NCBI GenBank assembly: GCA_016929595.1
Contig: JAFGIN010000021.1
Span: 1-64,000 of the forward strand
Source of the DNA: Chitinispirillaceae bacterium
GTDB taxonomy: Bacteria; Fibrobacterota; Chitinivibrionia; Chitinivibrionales; Chitinispirillaceae
Reading direction: 5' to 3'
Length of the DNA: 64,000 bases
The notes beneath the pieces were generated by a model. It did no database searches. It saw only the letters and a list, made by a program, of their open reading frames with translations, and was not told the DNA's origin. Position numbers and translations under genes: made by a program. This document shows positions 1-64,000 of the stretch, in pieces. Within the stretch, counting starts at the first letter, position 1. Each line of letters starts with the position of its first letter.

Positions 1-358
1 ACTGAGTAACTGAGTAACTGAGTAACTGAGTAACTGAGTAACTGAGTAACTGAGTAACTGAGTAACTGAGTAACTGAGTAACTGAGTGACTTGGTGACTT
101 GGTAACTTGGTAACTTGGTAACTGGGTAACTGGGTGACTGAGTGACTGGGTGACTGAGTGACTGGGTGACTGGGTGACTGGGTGACTGGGTGACTGGGTG
201 ACTGAGTGACTGGGTGACTGAGTGACTGGGTGACTGGGTGACTGGGTAACTGGGTAACTGGTAACTGGTAACTGGTAACTGGTAACTGGTAACTGGTAAC
301 TGGTCACTGGTCACTGGTCCACTGGGCACTGGTCACTGGTCACTGGGCACTGGTCACT
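1..358. repeat. Degenerate tandem repeat, 8-bp units changing to 7-bp units
   Basis: The first part is an almost perfect run of the octamer actgagta (1-88). It drifts through acttggta and actgggta to mixed actgggtg/actgagtg octamers (to about 256). It then switches to the heptamer actggta, and finally to actggtc with occasional cactgggc variants. Units in all frames carry stops, so this is not coding. It begins before the window and ends about 10 bp from the helicase stop codon. The graded change of unit along the array looks like slippage plus unit conversion. No function can be assigned. Confidence 0.95.
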
Positions 359-367
359 CTCCGGCCT

Positions 368-3286
368 CTAATTTTTACCTCCCGTAAGAATTTCAACAAG
401 ATCCTCACGCGTGAACTTTTTCATCTCTTCAGGACTATCTTCTGTAAGGACTTTGTTTGACAAAATACGCTTGCGCCGAATAATCGTATCGATTCGTTCC
501 TCGATGGAATCTTTGGTGACCAGTTTGAATACTTCAACTCCGCGTGTCTGCCCGAACCGGTGCACCCGGTCGGTAGCCTGATCTTCACGGGCCGCATTCC
601 ACCACCGGTCATAATGTATGACCGTTGATGCCGGTGTGAGATCGATGCCAACACCTCCAGCTTTGAGACTGCAGATAAATACGCGGCATTGAGAATCCTG
701 CGCGAATTTCTGTACAAGCGCATCACGTTTCACGGTCTTTCCCGTCAGAAGTGCTGTACCGATGCCTATCTTTTCGCAATGTAATTTTATAATGTCAAGC
801 ATTTTAAGGTACTGAGAAAATACAACCACCTTCTGATTACTTCCAAGACACTCATCAAGCAACTGTTTAAACAGTTCCCATTTACCTGATTCTGAAGCGG
901 TATATCCTTCCGGATTTTCCAGCAGTGATCCCGGGTGATTGCAGATCTGTTTAAGATAGGAAAACAGTGAATAAAAATTGATATATTGTATTGGTTGATC
1001 GGTTTTTTTCAGTGATTCAAGCAATGGTCCGCCACGCTCTTCCAAAACCTCTTTATAAAGATCAAATTGTTCACCTGTTAATTCGCAATACCGCACCTCT
1101 TCAATTTTTGCAGGCAGTTCAGTCAGCACCGACATTTTGAGCCTTCGTAGCATGAATGGTTCTATTATCCGCTGAAGCGACTTCCTTTCCCCATCAGACA
1201 TTCCAGCACCCTGTTCATCAATAAACCGCCCCTGTTCGTTATCCATATCCATGGAGAAAAGGCCGGAAATTGTCAGATTGAAAAGGGTTTTGAGTTCATA
1301 TATGTTATTTTCTATGGGTGTTCCTGTCAACCCAAGCTTAAGCACAGCATCAAGATTGAATGCTGCAGCAGTTGACAATGAGGCACTGTTTTTCAACTGC
1401 TGTATCTCATCAAATATCACAATCCTGAACTTGATTGCGGAAAGCAATTCAATATCGTTTCTCAGAATTCCAAACGTGGTAATCAGTATATCGAAATCGT
1501 CGGTGTTTAGTTTCTCATCCCGATTTCCACTGTAATGAGTTTTGACACGTATATCGGGCAAAAACCGCTTCAGCTGACGCTCCCAGTATTCAAGTACTGA
1601 TGCCGGGCAGATAACCAGATGAGGGCCACTGCACTCACGCTGTTCTCTGAGTGCACCAAGAAAAGCGATCGTTTCGATAGTCTTACCAAGCCCCATTTCA
1701 TCACAAAGCAATCCACCGAAATTATTATCGTAAAGGAAAAGAAGCCACTGTACACAATGTTTCTGATATTCCCGCAGATCTCCGTTAAAACGCTCGAGCG
1801 GTATAAAATCACGAACTGGTTTAAATTCAAACATCTCCTTGATTTTTTTGGTAAGTGAGTTATTCTTACTGAACTTCATCCTCATCGATGCACTTTTAAA
1901 GCGCATCAGCGCAGCTTTCGGTATAGTAACCGTACCATCCTTCCCTACCCCTTTTGCGCTGACAATTGATGCATTGATTGCCGGACTTTTCATATCCACA
2001 GTCAGCTCAGATGTACATAGAAAACGTTTTTTTTCATTTTTTGCATTAAGTAAGGATATCAATGTAACAGACCCGTTTTTCGAGGAGTAATTGATCTGTA
2101 AAGTACAGCTTGTGTCGTCCATTTTTACCGGGTTCAGTTCGACATTATCAAATGAGGTGATAATTTCGGGGCTGGCAATCCTTGCGAAATTCAATTCTTT
2201 AACCCCGGTTGAAAAGAGGTCAAGTTGAGCAGCTCCCTGTTCTTTGGATGAAAGTGAAAAAACTTCACCATTTTTTTCGAGAAATGCTGAAATTTCCTCA
2301 ACGGGAATACTTTTTTGCTCGCCCCAGCCGGTTGCAATCAGCTTCATACTGTCCTGGGTACAATTGACAAACATTCTTTTTCCCGGCAGGTACAGATAAC
2401 GATGGTAAAAAAAACGACTATCGATTTCATCCAGTCCATTCGTTTCAGAATCGCCTGACCTTACAACCGGGAATATGCTTACCTGTGAAGTTTTATCACT
2501 ATTCTCAAGTCGGAACAACAGCTCCTGTTCAATATCAGGAATGTTTAAATCAGTCTGTATTTTCGAACCGGTTTTACACATCTCCACAATATTGGGAACA
2601 ATTTCGTTTGGTAATGGTGCTTTAAAAACAAGCTGTTCTGCATTATACCATGTGAGAAAGCAATGACCATTCTCGTGATCGACTCCGAACCGGGGAATAA
2701 TACCATCATCACCGAATTCTCTGAACAGATGATATGCAGCTAGAAACCAGAAGCTCTTTTCTGTCACTTGACGAAACGATTTCTGCCCCATCTCTGAAAG
2801 TGCTTTCTCCTGATCACTGATAACAAACTTTACGGCATTGTGCATAAAATGAAGACGTGACAATTTGTCAGGCATTATCCGGCCAAGAAAGCGTTCTTCA
2901 TTTTCGGTTGAAAAGAATGTTTCTGCCAGCAATTTTTTCTGAGCGCTGAAAACAGTTACTCCATAAGGATGAGTTGTTTTTGGAACCGCCCGTATGTTCT
3001 CAACACTGCAGGGATTTACACGAATATAGAGATCAAAAATTTTGCGAATGAATGATTTCTGGAAGACGGTATCGGGTAATTCATTGTTGTATTTCTGCAA
3101 TAATTGGTCATATCCGTCTTTGAGAGCCTGTGCATGGGTACAGGTTGCATAGGAACCGTTCGAGCAGCTGCAAAACATCTTAGGTTTTTTCTTTTTTCCC
3201 TCAGCTGGAATGCAGATGGTCATTTTCTGCCCTTTCTGATCATAGAGCAGCGCAACATTTCGAATAAATTCGATATTTTCTAACAA
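368..3286 (-). CDS. SWIM zinc finger SNF2-family helicase/ATPase
   Basis: A 972-aa Swi2/Snf2 superfamily-2 ATPase, expected to translocate on DNA and remodel protein-nucleic acid complexes (RapA/HepA-like class). An N-terminal SWIM zinc finger is visible at about residues 38-52 (CSC, then CTH). A poorly conserved middle follows, then the two RecA lobes from about residue 510. Motif I reads CDEMGLGKT, motif II is DEIQ rather than DEAH, motif III is LTGTPIEN, and the C-terminal lobe has QATDRVHRFGQ. The start used is TTG at 3286 with AAAGGA upstream. The first internal ATG (3223) would still keep the SWIM finger, so the exact start is uncertain. It is monocistronic and its stop lies next to the tandem repeat. 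The family is confident; the cellular role is not. Confidence 0.93.
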   Translation of the reverse strand: MLENIEFIRNVALLYDQKGQKMTICIPAEGKKKKPKMFCSCSNGSYATCTHAQALKDGYDQLLQKYNNELPDTVFQKSFIRKIFDLYIRVNPCSVENIRAVPKTTHPYGVTVFSAQKKLLAETFFSTENEERFLGRIMPDKLSRLHFMHNAVKFVISDQEKALSEMGQKSFRQVTEKSFWFLAAYHLFREFGDDGIIPRFGVDHENGHCFLTWYNAEQLVFKAPLPNEIVPNIVEMCKTGSKIQTDLNIPDIEQELLFRLENSDKTSQVSIFPVVRSGDSETNGLDEIDSRFFYHRYLYLPGKRMFVNCTQDSMKLIATGWGEQKSIPVEEISAFLEKNGEVFSLSSKEQGAAQLDLFSTGVKELNFARIASPEIITSFDNVELNPVKMDDTSCTLQINYSSKNGSVTLISLLNAKNEKKRFLCTSELTVDMKSPAINASIVSAKGVGKDGTVTIPKAALMRFKSASMRMKFSKNNSLTKKIKEMFEFKPVRDFIPLERFNGDLREYQKHCVQWLLFLYDNNFGGLLCDEMGLGKTIETIAFLGALREQRECSGPHLVICPASVLEYWERQLKRFLPDIRVKTHYSGNRDEKLNTDDFDILITTFGILRNDIELLSAIKFRIVIFDEIQQLKNSASLSTAAAFNLDAVLKLGLTGTPIENNIYELKTLFNLTISGLFSMDMDNEQGRFIDEQGAGMSDGERKSLQRIIEPFMLRRLKMSVLTELPAKIEEVRYCELTGEQFDLYKEVLEERGGPLLESLKKTDQPIQYINFYSLFSYLKQICNHPGSLLENPEGYTASESGKWELFKQLLDECLGSNQKVVVFSQYLKMLDIIKLHCEKIGIGTALLTGKTVKRDALVQKFAQDSQCRVFICSLKAGGVGIDLTPASTVIHYDRWWNAAREDQATDRVHRFGQTRGVEVFKLVTKDSIEERIDTIIRRKRILSNKVLTEDSPEEMKKFTREDLVEILTGGKN

Positions 3287-3523
3287 AAAAAGCCAATCCT
3301 TTTAATGAATCCTGATTTTTTTAAACGAAATATACTTTATAACGATGCTTTTTCCGGTCCGAAAAAACAAGACGCCAATGAATCCAGAAAAGCATGTGAA
3401 ATCTATCTTCCAGTCCTGCTTTTCCATCCGGACCTTAATTCACTAATATCAGGTAAACCATGAAAAATACTTCAAAACAATTCTCATCTTTGAATCCATT
3501 GAAAGATTTATTAAATTTTCATT

Positions 3524-4171
3524 ATGAGCAAAAAAATACCTGACCAGTTTGGTTTTTACGCTGTTTTAACAGATCCTCTTAAAGGATATGAGTACCTCAC
3601 AAGTGTTTGTGTTGAGTACAAAGTTGCTTTCGTTCAGCTTAGAATGAAAGATGTTCCGCTCTCGAGTATCTATAAAACTGCTGAATCAATGAAAAAAATT
3701 ACTGATGGCACCCGGACAAAACTTGTTATCAATGATTTTCCACAAATTGCAGCTGATATAGGTGCTGATGGGATTCATGTAGGACAGGGAGATGCACCAT
3801 ATGAAGAAGTACGCAAAATCGTCGGCCAGGAGATGATTGTCGGTATTTCCACCCACTCAGAGTCACAGGCAATCGAGACAAGCCGGCTGGATCCGGATTA
3901 TATCGGTGCAGGTCCGGTGTATCCGACCCCGACAAAAAAAATACCCGATCCTGCAATCGGCACCGATGGTTTAAAGAAAATTCTTTCCTGTACATCAATT
4001 CCGGCGGTTGCTATCGGCGGCATCAGTCTTGACAATTTCAGGGACGTGCTCTCTACCGGTGCCGTTAATTTCTGCATGGTTCGCCAGTTTACACAATCAC
4101 CCACCCCGGAAAGAGTCATCAAAACGATCCAGACCATTTACAATGAGTATTATCCGGGATTTTACGGGTAA
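3524..4171 (+). CDS. thiE: Thiamine-phosphate synthase
   Basis: A 215-aa TIM-barrel enzyme of the ThiE/TenI family. ThiE joins HMP pyrophosphate and the thiazole phosphate to give thiamine monophosphate in the cytoplasm. Visible signatures are VQLRMKD near residue 38, the NDFPQIAADIGADGIHVGQ stretch near 72-90, GPVYPTPTKK near 130 and AIGGIS near 163. The length matches the family. The GPVYPTPTKK loop is the phosphate/substrate loop that favours ThiE over TenI, but TenI is not excluded. No other thiamine gene and no TPP riboswitch is visible nearby, and the ATG at 3524 has only a weak ribosome binding site. Confidence 0.88.
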   Translation: MSKKIPDQFGFYAVLTDPLKGYEYLTSVCVEYKVAFVQLRMKDVPLSSIYKTAESMKKITDGTRTKLVINDFPQIAADIGADGIHVGQGDAPYEEVRKIVGQEMIVGISTHSESQAIETSRLDPDYIGAGPVYPTPTKKIPDPAIGTDGLKKILSCTSIPAVAIGGISLDNFRDVLSTGAVNFCMVRQFTQSPTPERVIKTIQTIYNEYYPGFYG

Positions 4172-4295
4172 ATAAATCCGCCCTCCTCTGAAATCATTTA
4201 CATTAAGAAGTTCTTTTCGGCACGTTGATTGCAGTCATTTATTCTGTTTTTTCGCTGCAGTATTACGAAATTTGATTAACAGTAAGGGAGGAGTC

Positions 4296-4745
4296 ATGCT
4301 AGAATCAGAATTAATCGAAAAATTGAACTCTATGATCAGGCTTGATAATGATGCGTTATCAAGTTACAACAAAGTACTCGACAACATTAATGAACAGGTC
4401 ATCAAATCGGAAATTACCAAATACAGGGATGATCATTTACGGCATGTAGATAATTTGTCAGGTCTGATAATAAAGTATGGTGGTGTTCCAACCAGAGATG
4501 ACAAGGATATTCGGGGATTGTTTTTAGGATCAGCCACTGCAATACAGAATATAGCAGGTTTGCAAGGTTCACTTATGGCATTGCAAACGGGTGAAAAATT
4601 GACCAATAAAGATTATTCGGAAGCTGTTTCCTGGAATGTTCCTGAAGATGTACTACTGATACTGAAAGACAATTATGAAGACGAAAAGAGACATTTGCGT
4701 TTTATTAATCAAGCGATAGCTGATAAGGTGTGGGAAAGAAGATAA
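4296..4745 (+). CDS. Ferritin-like four-helix protein (DUF2383-like)
   Basis: A 149-aa, wholly helical, soluble protein. The ATG at 4296 follows a strong GGGAGGAG site, so I prefer it to the upstream TTG at 4272. Spaced Glu/His positions fit a ferritin-like di-iron bundle: DDHLRHVD near residue 47 and YEDEKRHLRF near residue 130. Size and pattern recall the DUF2383/PA2169 group of ferritin-like proteins, whose function is poorly known. It stands alone between ThiE and a strong hairpin terminator at 4820-4872. Metal binding is inference. Confidence 0.75.
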   Translation: MLESELIEKLNSMIRLDNDALSSYNKVLDNINEQVIKSEITKYRDDHLRHVDNLSGLIIKYGGVPTRDDKDIRGLFLGSATAIQNIAGLQGSLMALQTGEKLTNKDYSEAVSWNVPEDVLLILKDNYEDEKRHLRFINQAIADKVWERR

Positions 4746-4819
4746 GCATATATTATTTGAATCAATTTCGGTATTACTTTACTGCTTACAGTAGCTGCGT
4801 GTAACAGGTGAAACTCAGG

Positions 4820-4872
4820 AAGGCCGATCATACTTATGCCCCTCATAAAAAGGCATAAGTATGATCGGCCTT
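4820..4872 (+). terminator. Long perfect hairpin terminator
   Basis: A 21-bp perfect inverted repeat (4820-4840 with 4852-4872) around an 11-nt loop. The distal arm runs into TTTT. It lies 75 bp after the ferritin-like gene and fits an intrinsic terminator, though the stem is longer than usual. Confidence 0.75.
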
Positions 4873-5089
4873 TTGAACAGACATGAGAAATAAGCAACAG
4901 AGCATAGACCCGGGAATTCTCTTCGAAAAGTGAGCATAAGATCAGAACTTATCAGCATACAGCTGAATACAGAATTTTTCTCATAATTGAGAATATAGTT
5001 GATAGTATTTTCCATTACAGTATATTACTTATAATAGCAGATGCTCATATATGACCATCTAATTGATATCACAACACAAGGAGGAAACA

Positions 5090-5872
5090 ATGGGAAAGCA
5101 CATTATCCGCCTCTCCCGCTGGTCCACCCGTTCACTATACCAGGTCTATAGTAGATTACTCACCCTGGTTTTTGCTCTTTTCTGTGGTGTAACAGGACAA
5201 ATCCAGAGGTCTGCATCGTCAAAACAGGCCAATAATACAACCGCAACGTTTAAAGGTACTGCCTACCTGGCCAGTGATTCCTCTGTACTCAAAAATATCC
5301 AGTTCTACCTTGAGAACTGTATCCTTGTCAGATACGGGATCATGCCCGATTACGGGATTATGCCGGAATACGGGGTCTCAGCATGGTATGGAATTAATAC
5401 CGGGACACCTTTAGCAACCTTTAAAACAGATGAAAATGGAAACTTTCAAACCCAGTTTTCTGCTCCTGTCAATAGAACCTACACTATTAGCAGTGAAGAT
5501 ATAGTGACACCAGGTGGAAAGGTGCGATACTATACATCAGGGTGTCTCACGATTAAAGCCGGTGTTGATACCTCATATACGCTCTATTTTCAGAATATGA
5601 CAACCTCGGCCACACCAGCACGCACCGACACCGAACATCAATTTACCCTTTCGGCTATTGCAGGGAAGGATTTCCTGTTTCAGATCCCGGATTGGAAGGG
5701 ACAGAATATATCTGCAGCCATAATCAATAGCCAGGGACAAAAGGTAACAACCCTGAACTCCGACGCAACCGGAAAACTGTGCTGGAACACAAGGGCAATT
5801 GCCGGTGGGATCTATTTTCTGCAGGTACAAAATGACAGGAATACTCTTTCTATGAAAATACTGGTTAAATGA
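5090..5872 (+). CDS. Exported substrate/partner of the rSAM-lipoprotein-type system, with YG hexapeptide repeats
   Basis: A 260-aa exported protein translated from ATG 5090 behind AAGGAGG. A basic N-terminus precedes a hydrophobic segment at about 20-36 that contains a Cys (ALFC); this is not a canonical lipobox. Next comes a beta-rich region with residues near 45-80. Four back-to-back hexapeptides start with Tyr-Gly at residues 82, 88, 94 and 100 (YGIMPD, YGIMPE, YGVSAW, YGINTG). A carboxypeptidase-regulatory-like beta segment follows, then a C-terminal T9SS/FlgD-like domain from about 185 ending GGIYFLQV...ILVK. Its stop overlaps the start of the radical SAM gene. The family resembles the partner proteins of the rSAM/lipoprotein system annotated in Bacteroidetes (TIGR04134-like, from memory). 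The YG region is inferred to be the modified site. Confidence 0.8.
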   Translation: MGKHIIRLSRWSTRSLYQVYSRLLTLVFALFCGVTGQIQRSASSKQANNTTATFKGTAYLASDSSVLKNIQFYLENCILVRYGIMPDYGIMPEYGVSAWYGINTGTPLATFKTDENGNFQTQFSAPVNRTYTISSEDIVTPGGKVRYYTSGCLTIKAGVDTSYTLYFQNMTTSATPARTDTEHQFTLSAIAGKDFLFQIPDWKGQNISAAIINSQGQKVTTLNSDATGKLCWNTRAIAGGIYFLQVQNDRNTLSMKILVK

Positions 5873-6966
5873 ACCGCATCGATAAATTATCACTGAAAAA
5901 GAAAATTGCGTTACGATTGTACTCTGCGAAACGCAAAGCCGATGCACGCGCACATGAGCTTCAATACCTGTTCTGGGAATGTACACTCCGGTGCAACATG
6001 GCGTGTCTTCATTGCGGAAGTGACTGCATGCGTGATGCAACAACACCCGACATGCCAATTAAGGACTTCACAAAAGTTCTTGACAGGATCAGCGAACATA
6101 CCAACCCTGCCAAAATTGTGGTAGCAATTACCGGCGGTGAACCACTCATGCGTGGGGATCTGCCTGAAGCCGGCAATGAGATTGCCAGACGGGGCTTTCG
6201 CTGGGGAATGGTAACTAACGGGTATTTACTCAATAGTAACAGAATGAAAGAACTGGTGCAGTCAGGCATCCGTTATCTGACAATCAGCTTTGATGGCCTT
6301 GAAGAAACACATAACTGGCTGCGCGGCAGAAAAGATGCATACGTACACGCTTGTGATGCAATTAAATATGCTTCAGAGGCCCGAAGTACCTCAGGACTAT
6401 TCTTTGATGTTGTCACGTGTGTCAATCAGCGTAACATCGGACAACTGGAGCAGATGAAAAAAGTGCTGACAGATCTTAAAATGCCGGCATGGCGTCTGGG
6501 AACTATCTTTGCCAAAGGACGCGCATCTGGAAATAAGGAGTTAACTCTTAACCGAGAGCAACTCTATCAACTGCTGGATTTTATCGTAGCGACACAGAAG
6601 GAAGGAAACATTTTCACCACCTTTGGATGTGACAGTTTTCTGGGCAGCTATGAAATGGAGGTTCGCCCTCAGCCTTTTTTCTGCTGGGCAGGAATAAATA
6701 TCGGATCAGTTCTTGTCGATGGATCAATCTCCGCCTGCCCATCACTGCGGGCCGATTACATTCAGGGCAATATCTATAAAGATGATTTTCTGGATGTCTG
6801 GAATAACCGGTTTCAGGTGATGCGCAATCGGGAATGGTTAAAACAGGGTGAGTGTGCAGACTGCAAGATGTGGAATCTCTGTCTAGGAAACGGTCTCCAT
6901 CTCCGCCGCGAAAGCGATCTCAAACTGCTGAGTTGTCATTACAGAGAAATGACAACAGATCACTGA
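5869..6966 (+). CDS. Radical SAM/SPASM enzyme, rSAM-lipoprotein-system type
   Basis: A 365-aa radical SAM protein. The 4Fe-4S-binding CxxxCxxC is C42, C46 and C49, within LFWECTLRCNMACLHCGSDC; this block closely recalls the rSAM/lipoprotein-system maturase family (TIGR04133-like). TGGEPLMRGDL (about 85-95) is the SAM-contacting GGE motif. The C-terminal third is a SPASM-like domain with Cys at the FFCWAG, ISACPS, ECADCKMWNLC and LLSCHY blocks, expected to hold auxiliary Fe-S clusters. Its ATG overlaps the TGA of the YG-repeat gene (ATGA), so the pair is translationally coupled. SPASM enzymes usually modify peptides; the neighbour is therefore the likely substrate. The chemistry performed cannot be read from sequence. 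Confidence 0.92.
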   Translation: MNRIDKLSLKKKIALRLYSAKRKADARAHELQYLFWECTLRCNMACLHCGSDCMRDATTPDMPIKDFTKVLDRISEHTNPAKIVVAITGGEPLMRGDLPEAGNEIARRGFRWGMVTNGYLLNSNRMKELVQSGIRYLTISFDGLEETHNWLRGRKDAYVHACDAIKYASEARSTSGLFFDVVTCVNQRNIGQLEQMKKVLTDLKMPAWRLGTIFAKGRASGNKELTLNREQLYQLLDFIVATQKEGNIFTTFGCDSFLGSYEMEVRPQPFFCWAGINIGSVLVDGSISACPSLRADYIQGNIYKDDFLDVWNNRFQVMRNREWLKQGECADCKMWNLCLGNGLHLRRESDLKLLSCHYREMTTDH

Positions 6967-7281
6967 ACAGGGAGAAGCAATTCCTTCAGTAATCACCCTG
7001 ACAAAAATAATCTGAATCGGACGATTGTAACTGCTGTTCTTTAGTCGTAAGGTATGGTACGTTAGCACCGTTTAAATTCTACCGCTTTCCTTCAGGTGAT
7101 CTGTTCGCATTTTTGGTATCTTGAGTTTGCAGATACCCACCCGAGCATAACACTGCTGACTTCAAAAACCTTTCAACAGTGTCTTCAAAAACCTCAGGCA
7201 CCGGTGCCTGAGGTTCTCGAAGGCACCGGTACTGGTCGACAGGAAATCGTCGGTTGGAGAATATGAGACCTGGTTTTTATC
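6967..7281. other. Convergent intergenic region with a 26-bp palindrome
   Basis: 315 bp between the convergent rSAM and hydrolase genes. It contains two copies of a cttcaaaaacct motif (about 7160-7172 and 7182-7194), the perfect palindrome 7190-7215 and a partial copy of its core (aggcaccggt, 7221-7230). No credible coding sequence is seen. Confidence 0.7.
7187..7215 (-). terminator. Palindromic terminator for the minus-strand hydrolase
   Basis: The 26-bp palindrome at 7190-7215 (arms of 13 bp meeting at accggt) is followed on the minus strand by a run of five T. It lies about 65 bp beyond the hydrolase stop codon, which suits an intrinsic terminator. A dimeric protein site is an alternative. 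Confidence 0.5.
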
Positions 7282-8754
7282 CTATTGTTTCATGAGGCTG
7301 TTCTGCTCAACTTTCACGCGGGAATCGGAGCAGAACGTGCAGTTCGAGCCATAAAAATACTTGCGGCTTGCAGTATCGTTCATCAGGTGACCCCTGAACC
7401 ATGCGGCAGCTGCAGAAAGAGAGACACCATTTGCTCCCTGATATACCCAGTAACCATGATCAGAAGCGAGCTCATTGAGGAAAAAGGCTGGTTGATCTTT
7501 AACAGACAGGAAAATATCTTTGACTCCACTACATTTTACCGTTTCGTCTTTTCCACCACAGTGAAACAGTATCGGAGTGTGAAGGCCCTTAAGCTCAGCA
7601 GTTCCACAAATCGTCATCAGAGCCTTGTAGCGAGGGTCAGCCGCAGTATTGCAGGTTGACATTCCGCCATATGAATGGCCATACTGGCCGATTTTTGATA
7701 TATCAAGACAATGGTAATAGGGACTGCTTGGATCCTCATTCTGCTCAATTATCCAGTCCATACCCGTAAGCGTAGGATAAGGTTTCGTTCCTGTTGCCGT
7801 GCTCAGTGATGCTACCACAACAAAACCGTGCGAAGCAAGATGCTGTAAAATAGGCAGATACTGTCCACACCAATTTTGATTACGATCAAGAACACATTTG
7901 CCATTCGGTTCTGGATTATCCCGATACCCATTAGCCCATATCAGAATGGGGTGCAGATACCCGCTGGTCTTAAGGTTCTTGGGACGATACACATTAAAAC
8001 GCATCTGCTTACCGTAGACCGGATCATCAGCAGTGCCAGCCAGAGGGCCTACATCTTTGTCTGCAGCCACCTCGAACGGACCCGCTGCGGCAGGATTAGC
8101 TGTAGGAAATTGCTTCCCAACAATGATTGAATCCAGAGTGATATCCTGTTTCTGATTATCGAGCGAGGTAATAGCTACAGACTTTTCCTTAAAACCAGTT
8201 GCAGAGACCTTTATGGTATCGACAACTGCAGCTGCCGCCATCAATCCGCTACGGTTGGGAACTGTTGACGTCGCATTGACAGGGCTTACAACCGATCGTC
8301 CACCATTAAGTGACATGTAGCGGAAAGACACTTCCGACTTGCCCATTGCAGCTCTGATCAGAAGGGCTTTTGCAACCTGGCAATTTTTTGTAATGTCAAA
8401 TCGATAAATTCCCGCAGGCACATCAACATTTATCTCCTGTCTTAACAGTTCACCTTTCAAATTAAATATTTCCACTTTTATTGGTGAAGGAGTTCCAACT
8501 GCAAATTGTAATACGTCATTATTTAATGAGATTCTGTTGACACGAGGCACAATCGCAGGAAGTGTTGCCACCTGACTTGTAAAAGAATATGTACCGTCAG
8601 TACCGGTGGTATCCTTCATTTTTTGATGTACCAGTGAAACAATGGCATTCGGAATAGCTTTGCCTGCTGAATTGGAAATCGTGCCTCGCAAGTTAATAGT
8701 TTGTGCACTCACTGCCAATCCTGCGCATAAAATCGCAGTAAACATTTTGGACAT
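7282..8754 (-). CDS. Secreted alpha/beta-hydrolase (PETase/chlorophyllase-like) with beta-sandwich N-terminus
   Basis: A 490-aa secreted protein from ATG 8754, which has AAAGGA upstream and starts a clean signal peptide (about 1-17, ending SAQ); the longer reading from 8844 adds a hydrophobic stretch without support. After the signal comes a carboxypeptidase-regulatory-like domain. It seems interrupted by a T9SS/FlgD-like beta module (VEIFNLKGELLRQE ... PAGIYRFDI, about 85-120) before it resumes near KVSATGFKEKSVAI. The C-terminal 270 residues are an alpha/beta hydrolase. The nucleophile elbow is GHSYGG, an acid is likely at CGGKDETV and the histidine at SDHGYW. It resembles the dienelactone hydrolase/PET hydrolase-type esterases. 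The substrate is unknown; carbohydrate esters are possible in this organism. Confidence 0.8.
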   Translation of the reverse strand: MSKMFTAILCAGLAVSAQTINLRGTISNSAGKAIPNAIVSLVHQKMKDTTGTDGTYSFTSQVATLPAIVPRVNRISLNNDVLQFAVGTPSPIKVEIFNLKGELLRQEINVDVPAGIYRFDITKNCQVAKALLIRAAMGKSEVSFRYMSLNGGRSVVSPVNATSTVPNRSGLMAAAAVVDTIKVSATGFKEKSVAITSLDNQKQDITLDSIIVGKQFPTANPAAAGPFEVAADKDVGPLAGTADDPVYGKQMRFNVYRPKNLKTSGYLHPILIWANGYRDNPEPNGKCVLDRNQNWCGQYLPILQHLASHGFVVVASLSTATGTKPYPTLTGMDWIIEQNEDPSSPYYHCLDISKIGQYGHSYGGMSTCNTAADPRYKALMTICGTAELKGLHTPILFHCGGKDETVKCSGVKDIFLSVKDQPAFFLNELASDHGYWVYQGANGVSLSAAAAWFRGHLMNDTASRKYFYGSNCTFCSDSRVKVEQNSLMKQ

Positions 8755-9556
8755 AATGATTCCTTTGATTAAAATTACAATATTTAATATAAAGGAAAAA
8801 AAACTTAAATGTGACATGATTGACATAATTACTATATATTGCAAAGTTTCACTTCTACTGTTACGATAAAATTGCCACGTATAATCTCAAATTACACGTG
8901 GACACATCTGTCCACATTTCTTTTTTCGATAACAGGTTATTACTGAAAAATCGCTATCTCAATCCATGGAGTAAAAGCCGCAGGTAACAAAGCTTGATAG
9001 TTGAACAACTGGTTGAAAATCAGTTTTTACCACGAAGGGCACGGGGAAGTTTGAAGAGGGAAGTTTGAAGGGAGAAGGGTGAAAGAAATTCTTTATCTTT
9101 TTTCCCTCTGTGTCTCTGTGCCTCTGTGTGAGATATTTCTTTCCCCCGGTAACTTGAAGAAATTTTACCACGAAGAGCACGAAGGAACACGAAGAAGAAG
9201 AGGATGCTCTCACGGAGACACGGGGGCACGGAGAAGTTTGAAGGGTGAAGGGTGAAAGAAATTCTTTATCTTTTTTCCCTCTGTGTCTCTGTGCCTCTGT
9301 GTGAGATATTTCTTCCACCGGTAACTTGAGGAAATTTTACCACGAAGCGCACGAAGGAACACGAAGAAGAAGACAAAAAAAGGCTCTCACGGAGGCACGG
9401 GGGCACGGAGAAGTTTGAAGGGTGAAGGGTGAAGGGTGATGGGTGAAGGGTGAAAGAAATTCTTTATCTCTTTTCCTCTGTGTCCCTGTGCCACTGTGTG
9501 AGATATTTCTTTCCCCTTGCGGAAACATAAATACCTCGCACACGAACAATTCTTCA
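8755..9556. other. Long intergenic region, mostly dispersed repeat
   Basis: 802 bp between two minus-strand genes. 8755-9015 is AT-rich and should hold the hydrolase promoter. 9019-9520 consists of dispersed repeat units. Reading frames that translate the repeat as HTEAQRHRG-type peptides are artefacts. Confidence 0.8.
9019..9520. repeat. Dispersed low-complexity repeat, three tandem units
   Basis: Three units of about 160-180 bp. Each has a block of the form ccacgaag..cacgaaggaacacgaagaagaag, then a tcacggagacacggggg-like block, then aagtttgaagggtgaagggtgaaagaaattctttatc, then the block cctctgtgtctctgtgcc and ctctgtgtgagatatttctt. The tcacggag block and the cctctgtg block are imperfect inverted complements, so each unit can fold into a long imperfect hairpin. 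Diverged copies recur at 11110, 12170 and 13912. Confidence 0.9.
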
Positions 9557-10426
9557 TCACAATTTGCATTGAATCTTCCCAGCCACATGCAAAAAAAACT
9601 CCTTTGACCAGACATCAAGTTCACGGGGGTCCCTGACAAACCGTTCAACGTCTTCCTTTATTTGAGTAAAATTGACAGTTTTTATTCTTTCGGAAAGAAT
9701 CCCCAAAAACGACTTGTCGTCAAGAGGTTCAATCTTCGTATAAAATTTGATCTGTCGCAGTCGTGCTTCAAGATGACGGAGGTTGAGCGGAATATTTTTC
9801 CGGACAAAAAATACCAGATCGTACCAGTCTCGTCCCTTTACCCGATTGTTCCATGACCTGGCAAGAACTGCTGCCATTTTTCCTGCGAAAAGTGATGCCG
9901 GATCGTAAATCGCAATGCTGAATGGCACCGGATCGTCAACATACCGTACTTCAAAGCCAGCTTCAGGTGGGGGATCGGTGTCAATTTCCAGTTTCACTTT
10001 GGTTACCTCTTCTGAATGTAATTGCCTGGCAAGCTGTGGCTCAAGAAAAGTTTCGATCAGGACCTGCCTTGTAGTGGCTTTAATGAATGCCGATTCTATC
10101 GGTGTAATGACCTTTTTTTCACGCATTGTTACTTCTGTTACAAAACCAAATGATGCAAGCTCTTCCCTGATACCGGAAATATATGAATCGAGTGTAAATC
10201 CCGAAAGCGGTGCCCTGAGTGAAAAGTCAAGATCTTCAGAAAATCTATCAAGTCCGTAGACAATTCGCAAAGCAGTACCACCATAAAAAGCAGCTTTAGC
10301 AAAGAAATCTGTTCGGGATAGGCCCAGAAGTGCAATAAGTTGGATCAGTTCGGCAATTGTTTGCTGTACCGATCCGTTGTTTCGCTTTTGATATTCGTCA
10401 AAAAGTTGATCAAGTGCGTTTTTCAT
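9557..10426 (-). CDS. abiEii: AbiEii-type nucleotidyltransferase toxin
   Basis: A 289-aa member of the AbiEii/AbiGii nucleotidyltransferase family, the toxin of type IV toxin-antitoxin and abortive phage-infection systems. The nucleotidyltransferase signature is clear: FYGGTALRIVYGLDRFSEDLDF at about residues 47-68, with the GG(S/T) and DxD-type acidic residues. KVKLEID near residue 142 and a conserved AGKMAAVLARSWNNRVKGRDWYDL block near 180 also fit. The start overlaps the end of the upstream gene by ATGA, as expected for an antitoxin-toxin operon. The family is known to arrest growth by transferring nucleotides to cellular RNA acceptors; the target here is not known. Confidence 0.88.
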   Translation of the reverse strand: MKNALDQLFDEYQKRNNGSVQQTIAELIQLIALLGLSRTDFFAKAAFYGGTALRIVYGLDRFSEDLDFSLRAPLSGFTLDSYISGIREELASFGFVTEVTMREKKVITPIESAFIKATTRQVLIETFLEPQLARQLHSEEVTKVKLEIDTDPPPEAGFEVRYVDDPVPFSIAIYDPASLFAGKMAAVLARSWNNRVKGRDWYDLVFFVRKNIPLNLRHLEARLRQIKFYTKIEPLDDKSFLGILSERIKTVNFTQIKEDVERFVRDPRELDVWSKEFFLHVAGKIQCKL

Positions 10427-11040
10427 TTTTTCATACTCCTTATCAGACGGGCAAACGTCTCAACCGTCGTGCTTTTATATAATGGAGCAAGCTCACTTAT
10501 TATCTGCGTATCAACGCTCAGAAGGTCTTCATAATCAATGCGCAAGTCGTCAAACAACAGTTTTTCCAGTCGCCTGAGCGACCGTATGGTACCGGTTGTA
10601 GATAGTTCGTCACACAATGCTTTTTCCGGTGTAGCAACAAGAAAGCGGACACCATTTTCATTACGGTAGGTAACAGCCCTGTGAAAAACCGCAGCGGGAA
10701 CATCACGATAAAAAAAAACGCCTACCGGAGTTACAAAGCGCTTTGAGCGGTGCTTACCCCTTGTTGCAGAAGTTACATTCGGCACATATTCGGGGATAAA
10801 ATTGTAGATCCGCAGTGCATATGCAAATGAAACATATGATGGCCCATACAGTCTGTTGGCAATACAGCCTCCGGGAAAATGGTTTGCTACAGCATTGCTC
10901 GTTATATACAACCCTCTTTTAAGCCGAATCAACTCCTTTTTTCGTTCAAGCGCAGCAATTTTTGCGCGAGGATCAGCATAATTCTGAAACTGGTTGTTGA
11001 GCCATAGTGTATCAGGAAGTGGAATGGGAATATTCTGCAT
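10423..11040 (-). CDS. abiEi: AbiEi-type antitoxin / regulator
   Basis: A 205-aa protein encoded directly upstream of and overlapping the AbiEii gene. ATG 11040 has GGAG upstream; the longer reading to 11091 lacks one. The N-terminus has a short winged-helix-like segment with KKELIRLKRGLYITSN, the hallmark of AbiEi antitoxins. The body has GPSYVSFAYALRIYNFIPEYVP and VATPEKALCDEL, also typical of that family. In studied systems AbiEi represses its own promoter and neutralises AbiEii at the DNA/regulatory level. Dispersed repeats flank the operon on both sides, consistent with an accessory insertion. Confidence 0.85.
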   Translation of the reverse strand: MQNIPIPLPDTLWLNNQFQNYADPRAKIAALERKKELIRLKRGLYITSNAVANHFPGGCIANRLYGPSYVSFAYALRIYNFIPEYVPNVTSATRGKHRSKRFVTPVGVFFYRDVPAAVFHRAVTYRNENGVRFLVATPEKALCDELSTTGTIRSLRRLEKLLFDDLRIDYEDLLSVDTQIISELAPLYKSTTVETFARLIRSMKK

Positions 11041-11109
11041 AATCGCTCCAGTTAGTAGTATAAATATACGTTTAATGGAGCAAACTTGCAATTATTATTC
11101 ATTATTTAG

Positions 11110-11432
11110 AATTTTTTACCACGAAGGGGCAGGAAGAAGTGTAAAGGGTGAAGGGTGAAGTTTGAAATAAATTCCTTTTTCTTTTTTTCTCTGTGGCTCT
11201 GTGCCTCTGTGCAAGATATTTCTTTCACCGGTAAATCGAAGAAATTTTCACCACGAAGTGCACGAAGGGGCACGAAGAAGAAGACAAAAAAAGGCTCTCA
11301 CGGAGGCACGGAGAAGTTTGAAGGGTGAAGGGTGAAAGAAATTCTTTATCTTTTTTCCTCTGTGTCTCTGTGCCTCTGTGTGAAATATTGCTTTTTCAGC
11401 TTCAGGTTTTCCTTCTTCGAATTTCACCCTTC
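11110..11432. repeat. Dispersed low-complexity repeat, two units
   Basis: Two diverged units of the same family as at 9019. The ccacgaag block occurs at 11118 and 11250, the tcacggaggcacgg block at 11298, the gaagggtgaa block at 11140 and 11321, and the ctctgtg block at 11190 and 11357. It fills nearly all the space between AbiEi and the broken ATPase, and extends to its 3' end. Confidence 0.88.
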
Positions 11433-11439
11433 ACCCTTA

Positions 11440-12055
11440 TCAATAAGCTCCACCCCACAACCGTAAAAGAAACTCCTTCCAGGGCAACACTTCAATTTTT
11501 CCTATTTGTCGTGGCATAGCATCAAGCGAGACTACGATAGCATACTTCATGATATTTTCACTGGTAAATCTTTGAAGCGCTTTGATACGTTTGTCGGTTA
11601 CCATTCCGGTTGATTTGACTTCGATTGCAACATCATCACCGATGATAAAATCAACCTCATTACCACTATAATCGCGGTAAAACGTAAGTGGTCTTTTATC
11701 ATTCGCATACTGCAGGTATGCATGCAGTTCACAGAAAATGAACTGCTCAAAACTCTTGCCGAACAGTTCAGTATGTGGAAGAATCGATTTTCTTCCTGCA
11801 AGTTGATTGCAGACACCAATGTCAAACATATAGAATTTTGATGTAGAAAAGGCTTTTCGCTGCTGTCTTTTGCTATAGTGATGGTCGCAGACTTAATCGT
11901 GCAAACTGATCAGATAACAAGAGGTTGTAATACGGGGATTCAGGAAAAAGTTTCCGCAACAAAGAAGTTTTTCCAGTCTGGCGCGGACCGAAGAGAAAAA
12001 TCGATCGTTTTGAAGCGATATCTGCAAGATTAATCGCCCTTTTATAGTAATTCAT
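11440..12055 (-). pseudogene. Internally deleted AAA/DUF4143 ATPase
   Basis: The remains of a P-loop ATPase of the type fused to DUF4143. The N-terminal piece (12055 down to 11873) keeps a start, an intact Walker A (GPRQTGKTS) and about 60 residues before a stop. The C-terminal piece (about 11829 to 11440, other frame) keeps KFYMFDIGVCNQLAGR and a PD-(D/E)XK-like GNEVDFIIGDDVAIEVKS core and ends normally. Roughly 200 residues that should hold Walker B and the rest of the ATPase are absent. The gene therefore suffered an internal deletion plus frame change and should be inactive. Repeats lie on both sides. Confidence 0.8.
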
Positions 12056-12167
12056 AGCTATAAAATAACTTTAAACTATAAATTCTGCAACTCTATTGCG
12101 GATATTTTGCTAATTTCAGCATAACTGTTGCGGATTTTCATAATTTGAGCACTCAAACAATCATACA

Positions 12168-12476
12168 TCTTTTACCACGAAGAGGCACGAGGAAGGGTGA
12201 AGTTCGAAATAATTTTTTTTTCCCCTCTGTAACTCTGTGCCTCTGTGTGAGATTTTTCTTCCATCGGTAAATCGAAGAAATCTTCACCACGAAGAGCACG
12301 AAGGTACACGAAGATACATATAGGATAAATACAAAACAGTTTCATTGACATTCAACAAAACGCTACTTTTTTAATTCTCTTAAAATCAAACATCTTTTCT
12401 TTTTTTCCTTCGTGCTCTTCGTGCTCTTCGTGGTTAATCTTTTCCCCTCGGTGTCTCTGTGTCTCTGTGTGAGCTC
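12168..12476. repeat. Dispersed low-complexity repeat with inverted ends
   Basis: Copies of the ccacgaag block at 12174 and 12286, a ctctgtg block near 12225, and a reversed copy near 12408 (ccttcgtgctcttcgtgctc, then ttcgtgg). The last is the inverse complement of the first, so the segment could form a stem of about 30 bp around a 100-bp AT-rich loop. It separates the broken from the intact DUF4143 ATPase. Confidence 0.85.
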
Positions 12477-12516
12477 CATTTATCTTCATTTTCAATGCTG
12501 ATCAACACCAAAACAT

Positions 12517-13809
12517 TTACATCAGGAACCATTCTATTGCCGGAATTATTTGAATCTTACGGGAATTATCCTGTAAATTTTCAGTACTATTGAACGTTAT
12601 TATTCCGCCATTGCTAATATTTAGCTCTTTAAAAGCCTCTTCTAATCCGCCAATTTCCCGCTGCAGATTATTATTGTCAAGATTCCAGCATACCTGCCAT
12701 GCACTTTCAGGGTGGGAATCGGTCATCACTACAAAATCACATTCTCTTTTTCCTTTATAATAGCAGGTTCGTGATCCTCTGCGAAAAAATTCGCCAGCCA
12801 CAGCAGTTTCCAATAATTTACCGCGATAATCAGATCCAGATAACGTCAGCAGGCTGAAACCGGTATCTGTCAGGTATACTTTTTCCGGATTCATGGTACG
12901 TTTTCTTGCTGACCATGAAAATTTTTCGCTTGAAAGAAGAAAAAATGCTTCCTGAAGATATCGTAAATATGAAGCAACACTTCGCTTACTGCCACTATTG
13001 CCTGATTTTTGAAGTTGACTAGTATACGATGATACAGAGAATAGTTCTCCACTTCCATTGAGCACCGCCGACATGACACCATCAAGTAAATCACGTGCCT
13101 TTACACTGTACCTATCAATGATATCTCTGTAAAAAACGGTCTCATAATAGTTCTGAAGAAGATGTCGTCGAGATGATTTTTCAGTTAGCGCACAAACCTC
13201 CGGATAGCCACCGTTAAAAATCCAATCTTCAAATGCACCATTGACAATACCTCTACGTGAAGTGTGTAATGCTGAAGAACTGAAATCAATATTTTTAAAC
13301 CGCAGATATTCTCTAAAAGAAAATGGCATCAAAAGCACATCGTTATAGCGACCCCGGAGTTCTGTTGCGATTTCCCTTTTCAGTAATGAGGAATTACTTC
13401 CAGTAATGGTGATTGAATATTTACGTTGATTATGCAGCGTCCTGAGTAATTTACTCCAATCTGGAACCTGCTGGATTTCATCGAAAAACAAATACCGGGG
13501 CTGCTTTTTTGTAAGCTGTTGAAAAGCTTCAATGACAGAATCTATATGTTCAGGCTGGAAACCTTTCAATCTGTAATCTTCAAAATCAAGAAACAGGATA
13601 TCATCACGCGAAACCCCCTTTTTTACTAAGGCCTCAATTTTTTGAAACAGAAAAAATGTTTTTCCTGCACGTCTTGGGCCAACGACAGCGGTAATAGAGC
13701 CTGTTCCAGGTTGCGAAATCTCATCATTCAGTTCTCTCACCAGAAGAGACGGGAATGTAGTTTCATACAGCCACTCAGCAACGATTTTTAGTAGTAATTC
13801 AGATTTCAT
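12517..13809 (-). CDS. AAA ATPase with DUF4143 C-terminal domain
   Basis: A 430-aa intact relative of the neighbouring pseudogene. Walker A is GPRRAGKTF at about 41-49, Walker B is YLFFDEIQQV near 105-114, and a sensor-like ITGSNSSLL sits near 135. The DUF4143 region carries KVYLTDTGFSLLTLSG and GKRECDFVVM, the latter where a PD-(D/E)XK-like core would sit. Such genes are abundant in genomes with many accessory elements; their cellular function remains unknown. It is flanked by dispersed repeats, and three short AAACAAT-type motifs precede its start. It is monocistronic. Confidence 0.85.
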   Translation of the reverse strand: MKSELLLKIVAEWLYETTFPSLLVRELNDEISQPGTGSITAVVGPRRAGKTFFLFQKIEALVKKGVSRDDILFLDFEDYRLKGFQPEHIDSVIEAFQQLTKKQPRYLFFDEIQQVPDWSKLLRTLHNQRKYSITITGSNSSLLKREIATELRGRYNDVLLMPFSFREYLRFKNIDFSSSALHTSRRGIVNGAFEDWIFNGGYPEVCALTEKSSRRHLLQNYYETVFYRDIIDRYSVKARDLLDGVMSAVLNGSGELFSVSSYTSQLQKSGNSGSKRSVASYLRYLQEAFFLLSSEKFSWSARKRTMNPEKVYLTDTGFSLLTLSGSDYRGKLLETAVAGEFFRRGSRTCYYKGKRECDFVVMTDSHPESAWQVCWNLDNNNLQREIGGLEEAFKELNISNGGIITFNSTENLQDNSRKIQIIPAIEWFLM

Positions 13810-13828
13810 AATATTTTGTTTATCCTGT

Positions 13829-13869
13829 TAAACAATTTTATCATAAATTGTTTCTTTTATTAAACAATA
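13829..13869 (-). promoter_or_regulatory. Triple AAACAAT motif, possible operator
   Basis: Just upstream of the DUF4143 ATPase start lie taaacaattt (13829), aaattgttt (13845, inverted) and taaacaata (13861). The alternating orientation and 16-bp spacing suggest an operator. This is suggestive only, because the region is AT-rich. Confidence 0.3.
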
Positions 13870-13911
13870 ATACTATAAGTTACCCGATGAAACAAGGTGT
13901 TGGTATGTTTT

Positions 13912-14035
13912 TTAACGAAGAAGAAGATTCTCTCACGGAAACACGGGGGTATGGAGAAGTTTGAAGGGTGAAGGAGGAAGGGTGAAGGGTGAAATAAATT
14001 CTTTTTTTCCTCTGTGTGAGATATTTCTTCCACCT
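13912..14035. repeat. Dispersed low-complexity repeat, partial unit
   Basis: A truncated unit of the same family: aacgaagaagaagattctctcacggaaacacgggg, then gaagtttgaagggtgaaggaggaagg, then cctctgtgtgagatatttcttccacc. It ends about 20 bp from the cyclophilin stop codon and closes the repeat-delimited accessory zone. Confidence 0.85.
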
Positions 14036-14053
14036 GAGAGTTCCGTCAGTATG

Positions 14054-14578
14054 TCAATTAGTGTAGCCATTGACTGTAACCTTAATCATTTTGACAGGTT
14101 TTACAGGGCGGTCCTGACGGTCTGTTTTTGTTGTTTCGATGGCTTTGATTACCTCCATACCTTTGATAACCTTGCCAAATACCGGATGACGAGACGAACC
14201 AGGACCAAACCAGTCAAGAAAATCATTGTGGGCGGTATTGATAAAAAACTGTGATCCTCCACTGTCGGGTTCACCAGTGTTTGCCATTGCCAATGTCCCC
14301 GGTTCATTTGAAATCTTTGCATCTTGAGGGAACTCATCTTTTATGCATCCGGAATCGGGACCACCAGTTCCAGCCCGGGGACTTTTGGGATCCCGGCTGT
14401 AGGGACACCCGAACTGGCACATGAATCCTTCAATTACCCGATGGAAATGCAGTCCATCATAAAAACCAGCCTGTGCAAGATCCAGAAAGTTTTTTGCAGT
14501 GACAGGCATCTTATCAAGAAACAGTTCAACTTCAAAAGTCCCAAGTGATGTTTCACAAGTAGCAGTTGGATTTGACAT
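14054..14578 (-). CDS. Cyclophilin-type peptidyl-prolyl cis-trans isomerase
   Basis: A 174-aa cyclophilin that catalyses cis-trans isomerisation of prolyl bonds. Recognisable core residues are [13 protein letters not shown] (active-site Arg and Phe, about 49-61), [21 protein letters not shown] (about 97-118), and [14 protein letters not shown] (about 140). No signal peptide is present, so it is cytoplasmic and PpiB-like. It has Cys residues not usual in the family ([15 protein letters not shown]). AAGGAGC lies before the ATG. Monocistronic. Confidence 0.95.
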
Positions 14579-15140
14579 ATACAGGTGCTCCTTATTAAAA
14601 TCTGATATAAAATCTGTGTGCTGAAATTACTATATGCCAGTATATGAGCAAAAGGGTTACAGTGACCCCCTTGTTCTGTACCTGGCCTTTACCCGTGCTT
14701 GACTCCGGCATTGTGAGGAATCAGTATTTTGGTATGATATGATCTATTAAAGTATAAATGCTTGTAGAGCATTTATTATTGTAGCAAAAAAATTACATTA
14801 CATGCCCTCTTTCCCTGTAGGGGAAACATTATAATGATTCCCCTACAGGGAATAAAAGGATTTTGTGGCGCATTTTTTACTACAATAATTAAAGGGCATA
14901 CAGCCCATTTTCGTAATAACCTGAAAACCATACTGAATTGGATAGTGCAAACCATCTCCAGAGCATTTGAATCGTGAAAATAAGATAGATCCTACTCAAT
15001 TTTTCCCACCAATAAGACGGAGTTAAGTGTGTCATATGACCAGGTTCTGTACAGAGTAATCAACTTTTTGCACATGAATTACTGAGCAGAGAGCTGAATT
15101 ACCTGCACTCAGCACCATTTTCAGAATGTGCACTGAAAAT
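14579..15140. other. Long intergenic region with nested inverted repeats
   Basis: 562 bp between two minus-strand genes. It should contain the cyclophilin promoter and the end of the DsbD transcript. The notable content is the nested inverted repeat at 14770-14893. No coding sequence is supported. Confidence 0.7.
14770..14893. repeat. Nested inverted repeat
   Basis: The inner hairpin has 15-bp perfect arms ttccctgtaggggaa (14811-14825) and its complement (14838-14852) around a 12-nt AT-rich loop. Outer arms near 14771-14791 and 14872-14893 (ttattgtagcaaaaaa against ttttttactacaataa) pair with one mismatch. A nested palindrome of about 125 bp resembles a miniature mobile element or a stable RNA structure. 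Confidence 0.7.
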
Positions 15141-16784
15141 TTACTTTGGTTCAAGTATCACATACGTCGGCAGTCCCACTACCTTGAAATAATCCAGCAG
15201 TCTTTTTGTCTCCGGATCTTCGGGTTTCTCCGCCTGATATTTTACCAGTACATACTTGCTCATATTCTTTTGTACCTCGGGATCCTTGAAGGTTGTAGCA
15301 TCCATCGCTTTGCAGTTCTTACACCAGGTAGCCCAGAAATCAATGAAGACCGGTTTGTTTTCATCAGCCGCTTTTTTAAGGCCATCGTCAAGGGAATGAA
15401 TCCATGGCAGCATATTTCCTGAAACATTTTCAACAACGGTTTCAGGTACTTTCGTTTCCTGATACAGGGTGACTCCGATGTATCCATAGTAAAGTGCCAT
15501 AATAATGATAAATATGCCAAAAATGTATTTGATCCACACCATCCACTTACCCGGTTTGGGCAGAAATGAGAGGCCGGCTCCAGCAAACGGCCACGGCAGA
15601 GCCATCCCGACACCGAGCAGAAACGGCAGCAGCAATCCTGAGGTTGCTCCTGATGAGTAGAGACTCCCTGCGTAAATAACCACAGATATCACCACCGGCG
15701 CGACGCACGCACCCGCCAGAACAGATGCGAGAATCCCCATTAAAAATACCGTAAGCAATTTTCCGCGCTCTCTGTCACCAGAACTCTTTTTACGGAATCT
15801 GGTAAAATCAATCTGAATAATATCGAACATGGCAAGTGCCATGATGATAAATACAACAGCAATTATGATATTGAACAATGGCGAGGAATTGATCACGCCA
15901 AACTGAGTGCCGGTGATAACAACCACAAGACCAAGTATGCCATAGGTCAGTGCCATGGCAAGCCCGTAGACAGCACCGACAAACATACCACGCCCCCTGG
16001 TTTTCGCCTGCGCTCCGGCACCGATTACCGCAACCGTTATTGGTATCATCGGAAGAACGCAGGGGGTAAGATTGAGTGCTACACCACCAAGAAGAATCAA
16101 AAGAATAATAAGGAGCAATCCCTTTCCTTCGAAAGTGCTTTTTTCAGCCGATGGATTGTTAAGGAATTCAGAGAAAGCATCGGTTTTGAGGAATCCACCA
16201 CGGGAACCGATGACAGTAAATTGTCCAAGTGCCGCTATCAGCCCTTCGGTGGAGATCTCCTCACCGCTTCCGGAAGAGACGTTTGCCTCCGATTCGCTGT
16301 AAGATTTCGTCTCGAGAGTACCCTGAGCATTTGCTGTGAAAAGGATCTTTCGTGGCGTGAAACACATGATATTATCACACGCCTGATATTGCAAGGTGCC
16401 CTTCAGCGACCATCTTTCTTTAGCAATACGGGCGGAAATACGTACCTGTTGCCCATTAACATATACAGGAACAACTGACTTATCGAAATTGGTATACGGC
16501 TTACCCTTCGGAAGGGAAATAGCAACATTCCCAAGGCCTTGCTGTTCAATAAGCTTTATCTTGAAAAAAAGTGACTCGGCAGCATAGATGTGGATCTCCT
16601 CCTTCATATTAAACGTCAGGATAATCGAAACAGAGTCTCCGCCAGAAGTCAGCTCACGCGAGATGTTGAGTAGAACCGGTTCGGTTACTTCATCCGCTTG
16701 CTGAGCAAGTCCGGAAAGTTTAATCTCTGCTTGAAGAGGAACAATTATCAGTACGGCAAGAAGGAGTATTCTTTTAAGCATCAA
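15141..16784 (-). CDS. dsbD: Thiol:disulfide interchange protein DsbD-like
   Basis: A 547-aa inner-membrane protein that carries reducing power from cytoplasmic thioredoxin to periplasmic partners. The domain order is signal peptide (1-19), a periplasmic N-terminal DsbD-alpha-like domain (about 25-165), and eight or so membrane segments (about 220-440). The redox Cys lie in LNLTPCVLPMIPI and GACVAPVV. The C-terminal periplasmic thioredoxin domain has FWATWCKNCKAMD (about 478-490). Length is close to the usual 550-600. The CxxC in the C-domain is WCKNC. It is monocistronic; no cytochrome c maturation genes are visible nearby. Confidence 0.93.
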   Translation of the reverse strand: MMLKRILLLAVLIIVPLQAEIKLSGLAQQADEVTEPVLLNISRELTSGGDSVSIILTFNMKEEIHIYAAESLFFKIKLIEQQGLGNVAISLPKGKPYTNFDKSVVPVYVNGQQVRISARIAKERWSLKGTLQYQACDNIMCFTPRKILFTANAQGTLETKSYSESEANVSSGSGEEISTEGLIAALGQFTVIGSRGGFLKTDAFSEFLNNPSAEKSTFEGKGLLLIILLILLGGVALNLTPCVLPMIPITVAVIGAGAQAKTRGRGMFVGAVYGLAMALTYGILGLVVVITGTQFGVINSSPLFNIIIAVVFIIMALAMFDIIQIDFTRFRKKSSGDRERGKLLTVFLMGILASVLAGACVAPVVISVVIYAGSLYSSGATSGLLLPFLLGVGMALPWPFAGAGLSFLPKPGKWMVWIKYIFGIFIIIMALYYGYIGVTLYQETKVPETVVENVSGNMLPWIHSLDDGLKKAADENKPVFIDFWATWCKNCKAMDATTFKDPEVQKNMSKYVLVKYQAEKPEDPETKRLLDYFKVVGLPTYVILEPK

Positions 16785-16913
16785 AGCAACCCTTTTTAGA
16801 GAAAACGGTAAATATCAGAAAAATATTGTCTGCAGCTGCATACAGGTATATAAAAAAAAATTTTGTTCCTGCTCAAGAGATATCCGGAACTCAGTATTCA
16901 GCATTCATTAAGG

Positions 16914-18416
16914 TTAGTTCATTGCTCTCCCATAAGCAATGGCATACTCTTTCAATAATGTCACCGGTATACTTTCCATCTGTTCCCGAGTAAGTCTCCA
17001 CCGCCAGTTCCCCATCAGTTTTGCCGGATGATTCATGCGTGTATCTGCACCTAAAAAGAGTAGATCCTGCACTGGAATGATTGCAATATCCGCAATTGAT
17101 GCCTGCGCTATGCGGATCAATTCTGCAGCAAGCTCCTCATCAGAGAGTCTGGTTCCGATATAGCGACTGACTCTTCTTTTGTCCTCTTCAGTGGCTTCAG
17201 TTTCCAGCCAGCCCCGCACCGTATTATTATCATGTGTACCGGTATAGACAATGCAGTTATTTGAAAAATTATGCGGCAGATAGGGATTATCAGCCCCATC
17301 TTCACCAAATGCGAATAAAAGAATCTTCATTCCGGGAAATCCATACTCATCCATGATTTCACGTACATCCGGAGTTATCGTTCCAAGGTCTTCAGCAATT
17401 ACCGGAAATTGAGGGCAATTTTTCCTGAGTGTATCGAGAAATTCTCTGACGGGAACATCCTGCCATTGACCATTGATTGCGGTTTCTTCTCCAGCTTTGA
17501 CTTCCCAGAACTGTACCAGGCCTCTGAAATGATCTATGCGTACTATATCGTACAATGAAAACATCTGCTTCATCCTGTTTACCCACCAGTGATAGTTAGC
17601 CTTTCTGATATTTTCCCACGAATACACCGGATTATTCCAGAGTTGTCCGGTTGCGCTGAAATAATCTGGTGGCACACCTGATACGCCGACAGGCTTTCCC
17701 TCTTTGTCCAGTTTGAATAATTCACGGTGTGCCCAGACGTCAGAACTCTCATAGCTGACATAGATTGGCATATCGCCAATAATTTTAATGCCCTTGTTAT
17801 TTGCATAAGTTTTTAGATTGTTCCACTGCGAGAATAATAAATACTGGTAAAAACAGATTCTCTCAATATCCTCAAATGCTGAATTTTTAAGCGTTGCAAG
17901 TTCCGAACAGTCGTGACTTCTCAGCAATATGGGCCAGGTGTGCCACTGACGGGATCCGGTTATTTTTCCTATTGTCAGAAACAGCGCATAATCATAGAGC
18001 CAGAACTCCTGCTCCTCACAGAAAAGAATAAATTGCGGATCCGCGCCATTTTCTTTCCAGTTGCGATATGCTTTTTCAAGTGCTGTGTACTTAAAGGTCC
18101 GGACACTGCTGAAATCAACTATGCCGGTATCAAACAGCATCGGCGACACAATGTCACTACTTCCGAGCAGCCCCATTTGTTTCACTAATTCCAGATTAAT
18201 CAGCATAGGATTACCTGCAAATGCAGAGCTGCTGAAATAGGGAGATTCTCCGTTTGCAGGGTTTCCGGGATTTAATGGAAGTATCTGCCAGTATTTCTGA
18301 GATGCTTCACAGAGAATATCAATGAAAGAATATGCTTCAGCGCCCAGATCACCAATTCCTTCAACTGACGGAAGTGATGTTAGATGTAAAAGTATTCCGC
18401 TACCTCTCTTGAACAT
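16914..18416 (-). CDS. malQ: 4-alpha-glucanotransferase
   Basis: A 500-aa GH77 amylomaltase that transfers alpha-1,4-glucan segments between maltodextrins in the cytoplasm. Motifs: RGSGILLHLTSLPS at the N-terminus, the nucleophile region VRIDHFRGLVQFWEV (about 295), the acid/base region VIAEDLGTITPDV (about 345), and YTGTHDNNTVRGW (about 395). ATG 18416 gives the usual family length and has AAAGGAA upstream. The reading from 18473 would overlap the TreS gene and adds a non-conserved tail. It follows the TreS fusion with 37 bp between them, so the two probably form an operon. Confidence 0.95.
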   Translation of the reverse strand: MFKRGSGILLHLTSLPSVEGIGDLGAEAYSFIDILCEASQKYWQILPLNPGNPANGESPYFSSSAFAGNPMLINLELVKQMGLLGSSDIVSPMLFDTGIVDFSSVRTFKYTALEKAYRNWKENGADPQFILFCEEQEFWLYDYALFLTIGKITGSRQWHTWPILLRSHDCSELATLKNSAFEDIERICFYQYLLFSQWNNLKTYANNKGIKIIGDMPIYVSYESSDVWAHRELFKLDKEGKPVGVSGVPPDYFSATGQLWNNPVYSWENIRKANYHWWVNRMKQMFSLYDIVRIDHFRGLVQFWEVKAGEETAINGQWQDVPVREFLDTLRKNCPQFPVIAEDLGTITPDVREIMDEYGFPGMKILLFAFGEDGADNPYLPHNFSNNCIVYTGTHDNNTVRGWLETEATEEDKRRVSRYIGTRLSDEELAAELIRIAQASIADIAIIPVQDLLFLGADTRMNHPAKLMGNWRWRLTREQMESIPVTLLKEYAIAYGRAMN

Positions 18417-18453
18417 GAGTTTTTTATTCCTTTCGAATTGAAGATTTTCCAGA

Positions 18454-21400
18454 TTATGACGCATCATTCTCAAGAACGCTCAGAATAGCCTTTGCAGGAA
18501 TGGCGATTTCAATATTTTTGGATTTAAACCCTGCTTCAAAGTCAATCAGCGCTCTTTCCAGATAGTATATTTTTAACAACTTTCTGATATCGCCCTGTTC
18601 AAAAAGCCTGGGTGATGAACCGTCGATCGTTTTGATATATGCATCCATGTAAATTGAGACATTGTATGAAAACCATTGCCACGCCCATTGTTCGATTGCC
18701 CCGGGATTTGGCAACTGTACTTTCAGCGATCGGTGTAAAGCAGTAAAAGTAACTTTACTGAATGAATATATTACATCGGCAACGTCCCGGAGCGGAGAAC
18801 GTTTTAAACGCCTTTCACTCAAAGGGATATCGACAGGCCCTCTGAAATCTTTTATTACGAAATCATTACCAGTACACAAAAACTGATCCAGACCAAAGTG
18901 CCCGTGAATTCTGATCTTAAGTGATGAGAACGATTCTTTGAGCAGGAGATTGAAATGATCAAGAATTTTCTGTTCCTGCATGACCACAGTATTTGCAAAT
19001 GGAAACTGTTCACGGGGCACAATGTCTATGTTTTTTCTGAGATCGGAAACAACCCTGCGTGCTTTGGTCCGCATCGATTGATAGAGTGAGCGTTGATACA
19101 GTCTGGTCATTTGTTCCGGCATAAAATCAGGATTCTGTATGCCGGCAGTTAAAACCTGGTGTAACCTGGCTGTTTTTTCACCAAGTGTCCGCGCTGTCAT
19201 TTCAAGTTTTCCGCAAAGGCTGAGAACTTCAGGTGGTATAGTTACCATCTCAGCATGGGACATCCACCAATTCCGGTGAGTCGGATCAGTCTGGTGTAGA
19301 TTTACAGATATAATTTTTTCAAAAAACTGAAGAGCAGCATCGAGAAACAGATTCCACGCAGTGCCGGTATGTTTTACATAGGTAGTCATAACTCCCAGTG
19401 ATGTGTGCATATTTTCATCGGTGTAGTGGAGTGCCCCGGCAAAAATCGGTGTCAACGGACCCGAATCATTATTCGAGATAAAGGAAGCAACCTCGACATC
19501 AGGCCTGACCCCATCCTCGAGACGCCGGTAAAGCCGGAAATGAAATTCACCACCATAATCGAATGATGTGCTGAACCGTTCGCTTTTGAGCAGCTGCACG
19601 TATTGCGGTTTATAATTGCGAACACCCCTGGGCAACATCTTCCCCGAATACCCCTCGATACAGCCCTGCAACCCGTTAATTTTGCGATTACCCGTTATAA
19701 GACGCAGCATCGCCTCATGGAAATTCTGAGTGTTTGAACAGTCATAAACATATCCCTTTGGCTCACCAGTTAATCTGGCCAGTACAAATGCAGTATTATC
19801 GTCACTGACAATAGAATTCAGGGCATCCTCCGCACAGAAAGCCAGAGGAAGCAATACAGTATCAGCCTCTCCGGCATGGCGATAAAGAACGTTTACTATA
19901 CATACAAGGATTGTTTCGCTTTTACAGTTTAGTGTCACTGTATCAACAATAACTATTTCTTTGATTGTAAGTTCCCGGCACCCGGCAGTTTTCCTTGCCT
20001 GAAGATAAACAGGCAGTATCTCCCGTTCAAAATGATCCCTGGATGAATTTTCAAAAAGAGCCTTCCAGTCTCCCTCAACTTTTATTTCGGGAATTGCAAA
20101 TTGTACATTTCTCTTCTCAGTAGCATTTGCGTTTTCCAGCTGAAGCCAGAAATAATCATGAAATCCCATTGTCAGGACATAAGGGGAATTGCCGACAGGT
20201 GGAAATTTGTTATCACTGAATATATCCCTTGGAATATATCCCGCATACTCCCGCAGATCAAGAGATACTGCCTGAGTAAAGCGGGAGAGGTTAATTGCGA
20301 CAAAAATTATTTCATCATCAAGTTTTCTTATAAAGGTAAATATTCCGGCGTTGTCTGATTTGATAAATTGAATAGAACCCAGGGAAAACGCCTTGTACCT
20401 GCGGCGCATCGCGATAACCCTTTTCATCCACCACAACAGTGATGAGGTGTTCTGCTGCTGAGTTTCAACATTGAGAGCTTCATAATGGTATTCAGAATCG
20501 ATGATTGTTGGCAGAAACAGTTTGTGAGGATTCGCATGAGAAAAACCCGCATTACGGTCTGCATTCCACTGCATAGGAGTACGCACCCCGTTGCGGTCTC
20601 CCAGATAGTGGTTATCACCCATCCCGATCTCATCCCCATAATAGATAATTGGTGTTCCGGGTAATGAAAACAGAAGAATATTCATAATCTCAATGCGTCT
20701 GCGGCTGTTATGAAGCAGTGGTGCAAGGCGTTTTCTTATGCCGACATTGATTCGGGCATGCGGATCGTGCGCATAATACCGGTACATATAATCCCGCTCC
20801 TCTTCAGTAACCATTTCCAGCGTAAGTTCATCATGGTTACGCAGGAATATTGCCCATTGACAGGATTCAGGGATCGGGGGTGTTTGTTCGAGGATGTCAA
20901 TAATCGGAAACCAGTCTTCCATTTGAAGCGCCATGAACATTCGTGGCATCAGCGGGAAATGAAATGCCATGTGGCAAATGTCTCCCTTTCCAAAATACGC
21001 AGCTGCATCCTCCGGCCACTGATTCGCTTCAGCTAGCAGCATCCGTCCGGTATATCTGCTATCTATGTACGTACGCAGTTTTCTGAGGAATTCATACGTT
21101 TGCGGAAGGTTTTCACACATTGTTCCCTCCTGCTCATAGAGATACGGCACAGCATCAAGCCGTAACCCATCAATACCCAACCCCATCCAGAAGTCAAGTA
21201 CACGGAGAATCTCTTTATGTACTTCCGGATTCTCAAAATTCAGATCCGGCTGGTGCGAATAAAACCGGTGCCAGTAATAAGCACCTGCCACAGGATCCCA
21301 GGCCCAGTTAGATGTCTCGAAATCCCTGAAAATGATTCTGGCACCATTATAAAGCTGCGTAGTATCACTCCAGACATAAAAATTCCTCTCCGTGGAACCA

Positions 21401-21783
21401 GGAGGGGCATTTCTGGCCCTCTTAAACCACTCATGCTGATCAGAGGTATGGTTAATCACCAGTTCTGTAATAATCTTCAGCCCCCTGCGATGCGCTTCAT
21501 GGAGAAATGTTTTAAAATCACGCATAGTTCCATATGACGTATGAATGCCCATATAATCAGCAATATCATAACCATCATCACGTTGTGGAGATGGATAAAA
21601 TGGCAGCAGCCAGATGACATTAACACCCAGATCTTCCAGATAATCAAGTTTTCGGGTCAGCCCCTGAAAGTCTCCGATTCCATCACCGTTGCTGTCTTTA
21701 AAGGATTTTACATGAAGCTGATAAATAACAGCATTCTTAAACCAGGCGGGATCTGTATTCAACTGTAAATCATCTTTTGCCAT
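18454..21783 (-). CDS. treS: Trehalose synthase fused to a maltokinase-like domain
   Basis: A 1109-aa fusion. The N-terminal 550 residues are a GH13 trehalose synthase that interconverts maltose and trehalose. Motifs are DGYDIADYMGI, the nucleophile region GLRLDAVPYL (about 209), acid LLAEANQWPEDA (about 250) and FLRNHDELTLEMVT (about 317). The C-terminal 450 residues align with maltokinase (Mak/Pep2). However, the catalytic HGD..H..Q motif reads HGHFGLDQ (about 964), DFEGEP reads DFRGPV (about 981), and the lysine of the ILKLFRRL block is Arg (FRLYRRL, about 749). LSERRLKRSPLRDVADV, next to the site, is well kept. The kinase half may be inactive or altered. It heads the malQ operon. Confidence 0.93.
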   Translation of the reverse strand: MAKDDLQLNTDPAWFKNAVIYQLHVKSFKDSNGDGIGDFQGLTRKLDYLEDLGVNVIWLLPFYPSPQRDDGYDIADYMGIHTSYGTMRDFKTFLHEAHRRGLKIITELVINHTSDQHEWFKRARNAPPGSTERNFYVWSDTTQLYNGARIIFRDFETSNWAWDPVAGAYYWHRFYSHQPDLNFENPEVHKEILRVLDFWMGLGIDGLRLDAVPYLYEQEGTMCENLPQTYEFLRKLRTYIDSRYTGRMLLAEANQWPEDAAAYFGKGDICHMAFHFPLMPRMFMALQMEDWFPIIDILEQTPPIPESCQWAIFLRNHDELTLEMVTEEERDYMYRYYAHDPHARINVGIRKRLAPLLHNSRRRIEIMNILLFSLPGTPIIYYGDEIGMGDNHYLGDRNGVRTPMQWNADRNAGFSHANPHKLFLPTIIDSEYHYEALNVETQQQNTSSLLWWMKRVIAMRRRYKAFSLGSIQFIKSDNAGIFTFIRKLDDEIIFVAINLSRFTQAVSLDLREYAGYIPRDIFSDNKFPPVGNSPYVLTMGFHDYFWLQLENANATEKRNVQFAIPEIKVEGDWKALFENSSRDHFEREILPVYLQARKTAGCRELTIKEIVIVDTVTLNCKSETILVCIVNVLYRHAGEADTVLLPLAFCAEDALNSIVSDDNTAFVLARLTGEPKGYVYDCSNTQNFHEAMLRLITGNRKINGLQGCIEGYSGKMLPRGVRNYKPQYVQLLKSERFSTSFDYGGEFHFRLYRRLEDGVRPDVEVASFISNNDSGPLTPIFAGALHYTDENMHTSLGVMTTYVKHTGTAWNLFLDAALQFFEKIISVNLHQTDPTHRNWWMSHAEMVTIPPEVLSLCGKLEMTARTLGEKTARLHQVLTAGIQNPDFMPEQMTRLYQRSLYQSMRTKARRVVSDLRKNIDIVPREQFPFANTVVMQEQKILDHFNLLLKESFSSLKIRIHGHFGLDQFLCTGNDFVIKDFRGPVDIPLSERRLKRSPLRDVADVIYSFSKVTFTALHRSLKVQLPNPGAIEQWAWQWFSYNVSIYMDAYIKTIDGSSPRLFEQGDIRKLLKIYYLERALIDFEAGFKSKNIEIAIPAKAILSVLENDAS

Positions 21784-22398
21784 TTCAGGAATCCATTCGA
21801 ATACTGTGCACTATTATTATTATTTAGTATCTGTTCAAAATATCTTTTTGCACTATTCTTCGACAAGCATTCCGTCTTTTGCGGATGAGCGTAGTGTGCG
21901 TATTTCGCTTAAAAAGACCGCTCGTGCGATCCCGAACTCGGGACGCGACGTATGGGCGGTCTATTTACAGTATTTTGAACAGATGTTATTTATTAGCTAA
22001 AATTATATACTTATTACCTTTTTACAACACATTTATTTTCCTTCTTTGATAAACAAAACACTTTTTTCATATGGATAGATGCTTCGCAACGATACTAGTC
22101 AGAGATTCCAGTGCAATAAAATCTTTTCGGCAGGATAATAAAGGCTGGCAGATTAGACGCAAAGCAATCTCCATACCAGTTTATTAAGAGTAAAAATCCC
22201 GGACCTGTGGTAAATCGTTGTAAGTGAAGCATCAAAAGGTTCTGAGGCCCCAGACCTTTTAAACTGTGATACACCTGCCCGAATTTCGATGGCTCTCCCA
22301 CAACACAAAGAGAACTCTTTTTCCAGTGCACTTTCACCGTTTCGAACTCCTGGCAATTAGTATATTCCTGCTCTTCAGAATCTCCAGGGAACACTTAA
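21784..22398. other. Divergent intergenic region between treS and the kinase gene
   Basis: 615 bp that must hold the treS promoter (minus) and the kinase promoter (plus). 21829-21984 is a MITE-like element. 22000-22398 shows no supported gene; the reading frames here have no recognisable family or start signal. Confidence 0.65.
21829..21984. repeat. MITE-like element with 14-bp terminal inverted repeats
   Basis: A 156-bp segment bounded by atctgttcaaaata (21829-21842) and its exact complement (21971-21984). The interior is GC-richer than its AT-rich surroundings and has its own inverted repeats: agaccgc/gcggtct (21915 and 21956) and tcccga/tcggga (21930-21943). It has no coding capacity for a transposase. 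The shape is that of a miniature inverted-repeat element or structured repeat; no clear target duplication is seen. Confidence 0.6.
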
Positions 22399-23820
22399 AT
22401 GGATCAGGTAATCGGTAAAATTATCGGCGGCTGTTTTATTGAGCACCTTATCGGTCAGGGTGGAATGGGTGCTGTATACAAGGCACACCATCAGGCGCTC
22501 GATATCCCCGTTGCAGTAAAAATTCTCAGACCGGCACTCCCGCTCTCCAATGAAGTCAAGCGTTTTTTGCGGGAAGCCAGAACATCTGCCCGCCTTAATC
22601 ACCCTAATATTATAAGCGTACTGAATGTTGGTAATGAAGAGGGTTTCCATTACATCACGATGGAATTCATTGATGGAAGCAACATTCTTGAAATTCTTCA
22701 AAAACGAAAAAAAATCGCTGTAGCTGAAGCCGCCCGAATTGGTATTGAAGTTCTCAGGGCATTGGAAACAGCTTTTGAACATGGTATTGTGCACCGTGAT
22801 ATTAAACCCGAAAATATCATGGTCAGCAGAAACGGAAATGTAAAGCTTGCAGATCTGGGACTTGCCCTTATTGATGGTGAGACAAAACTTACTCAGGCAT
22901 GCATTATGCTCGGCAGTCCCTTTTACATTGCTCCGGAGCAGGCTGAAAACTCAACGACGGTCGATCACCGTGCGGATCTGTATTCACTTGGATGCACCCT
23001 GTTTCATATGGTAAATGGAACCCCGCCGTTTAAAGGAGACTCTCCTGTAGAGATTATCCTTTCACACCTTAACAAACCGATTCCCAACCTGTCAAAATTC
23101 AACAGATCAGTTCCGGTTGCGTTTTCCGGTGTTATACAAAAATTGATGGAAAAGAAACCGACCCGGAGATTCCAGCACCCCCGCGAAGCCAGACTTGCTC
23201 TTGAAAGTGCCGTTACTTCAGCAGTCGCACATTCAAATCATTACTCTAAACTCACAACTCACATGAACAGAAAATCTGTAACTAAACTGTTTTTGCTTCC
23301 AACTTTGATTCTGATTATAGTAGGAGTTCTGGTTTCAGGATTCACACTTTTTTCCAGCAAAAAACAGCTCGGTGATTTTGCAGAAAAAAACAAAAATGTT
23401 CAGACTTCAGATAAGGATTCCGTACAATTCTACCAGGAGCCACAAACAGTCCTTGATGCAGTCTTAATGAAAGACAGAGATCTCCTCAGAAAATTGTTAA
23501 TCAATGGAACCACTGCAAACCCCAAACCCGGTGATCCAATCTCCCCGCTTCATGCGGCAGTTGCAAACGCCGACACCATCGCGATCAGGATGCTTCTTTC
23601 AATGGGCGCAAATCCAAATGTCAGGGATTCTTCTGGAGATACACCGCTACATGATGCTATCAGATCGAATAATAAAGCAGCTGTTGCGAGTCTTTTACAC
23701 ATGGGAGCCGACCCATTGATGAAAGATCATTATAGCAACACACCCGAAATGCTCTCAAAAGATAACGCTGAGATATTTCAGTTGCTGCGCAGCCATGGCA
23801 GGAATAATAAAAGCAGATAA
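22399..23820 (+). CDS. Membrane Ser/Thr protein kinase with C-terminal ankyrin repeats
   Basis: A 473-aa Hanks-type kinase. All key motifs are present: GQGGMGAVY (glycine loop, about 20), VAVKIL (catalytic Lys), HRDIKPENIM (catalytic loop, about 133), DLGLA in place of DFG, and YIAPEQ. A membrane segment follows at about 296-316, then two to three ankyrin repeats (PLHAAVANAD..., DTPLHDAIRSNNKAAV..., about 380-460). With one membrane span the ankyrin repeats should lie outside the cytoplasm, which is uncommon. Its position between treS/malQ and glgA suggests, but does not prove, a link with glycogen metabolism. An ATG precedes DQVIGKIIGG; the upstream GGGAAC site is weak. Confidence 0.9.
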   Translation: MDQVIGKIIGGCFIEHLIGQGGMGAVYKAHHQALDIPVAVKILRPALPLSNEVKRFLREARTSARLNHPNIISVLNVGNEEGFHYITMEFIDGSNILEILQKRKKIAVAEAARIGIEVLRALETAFEHGIVHRDIKPENIMVSRNGNVKLADLGLALIDGETKLTQACIMLGSPFYIAPEQAENSTTVDHRADLYSLGCTLFHMVNGTPPFKGDSPVEIILSHLNKPIPNLSKFNRSVPVAFSGVIQKLMEKKPTRRFQHPREARLALESAVTSAVAHSNHYSKLTTHMNRKSVTKLFLLPTLILIIVGVLVSGFTLFSSKKQLGDFAEKNKNVQTSDKDSVQFYQEPQTVLDAVLMKDRDLLRKLLINGTTANPKPGDPISPLHAAVANADTIAIRMLLSMGANPNVRDSSGDTPLHDAIRSNNKAAVASLLHMGADPLMKDHYSNTPEMLSKDNAEIFQLLRSHGRNNKSR

Positions 23821-24127
23821 CTACCTATCTCTTTTTTAAAAAAATTGTTTGTAGCCTGATAGTTTTTACATCAAACCCCACTTTGCCCCCTCAGGCATTG
23901 CCTGCACCCCTCCACAGAAGGCATTAACAACCGTTTTTCAGCCCTTTTTCATTTTGAGAATTATTTGTTACCTCTAAATGTGGATTTGTTTTTTAAACCT
24001 GAAAACAGCAGCGGATCAGGTGTTATCCATGTTGATGATTTTGAGGTATGATTCTTGCGTGATCCAGTAGCGAATAAATCAGCCTCAGAGCTGCAGTAAA
24101 AATACAAACACAGGGTAAACATTTAAC
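23821..24127. other. Intergenic region before glgA
   Basis: 307 bp between two plus-strand genes. AT-rich at both ends, with no clear terminator hairpin or supported open frame. It probably holds the glgA promoter. Confidence 0.5.
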
Positions 24128-25600
24128 ATGTACATATTGGAAGTTTCTTCAGAATGTGCTCCCTTTGCTAAAGTCGGGGGATTGGCGGATGTAGTTTTCG
24201 GGCTTTCAAGAGAACTGGCACAGAGAGGAAATAACGTTGAAATAGTAGTTCCCGGATATGATTGTATACAGAAGGAACTCTTTCCTGACCTTCATGCAGT
24301 TTACAACGACCTGTGGGTACCATGGTTTAACGGACATGTACATTGCACTGTCTGGTTTGGTCAGATTCAGGGCAGAAAAGTGTATTTGATTGATCCACAT
24401 TCCCCCGATGCATTTTTCAGCCGGAAGGAGATTTACGGTTGCGCAGACGATGTACTTCGCTTTGCTTTTTTTTGTAAAGCCACACTGGAATTTCTACTCA
24501 AAGCCAACAAGCGTCCCGACATTATCCATTGCCACGACTGGCAGACCGGTTTGCTTCCGGTACTGCTCAATGAAATTTACAAAAATAGTGGCATGTACGA
24601 TCAGCGGGTTCAATACACAATTCACAACTTCAAGCACCAGGGGGTCTTTGGAAAAGACATTCTTTATGCAACAGGACTTAACAAGCCGGACTATTTCTAC
24701 CAGACAAGCCAGCTCAGAGATGAGCGTTTCGCCCATCTCCTCAACAGCCTCAAAGGTGGAATCGTTTATTCCAACTTCATCAATACGGTTTCACCCCACC
24801 ACGCATGGGAGGTTCGTTTTACAGAACAGGGGTGCGGGCTTTCAAATCTGCTCCACAGCTATCAGCATAAATTTGGCGGTATCCTTAACGGAGTAGATTA
24901 CAGCATCTGGAACCCTGAAATTGACACATCACTACCATCAAAATATTCTGTTAATAGTTTAAATAATAAAGCACGGAATAAAGAGGCTCTCCGTGATAAA
25001 TTCCAGATCTCAAAAAAAGCTAAACCGATCATTGCATATATTGGAAGGCTCGATGTTCAAAAAGGTATCGACCTGATTGAACATACCGCGCACTTTTGTC
25101 TTAAAGCGGGAGCACAGTTTGTTCTGCTGGGTACTGGTTCAGACCATGGAACAGATAATCAGTTCAGAAATCTCAAACAGCAGTATAATGACAATCCGGA
25201 ATGTCATATTGAACTTGGTTTCAGTGAAGAACTATCTCACCTTATTTATGCCGGTGCAGACATGGTGATCGTTCCAAGTTTTTTTGAGCCGTGCGGTTTG
25301 ACACAGATGATTGCGCTTAAATATGGTACCGTACCTATTGTGCGCGCGACCGGAGGACTTGCTTCAACTGTGTTTGACCGTGAGTTCTCAAACGTCCCCT
25401 GGTGGGAAAGAAACGGTTTTGTATTTCATAATTACGACAGATCTGCACTGGAAGCGGTTCTCAATCGGGCAATCGGACTCTACCAGGTTTATCCGGGATA
25501 TTTTAAACAGCTTATGATCAATGGAATGCGCTACGATTACTCCTGGAACAATCCAGGTAATCATTATGTAAACACATTCAACTATATACGAGCCAGATAG
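24128..25600 (+). CDS. glgA: Glycogen/starch synthase
   Basis: A 490-aa GT5 glycosyltransferase that adds glucose from ADP-glucose to the non-reducing end of an alpha-1,4-glucan. N-terminal EVSSECAPFAKVGGLADVV carries the KxGG nucleotide-sugar-binding motif (about 16-20). DIIHCHDWQTGLLPV, NGVDYSIWNPE, AYIGRLDVQKGIDLI and PSFFEPCGLTQMIALKYGT (the C-terminal E-x7-E region) are all typical. Length equals the bacterial family. It is followed after 15 bp by the GH57 gene, so the two form an operon for alpha-glucan synthesis or remodelling. Confidence 0.97.
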   Translation: MYILEVSSECAPFAKVGGLADVVFGLSRELAQRGNNVEIVVPGYDCIQKELFPDLHAVYNDLWVPWFNGHVHCTVWFGQIQGRKVYLIDPHSPDAFFSRKEIYGCADDVLRFAFFCKATLEFLLKANKRPDIIHCHDWQTGLLPVLLNEIYKNSGMYDQRVQYTIHNFKHQGVFGKDILYATGLNKPDYFYQTSQLRDERFAHLLNSLKGGIVYSNFINTVSPHHAWEVRFTEQGCGLSNLLHSYQHKFGGILNGVDYSIWNPEIDTSLPSKYSVNSLNNKARNKEALRDKFQISKKAKPIIAYIGRLDVQKGIDLIEHTAHFCLKAGAQFVLLGTGSDHGTDNQFRNLKQQYNDNPECHIELGFSEELSHLIYAGADMVIVPSFFEPCGLTQMIALKYGTVPIVRATGGLASTVFDREFSNVPWWERNGFVFHNYDRSALEAVLNRAIGLYQVYPGYFKQLMINGMRYDYSWNNPGNHYVNTFNYIRAR

Positions 25601-25615
25601 AAAGGATATCTTCTT

Positions 25616-27073
25616 ATGCACGAACGTACAACCCCGGGAAACACCGGTAGTCTTCCCCAAATCACCCCGACACAAACTGCACCAGAATCATCGTCTGCAC
25701 AAAAGCACACAGTTTTCATCAAGGACAGTTCAATAAATTTTACAAAAATAAAAAGCGCTGCAGCAGTCGCACTCCATATGCATCAGCCACTCATACCAGC
25801 TGGCGGATCGGACCTTCATACCGCCCAGGTGGTAAGTAACCTGCAATATATGATGGAGCATCAGGGGGTCGGTGATAATCATAATGCACCTGTTTTTCAA
25901 TGGTGTTACAAGCGAATGGGTGAATTTATCCCTTCACTTATCGATGAAGGGAAACAGCCCAGAGTCATGTTGGAATATTCAGGAACGCTGCTCTATGGTA
26001 TGCAGAAAATGGGATTGGATGACGTATTTGATAATTTACGAAAAATTACTCTTGACCCCCGATATCGCTTTGCTGTTGAGTGGTTAGGCTGCCCCTGGGG
26101 TCATGCAGTCGCACCATCAACACCGATAAACGATTACCCGCTTCATGTAATAGCATGGAAATCTTATTTTTCTTCACTGTTCGGACCTGAAGCGCTCGAT
26201 CGTGTTCGGGGTTTTTCACCGTCAGAAATGGCTCTTCCCAATCATCCTGATGCAGCGTATTCATTTGTAAAATCCCTTCTGGATAACGGATTTACATGGG
26301 TACTTGTCCAGGAACACACTGTGGAGCATCCGGATGGAAGCGCTCTAAGCCACAAGCACCTTCCCCATCGATTACACTGTACTAATTCAGATGGCGAGAG
26401 TGTAGATATAATTGCAATTATAAAAACTCAGGGAAGTGATACCAAACTTGTCGGCCAGATGCAACCCTATTACGAAGCAAAAAGTCTTTCACGATGGGAA
26501 ATCGCAGGGAAATCGGTTCCGCCGCTGGTTACACAGATCGCTGATGGAGAGAACGGTGGTGTAATGATGAATGAGTTTCCACCGAAATACATGGATGCCG
26601 TACGGGAATCAAGTAACTCTGAAACACCGCTTATGAATGTCACAGAATATCTGGAACATCTTGAGGTAATGGATATCGGTATAAAAAATTTTACCGTAAT
26701 TCAACCTCTCTTCCAGAAAAGAATCTGGGACCGCATCAAACCTGGTGATGGTCCGGATCGTTTAAAAGCAGCTATAGAAGATCTGAAAAGGGAAGATAAT
26801 CGATTTCACATGGAAGGCGGTAGCTGGACTAATGACATTTCATGGGTACGAGGTTATGAAAATCTCCTTGGGCCAATGGAAAACTTCAGTACAGAATTTA
26901 GTAAGAAAACAAATCAGAAAGGCATTGAGATAACAGATGAACGCTACAAGGAAGCGCTATTTTACCTGTTAACCTCACAGACAAGCTGTTACCGATACTG
27001 GGGTACTGGTGAATGGACCGATTATGGTCTTGAACTAATCAGAAGAGGAATGGAAGTTATAAACAGAATGTAA
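25616..27073 (+). CDS. Glycoside hydrolase family 57-like protein
   Basis: A 485-aa cytoplasmic protein, second gene of the glgA operon. AAAGGA precedes the ATG. The first 45 residues are low-complexity and Thr/Pro/Ser-rich. The catalytic barrel then starts at AAVALHMHQPLIPAG, the conserved GH57 region I with its HxH/HQP signature. WLGCPWGHAVAP (about 160) and FTWVLVQEHTVEHPDGS (about 230-246) fit later conserved regions. GH57 includes alpha-amylases, amylopullulanases, glucanotransferases and branching enzymes. The activity here cannot be read from sequence, but the operon with GlgA points to glycogen branching or debranching. Confidence 0.85.
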   Translation: MHERTTPGNTGSLPQITPTQTAPESSSAQKHTVFIKDSSINFTKIKSAAAVALHMHQPLIPAGGSDLHTAQVVSNLQYMMEHQGVGDNHNAPVFQWCYKRMGEFIPSLIDEGKQPRVMLEYSGTLLYGMQKMGLDDVFDNLRKITLDPRYRFAVEWLGCPWGHAVAPSTPINDYPLHVIAWKSYFSSLFGPEALDRVRGFSPSEMALPNHPDAAYSFVKSLLDNGFTWVLVQEHTVEHPDGSALSHKHLPHRLHCTNSDGESVDIIAIIKTQGSDTKLVGQMQPYYEAKSLSRWEIAGKSVPPLVTQIADGENGGVMMNEFPPKYMDAVRESSNSETPLMNVTEYLEHLEVMDIGIKNFTVIQPLFQKRIWDRIKPGDGPDRLKAAIEDLKREDNRFHMEGGSWTNDISWVRGYENLLGPMENFSTEFSKKTNQKGIEITDERYKEALFYLLTSQTSCYRYWGTGEWTDYGLELIRRGMEVINRM

Positions 27074-27184
27074 TAAATCACACACCTGAAAGCATACCTC
27101 ATAACGCTGCAATCACACACTATATGCTGTTCAAAAAAGATCGGCGCGGAGATGATCCACGCCGCATCTTTTCTGCGATGTTCA

Positions 27185-27607
27185 TTACGAGCTCTGAAGT
27201 AAGTTAATAAATTCAGCAGAATCTGCACAAAGAGCCAATTCGATCCGCAAATTTGTAATATCGTCTTCGGTAATATATTTTTCACGCTGATGAAAAAGAT
27301 TTTCAGAATAGTTGTCACTGTTTTTGAACGAACAGCTTGACGCTTGCGCCAATTTCCGGGCAGTTTTCACTACCGGTTCTTCTGTTTTGCTTAAGCGTTC
27401 AAGTATTTTCATCATAGCACCACTTTCCTGAGTTTCTTTGATCTCTTTGATCTGATGCCTCGAAAGCGGGAAAATTTTTCGATCGAAATACATAACAGGT
27501 GATAAACATGTCGGGCAATTGAGAATGATGACGCAGGCGTTGGTGCTTAGAAAGATCTCTGAAACCTGGTTACAGTGCGGACACTTAACCGTCAATGTCT
27601 TAACCAT
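27185..27607 (-). CDS. Small zinc-ribbon protein of unknown function
   Basis: A 140-aa protein. ATG 27607 follows a strong GGGAGG site. Two CxxC knuckles (CPHC at 9-12 and CPTC at about 32-35) form a zinc-ribbon-like N-terminus. The rest is charged and mostly helical, with no recognisable domain. It lies between convergent and divergent neighbours and has its own promoter. I do not recognise the family; a regulatory or nucleic-acid-binding role would be a guess. Confidence 0.7.
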   Translation of the reverse strand: MVKTLTVKCPHCNQVSEIFLSTNACVIILNCPTCLSPVMYFDRKIFPLSRHQIKEIKETQESGAMMKILERLSKTEEPVVKTARKLAQASSCSFKNSDNYSENLFHQREKYITEDDITNLRIELALCADSAEFINLLQSS

Positions 27608-27724
27608 TTTTCCTCCCTGCGGGACTACTTGTCAGTAAATCCGCACCGATTATAAATCTCTTGTCGTTTTTTAGTTTCTATTTCATTGTATCACCGAAAA
27701 ATATTAATGTCAAGGAATTTTGTG

Positions 27725-28645
27725 ATGAATAACATTGAGAAAGCATCTTCAGATGAACGAATGAATCACCTGGTTAAAAAGATCAGGCAACAGATCCATA
27801 AAACCGAACGAAAACTTGCAAAGCAGATTGAGGAGCAGGAGGAGTCGCGGAAATCACTGTGGTATCAGCAGATAGGTGACTCCCTGCTTGCAAGCAACAG
27901 TTCGGTACCCCGGGGAACATCAACATTTACTATGCTTAATATTCATACACAAATCGAAGAAAGCATATCTATCAATCCTAAAATGAATATCAAGGAAAAT
28001 GCGCAACTCTATTATAAAAAAGCAAAAAAAGGAAAAAGAGGTGAAGATATTGGTAATCGAAAAGTTGAAATTACCAGAGAAGAGCTGCAGAAATTACAAT
28101 CACTTGAATCTGTTATTACTGAACATATACAATTGAAAACAGAACCCGTATCAGGGGTACTTAATGAGTGGGAACAGACAATTGAACATGGTGCCTCAAC
28201 AGGTCAGAAAAGTAATGACTCCCGGGAACATGGTAAACCCGGTACTCCCTACCGTTATTTTTCTACTGATGGATGGGATATATACATAGGGAAAAATGAC
28301 TCACAAAACGATGAACTCAGTACACGTTTCGCGCACCCTGCAGATATCTGGTTTCACGTTGCCGCACATCCAGGTTCTCATGTGATTATTAAACGACCGA
28401 AAGGAAAGCCTTTTCCTCCTCCGGAAGTGATAAAGACTGTAGCTTGTTTATCGGTATGGTTTTCAAAAGCCAAACACACATCATACGCGGAAGTACATTA
28501 CACTGAAGCACGGTTTGTCCATAAGCGACGACATTCACCACCGGGGGAAGTTATTGCTGAGCGGTGCAAATCGATTCGAGTGTCACCCCGCTCTCCTCAG
28601 GATCTTTTCCCATCAATGATGTATAGCGCCGATGATCAGGAGTAG
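27725..28645 (+). CDS. Stand-alone NFACT-R (DUF814) domain protein
   Basis: A 306-aa protein. ATG 27725 with AAGGAA is preferred to 27686. The first 150 residues are charged and coiled-coil-like (LVKKIRQQIHKTERKLAKQIEEQEE, then KMNIKENAQLYYKKAKKGKRG). This matches the coiled-coil middle of RqcH/NFACT proteins. The C-terminal domain (about 185-300) is NFACT-R, with PYRYFSTDGWDIYIGKN and ADIWFHVAAHPGSHVIIKRP. The N-terminal NFACT-N and helix-hairpin-helix regions of full-length RqcH are missing. RqcH-type proteins recruit tRNA-Ala to stalled large ribosomal subunits; this short form is expected to bind RNA only. Its 3' end overlaps the convergent NmrA gene by 10 bp. Confidence 0.82.
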   Translation: MNNIEKASSDERMNHLVKKIRQQIHKTERKLAKQIEEQEESRKSLWYQQIGDSLLASNSSVPRGTSTFTMLNIHTQIEESISINPKMNIKENAQLYYKKAKKGKRGEDIGNRKVEITREELQKLQSLESVITEHIQLKTEPVSGVLNEWEQTIEHGASTGQKSNDSREHGKPGTPYRYFSTDGWDIYIGKNDSQNDELSTRFAHPADIWFHVAAHPGSHVIIKRPKGKPFPPPEVIKTVACLSVWFSKAKHTSYAEVHYTEARFVHKRRHSPPGEVIAERCKSIRVSPRSPQDLFPSMMYSADDQE

Positions 28646-29532
28646 TGTGTATACTGCTTATGACTTACAATAGCTTTGAACAGCTCTGCATGATCAAGCG
28701 CAAACACTTCAAATGGCACTGGTTTTCTTCCGGTAATCTCAGTCAGTGCATTTGACACCCGTTCATTGTATCCAAGCCGTTGCTGTTCATAGAGTTCCAG
28801 AAGGACCGTTGAGATCCAGGCCGGAAATCCCAGGCTACCCATTACATGCAAAGCGGTTTCATCCTCCTGCAAGGGAATATATCCGACGTGAGATCCTGAA
28901 ACAAAAGAAATTGTGTCGGCTATATTCTCTAACGACAAAGCATACGGTCCTGTTATCTCGTATGTTTTATTAATATGGTTTTCAACGGACATCAAGATTG
29001 TTTCAGATACCGAAGCAACATCGCGTGCATCTACATAGCTGATTTTTGCTCTATTCAATGGAAGAAATAAAAATCCACCACTTGGCTGCATAAATCGCAA
29101 AAAATTCTGCATATACATATTTGGTCTAAGTATGGTATATTCAATGCCGGACTCTTCCAGATAGCGTTCAACTCTTCGATGCCATCTGGTAATCTGAGTC
29201 CCCGGTTCCAGGTCAGACCCCATAATCGAGATGGTGACAATATGCTGGACACCATACAGTGCAGCTCTATCAATTGTTCTGCGGGCATACTCAACCTGTT
29301 CCCTTGCAATGGGAGTCACCAGAAACAAAATTCTTATACCTTGAAGCGCCCGGTCAATCAAGGCGAGGTCATTATAATTGAAATCTACAAGTTCCACATC
29401 AGATATTTTGAACTTATGCAGTTCACCAGACCGGACACCAGCCCTGAGGCGCACCCCTTTCATGGCAAGACTTCTGATAAGATACTGCCCTACCCTTCCC
29501 GATGCGCCGGTTATCAAAATATAAGGTTTCAT
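28636..29532 (-). CDS. NmrA-like NAD(P)-binding protein
   Basis: A 298-aa atypical short-chain dehydrogenase/NmrA family protein. The Rossmann motif is intact: ILITGASGRVGQYL at residues 4-17. ILFLVTP (about 68), a Tyr in EYTILRPNMYMQNFL (about 134) and ISYVDARDVASV (about 165) are the usual family blocks. Such proteins bind NADP(H) and act as redox sensors or quinone/nitroso reductases. Its substrate is unknown. It follows the related gene at 29566 with 33 bp between them, so they are likely one operon. Confidence 0.88.
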   Translation of the reverse strand: MKPYILITGASGRVGQYLIRSLAMKGVRLRAGVRSGELHKFKISDVELVDFNYNDLALIDRALQGIRILFLVTPIAREQVEYARRTIDRAALYGVQHIVTISIMGSDLEPGTQITRWHRRVERYLEESGIEYTILRPNMYMQNFLRFMQPSGGFLFLPLNRAKISYVDARDVASVSETILMSVENHINKTYEITGPYALSLENIADTISFVSGSHVGYIPLQEDETALHVMGSLGFPAWISTVLLELYEQQRLGYNERVSNALTEITGRKPVPFEVFALDHAELFKAIVSHKQYTHYS

Positions 29533-29565
29533 GTACTACCTTGCAGGATTTCAAATATAAACATA

Positions 29566-30477
29566 TTATATAATATAGTGCAGCTCTTCAGGCAATGTAC
29601 CCTCAGATAGCAGAATGCGAATCTGGTTTGCATTGTCCCTTACAAAATCTTCAAATGTAATAGGTTCCACACCTGCAACGGATACCACATTGTCAAACAC
29701 ATTTACAGCTCCGCCAGCTTTTGCAAGTGCGGACCATTTTGTAATATACTGAAGCAATCTCTCATCAACACCTCTGGCGGATACTATCGACTTCAGTATA
29801 TCGGGATTACACTGGCCGGATTCGATTGTGACTCCGGTAACTTTCGACAAAATATCAGCACACTGTTTAAATGTATATGAAGATGGACCGGTTAATGTAA
29901 AAATGCGTCCATGAAAATGAAAACCTGATGCCATTATTTCCGAAACAGCAATCGCAACATCACGTGCATCAACAAAACTGACCGTTGCATCACCGGAGGG
30001 AAAACAAAAGGTATCCGGGTTATGAGATATACATAGAAGAAGATATTGCATCAGAAAATTGTATCGCACTATAGTCCAGCCGATATTGGCGTTTGCAACC
30101 ATATACTCAGCTTCCCCGAGTTCAGGACCAAATGGCTTAAGCGTATCAGATTCGCTCCCGGCACTTGTAACATATACAACGTGCAATACACCTGCATCTC
30201 TGGCTGAATCGATGAGTGTTTTCACAAAATCCATTTGTGGTTTCCATCCGGCCCTGTTTACACAACATACCTGGACATCTTTCAATGCCGGTACAAGGTA
30301 TTCCTTTTTATAATCAGGAATAAGACGCCGCTCGATGTTTTCATGAGGGGATAATTTTGAAATTTTCTTTTCATCAGCAGATATGGCAACAATCTGAAAA
30401 CCTGTCAGACTCAATCTTTGTGACGTAACATATCCGATGCAATCTGTTGCGTCAATTACACACATTTTTTTGACCAT
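29566..30477 (-). CDS. Divergent NmrA-like protein with degraded nucleotide motif
   Basis: A 303-aa paralogue of the next gene. VSFVDARDVAIAVSEIM and GWTIVRYNFLMQYLL correspond to blocks in the neighbour. The expected GATGxxG is DATDCIG here, so two glycines of the Rossmann loop are replaced by Asp. This suggests altered or lost NADP binding. The start is ATG 30477 rather than GTG 30489. It overlaps the end of the upstream nuclease-fold gene by 26 bp, so it is probably translationally coupled to it. Confidence 0.8.
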   Translation of the reverse strand: MVKKMCVIDATDCIGYVTSQRLSLTGFQIVAISADEKKISKLSPHENIERRLIPDYKKEYLVPALKDVQVCCVNRAGWKPQMDFVKTLIDSARDAGVLHVVYVTSAGSESDTLKPFGPELGEAEYMVANANIGWTIVRYNFLMQYLLLCISHNPDTFCFPSGDATVSFVDARDVAIAVSEIMASGFHFHGRIFTLTGPSSYTFKQCADILSKVTGVTIESGQCNPDILKSIVSARGVDERLLQYITKWSALAKAGGAVNVFDNVVSVAGVEPITFEDFVRDNANQIRILLSEGTLPEELHYII

Positions 30478-31315
30478 GTACACCACCACCGTCTGTTACA
30501 ATTATACTATCATTTAAACTATCTTTTGTTTTTCGGCCCGCTATCCCCGGTACCTCTTTGAGTTTAATGCATATCTCAAACTCTCTTAAAAAAATGTCAT
30601 TATACTCAGCAAAAGAATAGCGCACCTGCTCGGGAATCTCCGAACCAACCAGATAACAACGAACCATTTTTCCGGATGCGATGTGACGTTTTATCCAGTT
30701 GCGAAATTTCAGTATTTTACCAATAGCATCATCGTCAACTCTTCCGGCATCGATATTCATTACAACGAAGGCACCTTTTTTATCAACTGCAAGTATATCG
30801 ATTTCTCCAAAATCAGTTGGAAACCGGACACCATCATTACCATAGATATCCACATACAGTTCAAGATTACTCTCTATCAGATCAAGATTTTTTGAAAAGT
30901 ATTCCCTTAAGTGAACATCAGAAATGTAGCCGTTACCCTGGGAAATGTTTTCTTTCTTCTGTCCGGTGCATTCCTTTATTTCACCAACGGTAAGAACACC
31001 GCTTTCATCAAGAGCTATTTCCCAGACGCCATGTATTCTGGAATCATACAATTCCACTTTACCTGGTGATGTCCGGTAGAGGAGATCATACATGTCATTG
31101 CACCGTCGGGGCCGGTTATTTTCCTTGTAGTGTACTCTTGACTCGTGGTTAACAGTGCACATAATGATATGATTCAACAATGTATTAACATTCACATCAC
31201 TATACTTCGCAAGTACATAGTCCCGTATGATTGTATTCTCTGTTTTGTTACCATGTGCTTCAACAGCTTCCCTTATCATCTGCCAAATCATAGGCCGCCC
31301 GGTTTTCTCCATCAT
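30452..31315 (-). CDS. Nuclease-fold protein (NucS/PD-(D/E)XK-like) with altered active site
   Basis: A 287-aa protein. The N-terminal 95 residues form a winged-helix-like domain (IWQMIREAVEAHGNKTENTIIRDYV ... VELYDSRIHGVWEIA) often attached to restriction-like or DNA-binding proteins. The C-terminal part (about 145-275) matches the NucS/PD-(D/E)XK core. It has FPTDFGEIDILAVDKKGAF followed by VVMNIDAGRVDDDAIGKILKFRNWI. In active relatives the strand reads VVIELK; here it is NID, so the catalytic E-x-K is missing while the upstream Asp is kept. It is probably a DNA-binding protein without cleavage. First gene of a three-gene minus-strand run with the NmrA-like pair. Confidence 0.75.
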   Translation of the reverse strand: MMEKTGRPMIWQMIREAVEAHGNKTENTIIRDYVLAKYSDVNVNTLLNHIIMCTVNHESRVHYKENNRPRRCNDMYDLLYRTSPGKVELYDSRIHGVWEIALDESGVLTVGEIKECTGQKKENISQGNGYISDVHLREYFSKNLDLIESNLELYVDIYGNDGVRFPTDFGEIDILAVDKKGAFVVMNIDAGRVDDDAIGKILKFRNWIKRHIASGKMVRCYLVGSEIPEQVRYSFAEYNDIFLREFEICIKLKEVPGIAGRKTKDSLNDSIIVTDGGGVHGQKNVCN

Positions 31316-31457
31316 TCATCTCCGAGATTCAAAGTGTTCCGCTCGTATCGGCGATTGTTCAATGGGCTATGATTTTATGAATACGCAAAATCTACGCCAC
31401 CAGACTGTTCCGCAGTGAAGTGCATGAATTACCCCGGGCAAAATCATCAGAACGGTT

Positions 31458-32039
31458 TCACAGATTGCGCTTACGGCCTCCTGAGTTGAGCTTCTCTGTC
31501 ATAGCGATGTTATAATCCTGAGATACTTTTTCCAGTTTGCTCACATTGAATCCCATTCTATCAGCCATGGCTACCAAGTTACAGTAAGCATCTTCATCCA
31601 TAACAGGAGTTCTGCTCAGAATCCATAAAAATTTATCAGAATTGCCGGCAACAAGTGCATACTGATAATTTTTATCGATTTCGATTATTTTGTAATCCAG
31701 TGAAAACAGCCACACTTTCATTTTAAACCATGCCGGCAATTTCGGATTCGGAATATTGATTTCACCTTTTATTGCAGTACGTTTTCCCCGTCTTGATCCT
31801 TTGAATCCTTCATTTACAATAACGATCTTTCCATCACTCTTTTTGATGGTCGCCGTCACTTCAACCAATCCTTTTTCATGATTATTGGGCAAACGTGCGA
31901 TCTCATACCATCTGCCAAAAAACCTGTTAAAATCAAGTTTTTTGACAGGTGGAACGTTTCTCGCATCAGCCCACGCCATGAAAACCAGGCATAGTGACAG
32001 CGTGATGAACTGGTGAACCTTTGGTTGTCTGAATTGCAT
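31458..32039 (-). CDS. blc: Blc-type bacterial lipocalin, exported
   Basis: A 193-aa lipocalin. ATG 32039 has CAGGAG upstream and opens a signal peptide (hydrophobic to about residue 25, ending AWADA); the longer reading to 32162 is unsupported. The beta-barrel begins with FNRFFGRWYEIARLPNNHEKG, the lipocalin GxW motif. YALVAGNSDKFLWILSRTP and MGFNVSKLEKVSQD are typical of Blc. Blc binds lysophospholipids or fatty acids at the envelope. E. coli Blc is a lipoprotein; no lipobox Cys is seen here, so this one should be soluble in the periplasm. Confidence 0.9.
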   Translation of the reverse strand: MQFRQPKVHQFITLSLCLVFMAWADARNVPPVKKLDFNRFFGRWYEIARLPNNHEKGLVEVTATIKKSDGKIVIVNEGFKGSRRGKRTAIKGEINIPNPKLPAWFKMKVWLFSLDYKIIEIDKNYQYALVAGNSDKFLWILSRTPVMDEDAYCNLVAMADRMGFNVSKLEKVSQDYNIAMTEKLNSGGRKRNL

Positions 32040-32172
32040 TACGCTACTCCTGTTTGAATGTTTATCTACAAATGGGAAATACGAATGCTTGTAATAATTA
32101 TTTTTCACAAATATTTTTTCCGGAATGAAAACTACGGAAACCAGCCATATTGTCTGAACCAATGGATTTCTG

Positions 32173-33426
32173 CTACATATTTTTGAGTGATGAGGAAATG
32201 ATTTTAAAAATAGTTTTTATTCTGTGGTCATAGGTGTGTTCATTTAACACACGTGCATACCCCCGGCGGGCGATTTCGTCCCGTTCTTTTTCATTATCAA
32301 TATAATATCGAACCAGATCGATCAACTCCTCACGATTTCTGAACATGACAACCTCTCTCTGCGGACCATCTGTTTCGAATAATTCATTGACGACCATTTT
32401 ATTGCTGGTGACAACAAATTTCCTGCATGCCAGTACATCGAAGATCCTCTGTGTCAATCCATCCTTAATAACAGCCCTGTTACAATCAATATTCACACGA
32501 ACAGAGTTATAGAGTTTTCTGAGATCATCACCATATGATACCTTATTAACCTTTTTTATTCCGATACTGTTTTTCCAACCGTCATCACCATACAACATAA
32601 ATTTTGAAAAGGTACCAAGCAGGCCTGAAATAATATCTTTTCGGTATAAATACCCGGCTACTTGTTTACACACAAAAACGAGTTTATCAAAATCAGCTCC
32701 GGATCTGCTTTTTTCATTTTTTTCCAGAAATGTTACGATACGTCCTTCAAGATTGACATTAAGGCAATCTTTCCTGTACTCATCGACCAGTGATGCGATA
32801 AATGGAATAAGGCGCTGTATCGCATCATTTACATCTTCAATAAACAAATCCAGCTGGGCCAGATATGAGTTGCCGACAAAAACAACATCTTTGTCCTGCG
32901 GTACCGTTTCCGGATAAAATACTCCCGGATCTGCAGCCAGCGGCAGAAAAGAGACCTGATATCCCCGTTCTGTCATTTTACTTATGTAATCCTGGTCTGA
33001 AACAAAATCGAACCTCAAAGGTGAACGTACGAATTTCTTATGTCCGGTTAATTCCTCATAAAAAGGATCATCAACACACCAGTTGATATGAATCATCTTA
33101 TTCTTTTCAATATACTCACTGATACTACCACAACAATCCAGTCCCCACTCATTAATTGTAAACAATACTGAACATTTACCGCTTTTAAGGATTTCAAGAG
33201 CATAGGCAGCCTGTGCAGGATCGGGGTGTATTGTAATGTCCAAAGCTTTCGTACTCACACCCGGTAGTCTTCTTAATGCCGCAAGTGTTTCTTTTTGAAC
33301 CAGATAGTTCTGATTTAAAAAAAAGCAGTTGATACTGTTCCTCCCTGGTATATGTTTTATTAATTCTAAATTAAATTGCAATAATAAACAAACAGTACCA
33401 TTGGTAATGCTTGATTTGCAATTCAC
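32173..33426 (-). CDS. CgeB/DUF3880-like glycosyltransferase
   Basis: A GT-B fold protein of 417 aa from the GTG at 33426. Family members usually start right before FFLNQNYLV. Here GGGAGG (33340-33346) precedes an ATC at 33331-33333 by about six bases, so a shorter 386-aa product from a non-standard start is possible. The N-terminal Rossmann half has NEWGLDCCGSISEYIEKN and NWCVDDPF. The C-terminal half has KVSYGDDLRKLYNSVRVNID and GLTQRIFDVLACRKFVVT, with the donor-site Glu usually found there replaced. Such proteins glycosylate spore coats, flagella or polysaccharides. The target here is not known. Confidence 0.78.
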   Translation of the reverse strand: MNCKSSITNGTVCLLLQFNLELIKHIPGRNSINCFFLNQNYLVQKETLAALRRLPGVSTKALDITIHPDPAQAAYALEILKSGKCSVLFTINEWGLDCCGSISEYIEKNKMIHINWCVDDPFYEELTGHKKFVRSPLRFDFVSDQDYISKMTERGYQVSFLPLAADPGVFYPETVPQDKDVVFVGNSYLAQLDLFIEDVNDAIQRLIPFIASLVDEYRKDCLNVNLEGRIVTFLEKNEKSRSGADFDKLVFVCKQVAGYLYRKDIISGLLGTFSKFMLYGDDGWKNSIGIKKVNKVSYGDDLRKLYNSVRVNIDCNRAVIKDGLTQRIFDVLACRKFVVTSNKMVVNELFETDGPQREVVMFRNREELIDLVRYYIDNEKERDEIARRGYARVLNEHTYDHRIKTIFKIISSSLKNM

Positions 33427-33633
33427 TTTTAACCATTTTCAACTATGGAACCTGATCTGGTTGGCAACGGTTACAAGATGATGAGATACAAAATCACGAA
33501 AAGTCGTTTGATTCTGTATCAGATTTAATAAATGCACATTCTGTAAAAACTTCAAAGTATATTTTTGCCAGACTTGTTACACAAACATCTACAATGAATA
33601 CAACATTTTTTCTAATCACTATTCAATAGATAT

Positions 33634-34797
33634 ATGAAACCATCAGTACCAGATCAAAAAAAACCAGGGATTAAACTATTTATTTTCATTGTCCCACTCC
33701 TGATATGCTCTGCTGTTATTCCCTTCCAGTTTAAGAAAAGTCTTGTTTTTTTCCCGGCTGAACACAAAGGGTTATCTCTTGAAGCGTATCTGGACACAAC
33801 GGGTTCTGAGAAAGCTAACGGGACGGTTATCACACATTTTGATACAACAAGCAAGACCGCCATTGATCTCCACTATGTTATAGGGAGTAGAAACATATAC
33901 CCATATGCGGGATTTCAATGGATTGTTCAACCGGGTAATCCCTGGCTAGACCTTACCGGGTATGACCATTTAACATTTTCCCTTGCCCAGGAGACCACAG
34001 AGGATGTTTTGATCCTCATTCTGCAGTTTTTTACCGAGGGTTTTTCGAAAATGGAAGATCGGATGACCTGGAGAGTTGTCAGCAAAGAGCTACCGTTAAT
34101 CAGGGGGCAGTCTACCTATACAATACCTCTAAACGATCTGGTAGTGCCTTTGTGGTGGTATAATCAGTACAAAACCACCGAAAAAGAACTCGGCCCGGTC
34201 GACTACTCAAAGCTTGGCATGTTGTCAATTGAAGAGGGGTCTGATGTGGTAGGTGTACCAAAGCGCATCTGTTTAAAATCCCTTAAATTTGAAAAAAAAC
34301 AGGGATATTTTGTTGCTGAAATACTTTTGTTTTTTCTAATATTCTATTACGCCCTGTTTTTTACAATTCTACAGATAAGAAAACTGCTGAACAAAAAAAG
34401 CAGTCCGGTTGTCATCCCTTATCAGAAACTCACCATTGAAAGTAATCAGAAATCTGAAGAGGTGAAAGTATTTGAATTTCTGGGGAACGGTTTTTCCAAC
34501 TCCGATCTTTCGTTATCATTCATAAGTAATGAAATCGGTATCACAGGCAGTAAGATCTCCACAATTATTAAGAATCGATACAATATGTCATTCAGGCAAT
34601 ACCTCAATACTATCCGAATTGCTGAAGCCAAACGTTTGCTCCAGGAAACAGATCTTCAGATCTCCCAGATTGCTTACAAAGTCGGCTATTCCAATCTTAC
34701 CCATTTTTGCAGGACATTCAAGGATGAAACACAGATATCCCCCAACTCTTACCGTCATGACCAGAACGAAACGGCCCAGGCTGAAATAGTCGGATAA
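33634..34797 (+). CDS. Membrane-anchored AraC-family regulator with extracytoplasmic CBM-like sensor
   Basis: A 387-aa one-component regulator. Membrane segments lie at about 13-31 and 228-249. Between them is an extracytoplasmic beta domain (about 45-225). Its PWLDLTGYDHLTFSL and YTIPLNDLVVPLWWYNQ, followed by LGPVDYSKLGML, match the module pattern in the GH9 enzyme encoded 4 kb downstream (FIPFSSFESIGRWWN ... LDWSKISEIRF). The C-terminal AraC-type double helix-turn-helix (about 285-378) has RIAEAKRLLQETDLQISQIAYKVGYSNLTHFCRTFK. The likely role is to sense a sugar or CBM-bound ligand outside the cytoplasm and switch on nearby cellulase genes. Function is inferred from domain order and position. 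Confidence 0.85.
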   Translation: MKPSVPDQKKPGIKLFIFIVPLLICSAVIPFQFKKSLVFFPAEHKGLSLEAYLDTTGSEKANGTVITHFDTTSKTAIDLHYVIGSRNIYPYAGFQWIVQPGNPWLDLTGYDHLTFSLAQETTEDVLILILQFFTEGFSKMEDRMTWRVVSKELPLIRGQSTYTIPLNDLVVPLWWYNQYKTTEKELGPVDYSKLGMLSIEEGSDVVGVPKRICLKSLKFEKKQGYFVAEILLFFLIFYYALFFTILQIRKLLNKKSSPVVIPYQKLTIESNQKSEEVKVFEFLGNGFSNSDLSLSFISNEIGITGSKISTIIKNRYNMSFRQYLNTIRIAEAKRLLQETDLQISQIAYKVGYSNLTHFCRTFKDETQISPNSYRHDQNETAQAEIVG

Positions 34798-35343
34798 CCT
34801 TTTATAGTAACATTCCGTTATGATGTCTGATTTCAAGTGTACAGTCCAACAATATATGTCCCCATTGCAAAAGTACTCGTCCCCCCCATTAGCGGTGCGT
34901 AAGCGGGTGCAACATTTTGCTGATTCCTTCTTACATTTTTATATTTGACTGGTTTGTTACTAAGATTTGTACTCTTTTTACCATTTTTTCCCACTAAATA
35001 GTATAAACGGTTTTTCTGTTTGAAGCCGTTTTTTTTATCAAAACTCAAAATTTCTGTAACATTTTGTATTTTTACACCGACACTTATAAAATGAATACAC
35101 TTTCAAAAAAAAAATCACTGGCGATATTCTATCTTTAAAATAGAATGAAATTTTATTAAAGAATTATAACTGATTTAATTATAATCATCATACACATCAG
35201 CTATTTTTTTGATTAAAACAGAATTGCGAAATATAAAAACAGGTACGGTTTTTATTTAATTAAAGCAGAGTATTCTGTGAAAAGGTAATAAAAAGGGTTT
35301 TTAATCTGACGTTCATTGGTATAGATAAACAGGAGATAATTTT
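34798..35343. other. Long AT-rich upstream region of the 758-aa secreted protein gene
   Basis: 546 bp. A terminator-like hairpin sits at 35005-35036. After it, 35040-35343 is AT-rich and probably carries the promoter of the secreted-protein/GH9 genes. Between 34840 and 35040 one frame has a CPHC-like motif broken by stops; it is not called as a gene. Confidence 0.55.
35005..35036 (+). terminator. Hairpin followed by T run
   Basis: aaacgg (35005-35010) pairs with ccgttt (35026-35031), followed by a run of T to 35036. The stem is only 6 bp, so efficiency is doubtful. It would end transcripts reading out of the AraC gene. Confidence 0.4.
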
Positions 35344-37620
35344 ATGACTACAGGAAGGCTGTTGTTTTCTGCAGGTAAAGGAAGAGTTTCTATCCGCAGT
35401 ACCACAACGTGGTATTCTCTTGCTTGTCTACTTTTATTCATATCCCAATTGTCAGCTCAGATAATCAAAGACTCGCTTTTTACCAGAGGTTCGTTATGGG
35501 ATGAATGGTACAATGAAACAACCGATATGGATATACAATTCGGAGCTTCGGGATGCACGGTTCAGGTGATTAAACCGGGTCAGTATGAGTATGAAGCTGC
35601 AATAGACCGTAAGATAACAACAATCGCAAAGGAAAAGACCTATCAGATTACACTTATAGCATCTTCTGATTCATCATGTATTCTTCCCTTTGGGTTCAAA
35701 CAGAATCAGCCACCTTATCTGCGTTACGCAATACGTACAATAGCTCTTAAACCGGAACTGGATACGATCCGGCTTACCTGGGTAAACAGCGGAGCGAACG
35801 CTATTGCCCCAGGGGATGTCTCAATCGGTATATCATTGGGTAATGCGCGGGGTACTCTTTATTTTAGGAAATTAACGATAGTTGAATCGCCTGCATCATC
35901 GTCGGACATCAACGACTTCCAATGTCCGGTCATTCCCAAACTTAACCCGCCGATAGTATCACCGTCCCAGCTCCCCTCCGGTCTTCTTGCCTACAGTTAC
36001 AGTGGAGCAGGAACAATCTATCTTTCGCCACTTAACAAGTGGTCCCCGGTTGGGATACCAGGTATTGATGCCAGCCCCAGTAACATCTTTTTTTCTGATG
36101 ATGGGAAATGGTTGTTGTACCAGTTGGAAAGTAAAATGTTCGTAATCAGAATCGATGGTAAGTATAAGACAAAGGTCCCCGTTAATGACACTATAACGGC
36201 CTGCTGCTTTTATCGTAACAGTCCCTACGGGCTTGAGATTGCGTATGATCTTAAAAATGTTGAGCTTCTCAGATCCATTCCTGTCTTCTTTTCCGAATCA
36301 GCAGTACATTTTGGCGATGAGAGAACCATAGCAGATCTTGGTTCCAACTACGCATTCGAAAACTATTACCAGATCAGTGTTGTAAAAAATCAGATCTGGG
36401 GAGCTATCTGTCCTGTTGTAAATGGCACCATATTAAAAAGATCCGGATTCATGACTATTCCCGATTCCGGAAAGGGTATTGCGATGCCTGAAAACATCTA
36501 CAGATTCGGTGATGACAACAAGGAACAGGTTTTTGGCTGTAGCCATACGATGTCTTTTGATGGCACTTATTGCGTAGCCAACCCGGGACATGCTGCAGAA
36601 ACCGGTGATTTTTCTCATTGTGCACCATTTCAGCATAAAGGTTTTTATGTCTCACCATTTTACAATGATCGTGACAGTTCAGTTACCACTCGTGAACACG
36701 TACACCGGTACAGCTACAGCCTGAACTGGTGTCCCGACAAATACCTTCCCTGGGAATGGACTGTTGTTGATTTTAACCTTTACAATTTCACTAACGACAA
36801 CAAAATTCTTGTTGGTGCGCAGTGTGGAGACTCATCATCCAGGCAGGGTTTATGGGCAATAAACTGGGAAAACAACACCTGGTACCCGCTTAATCCCGAC
36901 GATATCGAGATTAAAGCATCCGGCGTTGCAGCATTTATTGGCAACTACGATTCAGCTATCCTTGACTCACTCGCTAAAAATCAGTACACGTACATGGACA
37001 CATCGGTAAAGAATCCTATCGGGTACAAAATAATAAAACCCAGCGGCGGAGAACTGTTCAAAGCTGGTGAACAGTGCACGATTAAAGTTTCTTCTGCCGA
37101 AGAGGGCAATGCGTCTATCAAACTTCAATTCGGTAAATATACTTATAATATATTGAGTTCTGCAATCAACCCCCGAAAAGATTCTGTGATTATCTATAGA
37201 ATTCCAGAGTATTTTACACGGGTCAAAAAGGAAAATGGCACAACGGTAACAGAAAATATCACATTTGATTCCGCCAAATGCAGAATACGTCTTGAACATT
37301 ATACACCGGGAATCTGCGACCCGATACTCTCAGCACCATTTTCAATTATTGCGAAGTCCTCAACCCGCCCCCGAAATGGACTTGCAAAAGGTGTAATAAC
37401 AACAAAATCGAAAGCTATGCAGCTGCCTGAGATAATTTCTATTTCAAAAAAAGAAAATCTCATTTCATTAGTAATCTACGACCTTCTTGGAAGACCGGTT
37501 ATCAACTGGGACTTTTCTTCGGGGAAGCAGATATTTTTAACAACGCTACGAACCGGTTCTTTTTCAAGAGCTGTATATATTGTACGGTATTCTTATAAAA
37601 CGAATAAAATTTTTTACTAA
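35344..37620 (+). CDS. Large secreted protein with CBM-like N-terminus and T9SS-like C-terminus
   Basis: A 758-aa exported protein; ATG 35344 follows AACAGGAGATAATTTT. The signal peptide is long: about 22 polar residues precede the hydrophobic core and SAQ at 37-39. Residues 40-190 look like a CBM4/9-type jelly roll (SLFTRGSLWDEWYNETTDM, ... ARGTLYFRKLTIVE). Residues 205-550 resemble a TolB-like beta-propeller (GAGTIYLSPLNKWSPVG, FFSDDGKWLLYQLE) with several aromatic Trp/Tyr-rich blades. A T9SS/FlgD-like domain closes the protein (ISLVIYDLLGRPVINWDF, about 700-758). No catalytic residues are recognisable. It lies 72 bp upstream of the GH9 gene, so it is probably co-transcribed and may bind the same polysaccharide. 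Confidence 0.8.
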   Translation: MTTGRLLFSAGKGRVSIRSTTTWYSLACLLLFISQLSAQIIKDSLFTRGSLWDEWYNETTDMDIQFGASGCTVQVIKPGQYEYEAAIDRKITTIAKEKTYQITLIASSDSSCILPFGFKQNQPPYLRYAIRTIALKPELDTIRLTWVNSGANAIAPGDVSIGISLGNARGTLYFRKLTIVESPASSSDINDFQCPVIPKLNPPIVSPSQLPSGLLAYSYSGAGTIYLSPLNKWSPVGIPGIDASPSNIFFSDDGKWLLYQLESKMFVIRIDGKYKTKVPVNDTITACCFYRNSPYGLEIAYDLKNVELLRSIPVFFSESAVHFGDERTIADLGSNYAFENYYQISVVKNQIWGAICPVVNGTILKRSGFMTIPDSGKGIAMPENIYRFGDDNKEQVFGCSHTMSFDGTYCVANPGHAAETGDFSHCAPFQHKGFYVSPFYNDRDSSVTTREHVHRYSYSLNWCPDKYLPWEWTVVDFNLYNFTNDNKILVGAQCGDSSSRQGLWAINWENNTWYPLNPDDIEIKASGVAAFIGNYDSAILDSLAKNQYTYMDTSVKNPIGYKIIKPSGGELFKAGEQCTIKVSSAEEGNASIKLQFGKYTYNILSSAINPRKDSVIIYRIPEYFTRVKKENGTTVTENITFDSAKCRIRLEHYTPGICDPILSAPFSIIAKSSTRPRNGLAKGVITTKSKAMQLPEIISISKKENLISLVIYDLLGRPVINWDFSSGKQIFLTTLRTGSFSRAVYIVRYSYKTNKIFY

Positions 37621-37692
37621 TTACAAGCCATATTCATTCTGCGCAGCGTGAAATGTCTTCTCTCATGAAACTTAAAAAAACGGGAGGATACA

Positions 37693-40600
37693 ATGTCTAC
37701 TCATGTATCTGCTGTCATCGGCATTTCTGAAATGCACCAGAATTTACTCAGTTCTCTTCCGATTTACGAAAACCTGCTCTGTATATTTCCAGGTCTCCGG
37801 AAGAAGGATTTCTCAGTTCTACTCCTGATCTCATTTTTGTCGTTTCTTTTGACAGGTACCACAAATGGGCATGCATCTGCAAACAGTGTTCCTGCCGGGG
37901 TATCAAACAGTAACTACTTATTTCTCGATACGTTACTTGACAGCACTTCGGTTGCGACATACAATGGACAGACCTCCTTCCATATTCAAAAGGATAGTGA
38001 TAGAAAAAACGCGACATTGCAGTTTAACTTTGATGATAAAACATACACAACTGCTGAAATATTGCTGAAAACCGGAAAATCTATTGATTTCAGTAAAAAC
38101 AGAGGTGATGCATTCATCAGATTCAAGATTAAAGGAAAAATCGGTGGAGAACGATGTTTCATCGGGGTTGCAGACAATGACATAAATTTGAATACACGTA
38201 CAGAGGTCAAATATTACAACACCGATTACTTTGATATCACTGAAAAGTGGCAGGAAGTGATCTGCCCACTGAAAGGATTTACTGATGAAGGTGAACACCT
38301 GCTTGCAAGAGAAAATGTTAATGAGTATGACAAAATTGACTGGAGCAAAGTCTCTTCTGTACGATTTTCAACAGAAAAGGAGATGAATTATGGCCGTTCA
38401 ACCAACAGGATATCTACCATATTCATAGATGATCTTGAAATCGTAACAGATCCGGCGATAAAGCAGCCTCAAAGACGTTTTACTCCCTGGAGATACAACC
38501 CTGAGGTTATCAGCGGGCCTGCAGATACGAATTATGATTCATCAAATACCTTCTTCTCGTGGCTTGATTCCAGACTTGCACCAAAGACATCTGTTTACAC
38601 CTACGGTTACCCTACCGATTTTTCAGTTTTTAATCCTGTCAATGAAAGTAATGCTGCAGTATTGGCTACATTTCAAAATGACAGGGAATGGAGTGGAGTA
38701 ACTCTTTACAGAAATAATTCAGGGGCAATGGATGTCACCCCATGGTACAAAACAGGTGGCATCGAGTTCCATGTCAAAGGTACTTATGGAGGAGAACTAT
38801 TCTATATCGGTTTACTTGATGACGAATCCGACGGTATCGACAAAAAAGTACAGAGCAGGATTTCAAGCAGAACAGCGGTAAAAGTTACAAAAGAATGGCA
38901 ACGGGTTTTCATACCATTTTCATCATTTGAAAGTATCGGACGTTGGTGGAATTCAGAATCGCACTATGAAGGTGTCGGAACGCTTGACTGGTCAAAAATT
39001 TCAGAGATCCGTTTCTCGATTGATTTATATGCTAATAAGCCAATTCTGAAAAGGCCTGATGAACCGGTTACACTATATTTCTCAAATATCCGTTTTATCA
39101 AAAAGTCAGATGTAGTTTCAAATGAACTTTTCTGGGAATCGTTCTCCCCATCCCAGGCAGATCGTTTGATTGAAGATTTCAATGCGTACGATCCCTCAAA
39201 AATCTCAATAAATATCGAACCAACTTCCACAATGGAAATCAGTATGGCGGAAAATGCACAAGACAACAGCAATGCCGTCAGGATGGATTACAAAATCGGT
39301 CTCTGGGGATCAGCTGCGTACAGTGTCCCCAATGACTCACAAAAATGTGACTGGTCTGGGCATAATGCAGTCTCTTTTGATTTCTATTCAAGCGAAAAGG
39401 GTCAAACTGGGATGCTTATGATAATTGACTCGGGAAGTGAAGTCTGGTCTGCTCATTTTATGGCCACTGGAGGCTGGCAGGTAATCACTGTCCCATTCTC
39501 CAGATTCCGTCAGTTTGAGTGGTGGCAGCCCGATAGTGCATATCTCAATGGTAAAATGGATTTGAAGGGTGTCAGAACTTTTGACTGGAGACCCGGAATA
39601 ACCGGAAGAAAAGGGACTGTCATTATTGACAATATTAAAGTCATCAATTTTTCTCCCGATATGGCCGGGAATAAAAAGAGTATTCATATCAACCAGACTG
39701 GCTACCTGCCCGGTTTTTTCAAAAAATTTTCTGTTACCGACAGCAATGCGCGAACATTCATTCTTCAAAACAGCAGTGAGCGCGTTATCCTTACCAGCCC
39801 ATTACTTAATGGGACATTCTGGGCGTCATCAGGTCAGTATGTCAAACAGGGTGAATTCAGCGGTATATCACAGGAGGGAGTCTACACTCTTACCATACAG
39901 GAAACCGGAGAAACAATTGATGTCAGTATTAAAGACACCCTGAGTTCGATCTTCAGAGATGCTGTTCGCATGTTTTATTACCAACGGGCCTCTATTGACC
40001 TGGAAGAGCCATTCGCCGGAAAGTTTCATCATATAAAAGGGCACCCTGACACTGCCGTAATGTTCCATCAGACTACAAATAAAACCGGTACTGCAGATGT
40101 TCATGGAGGATGGTATGATGCCGGTGATTATGGGAAATATGTAGTCAATGGTGGTATTACATGTTACCGATTTCTGTCGCTTTGTGAGCTGTATCCGCAA
40201 ATCGGCGGGGATACCCTCCAGATTCCTGAATCGGGAAATGGTATTAACGATCTTCTGGATGAAGTCAGGTATGAACTTGATTGGTTCAAGCGGATGCAGG
40301 ACAGTGATGATGGAGGCGTTTATTTCAAAGTCGCTCCCCTTAAGTGGGACGCATTTGTAATGCCTGACAAATCAGATCTGCCCCGTTACATAATTGGAAA
40401 AACAACCGCATCAACCCTGAATTTTTCAGCGGTAATGGCAATGGCAGGCCGGATATTTAAAAACATTGATAAAAAATACAGTAAAGACTGTATCAAACGT
40501 GCAGTAGCCGCATGGAACTGGGCGCTCCAGAACCCCGCTGTTAACCAGCCTGCAGAAAACGGCGGAAGTGGCGCTTATAGTGATAACTTCTTCAATGATG

Positions 40601-41286
40601 AATTCTTCTGGGCAGCATCAGAACTGTTCACGACAACAGGAAAACAGGTCTATAAAAAATATATCGCCCGTTTTCTCAACCCATCAGAAACGATTACGCC
40701 GGTTGATTGGCAAAATGTCGGCCTTTGCGGATATCTGACACTTGTAACACATTTTGATAATAACGAAGTTGAGGCTGTAAAGTATGGAAATATAATTATC
40801 AGAAATCTGGCTGATTCCATTTCCTCATCTGTCGAAAATACCCCATTTGGAACGCCTTCGTCCCTTTTTCTCTGGGGATCCAATGATTTTGTTTTAAACC
40901 ACGCGGTTGTCTGTTGTTACGCTTACAAACAAACAGGAAAACGTAAATACCTCAACACCGTAGTGGAAATTGTTAACTACATACTGGGTCACAACGCGAC
41001 CGGATACTCATTTGTAACCGGTTACGGCACTATGTCTCCTTTACAACCCCACCACCGGATCATGAGTTCCGATACCATTGAAGAACCTTATCCGGGATTT
41101 CTGGTCGGAGGGCCAAATTCTGCCCGGGAGGATGAAGCATCCTGTGAACCGGGAGTCTACTACCCTTTCAAGCAACCAGCCCGATCATATGTTGATGCTG
41201 TAGCGGCCTATGCCTCAAATGAAGTCTGCATTAACTGGAATGCCGTACTGGTCTTTGTACTGGGATTCCTTCAGATGAACAAGTGA
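37693..41286 (+). CDS. Multimodular GH9 cellulase with three CBM11/CIA30-like modules
   Basis: A 1197-aa secreted endo-acting glucanase candidate. ATG 37693 follows GGGAGGA. The signal region is unusually long: about 38 residues precede the hydrophobic core (40-56). Three repeated beta modules lie at about 75-255, 300-475 and 485-655. Each has a ...W..V..PF..F... and LDWSKISEIRF-type end plus a final IDNIKV-like strand, as in CBM11/CIA30 domains. A CelD_N Ig-like domain (about 660-750; IHINQTGYLPG) and the GH9 catalytic (alpha/alpha)6 barrel (about 755-1197) follow. Catalytic residues sit in GGWYDAGDYGKY (nucleophile/base Asp) and SNEVCINWNA (acid Glu); PHHRIMSSD is the third signature. No C-terminal sorting domain is seen. 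Confidence 0.95.
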   Translation: MSTHVSAVIGISEMHQNLLSSLPIYENLLCIFPGLRKKDFSVLLLISFLSFLLTGTTNGHASANSVPAGVSNSNYLFLDTLLDSTSVATYNGQTSFHIQKDSDRKNATLQFNFDDKTYTTAEILLKTGKSIDFSKNRGDAFIRFKIKGKIGGERCFIGVADNDINLNTRTEVKYYNTDYFDITEKWQEVICPLKGFTDEGEHLLARENVNEYDKIDWSKVSSVRFSTEKEMNYGRSTNRISTIFIDDLEIVTDPAIKQPQRRFTPWRYNPEVISGPADTNYDSSNTFFSWLDSRLAPKTSVYTYGYPTDFSVFNPVNESNAAVLATFQNDREWSGVTLYRNNSGAMDVTPWYKTGGIEFHVKGTYGGELFYIGLLDDESDGIDKKVQSRISSRTAVKVTKEWQRVFIPFSSFESIGRWWNSESHYEGVGTLDWSKISEIRFSIDLYANKPILKRPDEPVTLYFSNIRFIKKSDVVSNELFWESFSPSQADRLIEDFNAYDPSKISINIEPTSTMEISMAENAQDNSNAVRMDYKIGLWGSAAYSVPNDSQKCDWSGHNAVSFDFYSSEKGQTGMLMIIDSGSEVWSAHFMATGGWQVITVPFSRFRQFEWWQPDSAYLNGKMDLKGVRTFDWRPGITGRKGTVIIDNIKVINFSPDMAGNKKSIHINQTGYLPGFFKKFSVTDSNARTFILQNSSERVILTSPLLNGTFWASSGQYVKQGEFSGISQEGVYTLTIQETGETIDVSIKDTLSSIFRDAVRMFYYQRASIDLEEPFAGKFHHIKGHPDTAVMFHQTTNKTGTADVHGGWYDAGDYGKYVVNGGITCYRFLSLCELYPQIGGDTLQIPESGNGINDLLDEVRYELDWFKRMQDSDDGGVYFKVAPLKWDAFVMPDKSDLPRYIIGKTTASTLNFSAVMAMAGRIFKNIDKKYSKDCIKRAVAAWNWALQNPAVNQPAENGGSGAYSDNFFNDEFFWAASELFTTTGKQVYKKYIARFLNPSETITPVDWQNVGLCGYLTLVTHFDNNEVEAVKYGNIIIRNLADSISSSVENTPFGTPSSLFLWGSNDFVLNHAVVCCYAYKQTGKRKYLNTVVEIVNYILGHNATGYSFVTGYGTMSPLQPHHRIMSSDTIEEPYPGFLVGGPNSAREDEASCEPGVYYPFKQPARSYVDAVAAYASNEVCINWNAVLVFVLGFLQMNK

Positions 41287-41293
41287 TTTACAG

Positions 41294-41320
41294 GTGTCTG
41301 CATCTGCCAGATGCAGACAC
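41294..41320 (+). terminator. Hairpin after the GH9 gene
   Basis: 13-bp perfect arms (41294-41306 and 41308-41320) around one base, starting 8 bp after the GH9 stop codon. The following attcgtttta is a weak T tract. Probably an intrinsic terminator or 3' stabilising hairpin. Confidence 0.6.
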
Positions 41321-41588
41321 ATTCGTTTTACCTCAACACCACCATTATGCAGGCTGCTATTTAACGACCCCGTTTTTAACCCCGTTTTTACAACATACCG
41401 TTTACTTTCCCTATGCACAAATAGTATTATATATATATGATATATAAAAAAGATATAATTTAAGAGCTCCGTTTGTATCACTAAAGCATAACCATTTATA
41501 TTTCAATTGGTTACCAAGTTTTATTCTTACGGCACACTATTTGTATATGTATCTCCTGAACATCGACAGACCTGTAAAGGAGTATCTT
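41321..41588 (+). other. AT-rich upstream region of the paralogue pair
   Basis: Very AT-rich (41400-41480 has several TATATAT runs), ending in AAAGGAG 5' of ATG 41589. Likely holds the promoter of the two envelope-protein genes. No RNA gene or coding sequence seen. Confidence 0.5.
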
Positions 41589-42386
41589 ATGATAAAAAAA
41601 TTTGTTACAACAATAGCACTGAGCGCACTTTTTTTTACACTGAGCGCTACAGACAAAGAAATTGATGATTCAAAAAAGCTGGGAGGATCAGGATATATCG
41701 GTATTGGAATGATAAGACTCGATCTGGATCCCCTGGAACGAATTGTTGAAAAAGACCTTAACCGATCAGGATTTGAATTCGACGACAACAGGTTTATGAC
41801 AGTGACTCTGGGGGGATTCTTCGGTCCCCGTCGGAACGGTTTTCGCATCGGCGCAGCAGGGACATTTGGATATAATACATTGTATAGCGAGCCATGGAAG
41901 GGTATTGTCAGTGACTCTGAATATGTAGCACTTCATCCCGATAGTCTTGCGGACTCTATTGTACAGCTTCATAATATTATTACCATTGGAGGTCTGATCG
42001 TTGAAAAGAGTTTCAGTATTCCAGGAAATGTTTCCTTTTATGCTGGTGGAATGATTGGCGGTGGAGCACTGGTTTCCGTAGCTGATTATAAAATTGCAGA
42101 TGACGGGTTCACAGATATCGATACTGACGATGATGACAGCGGTGACGACGACCCTTATGATTATGATGCCGATAATGACTCAGATGTCAAAATTGCTGCA
42201 GCAGCACTGTTTGTATTTGAAATTAATGGCGGAGCGAGCTATACGCTTACCAAATGGATGCACATCGGCCTTGATTTTTCGACTACATTTCTTTATTCCT
42301 CAACCGGTTTCAGTTTCAGACAGGGAAGCTTTATGACGGTGTACCCCGGCCTTAAATTCAGACTGATATTCGGGAATGCAGTTTAA
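41589..42386 (+). CDS. Envelope protein with Asp-rich loop, paralogue 1
   Basis: A 265-aa exported protein. ATG 41589 has AAAGGAG upstream and opens a signal peptide (about 1-20, ending LSA). The body is Gly- and aromatic-rich with alternating beta-like strands. An acidic loop of about 30 residues (about 170-200) is mostly Asp with DxDxD-like spacing, as in calcium-binding loops. VEKSFSIPGNVSFYAGGMIGGGALVS is matched by VEKVILHKNINFLFGGVIGGGTFS in the next gene. The C-terminal ends ...VYPGLKFRLIFGNAV, like ...VNPGIRVRIVLGNLG. Beta-barrel outer-membrane placement is likely. I do not recognise a named family. Confidence 0.75.
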   Translation: MIKKFVTTIALSALFFTLSATDKEIDDSKKLGGSGYIGIGMIRLDLDPLERIVEKDLNRSGFEFDDNRFMTVTLGGFFGPRRNGFRIGAAGTFGYNTLYSEPWKGIVSDSEYVALHPDSLADSIVQLHNIITIGGLIVEKSFSIPGNVSFYAGGMIGGGALVSVADYKIADDGFTDIDTDDDDSGDDDPYDYDADNDSDVKIAAAALFVFEINGGASYTLTKWMHIGLDFSTTFLYSSTGFSFRQGSFMTVYPGLKFRLIFGNAV

Positions 42387-42413
42387 GGGTATAACTTTGT
42401 AAAGGAGCTATTT

Positions 42414-43475
42414 ATGAATATTTTTATAGTATTATTAATAATTATCAGTTCTGTATTTGCAGCCATCGCAGAAGAAACCGCTGCTGACAGTACAACAGCG
42501 CCTCTTGATGCAATTGTTCAAAATGATTCAACATCCCGGAACTTACCTGTTGCATATGATTCTTCAAATAGCAAACCCGAGGATAAACAGGCACAGGCAA
42601 CACATACAAAAACGAAGTTGATTAAATCTTCTCATGTAGATTTAGAGGAACAGATCGATACCGAAATTGATGCACTTATAGATAAAATCCATGAACTGGA
42701 GGAAAAAATTGAAAATTTGCGTGAAGCAAAATATGACTCCAGAGCTCAGGATACCATCGATGCCGAATTTATCATTAATAAAATCAATGAAAAAAGAATA
42801 CTTTTCACCGAAAAGGTAACAAAATCAAGGGCTCAGGGGTATGGTGGTGGTGTTATAATCCAACCGATGGTTCTTGGTATAAGAATGAAACCAGTTAAAA
42901 ATTTTGCATTGAAAAACATCTCTCTTCGACCGTATAGATTCTCCAGACTGGAAGAAAGCTACAGGCCAGTGCTGGTAATGGGTGCATTTGCCTATGGTGG
43001 TGTTGGTAATGGACTGCGTATTGGATTTGGTGGATGGGGAGGCGATTCTTATTATGAAGGAGAACGCGTGGATGGAAATCTGGATACGGTGATGATTCTT
43101 AATCTGCACACATCTTTCGGTGGAATGCTCGTTGAGAAGGTGATTCTCCATAAAAACATCAACTTTCTTTTCGGTGGTGTAATTGGTGGTGGCACATTTT
43201 CACTTAAACGCTCTGTTCAGCTGGATAATGCATTCAATTCACTCAATGACTGGGAACAGTTAGATGATGAAAGTAATTATACAGAGGCAACCTATGCGGG
43301 CGTGGAAATTCATTCAGGATTTACCGCTACAATACTGCCCTGGATGCATCTGGGGATGGATCTTAATTCACTGTTTTCATTCTCTGTAAGTGGTTTCAAG
43401 GGTCTTGGCAGTCGGGGTTTTACAACGGTTAACCCGGGCATACGCGTAAGAATTGTCCTTGGAAACCTCGGTTGA
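42414..43475 (+). CDS. Envelope protein with coiled-coil insert, paralogue 2
   Basis: A 353-aa exported protein 27 bp after its paralogue, with AAAGGAG before the ATG. The signal peptide covers about 1-17. It differs from paralogue 1 by an N-terminal Ser/Thr-rich linker and a helical coiled-coil (about 75-135; QIDTEIDALIDKIHELEEKIENL), then the shared beta domain. Shared strands include GNGLRIGFGGWGGDSYYEG and LPWMHLGMDLNSLFSFSVSGF. A coiled coil in front of a beta-barrel recalls trimerising or peptidoglycan-contacting arms, but this is inference. A hairpin terminator follows. Confidence 0.75.
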   Translation: MNIFIVLLIIISSVFAAIAEETAADSTTAPLDAIVQNDSTSRNLPVAYDSSNSKPEDKQAQATHTKTKLIKSSHVDLEEQIDTEIDALIDKIHELEEKIENLREAKYDSRAQDTIDAEFIINKINEKRILFTEKVTKSRAQGYGGGVIIQPMVLGIRMKPVKNFALKNISLRPYRFSRLEESYRPVLVMGAFAYGGVGNGLRIGFGGWGGDSYYEGERVDGNLDTVMILNLHTSFGGMLVEKVILHKNINFLFGGVIGGGTFSLKRSVQLDNAFNSLNDWEQLDDESNYTEATYAGVEIHSGFTATILPWMHLGMDLNSLFSFSVSGFKGLGSRGFTTVNPGIRVRIVLGNLG

Positions 43476-43494
43476 ACCATACAGATAAAAGTCT

Positions 43495-43521
43495 GATGTA
43501 AACCTTTTGCCAGTTTACATC
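43495..43521 (+). terminator. Hairpin after paralogue 2
   Basis: gatgtaaac (43495-43503) pairs with gtttacatc (43513-43521) around a 9-nt loop, 20 bp after the stop codon. The T-rich atttagttgtttt follows. A moderate intrinsic terminator. Confidence 0.65.
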
Positions 43522-43574
43522 ATTTAGTTGTTTTAACGCTTGAAAATTAATTTTAATAGACTATACAGATACTT

Positions 43575-44114
43575 ATGCATGATGGAATAATTGGTTTAAT
43601 TCTCTACCTTGCGCACTGGCTCTCCCCTGGTGCAGATGTAGCAGATATTAATATAGAATTTTTACGGGTCCTTGAAAACCGCACTGCCGTATTTCAATGT
43701 CAACTTGAAACATCAATAAACCGGCAGCTTGAGCAGTTAATTGATGCAGGTATACCGCTTCGTTTCAAATTTTCAAATTTAATGGACGAGAATGACTCCC
43801 TCATATTTTTCCGTACCTTACAGTTTGACATGTCGGATTTTACCTACATGTGGACCGATTCATCCGGAGGACATTGTACGTACTCTGAAAAATACACACT
43901 TATTCACCTTGCAATGAGAGATTTCTGTAAATGGAGAATCGAAACACCTCAAAACTCAACTTCATGCCGCATTGAGGTTACCATTCTTCCAAGCAGAGCC
44001 GAGCAGCTTAACAAAGTTATTGATATGAGTAAGATATGGGGACAGCAGAGAGTAGTGCGTACATTTAACCCGGCAAGCCAGAAGAATCGACCCAGACAGC
44101 AGAAAGCAAGGTGA
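43575..44114 (+). CDS. DUF4390-like protein, first gene of the NtrYX-type operon
   Basis: A 179-aa protein with a short N-terminal hydrophobic stretch (GLIGLILYLAHWLS) that may be a signal anchor. The body is beta-rich: VFQCQLETSINRQLEQLIDAGIPLRFKFSNL and MWTDSSGGHCTYSEKYTLIH. The order and arrangement resemble DUF4390 proteins, which often precede NtrY-type kinases. It ends 6 bp before the kinase start, so the three genes form one operon. It may be the periplasmic sensor partner of the kinase, but no experiment on this family is known to me. Confidence 0.65.
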   Translation: MHDGIIGLILYLAHWLSPGADVADINIEFLRVLENRTAVFQCQLETSINRQLEQLIDAGIPLRFKFSNLMDENDSLIFFRTLQFDMSDFTYMWTDSSGGHCTYSEKYTLIHLAMRDFCKWRIETPQNSTSCRIEVTILPSRAEQLNKVIDMSKIWGQQRVVRTFNPASQKNRPRQQKAR

Positions 44115-44120
44115 AACAAG

Positions 44121-45317
44121 ATGTTTAAGTTTTTCAAAAACATTGAAATCGAATGGAAAATACTGCTGCTTGCAATGATTATTCTCCTTGCATTCGCATG
44201 TCCGTTTCAGCAGTTTTACTTATCTCATTTACGAACAGGTATCAGGCAGAGTACAGATCCCAGTCTTGAATCACTTCTTATTGCACTTGTAAAATCCACA
44301 GATGAAACTAACCGCGACCAGGCTCTTGAAAGCCTGAAGCGCCATCGTCAGTGGCAGGCTTTCATCCCAATTTTTATCCGTGAACAGCAGCAATCAGTCC
44401 TTCTTTTTTCATTTACACTCTTTATTCTTATTCTCCTTGCAGCAACTATTACAGTAAAAAAACTGACAAAACCATTAAAGGATCTCTCCAGAGCTGCAGA
44501 GGAGATTGGAAAAGGAAATCTCATTACTATTCCATACAGATCCGGCGGTGCCCTTGGGACGCTTGAAAAAGCTATGAATACAATGCAGAATGAACTTGAA
44601 AAACTGAGAGAAAAAACAAAAGTACAAGCCATGGAAATGGCATGGAGAGATATTGCGCGTGTGATGGCGCATGAGATTAAAAATCCCCTTACACCTATTC
44701 AGCTTACTCTTGACAGAATCCAGGAAAGAGTTGACAAGGGTACAACGATTACCATGCCGGATTTATCTAAATTTGTTGATCGGATTGGTACTCAGGTTGA
44801 AAGCCTTGAACGTCTTGTCAATGATTTCAGAAGTTTCGCCCGTGAGCCTGAACCTCAATTGAGCGATGTAGAGATTTCGCCGATTTTTAAAAAGTTTGCT
44901 GATAATCTGGAAGGATCAATCAGTACTTCGGTTAATGGCAATGCATCAGTACGTATTGACCCGCACCTTTTTGAAAGAGTTCTGCTCAACCTGTGGAAAA
45001 ACAGTATTGAAGCCGGAGCTACACAAATAGTCGTTAAAATTGAGAACAGGGATTCAGTAATAATGCTGCACATTTCCGATAATGGAAGCGGCATACCGAA
45101 GGAGCATCTCCAGAATGTCTGGGTCCCCTATATAACATTTAAAAAAGGGGGAACCGGGCTTGGTCTTCCGGTAGTTAAAAGGATCATTGAATCCATGAAC
45201 GGAACAATTTCCCTCTGCTCCTCTACCGATAAACAGGATCACGGTACAATGTTTATCATTGGTTTTAAAGACACATTCGCAAACTCGAATTCTCAGAGAA
45301 AGAGCCGCCTGTCATGA
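44121..45317 (+). CDS. NtrY-like sensor histidine kinase
   Basis: A 398-aa membrane sensor kinase. Membrane segments lie at about 13-35 and 92-115, with a short periplasmic loop between them. A HAMP domain (about 112-165; KKLTKPLKDLSRAAEEIGKG) follows. The HisKA dimerisation domain carries the phospho-accepting His in MAHEIKNPLTPIQLTLDRI (about 183-202). The HATPase domain has N, D and G boxes (LLNLWKNSIEAGA, ISDNGSGIP, GGTGLGLPVVKRI). It has no PAS domain, unlike longer NtrY kinases. It overlaps the regulator gene by ATGA, and should phosphorylate that protein. Confidence 0.93.
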   Translation: MFKFFKNIEIEWKILLLAMIILLAFACPFQQFYLSHLRTGIRQSTDPSLESLLIALVKSTDETNRDQALESLKRHRQWQAFIPIFIREQQQSVLLFSFTLFILILLAATITVKKLTKPLKDLSRAAEEIGKGNLITIPYRSGGALGTLEKAMNTMQNELEKLREKTKVQAMEMAWRDIARVMAHEIKNPLTPIQLTLDRIQERVDKGTTITMPDLSKFVDRIGTQVESLERLVNDFRSFAREPEPQLSDVEISPIFKKFADNLEGSISTSVNGNASVRIDPHLFERVLLNLWKNSIEAGATQIVVKIENRDSVIMLHISDNGSGIPKEHLQNVWVPYITFKKGGTGLGLPVVKRIIESMNGTISLCSSTDKQDHGTMFIIGFKDTFANSNSQRKSRLS

Positions 45318-46711
45318 AAATACTGATTGTTGACGATGAAGCAGACATAAGAGAATCTCTCGGCGAAATTTTTACCGAAGATGGATACGATGTTATATGC
45401 GCCGGTAATGAAAAAGATGCACTCACTGCGGCCGGTAGTGGTGTCGATCTTGCCATAGTTGATATAAAACTTGGTGCAGATAACGGTATTGATGTATTAC
45501 GTAAATTAAAAAGCAGCTTTACACATCTGCCGGTTATCATGATAACCGGGTTCGGGACTGTTTCACTTGCAAAAGAGGCATTTCAGATAGGCGCTCATGA
45601 TTTTCTGGAAAAACCGCTTCGCCTCATTCAGGTTCGCACAAGTGTCCGCAATGCACTCGAGGGGGTTTCGCTCAAGAAGCAACTTATGCGCAAAGAGCAA
45701 CCAATGGTACACTCTCCGATTCTCGTTTCTGATGCAATGAAACAACTTTACGCACAAGCATCCCGACTCTCTAATGTAAGAGAATCCGTGGTTATCATGG
45801 GCCCTTCAGGATCAGGAAAGGATCTTCTTGCCCGTCATCTCCATTATGAAGGTGTTCGCGCCCAGGGTCCTTTTATCGTTTCAAATGCCGCATCTTTACC
45901 TGTAAATCTTGCTGAAGACGAGTTTTTTGGACATGAAAAAGGAGCATTCACCGGCGCAGATCGTAAACGGGAGGGTTGTTTTGAACTTGCCAACAATGGC
46001 ACTCTGTTTATCGATGAAATTGGTGATATGGATCTCCAGGTTCAGGCAAAGGTATTACGGGTGCTGGAAAATGGTGAGTTCGTCCGACTTGGAGCAGGCA
46101 CGCCAGCAAAGGTAAACGTACGGCTTGTATGTGCCACCCATAAAAATCTTGAATCACTTGTTTCAACAGGCAAATTTCGTCACGACCTGTGGTACCGGAT
46201 CAGTGCGTTTGTGCTTAACATTCCAGGCTTAGACAAACGAAAAGATGACATCATACCGCTCTCAGAGCACTTTTTACGACAGATCTGCAATGAGCTTTGT
46301 ATAGAAAAACGATTTACTGATGATGCTCTTGTATTTCTATCTGAGTCAACTTTTCCCGGCAATGTAAGAGAATTAAAGCATCTCATTACGAGAACTGCCG
46401 TGTACAGTGACTCACACTGCATAAAACGCTCAGATATACAGGCTCACTACACAGGCCATTCCATTATCCAGACTACCCCAAAAAGCACAGAAACAGTGCC
46501 ATTATCAGAATTTTCTTTTGGCCCCGACTTTAAAACCGCCAAACTCCAGTTTGAAAAGGATTATCTTATCAAAGCACTCTGTTCACAAGAGGGTAATATC
46601 ACTGCAACAGCACGCCTGATCGGTATGGCGCAGTCAAATCTTTCACGTAAGCTTAAGGAACTGGGTATCGAATATTCAGATGTACACAATAGTAATCAGG
46701 CTACGGTGTGA
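45314..46711 (+). CDS. NtrC-family sigma54-dependent response regulator
   Basis: A 465-aa response regulator. The receiver domain (1-115) has DDEAD at 7-11, the phospho-acceptor D50 in LAIVDIKLG and K in FLEKPL. The AAA+ sigma54-interaction domain (about 135-365) has Walker A GPSGSGKDLL, GAFTGA (loop that contacts sigma54) within FFGHEKGAFTGADRKREG, and Walker B GTLFIDEIGDM. The C-terminal Fis-type helix-turn-helix (about 420-460) has EGNITATARLIGMAQSNLSRKLKELGI. It is the output half of the kinase operon and needs RpoN. Target genes are not known; no -24/-12 site was identified nearby. Confidence 0.95.
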   Translation: MKILIVDDEADIRESLGEIFTEDGYDVICAGNEKDALTAAGSGVDLAIVDIKLGADNGIDVLRKLKSSFTHLPVIMITGFGTVSLAKEAFQIGAHDFLEKPLRLIQVRTSVRNALEGVSLKKQLMRKEQPMVHSPILVSDAMKQLYAQASRLSNVRESVVIMGPSGSGKDLLARHLHYEGVRAQGPFIVSNAASLPVNLAEDEFFGHEKGAFTGADRKREGCFELANNGTLFIDEIGDMDLQVQAKVLRVLENGEFVRLGAGTPAKVNVRLVCATHKNLESLVSTGKFRHDLWYRISAFVLNIPGLDKRKDDIIPLSEHFLRQICNELCIEKRFTDDALVFLSESTFPGNVRELKHLITRTAVYSDSHCIKRSDIQAHYTGHSIIQTTPKSTETVPLSEFSFGPDFKTAKLQFEKDYLIKALCSQEGNITATARLIGMAQSNLSRKLKELGIEYSDVHNSNQATV

Positions 46712-46883
46712 CATTCGTCTGAATTACAGGTTTATAGGGGTAACAAAAAAATAGATTCCGAAAGTATTCAAGTTCGTGTGGCGCTGTCACCTGTCCTCCA
46801 TAGTTTCAACGAAGGCGGACCCCAGACAGTGAACTAACATTAAAACTATCGGAACGTACTTTTGTTAACTACTCTATCATTAT

Positions 46884-47837
46884 TCATTCATTTTCGAAAA
46901 GATCCAGAAAGCGGTCTTCATAGAACTTGTACAAACCCCACTTATCAAGCTCACTCTTGAGTTCCCTGGCTTTTTCTTTATTCTTTTTTGCAGTAATGAA
47001 CATTCGCTCGATCCTGTCCATTACATACTTCGGTATATCATCTTTCTCAATCTTTTCTTTTGGAATGTTAATTTCATCTCCATCACCGTTCTGAAACTCT
47101 TCCCCCAGCCCCATAGAACCTGTTGAGAAAAAATCCTTCAATTTTTCTTCAATATCAGCAAACATCGGTTCCGCAGAATCCACATCCTGTTCCAGCTCCC
47201 TTATATCAAATGAAACATTGGTAACCACCGCCAGACACTTTACAATTTCAAGGGCAGCCCGCGGATAGGTCAGGCCACTGGCATACGCCGGTATTGTCGC
47301 AAGAAGACACACAGCATCAATACCCCGGGCACCCGCAAATCCCAGCATCAACCCATTCAGTCCACTAATAACACCATCAGGCATCGCCCGCAATCCCTGC
47401 ATCTCAAGCTCATTTCTTAATCCCGGGTTATTACATGCATACAACACCTCAGATTTTGAGGTATGACTCATCGGCTGGGGTAATGCTGCAGCAGTGTAAA
47501 TTCGCGGTACATTGAGTTCTCTTGCAAGTTCCAGTATCGTTCGGATAACTTCCATATCATGCTCACCTGCATGAGCATTACTCTCGAACAGTACAATATC
47601 GGGATTATGACGATGATAAAAGATGCTCTGCGGAGTCTCCGGAAAATGTGTCACTCCAGCATTTACAATAATTGAATCAGGTGTTACAAATTGACTCATA
47701 TCAATCTGCGCAAACATCTGTGCGTCAAGTTTCCTTCTAAAAAAGTCCATTGATAATATACCTACATTACCAGCACCTGTCCATGCAGCAAGCAGTGTCG
47801 GAGCCGAATTAAAATGTATTCTGTTTAAAATATTCAT
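46884..47837 (-). CDS. PAC2-family (proteasome assembly chaperone-like) protein
   Basis: A 317-aa soluble protein of the PAC2 family. Recognisable blocks: TLLAAWTGAGNVGILSMDFF at the N-terminus, DIVLFESNAHAGEHD (about 82) and ISGLNGLMLGFAGARGIDAVCLLATIPAYA (about 158-188). The C-terminal 70 residues are charged and helical (FFSTGSMGLGEEF... FITAKKNKEKARELK). In archaea and actinobacteria the family is linked to proteasome assembly or binding of ATP-grasp partners. There is no proteasome gene in this window, so the role is unknown. It follows the PRC-barrel gene with 9 bp between them and is co-transcribed. Confidence 0.9.
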   Translation of the reverse strand: MNILNRIHFNSAPTLLAAWTGAGNVGILSMDFFRRKLDAQMFAQIDMSQFVTPDSIIVNAGVTHFPETPQSIFYHRHNPDIVLFESNAHAGEHDMEVIRTILELARELNVPRIYTAAALPQPMSHTSKSEVLYACNNPGLRNELEMQGLRAMPDGVISGLNGLMLGFAGARGIDAVCLLATIPAYASGLTYPRAALEIVKCLAVVTNVSFDIRELEQDVDSAEPMFADIEEKLKDFFSTGSMGLGEEFQNGDGDEINIPKEKIEKDDIPKYVMDRIERMFITAKKNKEKARELKSELDKWGLYKFYEDRFLDLFENE

Positions 47838-47846
47838 TTTTCTCCA

Positions 47847-48632
47847 TTACCTCCTTTTTTCCGGATAGTAATATCCAGAAATTCTGGACTCATATTCACT
47901 GGTAACTGGAAACGCCTGATTGTATGAAGGTCCCTCAAGGATAGTACCTTTATTTACATTAACACTAATGGCTCCGTTCATCCATTCGATACCTTTAACA
48001 AGTTCAATGGGAATCAATACTTTCCTCCCGGGGAAAAAGTTTCCTGTGTCAATTACTAAATATTTCAGACGCCACTTTTTATCATCGATGAAAATTTCTA
48101 CCATCTGTCCGATTTCACCATCAGCTGCAACAAGACGATACCCGATCATCTCTTTAGTCAATCTCAGATGTGATGATGACGGTGTATTTTCCATATGAGT
48201 TTCCAGAGGTTGTATCTCCACACACTCATCACCCCACCCGGCAGCGGGATAAGTAAACGGAACGCTTAACCCGGGATACAGTGCTCCACCCAGAAGATTG
48301 TATCCATCCGGGTAGAGCCAGTAACAAGGCCAGGAATAATATGCATGAAGCATCTCTTCCATTTGTCGGGATACCGATTCGGCAGTATCGATATCAGGAC
48401 TGTTCTCTAACTGCTCAATCGATACATTTACCTGAAGTACATCTGGTGAAAGTATGTGCACTGCCAGAGGTGAGAGTAATTTGCGTGTTTGCTTATAATT
48501 TTCCTTTAAATCGATAACAATGTATCGTATAACCCAATTTCGATCATCAACAAGGAATTGCTCTACGTTACCGGCATCAACATTCTTTGCCAGCACTCTC
48601 AAACTTTTTAACCCACCTGTTCTCAATAGCAT
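47847..48632 (-). CDS. Tandem PRC-barrel protein
   Basis: A 261-aa soluble protein with two PRC-barrel domains, about 8-80 and 150-235. Each has the typical pair: VEQFLVDDRNWVIRYIVIDL in the first and EIFIDDKKWRLKYLVIDTG in the second. They are separated by a Tyr/Pro/Gly-rich linker (YYSWPCYWLYPDGYNLLGG). GGGGAG precedes ATG 48632. PRC barrels occur in ribosome-maturation RimM, photosynthetic reaction centre H subunits and stress proteins. No specific function can be read; its partner is the PAC2-family gene downstream. Confidence 0.85.
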   Translation of the reverse strand: MLLRTGGLKSLRVLAKNVDAGNVEQFLVDDRNWVIRYIVIDLKENYKQTRKLLSPLAVHILSPDVLQVNVSIEQLENSPDIDTAESVSRQMEEMLHAYYSWPCYWLYPDGYNLLGGALYPGLSVPFTYPAAGWGDECVEIQPLETHMENTPSSSHLRLTKEMIGYRLVAADGEIGQMVEIFIDDKKWRLKYLVIDTGNFFPGRKVLIPIELVKGIEWMNGAISVNVNKGTILEGPSYNQAFPVTSEYESRISGYYYPEKRR

Positions 48633-48855
48633 TCCACATCATCTCCCCGGCACTTTTGGTATCATTTATTCACCAACCGACCAGCCATATCTCAAGAATT
48701 GAGGGTAATTCGCACATTTATCATTTCTTTGGGTATAAGACGGCCCAGATACAACTTAAAGAAGATCAAACTCCGGGCCAGAAGAAAACGGTTATTTTCT
48801 GATCTGTTTTTTTGTATATTTAAAGGATCAAGTGTCTCCACACAGAGGAATATTC

Positions 48856-50724
48856 ATGAAAAAGCATTTCACCATATGGATAGCAATCAGTCTGCATCTT
48901 TTATTACTGCAAACTTTTGCAGAACAAACGTCCTCGCAGTTTCCCCACCCCGGCGATTACGTAAAAAATGAGTGTTTAATCAAATTCCTGCCTGGTACAG
49001 ATAAGACAGTTATCGATTCGATCAGTTCCCGTTCAAAATTCACGGTTCTCGCATATTACCCTCATGGCCGGTTCTTCAGAGTTAGACTTATCAGCAGCCA
49101 GAACATTCTCGCTTTTAGTAAACAACTCACGCAGTATTCCGAAGTTGAACTTGCCCAGCCGGACTACTTTACATCAACAAGCATCTATACCACAGACTCA
49201 CTCGTTCCTGCTTATTTGAATACTGGAAATACAGTATCAACAAAAGTCAATCTGCCACTGTCTTTGGACACTTCCAGACCTGCTTTGGCGGATATTATCA
49301 CAGCAATCATCGATGGCGGTGTCGCGTTCGAAAATTATCAGAACTATAAAAAAGCCCAGGCACTTTCTCATGCGAGATTCTCCAAAGGATACAACTTTGT
49401 CTTATTTAATGAACATCCCATCGATGACAATGGAAACGGTACGCTTGCAGCAACAATTATTGCAAACCATATTAAAAACACATCAGACAGCTTATCATCC
49501 GAAAAGAATACATCAATAATGCCTGTAAAAGTAACCGATAAAGACGGTATCGGTCGAACATCCACTCTTGTTGAAGGTATCTTATATGCTGTTATTGGTG
49601 GTGCTGATATTCTTACCATCAATGCGCGCAGCCACGATTCTCCACTCCTGAAACAGGCAATTATTCAGGCTCATAATCACGGTGTAACAATTATATGTGC
49701 TGCCGGTAACATTATCAGCCCTGAGCAGCACACTTTCCCGGCAGCATACAACCAGTATTGTATTGCTGTCAGCGCTACCAGTGTCCCCCCGGTCCAAGCA
49801 TCATCAGTCCCCAACGCTGATTATATCGATCTTAATACTTCAGGAGAAATTCTTTACCAGAATCCCGATCCTTACGGCTTTTCAACGGTTCAGGGAGTAA
49901 CCGTTGCAACTGCACAGGTCGCAGCAACTGCAGTATCGCTCATGCTCTCAGGAATTAACGGCAGTGACAGAATCAGACAGGCACTCGAACAAACCTGCCT
50001 GGACATACCACCTCGTGGCTGGGACAGGCAGACAGGCTGGGGAACACTTGACATTCATAAAGCTCTTCAGTTTTTCCCGAAACCGGAACATGACCTGCAA
50101 GTCTCGAATATTAAAGTCTCACCATGGTGCATTAAAGGAGAACGTTTACAAACGATCACGACAGTTGAAAATCAGGGTACCTTTGAACATGAGTTTTTAA
50201 TTTCTCTATCAGATTCAAAAAGCAGCAGAATTCTCGCCAGTGGATCAGGTTCACTGAAACCGCAGCAGACAGGTCAATTCGTACTGGAATGGAATACCGC
50301 TCAAGCAACGGAAGGTACGCATCTGTTGTGTGTTTCAGCAACTATTCCCGGCGATGAAGATCCTGCAGACAATATGCTCTACACGAAAGTATTTGTTGCA
50401 GAAGATAAAAGAGATGTTGAAATATCTGGTGTCGAACTCAAGAAACAACCCGAAAAAAACAGTTTCCTTGCAACCGTTCAGATCAAAAACAGCGGAACCT
50501 ATAATGAGATTATCAATGTGCAGGTTCGAAATCAATCAGGAGCACTTCTGGGTCAGAAGAATATCCAGATCTGTGCACAGTGTATCATGTTTCTGCCTGT
50601 TCAATGCCAGTTCGAAACTGACACTGCACTTAAAGAACTTGAAATTTCTATCGAAACAGCTGATTTGCAGGAATGTAACCTGACCAACAACAGAGTTACC
50701 TGCCCGATCACTTTTTCTGAATAA
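48856..50724 (+). CDS. Secreted subtilase-fold protein lacking catalytic His and Ser
   Basis: A 622-aa secreted protein. ATG 48856 follows AGAGGAAT; signal peptide about 1-21. After a fervidolysin-type N-terminal propeptide-like region (ECLIKFLPGTDKTVI) comes the S8 domain (about 145-405). The catalytic Asp is kept in TAIIDGGVAFEN. The His motif GHGTHVAG reads GNGTLAAT, and the Ser motif GTSMATP reads GVTVATA. The oxyanion Asn is kept (CAAGN). Two of the three catalytic residues are gone, so the protein should not be an active protease. Two CARDB-like beta domains (about 415-615; VENQGTFEHEFLISL, LKPQQTGQFVLEW) end the protein. Its 3' end overlaps the convergent transferase gene by 17 bp. Confidence 0.88.
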   Translation: MKKHFTIWIAISLHLLLLQTFAEQTSSQFPHPGDYVKNECLIKFLPGTDKTVIDSISSRSKFTVLAYYPHGRFFRVRLISSQNILAFSKQLTQYSEVELAQPDYFTSTSIYTTDSLVPAYLNTGNTVSTKVNLPLSLDTSRPALADIITAIIDGGVAFENYQNYKKAQALSHARFSKGYNFVLFNEHPIDDNGNGTLAATIIANHIKNTSDSLSSEKNTSIMPVKVTDKDGIGRTSTLVEGILYAVIGGADILTINARSHDSPLLKQAIIQAHNHGVTIICAAGNIISPEQHTFPAAYNQYCIAVSATSVPPVQASSVPNADYIDLNTSGEILYQNPDPYGFSTVQGVTVATAQVAATAVSLMLSGINGSDRIRQALEQTCLDIPPRGWDRQTGWGTLDIHKALQFFPKPEHDLQVSNIKVSPWCIKGERLQTITTVENQGTFEHEFLISLSDSKSSRILASGSGSLKPQQTGQFVLEWNTAQATEGTHLLCVSATIPGDEDPADNMLYTKVFVAEDKRDVEISGVELKKQPEKNSFLATVQIKNSGTYNEIINVQVRNQSGALLGQKNIQICAQCIMFLPVQCQFETDTALKELEISIETADLQECNLTNNRVTCPITFSE

Positions 50725-51415
50725 TCAAAGATTCAATCAGATTAGCAACAGTCACCAGGTTAATTCCTGATGGGAACCTGTCGATAGAGCAGCATGCAGC
50801 ACACCGGTATGAGTCACCAGCGGGGAAAAGTTTCAGGTACTTATGTGGCAGGGATGGATCATTTCTCTGGAGTGTAACGATGCTATTTTCAGCAGGTACA
50901 ACAGAAAACGAATCAAGCGGACAATAAAGACCTCTTCCTATCGCTTTTATGTAACTTTCCTTTAACACCCATAACGTAGAAAATCTGTCCAGACGCTGCT
51001 CATCAGTTGTACACTGATTAAAAAAAGCCTGCTCGGCAGCAGAAAAAAAACGGGGAACAATTCCAAAATCAACATGTTTCACCCGCTCGACATCAATTCC
51101 TGTTTCATACTCATCAATTATACACATAACCCAAGACCCCGAGTGGGTCAGATTGAAGTGGATATTAAATTCCTCAATTACTGGCTTTTTCCATTGGTTC
51201 TCAATGATAGTAACAGAATTAAAATCAATACCGCACACCGTTTTAAGTGTATACGCAAGTAACGTTTCTGCGATTACCGACCGGCAGGAATCTTCAAAAC
51301 GCAAAAAACGCTCAGCACGGGCTTTTCGCTCTGATGACACGATCGAAAGAAGCTGTTTATATTGATCATCGGATACCGCAGTACACTCCGGAACCGCAAG
51401 GATAACAGGGAACAT
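50708..51415 (-). CDS. 4'-phosphopantetheinyl transferase (Sfp-type)
   Basis: A 235-aa enzyme that moves phosphopantetheine from CoA to a Ser of carrier proteins. The motifs are in order: FNLTHSGSWVMCII (about 90), TGIDVERVKHVDF (metal-binding Asp, about 105-118), and FSTLWVLKESYIKAIGRGL (Glu and Lys of the active site, about 145-165). Length and motif order fit the Sfp/AcpT class. No polyketide, NRPS or fatty-acid gene is present in the window, so its acceptor is not evident. Confidence 0.93.
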   Translation of the reverse strand: MFPVILAVPECTAVSDDQYKQLLSIVSSERKARAERFLRFEDSCRSVIAETLLAYTLKTVCGIDFNSVTIIENQWKKPVIEEFNIHFNLTHSGSWVMCIIDEYETGIDVERVKHVDFGIVPRFFSAAEQAFFNQCTTDEQRLDRFSTLWVLKESYIKAIGRGLYCPLDSFSVVPAENSIVTLQRNDPSLPHKYLKLFPAGDSYRCAACCSIDRFPSGINLVTVANLIESLIIQKK

Positions 51416-51484
51416 TGAAGCTACACTTTTCTAATTATCATTATTTGATTGGAAATTTCTTCTTCGATAATCAATACTTGCATT

Positions 51485-52276
51485 CTATAGAACACTGCCA
51501 TTATAACCGGGTTCATTTGCGCGAATTGTATTGATTGCAGCGGCAGCACACCCCGCACCAAATCCATTATCGATATTTACCACTGTCAGCCCTGACGCAC
51601 ACGAATTCAACATCGCCAGAAGCGGCACCATTCCATTAAGATGAGATCCGTACCCCACACTCGTTGGAACCGCTATCACCGGACAGGAAACATAGCCGGC
51701 AATCACTGATGGTAACGCACCTTCCATTCCGGCAACTACGACGATTACTGATGCTTCAAGCAGCTTTTCCCGGGATGCGAAAAGACGATGAATGCCGCTA
51801 ACCCCAATATCTGAAAGGACCTCGCAAGGATGGCCAATCAGATTGATGGTATGAAGCGCTTCTATTGTAACAGGCGTATCCGCAGTTCCTGCTGCACATA
51901 TCAAAATTTTTCCCCGGATGTTCTGCTTTGGCTTCCATGATGCCGATTTTTTCCAGAAACATCTCGCAGTGATGTCAACAGAAACATCGGCAATTTCTCT
52001 GCATATAAGTTCACATACGGCATCACTGGCGCGCGTTCCAAATATGGTTTCGCCATGATCGATTTGAGCTTTGGCAATAGCCAGCACCTGACTGGGCGTT
52101 TTTCCCTGGCAGAATATTACCTCTGGATACCCTTTTCGAATTGCCCTGTGATGATCAACGCGGGCAAAACCCAGATCCTGGAATGGCAGATCACGTAACT
52201 GTTCAAATACCTTATCTACTGATATTTGCTGATTTTTCAGATCATTCAATAACTGGAGTAAATTCTGATTATCCAT
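51485..52276 (-). CDS. larB: LarB-type pyridinium-3,5-biscarboxylic acid mononucleotide synthase
   Basis: A 263-aa enzyme. LarB carboxylates and hydrolyses nicotinic acid adenine dinucleotide in the first step of nickel-pincer cofactor synthesis for lactate racemase and related enzymes. The N-terminal part has LPFQDLGFARVDHHRAIRKG and VIFCQGKTPSQV, the family signature. The C-terminal AIRC-like domain has VVAGMEGALPSVIAGYV, PTSVGYGS and NIDNGFGAGCAAA. ATG 52276 gives the usual start (MDNQNLLQLLNDL). The upstream TTG at 52321 is less likely. No larC or larE is visible in the window. Confidence 0.93.
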   Translation of the reverse strand: MDNQNLLQLLNDLKNQQISVDKVFEQLRDLPFQDLGFARVDHHRAIRKGYPEVIFCQGKTPSQVLAIAKAQIDHGETIFGTRASDAVCELICREIADVSVDITARCFWKKSASWKPKQNIRGKILICAAGTADTPVTIEALHTINLIGHPCEVLSDIGVSGIHRLFASREKLLEASVIVVVAGMEGALPSVIAGYVSCPVIAVPTSVGYGSHLNGMVPLLAMLNSCASGLTVVNIDNGFGAGCAAAAINTIRANEPGYNGSVL

Positions 52277-52505
52277 AATACAAAAAAAATAGTTCAGGGA
52301 ACGTAGTAAACCAAATTTCAAGACTCAATGTATGTTTTCATTGTAGCACTGAGGACTCAATTTTAACCAGAAATTCATTAGATTCATTTTGTTCAACCAA
52401 ATTACCTGTGGATCATGTTATATTACCATACATCACAGCATTCCGGGATTCTGTTTTTTCATGATTATCTAATACAAATTTCTTATTCAAGACAGTTTAA
52501 GATCT

Positions 52506-53645
52506 ATGCTCCAGAAAGAAAAAATCCGTTACGAAACTCCGGTTATCAAACTTGCGATCGATAGAAAATTGCTGACGGTTGAAAAGTATGAAGAGTGCAA
52601 AGATCTGCTGAAAAAAAGCAAAAAAATCGGTCTTGAGTCAACGATAGAAGAGATACTGGTTAAACAGAATATTCTTACACAACAGCAGCTTTCAGAACTC
52701 CAGGAAATCTCTAATCTGGGCGAAGGTGGTGACCACTTCGGAGGCTATCAACTGGGAAAACTTATCGGTAAGGGTGGAATGGGAAAAGTGTACGATGCAG
52801 TACACGAATTTACCGGACGAAAAGTGGCTCTTAAAATCCTCAACACAGTACCATCAAAAGATGAAACTATCGTTACCCGCTTTTTTCAGGAGATCCGGGC
52901 ACTTGCGAAACTGGTTCACCCGGGCATTGTTACACTCTACGATGCAGGAAAAGCAGGCCGGAGATACTTTTTTGCAATGGAGCTTGTTCAGGGTACCTCA
53001 CTTGCACAATTTGTTGAAAAACACAAACCTCTTTCAGAATCAAAAGCGCTCGCCATTACTAGAAAAGTTGCAATGGCACTAAGTTTCTCCCACGCATCAG
53101 GAATTGTGCACCGCGATATTAAGCCGGAAAACATACTCATCGATGAAAGCGGTACACCTAAAATCACCGATTTTGGCGTTGTGATGCATCGTGATGCCGA
53201 TCACATGACCTTAACAAAAGAAGGCTTCATGGTAGGTTCAGTATATTTCGCATCACCGGAACAGGTCAAAGGAGAACGTGATATCGATGGAAGATCGGAT
53301 ATTTACTCACTGGGCGCCACACTCTACTATATGTTAACTGGAAAAATGGTATGTACCGGCGGTAACGCCCAGGAAGTCATGACCCGGACTCTGGTCGGTT
53401 CTTTTATCTCACCAAAAAAATTCAACCCCAGGGTTTCCGGAAGAACGGTCCGTATAGTGAGAAAGATGCTTGCCAAGAACAGGGATAAAAGGTACAAGTC
53501 CATGGATGATGTGGTAAAAGCTCTTAACCACAGTTCACGTCTGCAAATGGTGCTGAAACTTGCTGCATTTATCTCCGGTGCGATTCTCTTATTTGCAAGC
53601 GGTGTGCTTACTCAGCGTTTTTTTCCTGATCTGTTTTTTCAATAA
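52506..53645 (+). CDS. Membrane Ser/Thr protein kinase
   Basis: A 379-aa Hanks-type kinase. The first 75 residues resemble the N-terminal helical domain found in type II secretion/pilus ATPases (KLAIDRKLLTVEKYEECKDLL, ILVKQNILTQQQLSEL). The kinase domain runs from about 79 to 345: GKGGMGKVY, KVALKIL, GIVHRDIKPENILID, KITDFGVVMHR and YFASPEQV. A membrane segment lies at about 350-372, with seven residues outside. So the kinase is cytoplasmic and tail-anchored. Its substrate is unknown. It is separate from the first kinase by 29 kb and differs in architecture. Confidence 0.92.
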   Translation: MLQKEKIRYETPVIKLAIDRKLLTVEKYEECKDLLKKSKKIGLESTIEEILVKQNILTQQQLSELQEISNLGEGGDHFGGYQLGKLIGKGGMGKVYDAVHEFTGRKVALKILNTVPSKDETIVTRFFQEIRALAKLVHPGIVTLYDAGKAGRRYFFAMELVQGTSLAQFVEKHKPLSESKALAITRKVAMALSFSHASGIVHRDIKPENILIDESGTPKITDFGVVMHRDADHMTLTKEGFMVGSVYFASPEQVKGERDIDGRSDIYSLGATLYYMLTGKMVCTGGNAQEVMTRTLVGSFISPKKFNPRVSGRTVRIVRKMLAKNRDKRYKSMDDVVKALNHSSRLQMVLKLAAFISGAILLFASGVLTQRFFPDLFFQ

Positions 53646-53652
53646 CAACACT

Positions 53653-54105
53653 CTACTTTTTCTTCTTTACCGATCTCACGGTCATGGTTCCGTTTGCAAA
53701 CACGGTATACCCGCCGCAGTCACAGCTTGCCTTTACTTTCACCGGGGAATCGAGCTGAATGTTTATCAGATTGATCCGTGCCTTGCCATTGCTATCAGTG
53801 ATATAACAATCCCGCTGCTCTGCGGCATTTACACCCTTACTCTGAGCTTCTTCTGTCAGAATACACAGAAATGTTCCCCATGATGCATTAAGCTGAATCT
53901 CTTTACCTGGAAGAGGATTACCGCTTTTATCTTTCAGGGTAACTTCGATTACCCCTCTGCCGCTCTTATCAGTGGCTTTCACCGGAGCCATTTTCATGTT
54001 CATCGAAATGTAACAGGTCGAATGTTCTTCAGATTCCACAAAGTCATACGCAAAAACAGATATAGCGCAGATTGAGATTATGCTTATAAGTACGTTTCTA
54101 AACAT
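53653..54105 (-). CDS. Small secreted Ig-like (Big/invasin-like) domain protein
   Basis: A 150-aa exported protein with a signal peptide at about 1-19 (ending VFAYD). The mature part is one beta-sandwich: APVKATDKSGRGVIEVTLKDKSGNPLPGKEIQLNASWGTF, then DSNGKARINLINIQLDSPVKVKAS. This is the layout of bacterial Ig-like invasin domains. A basic tail (VRSVKKKK) ends it. Several Cys (CYISM, CILTE, CYITD, CDCGG) may form disulfides. It is convergent to the kinase gene with a 7-bp gap, and monocistronic. Confidence 0.75.
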   Translation of the reverse strand: MFRNVLISIISICAISVFAYDFVESEEHSTCYISMNMKMAPVKATDKSGRGVIEVTLKDKSGNPLPGKEIQLNASWGTFLCILTEEAQSKGVNAAEQRDCYITDSNGKARINLINIQLDSPVKVKASCDCGGYTVFANGTMTVRSVKKKK

Positions 54106-54538
54106 CTGATGCTCCTTTTTCCATGCTTTTTAACCGGTTGATTGATCTGGGTACTGCCGATTCTGACAGTGCTATATAGTTCAATATACACTATTTAATG
54201 GTTTGATTTCATTTTTCTTTTATATTTACCAACTATACGGTTTTAAATTTATTCTGGTTTCCGAGTAGAAAAATAATCAACCGGAGTTCTTTTGGAGGGT
54301 TGTTTTAGAAACGCAAGAAGATTCAGTGGGACTGTTGGATGTTTTTTAATCTACTGATCAAGGATGAACAGTCCCAAATATAATTTACCTGAATCAGTAT
54401 TCCCGAAACCTGAAAACTCCGAAGGTGTATGACCCTGAATGTTGATGAAAAATGGACTGGAAAACCAAAAGTACCAAAGATACGGTTGTTGTACCAGTCC
54501 TTTGCAATGTATAGAACTTTTTTTTGAATGATACTTAA
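54106..54538. other. Intergenic region, nothing identified
   Basis: 433 bp between two minus-strand genes. It should contain the promoter of the Ig-like protein gene. I see no RNA gene, repeat or supported open frame. Confidence 0.5.
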
Positions 54539-54895
54539 TTATTTTTTTGTCAGTGTAACATTTTCCCCATTTTCGTTTTTAAATGTTAGTTTATTACCTT
54601 CAACTGTGTACGTAGTCGCCTGCTGACCGTCAACCAAAATGTGGGTATCATTGTATGTCCATGTCTGTGCTGGTGCATTAAAAGCAGTAACAAGGACCAC
54701 ATTTAATGCGTCTATTGCAGAACCTGTGATAGTTCCATTACTGTTGAACTTATATTCTAATCCATCATCATGAACCCAGGTACCTGCAACACTGTTTGAT
54801 AGTCCTACGGGGGAATCATCGTCTTCGTTGCAACCAATTACAAGACCAAGCATAAGAAAAAAGAAAAAACTTAAAATTGTTACTTTTTTAGCCAT
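54539..54895 (-). CDS. Small lipoprotein with lipocalin-like/META-like fold
   Basis: A 118-aa lipoprotein. The signal peptide ends in a lipobox LVIGC (Cys at about 22), followed by acidic NEDDD. The mature domain (VAGTWVHDDGLEYKFNSNGTITG ... TYTVEGNKLTFKNENGENVTLTK) is the short beta-barrel pattern common to many small lipoproteins. AAAGGAA precedes the ATG. It lies 34 bp downstream of the TspO-like gene and may share its transcript. Confidence 0.8.
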   Translation of the reverse strand: MAKKVTILSFFFFLMLGLVIGCNEDDDSPVGLSNSVAGTWVHDDGLEYKFNSNGTITGSAIDALNVVLVTAFNAPAQTWTYNDTHILVDGQQATTYTVEGNKLTFKNENGENVTLTKK

Positions 54896-54929
54896 TTATG
54901 GTTCCTTTCAAATAAGTGAGAATGCAGCC

Positions 54930-55700
54930 CTAAGCGATGATTGAACGCCTGTTTCTAAAAGCATGATAGATTGTGTTCGCGAGTAACACGATCGAGCAGA
55001 CAATAACGACAGATTGAATCAATTTACTTTCATCTGCCTGTTGGTAAGCAATCGCAATGAACCCCCAAACACCCACTAACGCCGATTCACGTAAGTTTCT
55101 CGTGTAAATCAGATAGATATAGATAATCGTTGCTATAACAACAAAAATTACTCCCCGTATTGAAGCTCCCCACAGAAAACGGTCTCCGCCAGCACTGACT
55201 AATAAAACATTGACATTGAGAATCGTAGCAATCAGTATCCACCCGAAATAGACGACAATAGGCCACCAAACAAACAGAATGACCGCAGGAGGTGCATTCC
55301 ATCGTTCAAGATTCAATCGCTGAATCAATAGTATGAGCGACCCCATAAGTAAACCGATACAAATGAGGGAAAGACCGATTCTGTCATTAACCCAGGTAAT
55401 AATCCACAAAATGTTCGCCAGATTGGAAAGCGTGAAATAATAACCGATTGCACCAATCAGATCACGACCATTCTGTTTTTTCCATACGAACCATTGATAC
55501 CCAATAAATAATGATAATAACAGATAGATAAGCCCCCAGATTGAAAAAGCGTAACCAGCCGGTGTAATTGCTGTTGGGTATCGATTGCTTATCTCCCCGA
55601 CACTGCTGGTTCCGATCAGTTCGGTATTGGTGAGGTAATTAATAATCAGAACAAGTATAAAGGTCGTTGTATTCACTACCAGTTTGAAAAAATTATTCAT
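54930..55700 (-). CDS. TspO/MBR-like integral membrane protein
   Basis: A 256-aa membrane protein with about seven hydrophobic segments. YPTAITPAGYAFSIWGLIYLLL (about 45-65) is the conserved block of TspO-related proteins, with Trp-rich helices following (WNAPPAVILFVWWPIVVYFGW). TspO/MBR proteins bind porphyrins and sterol-like ligands. This longer form, with extra C-terminal helices, belongs to a bacterial subgroup without known function. AGGGC precedes the ATG. It may be co-transcribed with the lipoprotein gene. Confidence 0.82.
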   Translation of the reverse strand: MNNFFKLVVNTTTFILVLIINYLTNTELIGTSSVGEISNRYPTAITPAGYAFSIWGLIYLLLSLFIGYQWFVWKKQNGRDLIGAIGYYFTLSNLANILWIITWVNDRIGLSLICIGLLMGSLILLIQRLNLERWNAPPAVILFVWWPIVVYFGWILIATILNVNVLLVSAGGDRFLWGASIRGVIFVVIATIIYIYLIYTRNLRESALVGVWGFIAIAYQQADESKLIQSVVIVCSIVLLANTIYHAFRNRRSIIA

Positions 55701-56099
55701 ATCGCAAGCCCTATCTCTCGTAAATTATAGAATTATAACGATCAGATAGAGTACAATCAAATTCTTTACCATTCACCTGTGGATAGTTCAGAAGGATTAA
55801 TAACAGGGCACAGCGCACGAATTTATAATCCTCACGATGCGTTTTTTACTATCAGAAAATTGCTTTTACTTTTTAGTAAATTTTATCTCTATCTCTTCAT
55901 AAGATCCGGCAATCAGAGCCCATGTTTGCCATCGGGGACAGTCATTGAATAAGCTCATCACAGTCAACCAAAACTATGAGCTGGTGAATTACACATTCTG
56001 AGAATAGTATTGTGCAACTTTTGTTCCCGATCAAGCGGTACCGCTTAAGCCGATATGAATACCATGCAGAGTTAGATTCAGGAATTTATAGAAATTAAA
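55701..56099. other. Intergenic region, mostly AT-rich
   Basis: 399 bp. It contains the TspO promoter region (minus) and a 14-bp palindrome aagcggtaccgctt (56033-56046). No RNA gene or supported open frame. Confidence 0.45.
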
Positions 56100-56468
56100 T
56101 CATGCAATAGTTATTTTGATGTATGTTATTTCATTGCTTGAAATGGTAACGTAATGTGTGGAGGATGAAATTATGTCAGCTGCAAGAAATATTAACGAAA
56201 ATATATTATAATGTAAGAGATTAAATCCGCCACCGCAGAAAAAGTGTTTCATCTTAAAATACCACTGCGTCAAGAGCAATATGAGTTTCACCGTAAGATG
56301 CTGTTGAGCGTTCCAAAAGCTGAAGGAAAATAAACCACAGAACACATCCTGTGGAGTGTACGGCTTATCACCATATATGCCCCAGTTAGTAAAATAACCG
56401 ATTACATTGCCTGCATAGAGCGAATGCGCTGAAATCAGAATCAATAATAACATTGTAAATTGTCTCAT
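56100..56468 (-). pseudogene. N-terminal remnant of a GH18 chitinase
   Basis: A 122-codon frame. It opens with a signal peptide (to about residue 19, SLYA) and VIGYFTNWGIYGDKPYTPQDV (about 22-42), the N-terminal strand of GH18 chitinases. After that the sequence (FCGLFSFSFWNAQQ...) bears no relation to GH18 and is low-complexity and hydrophobic. The (beta/alpha)8 catalytic region with DxxDxDxE is missing. So only the beginning of a chitinase gene survives, fused to unrelated sequence. A small independent protein cannot be excluded. Confidence 0.55.
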
Positions 56469-56627
56469 GAATTTTTTATGTCCTCAATGAGTTAAAATTA
56501 TTCTGTTGAACCGTTAAAATTACCAGGGTAAAATAAAATATTGTACTCTTTTGGTTCAGTTAAGCGTTGAAAAATAGCAGGAACAATCTCAGAAGAACAG
56601 ATCAGATTGTTTGTGACTAAACGAAAG

Positions 56628-57293
56628 TCAGGGATGCTCTGGAAGAACCGGTTTCAGTGGTGTTTCATCATCATTCCCGGATAGAAGGTTCCACAAAAGA
56701 ATCCCACCACCAGCTAAGCCTGCTGCCCCGATTCCAGAGATTACTGCAATCAGTTTACGATTTCCTTTTTTATCGGGTGTTGAATAAAGTTCTTTTCTTT
56801 TCTGAAGATTGGATGGCCAGGGTAACGAAATGGTAATCGTTTCGTTTTTTTCCTCTATTATTACTTTAGATGGATCGTTGATCAGAGGATCGCAATCCAT
56901 AATCATTGTTGTAACATAATAAAATTCAGGATTAAGACCAGCAACATCCTGATTTTTATCTTTCAACTCTTCAATGAATGCAACTTTTTTAAGAGGACCT
57001 TTATTGACAGTTTTTTCTCTCTCCTCCAGCATGAAACCACCAAGTCGTGTGTTGACCAACGTTACAAATATCTTTTTTCCAATTTGTGACAATTCGAAAT
57101 AAAAGAGGGGTTGTCCCTGACTGAAATTGAGAATATACTTGACATTCTGTTCCTCGCCTTTTAAACGTGCGTCAACCCGTGTTGTCAAAAGAATCGAAAC
57201 AGAATCGGGATTCGGCATAAATTCAGCTTCATTGAAAGCATACGATGAAGTAAAACAGATGAATATGAAAAAAAACAATGCATTACTGCGCAT
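56628..57293 (-). CDS. Exported protein with AMIN-like domain and C-terminal membrane segment
   Basis: A 221-aa protein; ATG 57293 with CAGGAG is preferred to the upstream alternative. A signal peptide (about 1-19, ending SSYAF) is followed by a beta-rich domain (SILLTTRVDARLKGEEQNVKYILNF ... IFVTLVNTRLGGFML) that resembles AMIN domains. A C-terminal Gly-rich membrane segment (VISGIGAAGLAGGGILLWNLL, about 185-205) and an acidic/Pro tail follow. It overlaps the end of the 809-aa gene by 11 bp; it is the third gene of the secreted-protein operon. Confidence 0.7.
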   Translation of the reverse strand: MRSNALFFFIFICFTSSYAFNEAEFMPNPDSVSILLTTRVDARLKGEEQNVKYILNFSQGQPLFYFELSQIGKKIFVTLVNTRLGGFMLEEREKTVNKGPLKKVAFIEELKDKNQDVAGLNPEFYYVTTMIMDCDPLINDPSKVIIEEKNETITISLPWPSNLQKRKELYSTPDKKGNRKLIAVISGIGAAGLAGGGILLWNLLSGNDDETPLKPVLPEHP

Positions 57294-59712
57294 GGAAAAA
57301 CTCCTGCCGGCCAATGGAAATTTTTTGATACTGGACAAAGCTTTGCCTGGAGTTATCCATTATTGTCGAAAACTTTGCTATGTACACTCCAGATGTCAAC
57401 ATGACGTTAACTGACGGCTGTAAGCAGGTTGCCGCAAATTTTAAAACACATTTCCCCTGAAGATTAAAAAATTCTACAATCGCATGTTGTTGATTTCCGT
57501 TACTGAAATGGAATGTAATTCGGTTCTTATCAAATTTAAATGGTGCAGGACCAGGTACTTCATTCTGCACCGGCTGTGCTGGATACATTTTTTCAAAAGC
57601 AGGTTTATCTGCTGCCGCTAAATAAAGTACCGATTCGTTCTGTGGATTGATCCTGACAACATCTTTTGATACAACAGTGAAAACGTTTTCTTTTTTCCGC
57701 AGAAAACAGAATTGCATTGAACGTGAAGAATTAACTATTTCTGCAGATAGAGTGACACTATTTCCATTTGTTTTCGGAATATATAATTTGAAAAGAGATG
57801 CTGAATTATTGGAAGGACAGGATACTACACTTGCCTGCACATCACTTTCTCCCTGAAGGATTGACACACATGGAGTTGAAAATGAAGGTGGCTGAGGACA
57901 ACAGAGTGTGTCGCTTCCCCGATGAGCAGCACACCAAACTGTTGTAGCAGTTCCATTTGCTGCAACGCCTTTAACCGCAATGGAATATGAGGCGCCTGCA
58001 GATCGTCTTGTTAATACCGTGCCCGCAACCGGTTGATCGAATGTGTAGACTGGAAAATGTAACTGTATAGCTGTATCAAACGGATTGTATGCAGTGTAAC
58101 CATTCGATTCACTTGAAAAAGTAAGGTTACCGCAACTGTCACCATTGATCGTTTTGCTGAACATCAGATTGGCAGAATAGCTTTTTGCAGAATCATTTTT
58201 TACCCAGCGATAATAATAAACATCGGATGCTGCAGTTCCTGTAGTTTTGATTACATCAGAAAGACGTATGCCAAAACTGTAGGGAATACTGAAATCGGTC
58301 CAGTTTTTTGGTGAAAGTGTAACAATAAAATCACCTTTCACTGGTGGTGTTTTCCCTTTTCCAAGCTCAAAAACAACTGACTGTTTCGTTATTAACCAGA
58401 AGAGTGATGATGGAGTGAATTGAAAGCTGGATTTATTTCCAGATGATAATTCGAGCCATGTATTCTTTGTTGATACATTACTGGCGGATGGAGCCCAGCG
58501 ATAAAGTCTGAAAATTGAGTTGTTTAACGTTCCGCCTGAAAGTTGAAATAGTGTTTTCAACGCAGAATGGACACCCGGGCTGTCAATAGTAACTGTTGTG
58601 AATACCGGTGTGATACATTTACTCTCCGTACTGATGATATCTCCGGTTACACGGATACTGCGGCGGGAAAGATCAACGGTATCCTGAAATGTCCCATCGG
58701 TTATAACAAGAAATGCCCTTGCCCCATTTTTACTGAATTCAAGAAACGGGAATTTGCAAATAATCAAACCTGAAGTATCAGGGACAATTCCGTTTGATAC
58801 AGGACGAACAATGGTGGAGTCTTCATCAGAAAGACAGAAAAAGCTCCAGCGAACACCCGGGCAGTTATCATGTATCAGAATCGTGTCTGATGTGGCTTCG
58901 ATATCGATAACAGAGGTAGTATCTGAGAGAACCTGAATAACCGGAGGAACAGTGTCTGTCAAAACAACAAATGGTAATTCCATTCTACTTGCGACTGTAT
59001 AGATAATCGAATGCACCGTGTCATAAAAAGTATTCTTCTGTGCCCGATACAGTCCTGATGAATCCGTGAAGATGCGCGTAAAAGAACCGTTGAATTTACT
59101 GGTATCAATTTTAAATCCAATGTAAAAGGGAACCGTAGGTTCCGGATGTAAAAAACGAATTCCTGGTCCTGCAAGTGTAAGCCCCTTAAGATGCGACTGA
59201 TCAGGAATGTAACTAACAACAGTGTCGATATGTGGAGGGATACCCAGTGGATAATCCCGATTTTTCCAGAGAAATACACTTTTTTTCAAAATCGCAACAG
59301 TATCAATTTTTTTCCCGGGATCAAAAAATTCAACTGGCTGTCTCGAAGAAGATTCAATCGATATCGTTCGTATTGAATGTGAATCAGGTGCGATCCAACC
59401 GTTCTCATTTTTCATCCAGATTGAAAGCGTGTATGTAGTATCAAAGTGCAATTCAGGTATGAAAAAGGTGGTATCAAGCAATGATGTTTCAAAGATAATC
59501 AAAAAATCAGGGATGCTGTCAGGTGTTTTTCCAAGGTTGACACTTATGCCCCCCTGATAAGCACCCTGAACGCCAGATGTGTCAAATGTCAATGACATCG
59601 CCACAGCGAAGTGGTCAGGATCAAATGCGGCACTGGAAATTGCAAATCGGTTGGAAATACCTGATGCGCAAAGCGAAACAGTAAAAAACAGCAGTAATAG
59701 TAATTGCTTCAT
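57283..59712 (-). CDS. Large secreted beta-domain protein with T9SS-like C-terminus
   Basis: An 809-aa secreted protein. Signal peptide about 1-17 (CASG). The body is a string of beta-sandwich domains of Ser/Thr/Asp-rich composition, with no catalytic residues visible (TLSIWMKNENGWIAPDSHSIR is a fibronectin type III-like strand). The C-terminal 80 residues are a FlgD/T9SS-like domain: FNLQGKCVLKFA and LTSGVYIAKFS. The start overlaps the end of the upstream gene by ATGA (59709-59712). It is the second gene of a three-gene operon and probably functions with its large neighbour on the cell surface. Confidence 0.78.
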   Translation of the reverse strand: MKQLLLLLFFTVSLCASGISNRFAISSAAFDPDHFAVAMSLTFDTSGVQGAYQGGISVNLGKTPDSIPDFLIIFETSLLDTTFFIPELHFDTTYTLSIWMKNENGWIAPDSHSIRTISIESSSRQPVEFFDPGKKIDTVAILKKSVFLWKNRDYPLGIPPHIDTVVSYIPDQSHLKGLTLAGPGIRFLHPEPTVPFYIGFKIDTSKFNGSFTRIFTDSSGLYRAQKNTFYDTVHSIIYTVASRMELPFVVLTDTVPPVIQVLSDTTSVIDIEATSDTILIHDNCPGVRWSFFCLSDEDSTIVRPVSNGIVPDTSGLIICKFPFLEFSKNGARAFLVITDGTFQDTVDLSRRSIRVTGDIISTESKCITPVFTTVTIDSPGVHSALKTLFQLSGGTLNNSIFRLYRWAPSASNVSTKNTWLELSSGNKSSFQFTPSSLFWLITKQSVVFELGKGKTPPVKGDFIVTLSPKNWTDFSIPYSFGIRLSDVIKTTGTAASDVYYYRWVKNDSAKSYSANLMFSKTINGDSCGNLTFSSESNGYTAYNPFDTAIQLHFPVYTFDQPVAGTVLTRRSAGASYSIAVKGVAANGTATTVWCAAHRGSDTLCCPQPPSFSTPCVSILQGESDVQASVVSCPSNNSASLFKLYIPKTNGNSVTLSAEIVNSSRSMQFCFLRKKENVFTVVSKDVVRINPQNESVLYLAAADKPAFEKMYPAQPVQNEVPGPAPFKFDKNRITFHFSNGNQQHAIVEFFNLQGKCVLKFAATCLQPSVNVMLTSGVYIAKFSTIMDNSRQSFVQYQKISIGRQEFFHAQ

Positions 59713-62700
59713 GGTTTGATTCCAAGTATCCCGGAGTAAATAACTGGCTTTGCTTTAACACCTTCAGTTTCAACACTCACTTTTAGAACAACTTTGTAAA
59801 TTCCTGGTGAAACCCGGTTTTTATTTTGAGCGTAGCCGTTCCAATAAACATAATAATGATAAATAGTACCATCATTATCCCATCCTGCAGGACGTATGTT
59901 TTTGTTTACGGGTCGTGTAATAACAGGTCCATCTGCAACAAGGTTTTTCCAGCGGTAATGAACTCCCGGGTCGGAGCAGACAATATTACCGACAGCATCG
60001 AAAATGGTGATCTGGCCTTTGACAGTACTCTTTACATTTTCTGGAAGCTTCAGGAGAAACTGCATCACAATACCCGCGTTGTCAGCCCTGACCCAGTCAG
60101 GAGCCATTGGATTATGATCAATATTGAAAAATCCTGCAGGTTCCCTGAGCTCTGTAGCTCTTCCCGGGTTGGGAAAGATCCTCATCTTTTCAACAACATT
60201 CCCGCGAATTTCCACATTTACTTTCCGGTTATTTTGATGTGGAACGTTATTATACCGGTCTGTCAGGACGTATGCTGAAGAATCTGTTCTGATATTGAAA
60301 CAGTGTTTGTTGGTTAATTCTACCGAGTTGGTCGTATTGAAAAAAAGCTGATTGGGACTGAGAGGACCGTTAAATCCGGTAATTCCTGAAAGCAGAGAAA
60401 ATTGTTCCATTGAATCCGCGTGTACCTGCCGCCAGGTATTAAAAACATCGGCAGGCATTTGAAGGAGAGAAAAGATACCACCGCCAGGTCCGGAGATCCT
60501 TTCACTGAAAGTAACAGTGATAAGGTCATTTTTGCGGTTGTTATCCTTGATCTCTTTTACGATCGATTCGATAACCGGGCCGGCTCCATCGGTTGTAGTG
60601 ACTGAAAGTGTATCGGGGGCCTTAACAAGAAAATACCGGGAATTATCAAATGTAATTTGAGGAGTCCATGCAGTCTGCATCACTTCAGATGGTTGTTCCT
60701 GAAGGTAGAGTGACATGGTTTGATTATCTGAAGAAAGCGCTAAACTGTCTACTGAGAATGTTGTTGAACGGTAACTGATTTTGAAATCAGTCAGCTTGAG
60801 TGATGATTCAAGGTAGACCGGCCTGTCAAACGTAATGGTGATTTTATCGAGAAGACCATTCCCGTCTGTATCATCGGTAACAGCTGAGCTGACATTAGAG
60901 CGTGGTCCCAATATAAAGATATGTAGCGAATCTTTGATTGCATGGGATTGTGAAGATCGGGCAATAATGTACCCGCTCTCATCGTCAGTGACAATATCGG
61001 GATCGGATTCATAAAGTACCCGGGAAATGTTTATAGTATCGTGGAGTGGATGAAGTGTACCATTAACTGTCCAGTTACACAATTCTCTTCCACGCATATT
61101 TCTGTAGATATCGTAACCGACAGAATAAATCATAACCTGGTCTGACAGGTGTCGGAGAGTAATCGAATCCTCGCAACAGGGATATGTATGTGCAAGTTTC
61201 AGATGGTTGAGAGCGGCAGGTTTCAAACGGAATGTATTACTGAATGAAAGCACGGTATCAAATTCAGTTACAATCCGGTGAAGGCTGTCTTTGCTGGCTG
61301 GAGCGTTATACAGGACAAATGTAACAGTGTCAATTCCATCGTTAAAACACTGATCGAGGCTTGCATTAAATGATGGAACAAAATTTACCAGAGATGTTCC
61401 CTCATCGCATACGACTACAGGTGAATATCCGCTTTGGCCGTATCCAATGACATCACCGTATTTGATCTGATGTCCGGATGTTTTGTTAAAGCAGTATTGA
61501 CCAGGAACAAGGCCGTCTTTGTTGTAAATTTTCACTGTGGCGGAGATACTGTCACCTGCAATAAGCTGTTCATGAGGAGTGGTAATAACTATTTCTGAAC
61601 GGACAGGTTTTCCACGTGTAAAGTTTACTGATATGGTATCATATAGTTCATCGGTGCCTGCGATATGAGCGATTATGTAACCGTTTTGCGGCCGCACAGG
61701 GGAAAAAGAATACGAAACCGACCCGGCCGGTGGTGCCGGAAAAATAGAAATGGAATCCGACACACTCCAGTCAGATGGTACATCTTTCCATAGTGCTGTA
61801 TCAGATCGCAATCCACGGGTAATCAGTGTGGTATCATCATTGGTGGTCATTGTCAGCAAAGGCAATGGGTTCAGATCAGGTGTCGTGATTTCTAAATCGA
61901 CATAATGATAAGGGAGGAGTGTCACTGATGCACTGTCGGTGAAATTTCCGCTGTTCACAAAAATTTTACAGGATCCACTTATAACCGAAATGTTTTTGAT
62001 AACAGTACCTGCGTATGCAAATGAACCAGCTGATACCGTTGCAATAGTATCGGTGCTTCCCCAGGTACCATTTCTTAATGAGTCGATATAATTTCCAAGA
62101 GAGTCTCTGACAATTGCATATACTGTTACCTGGGTACGATTATCAGGAATCTCTATATTGTTAATTTCTGAAGGTGCATTTAACGATCGGGAAGGATTGG
62201 CGTGTGATTCAATAACAACACGATATGGTGTACCCGGACCGATCCTGATCAGACCTGAATCTATCAAACTGCCAAAGGATGATTTAATTTGGACAGTCCT
62301 GTATGCCTGTACCGGCAAATAATCAAATGTGAATTTTTTCGACGACACAATTTTTCCTGTAGAATCATCGATGCTGACATTCTGCTTTTCAATTATTTGC
62401 CATTTTGTAGAATCTGTCAGCGATTGTTCTTTGAGTCGGACGCCCCGCTTATCGAAAATACAGGATAGTAAACCAATGGTTTTACCGGCAACAAATGTTG
62501 TATCATCGGGTAACGGTGAGCCGTTGTTAAGATAGATCATTGTTGAAAAAGGAGCACCGGGGAGAGCTTTTACGGGTAACGTGTAGCGCAGATAATTTTG
62601 ATAAACAATCTCAATATATCCTGTTCCGGTGTCACTCGGACAGAACCTGTATGAACTATCTGAATGTAGTGTGGTTGTCGGGATCCATTTAAGAGAACTC

Positions 62701-64000
62701 CAGACTACCGTGACAGGTTCCCATTTATTGTTATCCTTCCTGAGACCGATAGCAACAAGTGAAGTACAGTTGTCGGTAGATATCTGAAGTGTCGGGAAAA
62801 AGTGAAAACCATTTGCCCCTGAACTGATGCGGATTGAATCATAACTGACAGCAGCAACATTGACTGTGAGTGTATCCGGCAAAATCATGGAGTTTGAACT
62901 CATCTTCGCAGTAGCAAGGATGTTGCCACTTCCCGTTCCACGATTGATAACACCTTCTCCTTCAGATGTATCTCCATTAGCAATAGAACATATGCCTCCG
63001 GTAAAAAGCGGCGAAGCGATTGTTGTTGTATCCCAGTGAGTTTGAGTACACGGCCCGGCGTAATTACCAAAAAAATCACGTAATACAGCATATATACGGA
63101 AAGATGCGGTGTTACTTGCCAGTTGCACACGGGTTGTCTGGACAACATGATTAAAACTGAAACCAGGAGTGGATGTATCTGCAATGACTTCAATTGATAC
63201 CTGATAAGCAGGACCGGGGCCTGGAATGAATGTTTTACATGCTCTGAGAGTGTCCTTAATAATCGGAGAATATATTGATGCGCATACAGTAAATTGTTTA
63301 AAAGCTGTCCGGCAGAGAAAACGTAGTTGTGATCGATCACTTCCCTGCAATATCATATCGTTGTGAATCGCTTCTCCTGCAAATCTCCAGGAAACAAGTG
63401 TATCGTATTGAGGTGCTCTGACTTTGATTCCCTGGGAATCAGCCCAGACTTCTGCCCGGAATATCGCGGTATCACCAGCTTTTATCACCTGATTACTCTG
63501 AATCACCACAATTGAATCCGGCAATTTCTCGACATTAAGATGCAGGCCCCTTACTTTAAAGATTACATCATTGAAATCAAAATCAGATGCAACCAATGTA
63601 TCGTTTGCGGGATTGATTTTTACACCTTCGTCTTCAAAACCAAAAACGATAGTGTCTGTCAAAATGTTATTATCAACTATTCTTCCTGCAACAGACCATC
63701 TGTTGCCATATCCTGGTCTCACTCCGAAATCTCTTGCAACGAAAGCTGCCCCTGGATAGGCCTGCTGGTTTTCCGGATCAACGCCTCTTCGGTTCTGTCC
63801 GGTATAGCGACGATTAGAGCTATTCTGACGCAAGTACATGAAAAATATCTCAGTACCGGGAGTGACAGGCGTTTGCAATATTGCCGACAGATTAACACTC
63901 GTTCCCGTTTGTTTGTTTGTAAACAAGAACAGCGCTGAATCGTTATATCCCGGAACCATAAAATAAAGGTTACCGATCTCATCAGATTCTGATGACTCAC
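59709..64000 (-). CDS. Giant secreted protein, DUF4114-like and multiple Ig-like domains (5' end missing)
   Basis: The gene runs off the window: the frame stays open from 63959 to 64000, so the start is outside. About 1430 residues are visible. Near the visible N-terminus a DUF4114-like domain ends in IVFGFEDEG...DSDFDFNDVIFKV-type residues, here VASDFDFNDVIFKVRG (near 63590). A series of Ig-like domains of about 100-130 residues follows. At least two share a strand pattern (FRIYAVLRDFFGNY; VTVYAIVRDSLGNY). DGNGLLDKITITFDRPVYL begins another domain. The C-terminus is a FlgD-like Ig domain (TIFDAVGNIV ... WNGYAQNKNRVSPGIYKV). Likely a surface adhesin or cell-wall-like structural protein. Confidence 0.82.
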   Translation of the reverse strand, partial: ESSESDEIGNLYFMVPGYNDSALFLFTNKQTGTSVNLSAILQTPVTPGTEIFFMYLRQNSSNRRYTGQNRRGVDPENQQAYPGAAFVARDFGVRPGYGNRWSVAGRIVDNNILTDTIVFGFEDEGVKINPANDTLVASDFDFNDVIFKVRGLHLNVEKLPDSIVVIQSNQVIKAGDTAIFRAEVWADSQGIKVRAPQYDTLVSWRFAGEAIHNDMILQGSDRSQLRFLCRTAFKQFTVCASIYSPIIKDTLRACKTFIPGPGPAYQVSIEVIADTSTPGFSFNHVVQTTRVQLASNTASFRIYAVLRDFFGNYAGPCTQTHWDTTTIASPLFTGGICSIANGDTSEGEGVINRGTGSGNILATAKMSSNSMILPDTLTVNVAAVSYDSIRISSGANGFHFFPTLQISTDNCTSLVAIGLRKDNNKWEPVTVVWSSLKWIPTTTLHSDSSYRFCPSDTGTGYIEIVYQNYLRYTLPVKALPGAPFSTMIYLNNGSPLPDDTTFVAGKTIGLLSCIFDKRGVRLKEQSLTDSTKWQIIEKQNVSIDDSTGKIVSSKKFTFDYLPVQAYRTVQIKSSFGSLIDSGLIRIGPGTPYRVVIESHANPSRSLNAPSEINNIEIPDNRTQVTVYAIVRDSLGNYIDSLRNGTWGSTDTIATVSAGSFAYAGTVIKNISVISGSCKIFVNSGNFTDSASVTLLPYHYVDLEITTPDLNPLPLLTMTTNDDTTLITRGLRSDTALWKDVPSDWSVSDSISIFPAPPAGSVSYSFSPVRPQNGYIIAHIAGTDELYDTISVNFTRGKPVRSEIVITTPHEQLIAGDSISATVKIYNKDGLVPGQYCFNKTSGHQIKYGDVIGYGQSGYSPVVVCDEGTSLVNFVPSFNASLDQCFNDGIDTVTFVLYNAPASKDSLHRIVTEFDTVLSFSNTFRLKPAALNHLKLAHTYPCCEDSITLRHLSDQVMIYSVGYDIYRNMRGRELCNWTVNGTLHPLHDTINISRVLYESDPDIVTDDESGYIIARSSQSHAIKDSLHIFILGPRSNVSSAVTDDTDGNGLLDKITITFDRPVYLESSLKLTDFKISYRSTTFSVDSLALSSDNQTMSLYLQEQPSEVMQTAWTPQITFDNSRYFLVKAPDTLSVTTTDGAGPVIESIVKEIKDNNRKNDLITVTFSERISGPGGGIFSLLQMPADVFNTWRQVHADSMEQFSLLSGITGFNGPLSPNQLFFNTTNSVELTNKHCFNIRTDSSAYVLTDRYNNVPHQNNRKVNVEIRGNVVEKMRIFPNPGRATELREPAGFFNIDHNPMAPDWVRADNAGIVMQFLLKLPENVKSTVKGQITIFDAVGNIVCSDPGVHYRWKNLVADGPVITRPVNKNIRPAGWDNDGTIYHYYVYWNGYAQNKNRVSPGIYKVVLKVSVETEGVKAKPVIYSGILGIKP

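Follow-up and report, generated by a model that had tools for sequence, protein, structure and literature searches.

A TIGR04133 radical SAM/SPASM enzyme and its T9SS-directed partner with repeated Tyr-Gly hexads: a candidate tyramine splicease system in Fibrobacterota

An exported protein with four consecutive Tyr-Gly (YG) hexapeptides is encoded directly upstream of a radical SAM/SPASM enzyme on contig JAFGIN010000021.1 of a Chitinispirillaceae bacterium. The locus raises the question of whether the enzyme modifies this partner protein, at which residues and by which chemistry. The earlier note on this DNA had left the modification open, and the match of the repeated sites to the XYG(V/L)P sites of tyramine spliceases offers a specific candidate. 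The stretch of 64,000 nucleotides analysed here is called the window, and the features of the gene pair are listed in Table 1.

The host MAG comprises 6.6 Mb in 224 contigs, is 95% complete and 3.6% contaminated, and its relatives are Fibrobacterota. The same locus is present in contig G016:C422 and in the public contig JAAYYB010000045.1. The ATGA overlap that had been described between the two genes was found at 5869-5872, where the stop codon TGA of the partner gene shares bases with the start codon ATG of the enzyme gene. A long inverted repeat with arms of about 20 bp, read from the sequence at about 4822-4869, separates the pair from a gene for a DUF2383 ferritin-like protein. This hairpin is likely the terminator of the DUF2383 gene, and its position upstream of the pair is consistent with a separate transcription unit of two genes. 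In the neighbourhood comparison only partner and enzyme are kept and no conserved third gene was found; other conserved ORFs considered for this place are all antisense to the enzyme gene and were rejected. The search of positions 1-16000 of the window against Rfam gave no match. Within the family of the window, enzyme and full-length partner are both found in nine of 24 genomes and are both missing in the other 15. As part of the explanation that we favour overall, it is probable that the two genes encode an enzyme and its dedicated substrate.

Table 1. Position of the partner and enzyme genes in the window and of the regions within them.
Feature	Coordinates	Strand	Basis
Ribosome-binding site AGGAGG of the partner gene	5079..5084	+	Sequence; ATG preceded by AAGGAGG
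Exported partner protein, 260 aa, proposed substrate	5090..5872	+	
Signal-peptide region, residues 1-40	5090..5209	+	Predicted helix 2-40
Ig-like beta domain, residues 51-171	5240..5602	+	Predicted model; profile homology to the TIGR04134 lipoprotein domain
Four YG hexads YGIMPD YGIMPE YGVSAW YGINTG, disordered loop	5333..5404	+	YG at residues 82, 88, 94, 100
T9SS type A C-terminal sorting domain, residues 203-260	5696..5869	+	TIGR04183; Foldseek
Radical SAM/SPASM enzyme, TIGR04133 family, 365 aa	5869..6966	+	
Enzyme N-terminal helix, residues 9-28	5893..5952	+	Predicted model
Radical SAM CxxxCxxC motif (C42, C46, C49)	5992..6015	+	Invariant in 19 homologues
SPASM region, seven Cys (254, 272, 290, 329, 332, 338, 356)	6628..6936	+	Invariant in 19 homologues

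Further features were observed downstream of the pair. A gene on the minus strand (7282-8844) encodes a PETase-like hydrolase, which scores 29.9 bits with PF12740 (cut-off 28) and has a signal peptide and a weak carboxypeptidase-regulatory-like domain. Two adjacent genes at 9557-11091, also on the minus strand, look by reading like an AbiEii-type nucleotidyltransferase and an AbiEi-type regulator, a toxin-antitoxin-like arrangement. Between and around the downstream genes there are interspersed repeats with units of about 40-160 nt and the core CTCTGTGTCTCTGTGCCTCTGTGTGAG, at 9043-9512, 11126-11394, 12162-12473 and 13921-14015.

The enzyme had been likened to the maturases of the rSAM/lipoprotein systems, and this likeness proved to be family membership: it scores 503.6 bits against TIGR04133, where the curated cut-off is 425, and covers model positions 1-349 of 350. 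Its predicted fold (pLDDT 91.6, pTM 0.90) consists of a radical SAM barrel, a SPASM domain and the N-terminal helix 9-28, and an RRE domain is absent from the predicted model. An HMM check of both proteins had been proposed, and the partner did not pass its half, as no match to TIGR04134 was found up to an E-value of 10. The two are nevertheless homologous by profile comparison, in which hhalign aligned the signal region and the Ig domain of the window-type partner to TIGR04134 with 95.8% and E 8.3e-9. TIGR04134 matches elsewhere in the host (C53, 22.8 bits) are below the threshold and lie inside longer frames, and were therefore discarded.

As described before, a canonical lipobox is absent from the partner in the window, whose signal region ends in FALFCGVTGQ with Phe at position -1 of the Cys. 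The T9SS-like domain that had been recognised at its C-terminus scores 24.7 bits with TIGR04183 (cut-off 23) and 25.1 bits with PF18962, just below the cut-off of 27, and at the thresholds used both models match the sorting domain in all 11 homologues. Foldseek aligned this domain over 78 columns, with a TMt of 0.75, to the T9SS substrate NucA (chain 8glk_D). The host genome also encodes SprA, whose joined frame scores 445 bits with TIGR04189, and contains 90 matches to T9SS-type C-terminal domains. The predicted model of the whole partner has a pTM of 0.42 and its domain pattern alone was used; because of this low model confidence, the fold search returned mostly unspecific beta-sandwiches, the T9SS domain being the exception. 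Searches with the partner in PHROGs and among plasmids gave no match.

The period of six that had been reported for the four YG is exact. When the 260-residue partner was shuffled 200,000 times, at least four YG occurred in 3,134 shuffles, and four YG at a period of six in none. All four lie in a loop of the Ig-like domain (residues 79-104) that is predicted to be disordered, with pLDDT < 50. The residues in front of them, the X of XYG, are Arg, Asp, Glu and Trp. The expectation that the number of hexapeptides varies on constant flanks was borne out: YG82-83 is invariant in 11 of 11 partner homologues, and zero to three further hexads follow directly after it and before the next strand, so that the total is between one and four. 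Units 1 and 2 are identical in 15 of 18 DNA bases, which looks like a recent tandem duplication, and the array probably grows by tandem duplication of 18 bp. Not every hexad seems to be needed, since DDG replaces the second YG in one homologue (L055). Another genome (G004) has three additional partners, one arranged in tandem and two unlinked, and each of them contains YG. A broken partner copy with three in-frame internal stops, unlinked to an enzyme gene, was observed at G014:C220:65373-66108 (L200).

A genome-wide scan detected 80 TIGR04133-type loci in Bacteroidota, Fibrobacterota, Spirochaetota, Neomarinimicrobiota and one MAG labelled Bacillales. To keep the choice of partners unbiased, they were picked by their upstream position and an export-type N-terminus, blind to YG. 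Among the 61 partners obtained in this way, 60 contain YG and 50 contain the more specific YG[VTSILMCA]P, which occurs in only seven of 181 control pieces of 150 aa. Of the loci, 76 had sufficient sequence upstream, and at 15 of these the filter gave no candidate, mostly as a result of start-codon choice or spacing; near most of these 15 a YG protein was seen by eye. The sole exception among the 61 was observed at L077, where the ORF ending 7 nt before the enzyme is a partner paralogue without YG; a second copy keeps YG. From 184 sites in 93 partners we derived the consensus (P/A)-(E/L/M/K)-Y-G-(V/T)-P; this larger set was chosen for YG, so its flanks alone are informative and its YG count is biased.

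The proteins carrying the motif are diverse. They include TIGR04134 lipoproteins, Ser-rich Fibrobacter lipoproteins with up to seven YG and short lipoproteins such as the one at L097 (..TPKYGMPISKYGMPPSVWNRKVNQ). The minimal partners are lipoproteins of 75-92 residues that consist of little more than the lipobox, a linker and YG(V/M)P. On the common Ig scaffold the YG is found before the domain in the TIGR04134 types and inside a loop in the window type, and this move on a constant scaffold strongly indicates that the enzyme requires the motif itself. It is the motif that is kept and not the scaffold, and YG characterises the TIGR04133 family as a whole. The special features of the window are thus the repeat array and the T9SS route. 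YG could also be a structural or binding element, with the enzyme acting at a different place in the partner or on a different molecule, and the motif does arise by chance, as plain YG is found in 59 of the 181 control pieces, about a third. We regard this explanation as very improbable given the 60 of 61 partners with YG, the enrichment of YGxP and its recurrence on unrelated scaffolds down to the minimal lipoproteins; moreover, structural conservation is not expected in a loop that is predicted to be disordered. That the enzyme acts at YG is well supported by this pattern of conservation.

After YG, the signal region is the most conserved part of the partner, with a mean pairwise column identity of 0.52 compared to 0.15-0.40 elsewhere. 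This is more than the norm for signal peptides and suggests that the enzyme reads the signal region. The signal-peptide helix is probably the recognition element of the enzyme.

For the chemistry we compared the enzyme with the known spliceases. PlpX belongs to IPR026482 (PMC11002830). We take this family to be the same as TIGR04103. A Nostoc plasmid encodes a TIGR04103 enzyme (853 bits, cut-off 725) next to a Nif11 precursor that ends in IALYGLPPELF. The window enzyme scores 115.6 bits with TIGR04103, below the cut-off and no better than for several heme enzymes (up to 122). Seen from the side of PlpX and the GDL-peptide maturases, two or three families come next, and TIGR04133 is one of them. 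In one tree TIGR04133, PlpX and the GDL-peptide maturases form a group apart from the heme and PQQ enzymes, with support of 99/95. With AhbC and AhbD added, the same grouping has 91/86 and the AU test does not reject other groupings (p 0.125 and 0.126), and with long-branch rows added the grouping of TIGR04133 with PlpX is not recovered. Close kinship to PlpX was dropped as proof of function, being too weakly resolved in the trees and TIGR04103 scores, and we based the chemistry on the shared XYG site instead.

Spliceases cut a tyramine piece out of the protein backbone, and PlpX excises it at Xaa-Tyr-Gly (PMC11002830). Their substrates carry XYG, also in engineered tags such as PIRPLYGLPI and AVAAGYGVVFP (PMC10533398), and a ten-residue tag such as the former needs no RiPP leader to work in foreign proteins (PMC10533398, PMC11002830, PMC10373908). 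Among the PlpX substrates considered here, X is Met, Leu or an engineered Gly and thus differs from the X residues in the window, which speaks against splicing. A lipobox Cys directly before YG was observed in a few lipoprotein partners, at L056 (3507-3911, ACYGTP) and L150 (2607-2996, SCYGMP). The modification would there fall on the lipid anchor residue, which we count against splicing. On the likeness of the sites, we think it rather likely that TIGR04133 enzymes would excise tyramine.

Another radical reaction at YG would leave the backbone intact, either as a crosslink or cyclophane between Tyr and a neighbour or as an oxidation of Gly or Tyr. By fold, the nearest solved structures of the enzyme are SPASM RiPP maturases and anSME, with moderate TM-scores; the maturases among them are crosslinking and thioether-forming enzymes of the SkfB, SuiB and CteB type, which fits such a reaction, although this similarity of fold is general among SPASM proteins. 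Tyr is also the target of the SPASM enzyme in mycofactocin biosynthesis (PMC8326336). On the other side, the residue after YG varies, with Pro at 11 of 184 sites, and a crosslink would need a second residue, of which none is fixed. The motif is also a splicease-type site rather than one of the Tyr-x-Asn type. We consider a reaction with intact backbone unlikely, though clearly less so than a purely structural YG.

Under tyramine splicing, the TIGR04133 enzyme would recognise the pre-protein in the cytoplasm, probably via the conserved signal-peptide helix, and would act at each X-Tyr-Gly of the flexible loop. Tyramine would be excised and alpha-keto-beta-amino acids would be left in the exported protein. 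The modified protein would then cross the inner membrane by Sec and be carried to the cell surface by the T9SS via its C-terminal domain, where up to four electrophilic ketoamides per molecule would be displayed in an exposed loop. As to the biological role, we can only guess at a reactive group on the cell surface that would inhibit proteases or serve for covalent attachment.

In the widest form of this proposal, TIGR04133 would be a second tyramine splicease family, free of leader peptides, found in several phyla and targeting envelope proteins, with one Fibrobacterota branch in which an expandable, T9SS-exported array carries up to four backbone ketoamides. We put this forward tentatively, at slightly under even confidence. 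There is a smaller yet appreciable chance that such a system has already been described, as the survey of Scott et al. 2022 (Chem 8:2659) may include TIGR04133 enzymes; this concerns novelty and is compatible with splicing. TIGR04133 and TIGR04134 were not named in the literature searched, which comprised papers other than that survey, and NCBIfam lists TIGR04133 as a hypothetical equivalog (June 2026).

The TIGR04133/TIGR04134 pair occurs commonly in Bacteroidota and Fibrobacterota, among them species of the gut and rumen. Splicing predicts a loss of 135.07 Da per YG, which makes the likely chemistry of TIGR04133 testable. If it is true, backbone-edited beta-amino acids occur in ordinary exported proteins, beyond natural-product peptides, and TIGR04133 enzymes would be leader-independent tools for putting ketoamides into folded proteins.

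Among known systems, the PlpXY spliceases (TIGR04103) share with the window a radical SAM/SPASM enzyme that adjoins an X-Y-G-(V/L)-P substrate, and several sites per substrate. They differ in that PlpX works with the RRE protein PlpY, whereas the window locus has no PlpY or RRE gene and its enzyme is outside TIGR04103; the lack of PlpY and of an RRE domain counts against splicing here. The PlpXY substrate is a precursor with a Nif11 or nitrile-hydratase leader, and that of the window would be an exported structured protein. By this comparison we class the window system as one that may work like a splicease and is not a TIGR04103 member. The GDL-peptide maturases (TIGR03913) are related to the enzyme in the tree and some of the DUF1843 peptides found with them carry PYG; unlike the window partner, these peptides are small, lack an export signal and have YA for YG in some copies. 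Such peptides were observed beside GDL maturases at L151 (2153-2866) and L164 (1787-2242), with PYG in some and YA at the same place in others, which suggests that a third enzyme family, too, has a related Tyr site. Closest is the TIGR04133/TIGR04134 pair (rSAM_w_lipo, lipo_with_rSAM), which has the TIGR04133 enzyme, a partner directly upstream, a signal region, an Ig-like domain and YG in common with the window. In contrast to TIGR04134 proteins, the window partner fails the model, is without a lipobox, has a T9SS domain and repeats the YG of an internal loop up to four times. With T9SS type A cargo it shares the signal peptide and the C-terminal sorting domain, in a host that encodes SprA, and it differs from ordinary cargo of this type in its predicted modification by a radical enzyme before export.

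Follow-up and report, generated by a model that had tools for sequence, protein, structure and literature searches.

Palindromic heptamer repeats in an accessory island of a Chitinispirillaceae bacterium as possible passengers from a family present in many phyla

The repeats that punctuate an accessory island in the window analysed (the whole stretch of 64,000 nucleotides at the start of contig JAFGIN010000021.1 of a Chitinispirillaceae bacterium) belong to a family of iterated-heptamer palindromes, constituted by CACGAAGNN and its relatives, that is found in many phyla. We give an even chance to their being passengers of the type of REP, MITE or Rickettsia palindromic elements, and lineage tags of imported modules, rather than dedicated recombination sites.

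Organization of the accessory island

At least seven related repeat units were found across the island, grouped into four clusters (Table 1), and the pairwise identity among seven aligned units was 77–92%. They lie where the initial annotation had noticed repeats, near positions 9019, 11110, 12168 and 13912, and both gene domains and positions agree with its proposal that they separate an AbiE pair, a broken ATPase and an intact ATPase. The units are composed of CACGAAG blocks (one to three, at 9–10 bp spacing), CACGGAG (variant CACGGGG) and CTCTGTG blocks (one to three, with a spacing of 8 bp) and GAAGGGT blocks placed head to tail. The spacing of the CTCTGTG blocks differs from that of the 9-bp elements, and the island units may be only partly of the same kind as the cross-phylum family. 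The expectation that complementary blocks may fold was borne out when one piece from each of clusters 1–3 was folded as DNA, all three beating all 200 shuffles (z −3.1, −3.9 and −7.3). A short-period array, similar to heptamer arrays, was also observed at positions 1–355 of the window.

Table 1. Repeat clusters and genes of the accessory island (positions in the window).
Feature	Position	Strand	Description
Repeat cluster 1	9024-9516	+	U1 short 9028-9152, U2 long 9160-9330, U3 long 9333-9516, head to tail
AbiEii-type nucleotidyltransferase toxin gene (type IV TA)	9557-10426	-	Pfam PF08843, E 9.1e-32; PADLOC AbiEii, E 1.6e-97
AbiEi antitoxin gene	10423-11091	-	PADLOC AbiEi, E 4.3e-60; no Pfam match
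Repeat cluster 2	11110-11398	+	U4 short and U5 long
Broken AAA_14/DUF4143 ATPase	11440-12060	-	tblastn pieces of N-terminal and C-terminal parts
Repeat cluster 3	12170-12475	+	U6 short 12170-12275, then inverted CACGAAG element and CTCTGTG block
Inverted CACGAAG element of cluster 3	arms 12278-12303 / 12417-12442		
Intact AAA_14/DUF4143 ATPase	12517-13809	-	Pfam PF13173, PF13635; PADLOC PDC-S01
Repeat cluster 4	13912-14034	+	U7, a truncated long unit

In the broken ATPase, the N-terminal piece was matched at 11909–12016 and the C-terminal piece at 11473–11862, about 200 central residues being gone. This deletion had been described as lying between two repeats. It is indeed flanked by two clusters, but its junction, placed at about 11863–11908 by tblastn with a distant homologue, contains no repeat and the nearest one is about 260 nt or more away. 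No recombinase domain was detected in the four island ORFs scanned, nor did Pfam reveal any integrase in nine ORFs from the island and the sequence just beside it, and no in-frame insert was seen inside the window's own genes.

The intact ATPase lacks a near relative in the phylum (best, 36%), although some match was obtained in 126 of 167 genomes; an ATPase adjoining an element in genome G035 was discarded as its orthologue (22% identity in a partial alignment). The search for AbiEii in plasmids gave 41% at best, and no donor lineage for the island segment was identified. The base composition of the island is not unusual. The genes flanking the island are closely related to genes of other family members (70% and 82%), so that the island is no binning error. 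Genomes G021 and G022 contain close homologues of both flanking genes, but on different contigs, the set of genomes searched includes no other member of the host genus, and no empty site was found.

Repeat flavours in the host genome and the phylum

The host genome is a draft of 6.6 Mb in 224 contigs with 95% completeness, and within it the exact island flavour is confined to the island. The 10 genome matches of CTCTGTGNCTCTGTG were all within 9106–12469 (backward control, 1), and ACCACGAAGNNCACGAAG matched the genome exactly at 5 places, none of them outside the island (backward control, 0). When a 166-nt query was used in BLAST against the same genome, 9 of the 11 matches were in the island and the remaining two, of 28–29 nt, corresponded to the GAAGGGTGAA linker only. 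As regards the exact flavour, therefore, the description of the family as dispersed does not apply. Further unseen copies are possible given the draft status and the breaking of contigs by repeats. The statement that the repeats do not occur among core genes is likewise correct for the exact flavour, but a related one, the dispersed native variant CACGAAANN (CACGAAA flavour), has 21 exact ACCACGAAANNCACGAAA sites outside the island, including one on contig C49, and its neighbours, where scanned, were ordinary genes such as RecO, RelA/SpoT, OadB, Dus and similar. This native variant was found in 12 of the 167 phylum genomes. Its copies are mostly located at gene 3' ends, with 6 convergent, 7 tandem and 1 divergent arrangements among 14 loci with an ORF called on both sides (counted by eye, a few small ORFs being ignored). 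Neither a clear boundary nor a target duplication was visible when native copies were aligned.

Within the phylum, accessory genes (AbiE, DUF4143, DUF4160/DUF2442 or nucleotidyltransferase genes) adjoin four of the six CACGAAG loci versus none of the 15 native-flavour loci, with a Fisher p of 0.0025 when C49 was excluded and of 0.009 when it was counted as native; the loci are few and the accessory categories were chosen by us. Genome G067 was left out of this comparison, its match being inside an open frame, the locus on contig C94 of G022 (Cass2) was scored as non-accessory, and loci L217 and L219 were outside the scan. The native set included two sites with one mismatch (L220 and L221), the scan covered one or two neighbours of each native locus, and a weak AAA_21 match at L220, which represents an ABC transporter ATPase, was not scored as defence. 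On contig C58 of G021, two like-oriented CACGAAG copies, the second of them imperfect, bracket a DUF4160/DUF2442 pair. Hence, the CACGAAG flavour tends to accompany accessory genes in the phylum.

Contig C49 of the host genome contains a second island, a type III restriction operon with a third repeat variant, present at several junctions and also twice in frame within the methyltransferase gene. Four stretches of at least six residues in this methyltransferase are missing from all three homologues compared. Two of them coincide with in-frame copies, the stretch of 9 residues with a single arm and that of 29–30 residues with a full element; the others comprise 8 residues on a different repeat and 6 residues on no repeat, so indels without this element do occur. 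Two plasmid records have the gene order helicase-DUF4391-Mod-Res (a third record has DUF4391-Mod-Res only). Relative to this order C49 carries three extra genes; elements bracket two of these, GxxExxY and RhuM, but not BRO-N. One plasmid record likewise contains an additional gene that separates Mod from Res. In addition, one protein of genome G175 carries, judging by position only, a single in-frame arm that lies between its Competence domain and its Lactamase_B domain.

The heptamer family across phyla

One arm of the family carries CACGAAG, CACGAAA or CACGGAG and the other CTTCGTG or CTCTGTG. The pattern was present in all 20 genomes searched, which were hand-picked from 80 listed cross-phylum loci, several of them for their many matches; each had from 2 to 219 matches, both strands carried them in 19 genomes and the backward control matched in one. 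Ten of the 80 loci were dropped as coding chance matches, judged by ORF size and sequence. The 93 deduplicated forward-arm sites comprised 40 inverted pairs, the remainder being single-armed at the stringency used. In these pairs the spacer dinucleotides of the arms pair at 27 of 80 positions, which is not above chance (null mean, 24.7). Genome G005 contains arrays with a 132-bp period. Upstream of the arms (183 in total, without deduplication of the reverse ones) the consensus is T-rich, followed by A/C-A-CCACGAAG, and no GTAG/CGTC tag was found in it.

The cross-phylum flanking genes were mainly ordinary among the families listed (25 of 188 and 25 of 132). PADLOC models gave no defence enrichment, as they matched 76 families near the repeats versus 103 far from them with 106 ORFs in each set; families and not ORFs were counted, 25 were listed per set and the matches look largely generic in both. 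The near set consisted of 106 of 180 ORFs, with no repeat inside and no more than 450 aa (one of the 180, exceeding 2000 aa, was dropped), and the controls were 106 of 160 ORFs of that size. The link of the repeats with accessory modules holds for the CACGAAG flavour within the phylum; no general enrichment beside defence genes was seen in the cross-phylum sample.

Although Y1_Tnp is present in 19 of 21 genomes, its adjacency to the repeats was scant: a strict two-heptamer match was found within 1.5 kb at 2 of the 30 Y1 loci examined, and a loose one at two more. The possibility of a RAYT-mobilised REP is accordingly unsupported, and the search for a parent element, limited to Y1_Tnp, revealed no mobilising gene. 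Plasmids and phages were also discarded as carriers, since only 1 of 72,556 and 0 of 50,697 records, respectively, match a 41-nt consensus, although the low-complexity filter of BLAST may hide some matches. The reading frames give no evidence of adaptation: five of the six frames of CACGAAGNN are always open, but the same is true of 102 of 400 random heptamers. No name for the family was found in the open-access papers searched, where a 16-letter string was unmatched and the papers listed for shorter strings were, by their titles, unrelated.

Origin of the repeats and comparison with known elements

If the repeats are passengers, the clusters would represent a palindromic, non-autonomous repeat from the cross-phylum family, copies of which would settle in intergenic gaps and sometimes in frame inside genes, probably being moved by insertion. 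The island flavour may have been brought from another lineage together with the AbiE/ATPase segment, and the tandem units would then have multiplied in situ by slippage or unequal recombination, as suggested by the G005 arrays and by the head-to-tail order of U1, U2 and U3. The repeats would thus mark imported defence modules in the phylum, enter genes without breaking them and could help to follow how modules are exchanged among phyla. A broader proposal, in which a trans-phylum family of 9-bp heptamer-iteron mini-elements, mobile across and within genomes, with host-specific flavours and in-frame entry, provides portable homology for assembling defence and toxin-antitoxin modules into operons, appears rather improbable to us. 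The widespread family poses a concrete question, namely which protein recognises the heptamers.

The initial annotation had interpreted the repeats as sites that trade accessory cassettes. That they are homologous or site-specific recombination sites for the entry, exit and exchange of such cassettes is unlikely. Like-oriented clusters do bracket each island module, as elements or like-oriented copies do with two of the three C49 extra genes and the G021 pair, and the accessory neighbours of the CACGAAG loci point in the same direction. However, this bracketing is a post hoc observation without control, and the unbracketed BRO-N and the extra Mod-Res gene of a plasmid record count against the cassette interpretation. 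The absence of recombinase domains from the four ORFs scanned, the off-repeat position of the deletion junction and the ordinary flanks in other phyla, with no enrichment of defence models, leave the mechanism unsupported.

It is also quite doubtful that the arrays are low-complexity satellite DNA that never passed through an insertion step, having grown by slippage and duplication and been spread by gene conversion. Such growth would agree with the head-to-tail island units, the 132-bp period and short-period arrays such as that at 1–355, but slippage alone would hardly yield inverted two-arm elements at many separate sites of one genome, nor the in-frame insertion of one arm and a full element into a single gene. 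As for functional RNA or DNA structures under selection, which at the ends of genes might act as terminators or stabilise mRNA, the folding above that of shuffles and the 3'-end location of native copies are favourable. Nevertheless, the arms showed no covariation at their spacers, many sites are single-armed, the window gave no Rfam family match at the gathering threshold and a terminator would not be expected inside coding genes, which makes this explanation improbable as well.

Integron attC sites are folded repeats separating accessory cassettes in one orientation. The island repeats also fold and separate accessory modules in one orientation, but the island ORFs scanned contain no integrase domain and the heptamer family adjoins ordinary genes elsewhere. 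The 40 inverted pairs resemble MITEs in having terminal inverted repeats of 15–30 bp. Rickettsia palindromic elements are described as non-autonomous, of about 150 bp and placed in frame in unrelated protein genes (PMC10969869); the two inserts of the C49 methyltransferase, absent from its three homologues, are similar in this respect, whereas here the arm consists of heptamers iterated every 9 bp and an insert can be as small as one arm of about 27 nt, the comparison being of descriptions and not of sequences. The GTAG/CGTC super-families of REPs are presented as high-copy intergenic palindromes in inverted pairs, sometimes within genes and in several phyla (PMC3733652). All these traits are shared by the heptamer family, which differs in showing no GTAG/CGTC tag in its upstream consensus and little adjacency to RAYT (Y1 transposase) genes, with a strict match at 2 of the 30 loci examined. 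Finally, the TAACTGA heptamer repeats reported in Beggiatoaceae, Cyanobacteria and Bacteroidetes form intergenic arrays for which horizontal transmission was suggested, with no evident mechanism given in that account (PMC4679880). Intergenic heptamer arrays in unrelated lineages are common to both, and the array at 1–355 is similar, but TAACTGA is repeated directly, head to tail, whereas CACGAAG has a spacer of 2–3 nt and often forms inverted two-arm elements.

Structure of the island and its repeats

The PETase-like hydrolase and cyclophilin genes on either side of the island have same-family homologues and thus indicate that the island is part of the organism's own genome (6.6 Mb in 224 contigs). 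The window covers the first 64 kb of a 102-kb contig, C63. In 1-kb steps, G+C content was 0.37–0.45 in the island versus 0.39–0.47 in its surroundings. Genes for AbiEii, AbiEi and two AAA_14/DUF4143 ATPases, one broken and one intact, lie between four repeat clusters, in which repeat search and unit alignment identified seven units with 77–92% identity; the initial annotation had correctly observed that repeats separate these accessory modules.

Clusters 1–3 share a common order, a short unit followed by a longer element. The short unit comprises ACCACGAAG, a G-rich piece, a GAAGGGT linker and CTCTGTG, and the long units (U2, U3, and U5) carry three CACGAAG copies, CACGGAG blocks, the same linker and CTCTGTG blocks. 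Direct units read on the + strand, cluster 3 ends with an inverted CACGAAG element and cluster 4 is truncated. The suggestion that the units may fold held up, as pieces of three clusters folded better than all 200 shuffles. Among the spacer dinucleotides of 40 inverted pairs, 27 of 80 positions could pair (null mean, 24.7). Because the search pattern itself contained the heptamers, their match proves nothing; the spacers, lacking covariation, argue for heptamer recognition rather than a perfect hairpin.

The repeats had been proposed as recombination sites that trade accessory cassettes, with the ATPase deletion between two of them. The deletion does lie between clusters: tblastn with a Simkania homologue (29–50% identity) recovered two pieces of the gene, between which about 198 residues of the homologue are absent. 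However, the junction is far from the nearest repeats, one ending at 11398 and the next beginning at 12170, so that recombination between clusters is not the apparent cause. Cassette trading was not borne out and we consider it unlikely. Our preferred reading, held at about even odds, is that the repeat would be a passenger palindromic element. No name for it was found in the open-access literature searched.

Features of the island, CACGAAG loci in the phylum and related repeats
Feature	Location	Remarks
Tandem arrays	window 1-355	contig start; short-period ACTGAGTA, ACTGGGTG, ACTGGTA
PETase-like hydrolase gene	window 7282-8844	island flank; 70% to same-family homologue
Clusters 1 to 4	window 9024-9516, 11110-11398, 12170-12475, 13912-14034	
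Broken ATPase, C-terminal	window 11473-11862	
Broken ATPase, N-terminal	window 11909-12016	
Cyclophilin gene	window 14054-14578	other island flank; 82% to same-family homologue
CACGAAG locus 1	window island	
CACGAAG locus 2	G021 C58	two like-oriented copies, second imperfect, flanking DUF4160/DUF2442
CACGAAG locus 3	G021 C173	adjoins MqsA-like (below Pfam's cut-off), nucleotidyltransferase and DUF6036 genes
CACGAAG locus 4	G035 C28	adjoins DUF4143 ATPase
CACGAAG locus 5	G021 C3	adjoins PEP carboxykinase
CACGAAG locus 6	G022 C94	adjoins Cass2
Type III restriction operon	L204 (C49) 3324-8625	own genome
CTTCGACAAGCTCAG-type repeat	L204 5182	in Mod
Further CTTCGACAAGCTCAG-type repeats	L204 12464; L039 2530; L088 4570, 6487; L220 4262; L224 6505	
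Complete-element tandem array	L315 3610-4356, L316	G005 C6; period ~132 bp
Seven tandem copies	L064 5312-5835	Bacteroidales MAG; ~85 bp
Repeat running into GxxExxY	L084 7548	apparent gene start, by eye
Repeat running into GxxExxY	L062 6453	apparent decayed gene, by eye

Repeat flavours in the genome and the phylum

The description of the repeats as dispersed was wrong for the island flavour: in a genome-wide count, all ten matches to CTCTGTGNCTCTGTG and all five exact matches to ACCACGAAGNNCACGAAG were inside the island. Allowing two mismatches gave 31 matches, of which 7 were inside the island; of the 24 others, 21 belonged to one other flavour, ACCACGAAANNCACGAAA (backward controls, 3 and 1). 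The native CACGAAA variant is a two-arm element with a shared body, and (ACTCAGTC)n-like arrays adjoin some copies. The array at the contig start resembles these, and also the TAACTGA heptamers of PMC4679880. One of 21 exact native sites is in contig C49 and the remainder are scattered over other contigs. Three contigs (C210, C220, and C7; stretches L205, L207, and L217) end less than 100 bases from a native copy; repeats therefore probably break the assembly and would be undercounted in it.

The 22 neighbour genes scanned at 15 native loci include OadB, GH45, GH8, His phosphatase, MntP, MarR, isoamylase and a penicillin-binding protein, and no toxin-antitoxin or defence family was among them. 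Absence among core genes, as initially claimed, applies to the exact island flavour but not to the native variant, located beside RecO, RelA/SpoT and Dus, among others. Of the 167 genomes searched in the phylum, probably Fibrobacterota, 12 have the native pattern; contig C6 of G005 carries dense clusters near its tandem array, and the neighbours scanned in that genome were mixed (GIY-YIG, ferritin, VRR_NUC, Na/H exchanger).

CACGAAG is rare in the phylum (5/167 genomes, the window's included), and six loci remain when a match inside an open frame in G067 is left out. Accessory neighbours occurred at four of these six and at none of the 15 native loci (Fisher p = 0.0025; counting C49 as native, 0.009), in a small sample and with accessory categories of our own, chosen after the data were seen.

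The family in other phyla and in a restriction operon

A cross-phylum contig scan yielded at least 120 stretches, and the 80 loci among the matches listed belong by record title to many phyla. The exact pattern occurred 2 to 219 times per genome in 20 genomes picked from these loci. Pfam families listed near repeats included alanyl-tRNA synthetase, TGT, CTP synthase, chorismate synthase, HSP90 and similar (179 near ORFs; 25 families listed of 188 and of 132). PADLOC models matched 76 families near repeats versus 103 far from them (106 ORFs each); the proposed link with accessory genes held for CACGAAG inside the phylum and was not seen in this cross-phylum sample. Across 20 stretches (18 from G175) drawn from two acidobacterial genomes, elements frequently lay no more than tens of bases from the end of a called gene. 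One protein has a single arm in frame between its Competence and Lactamase_B domains; other elements in longer open frames were upstream of the matched domain or in a frame without Pfam match, so that the true start may lie downstream or the frame may be spurious.

The C49 operon encodes a helicase, GxxExxY (PDDEXK_3), DUF4391, BRO-N, Mod, RhuM and Res. Its elements are mostly of a third flavour, GCCACGAAA, and flank GxxExxY and RhuM; none were found around BRO-N. Two plasmid records showing both sides have the order helicase, DUF4391, Mod, Res; in one of them an RNA-binding-domain gene separates Mod from Res. A third record ends beside DUF4391. By comparison with this order, C49 has three additional genes, GxxExxY, BRO-N and RhuM, two of which are bracketed by elements.

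Two elements are in frame within Mod, a methyltransferase. Aligned with homologues from one Phaeobacter and two Acinetobacter plasmids, it has four stretches of at least six residues missing from all three: one of 9 residues coincides with a single arm, one of 29–30 with a full element, one of 8 with another short repeat, of CTTCGACAAGCTCAG type, and at that of 6 no recognised repeat was found. Within this analysis, the strongest indication that the family inserts comes from these in-frame copies, which resemble those reported for Rickettsia palindromic elements in PMC10969869.
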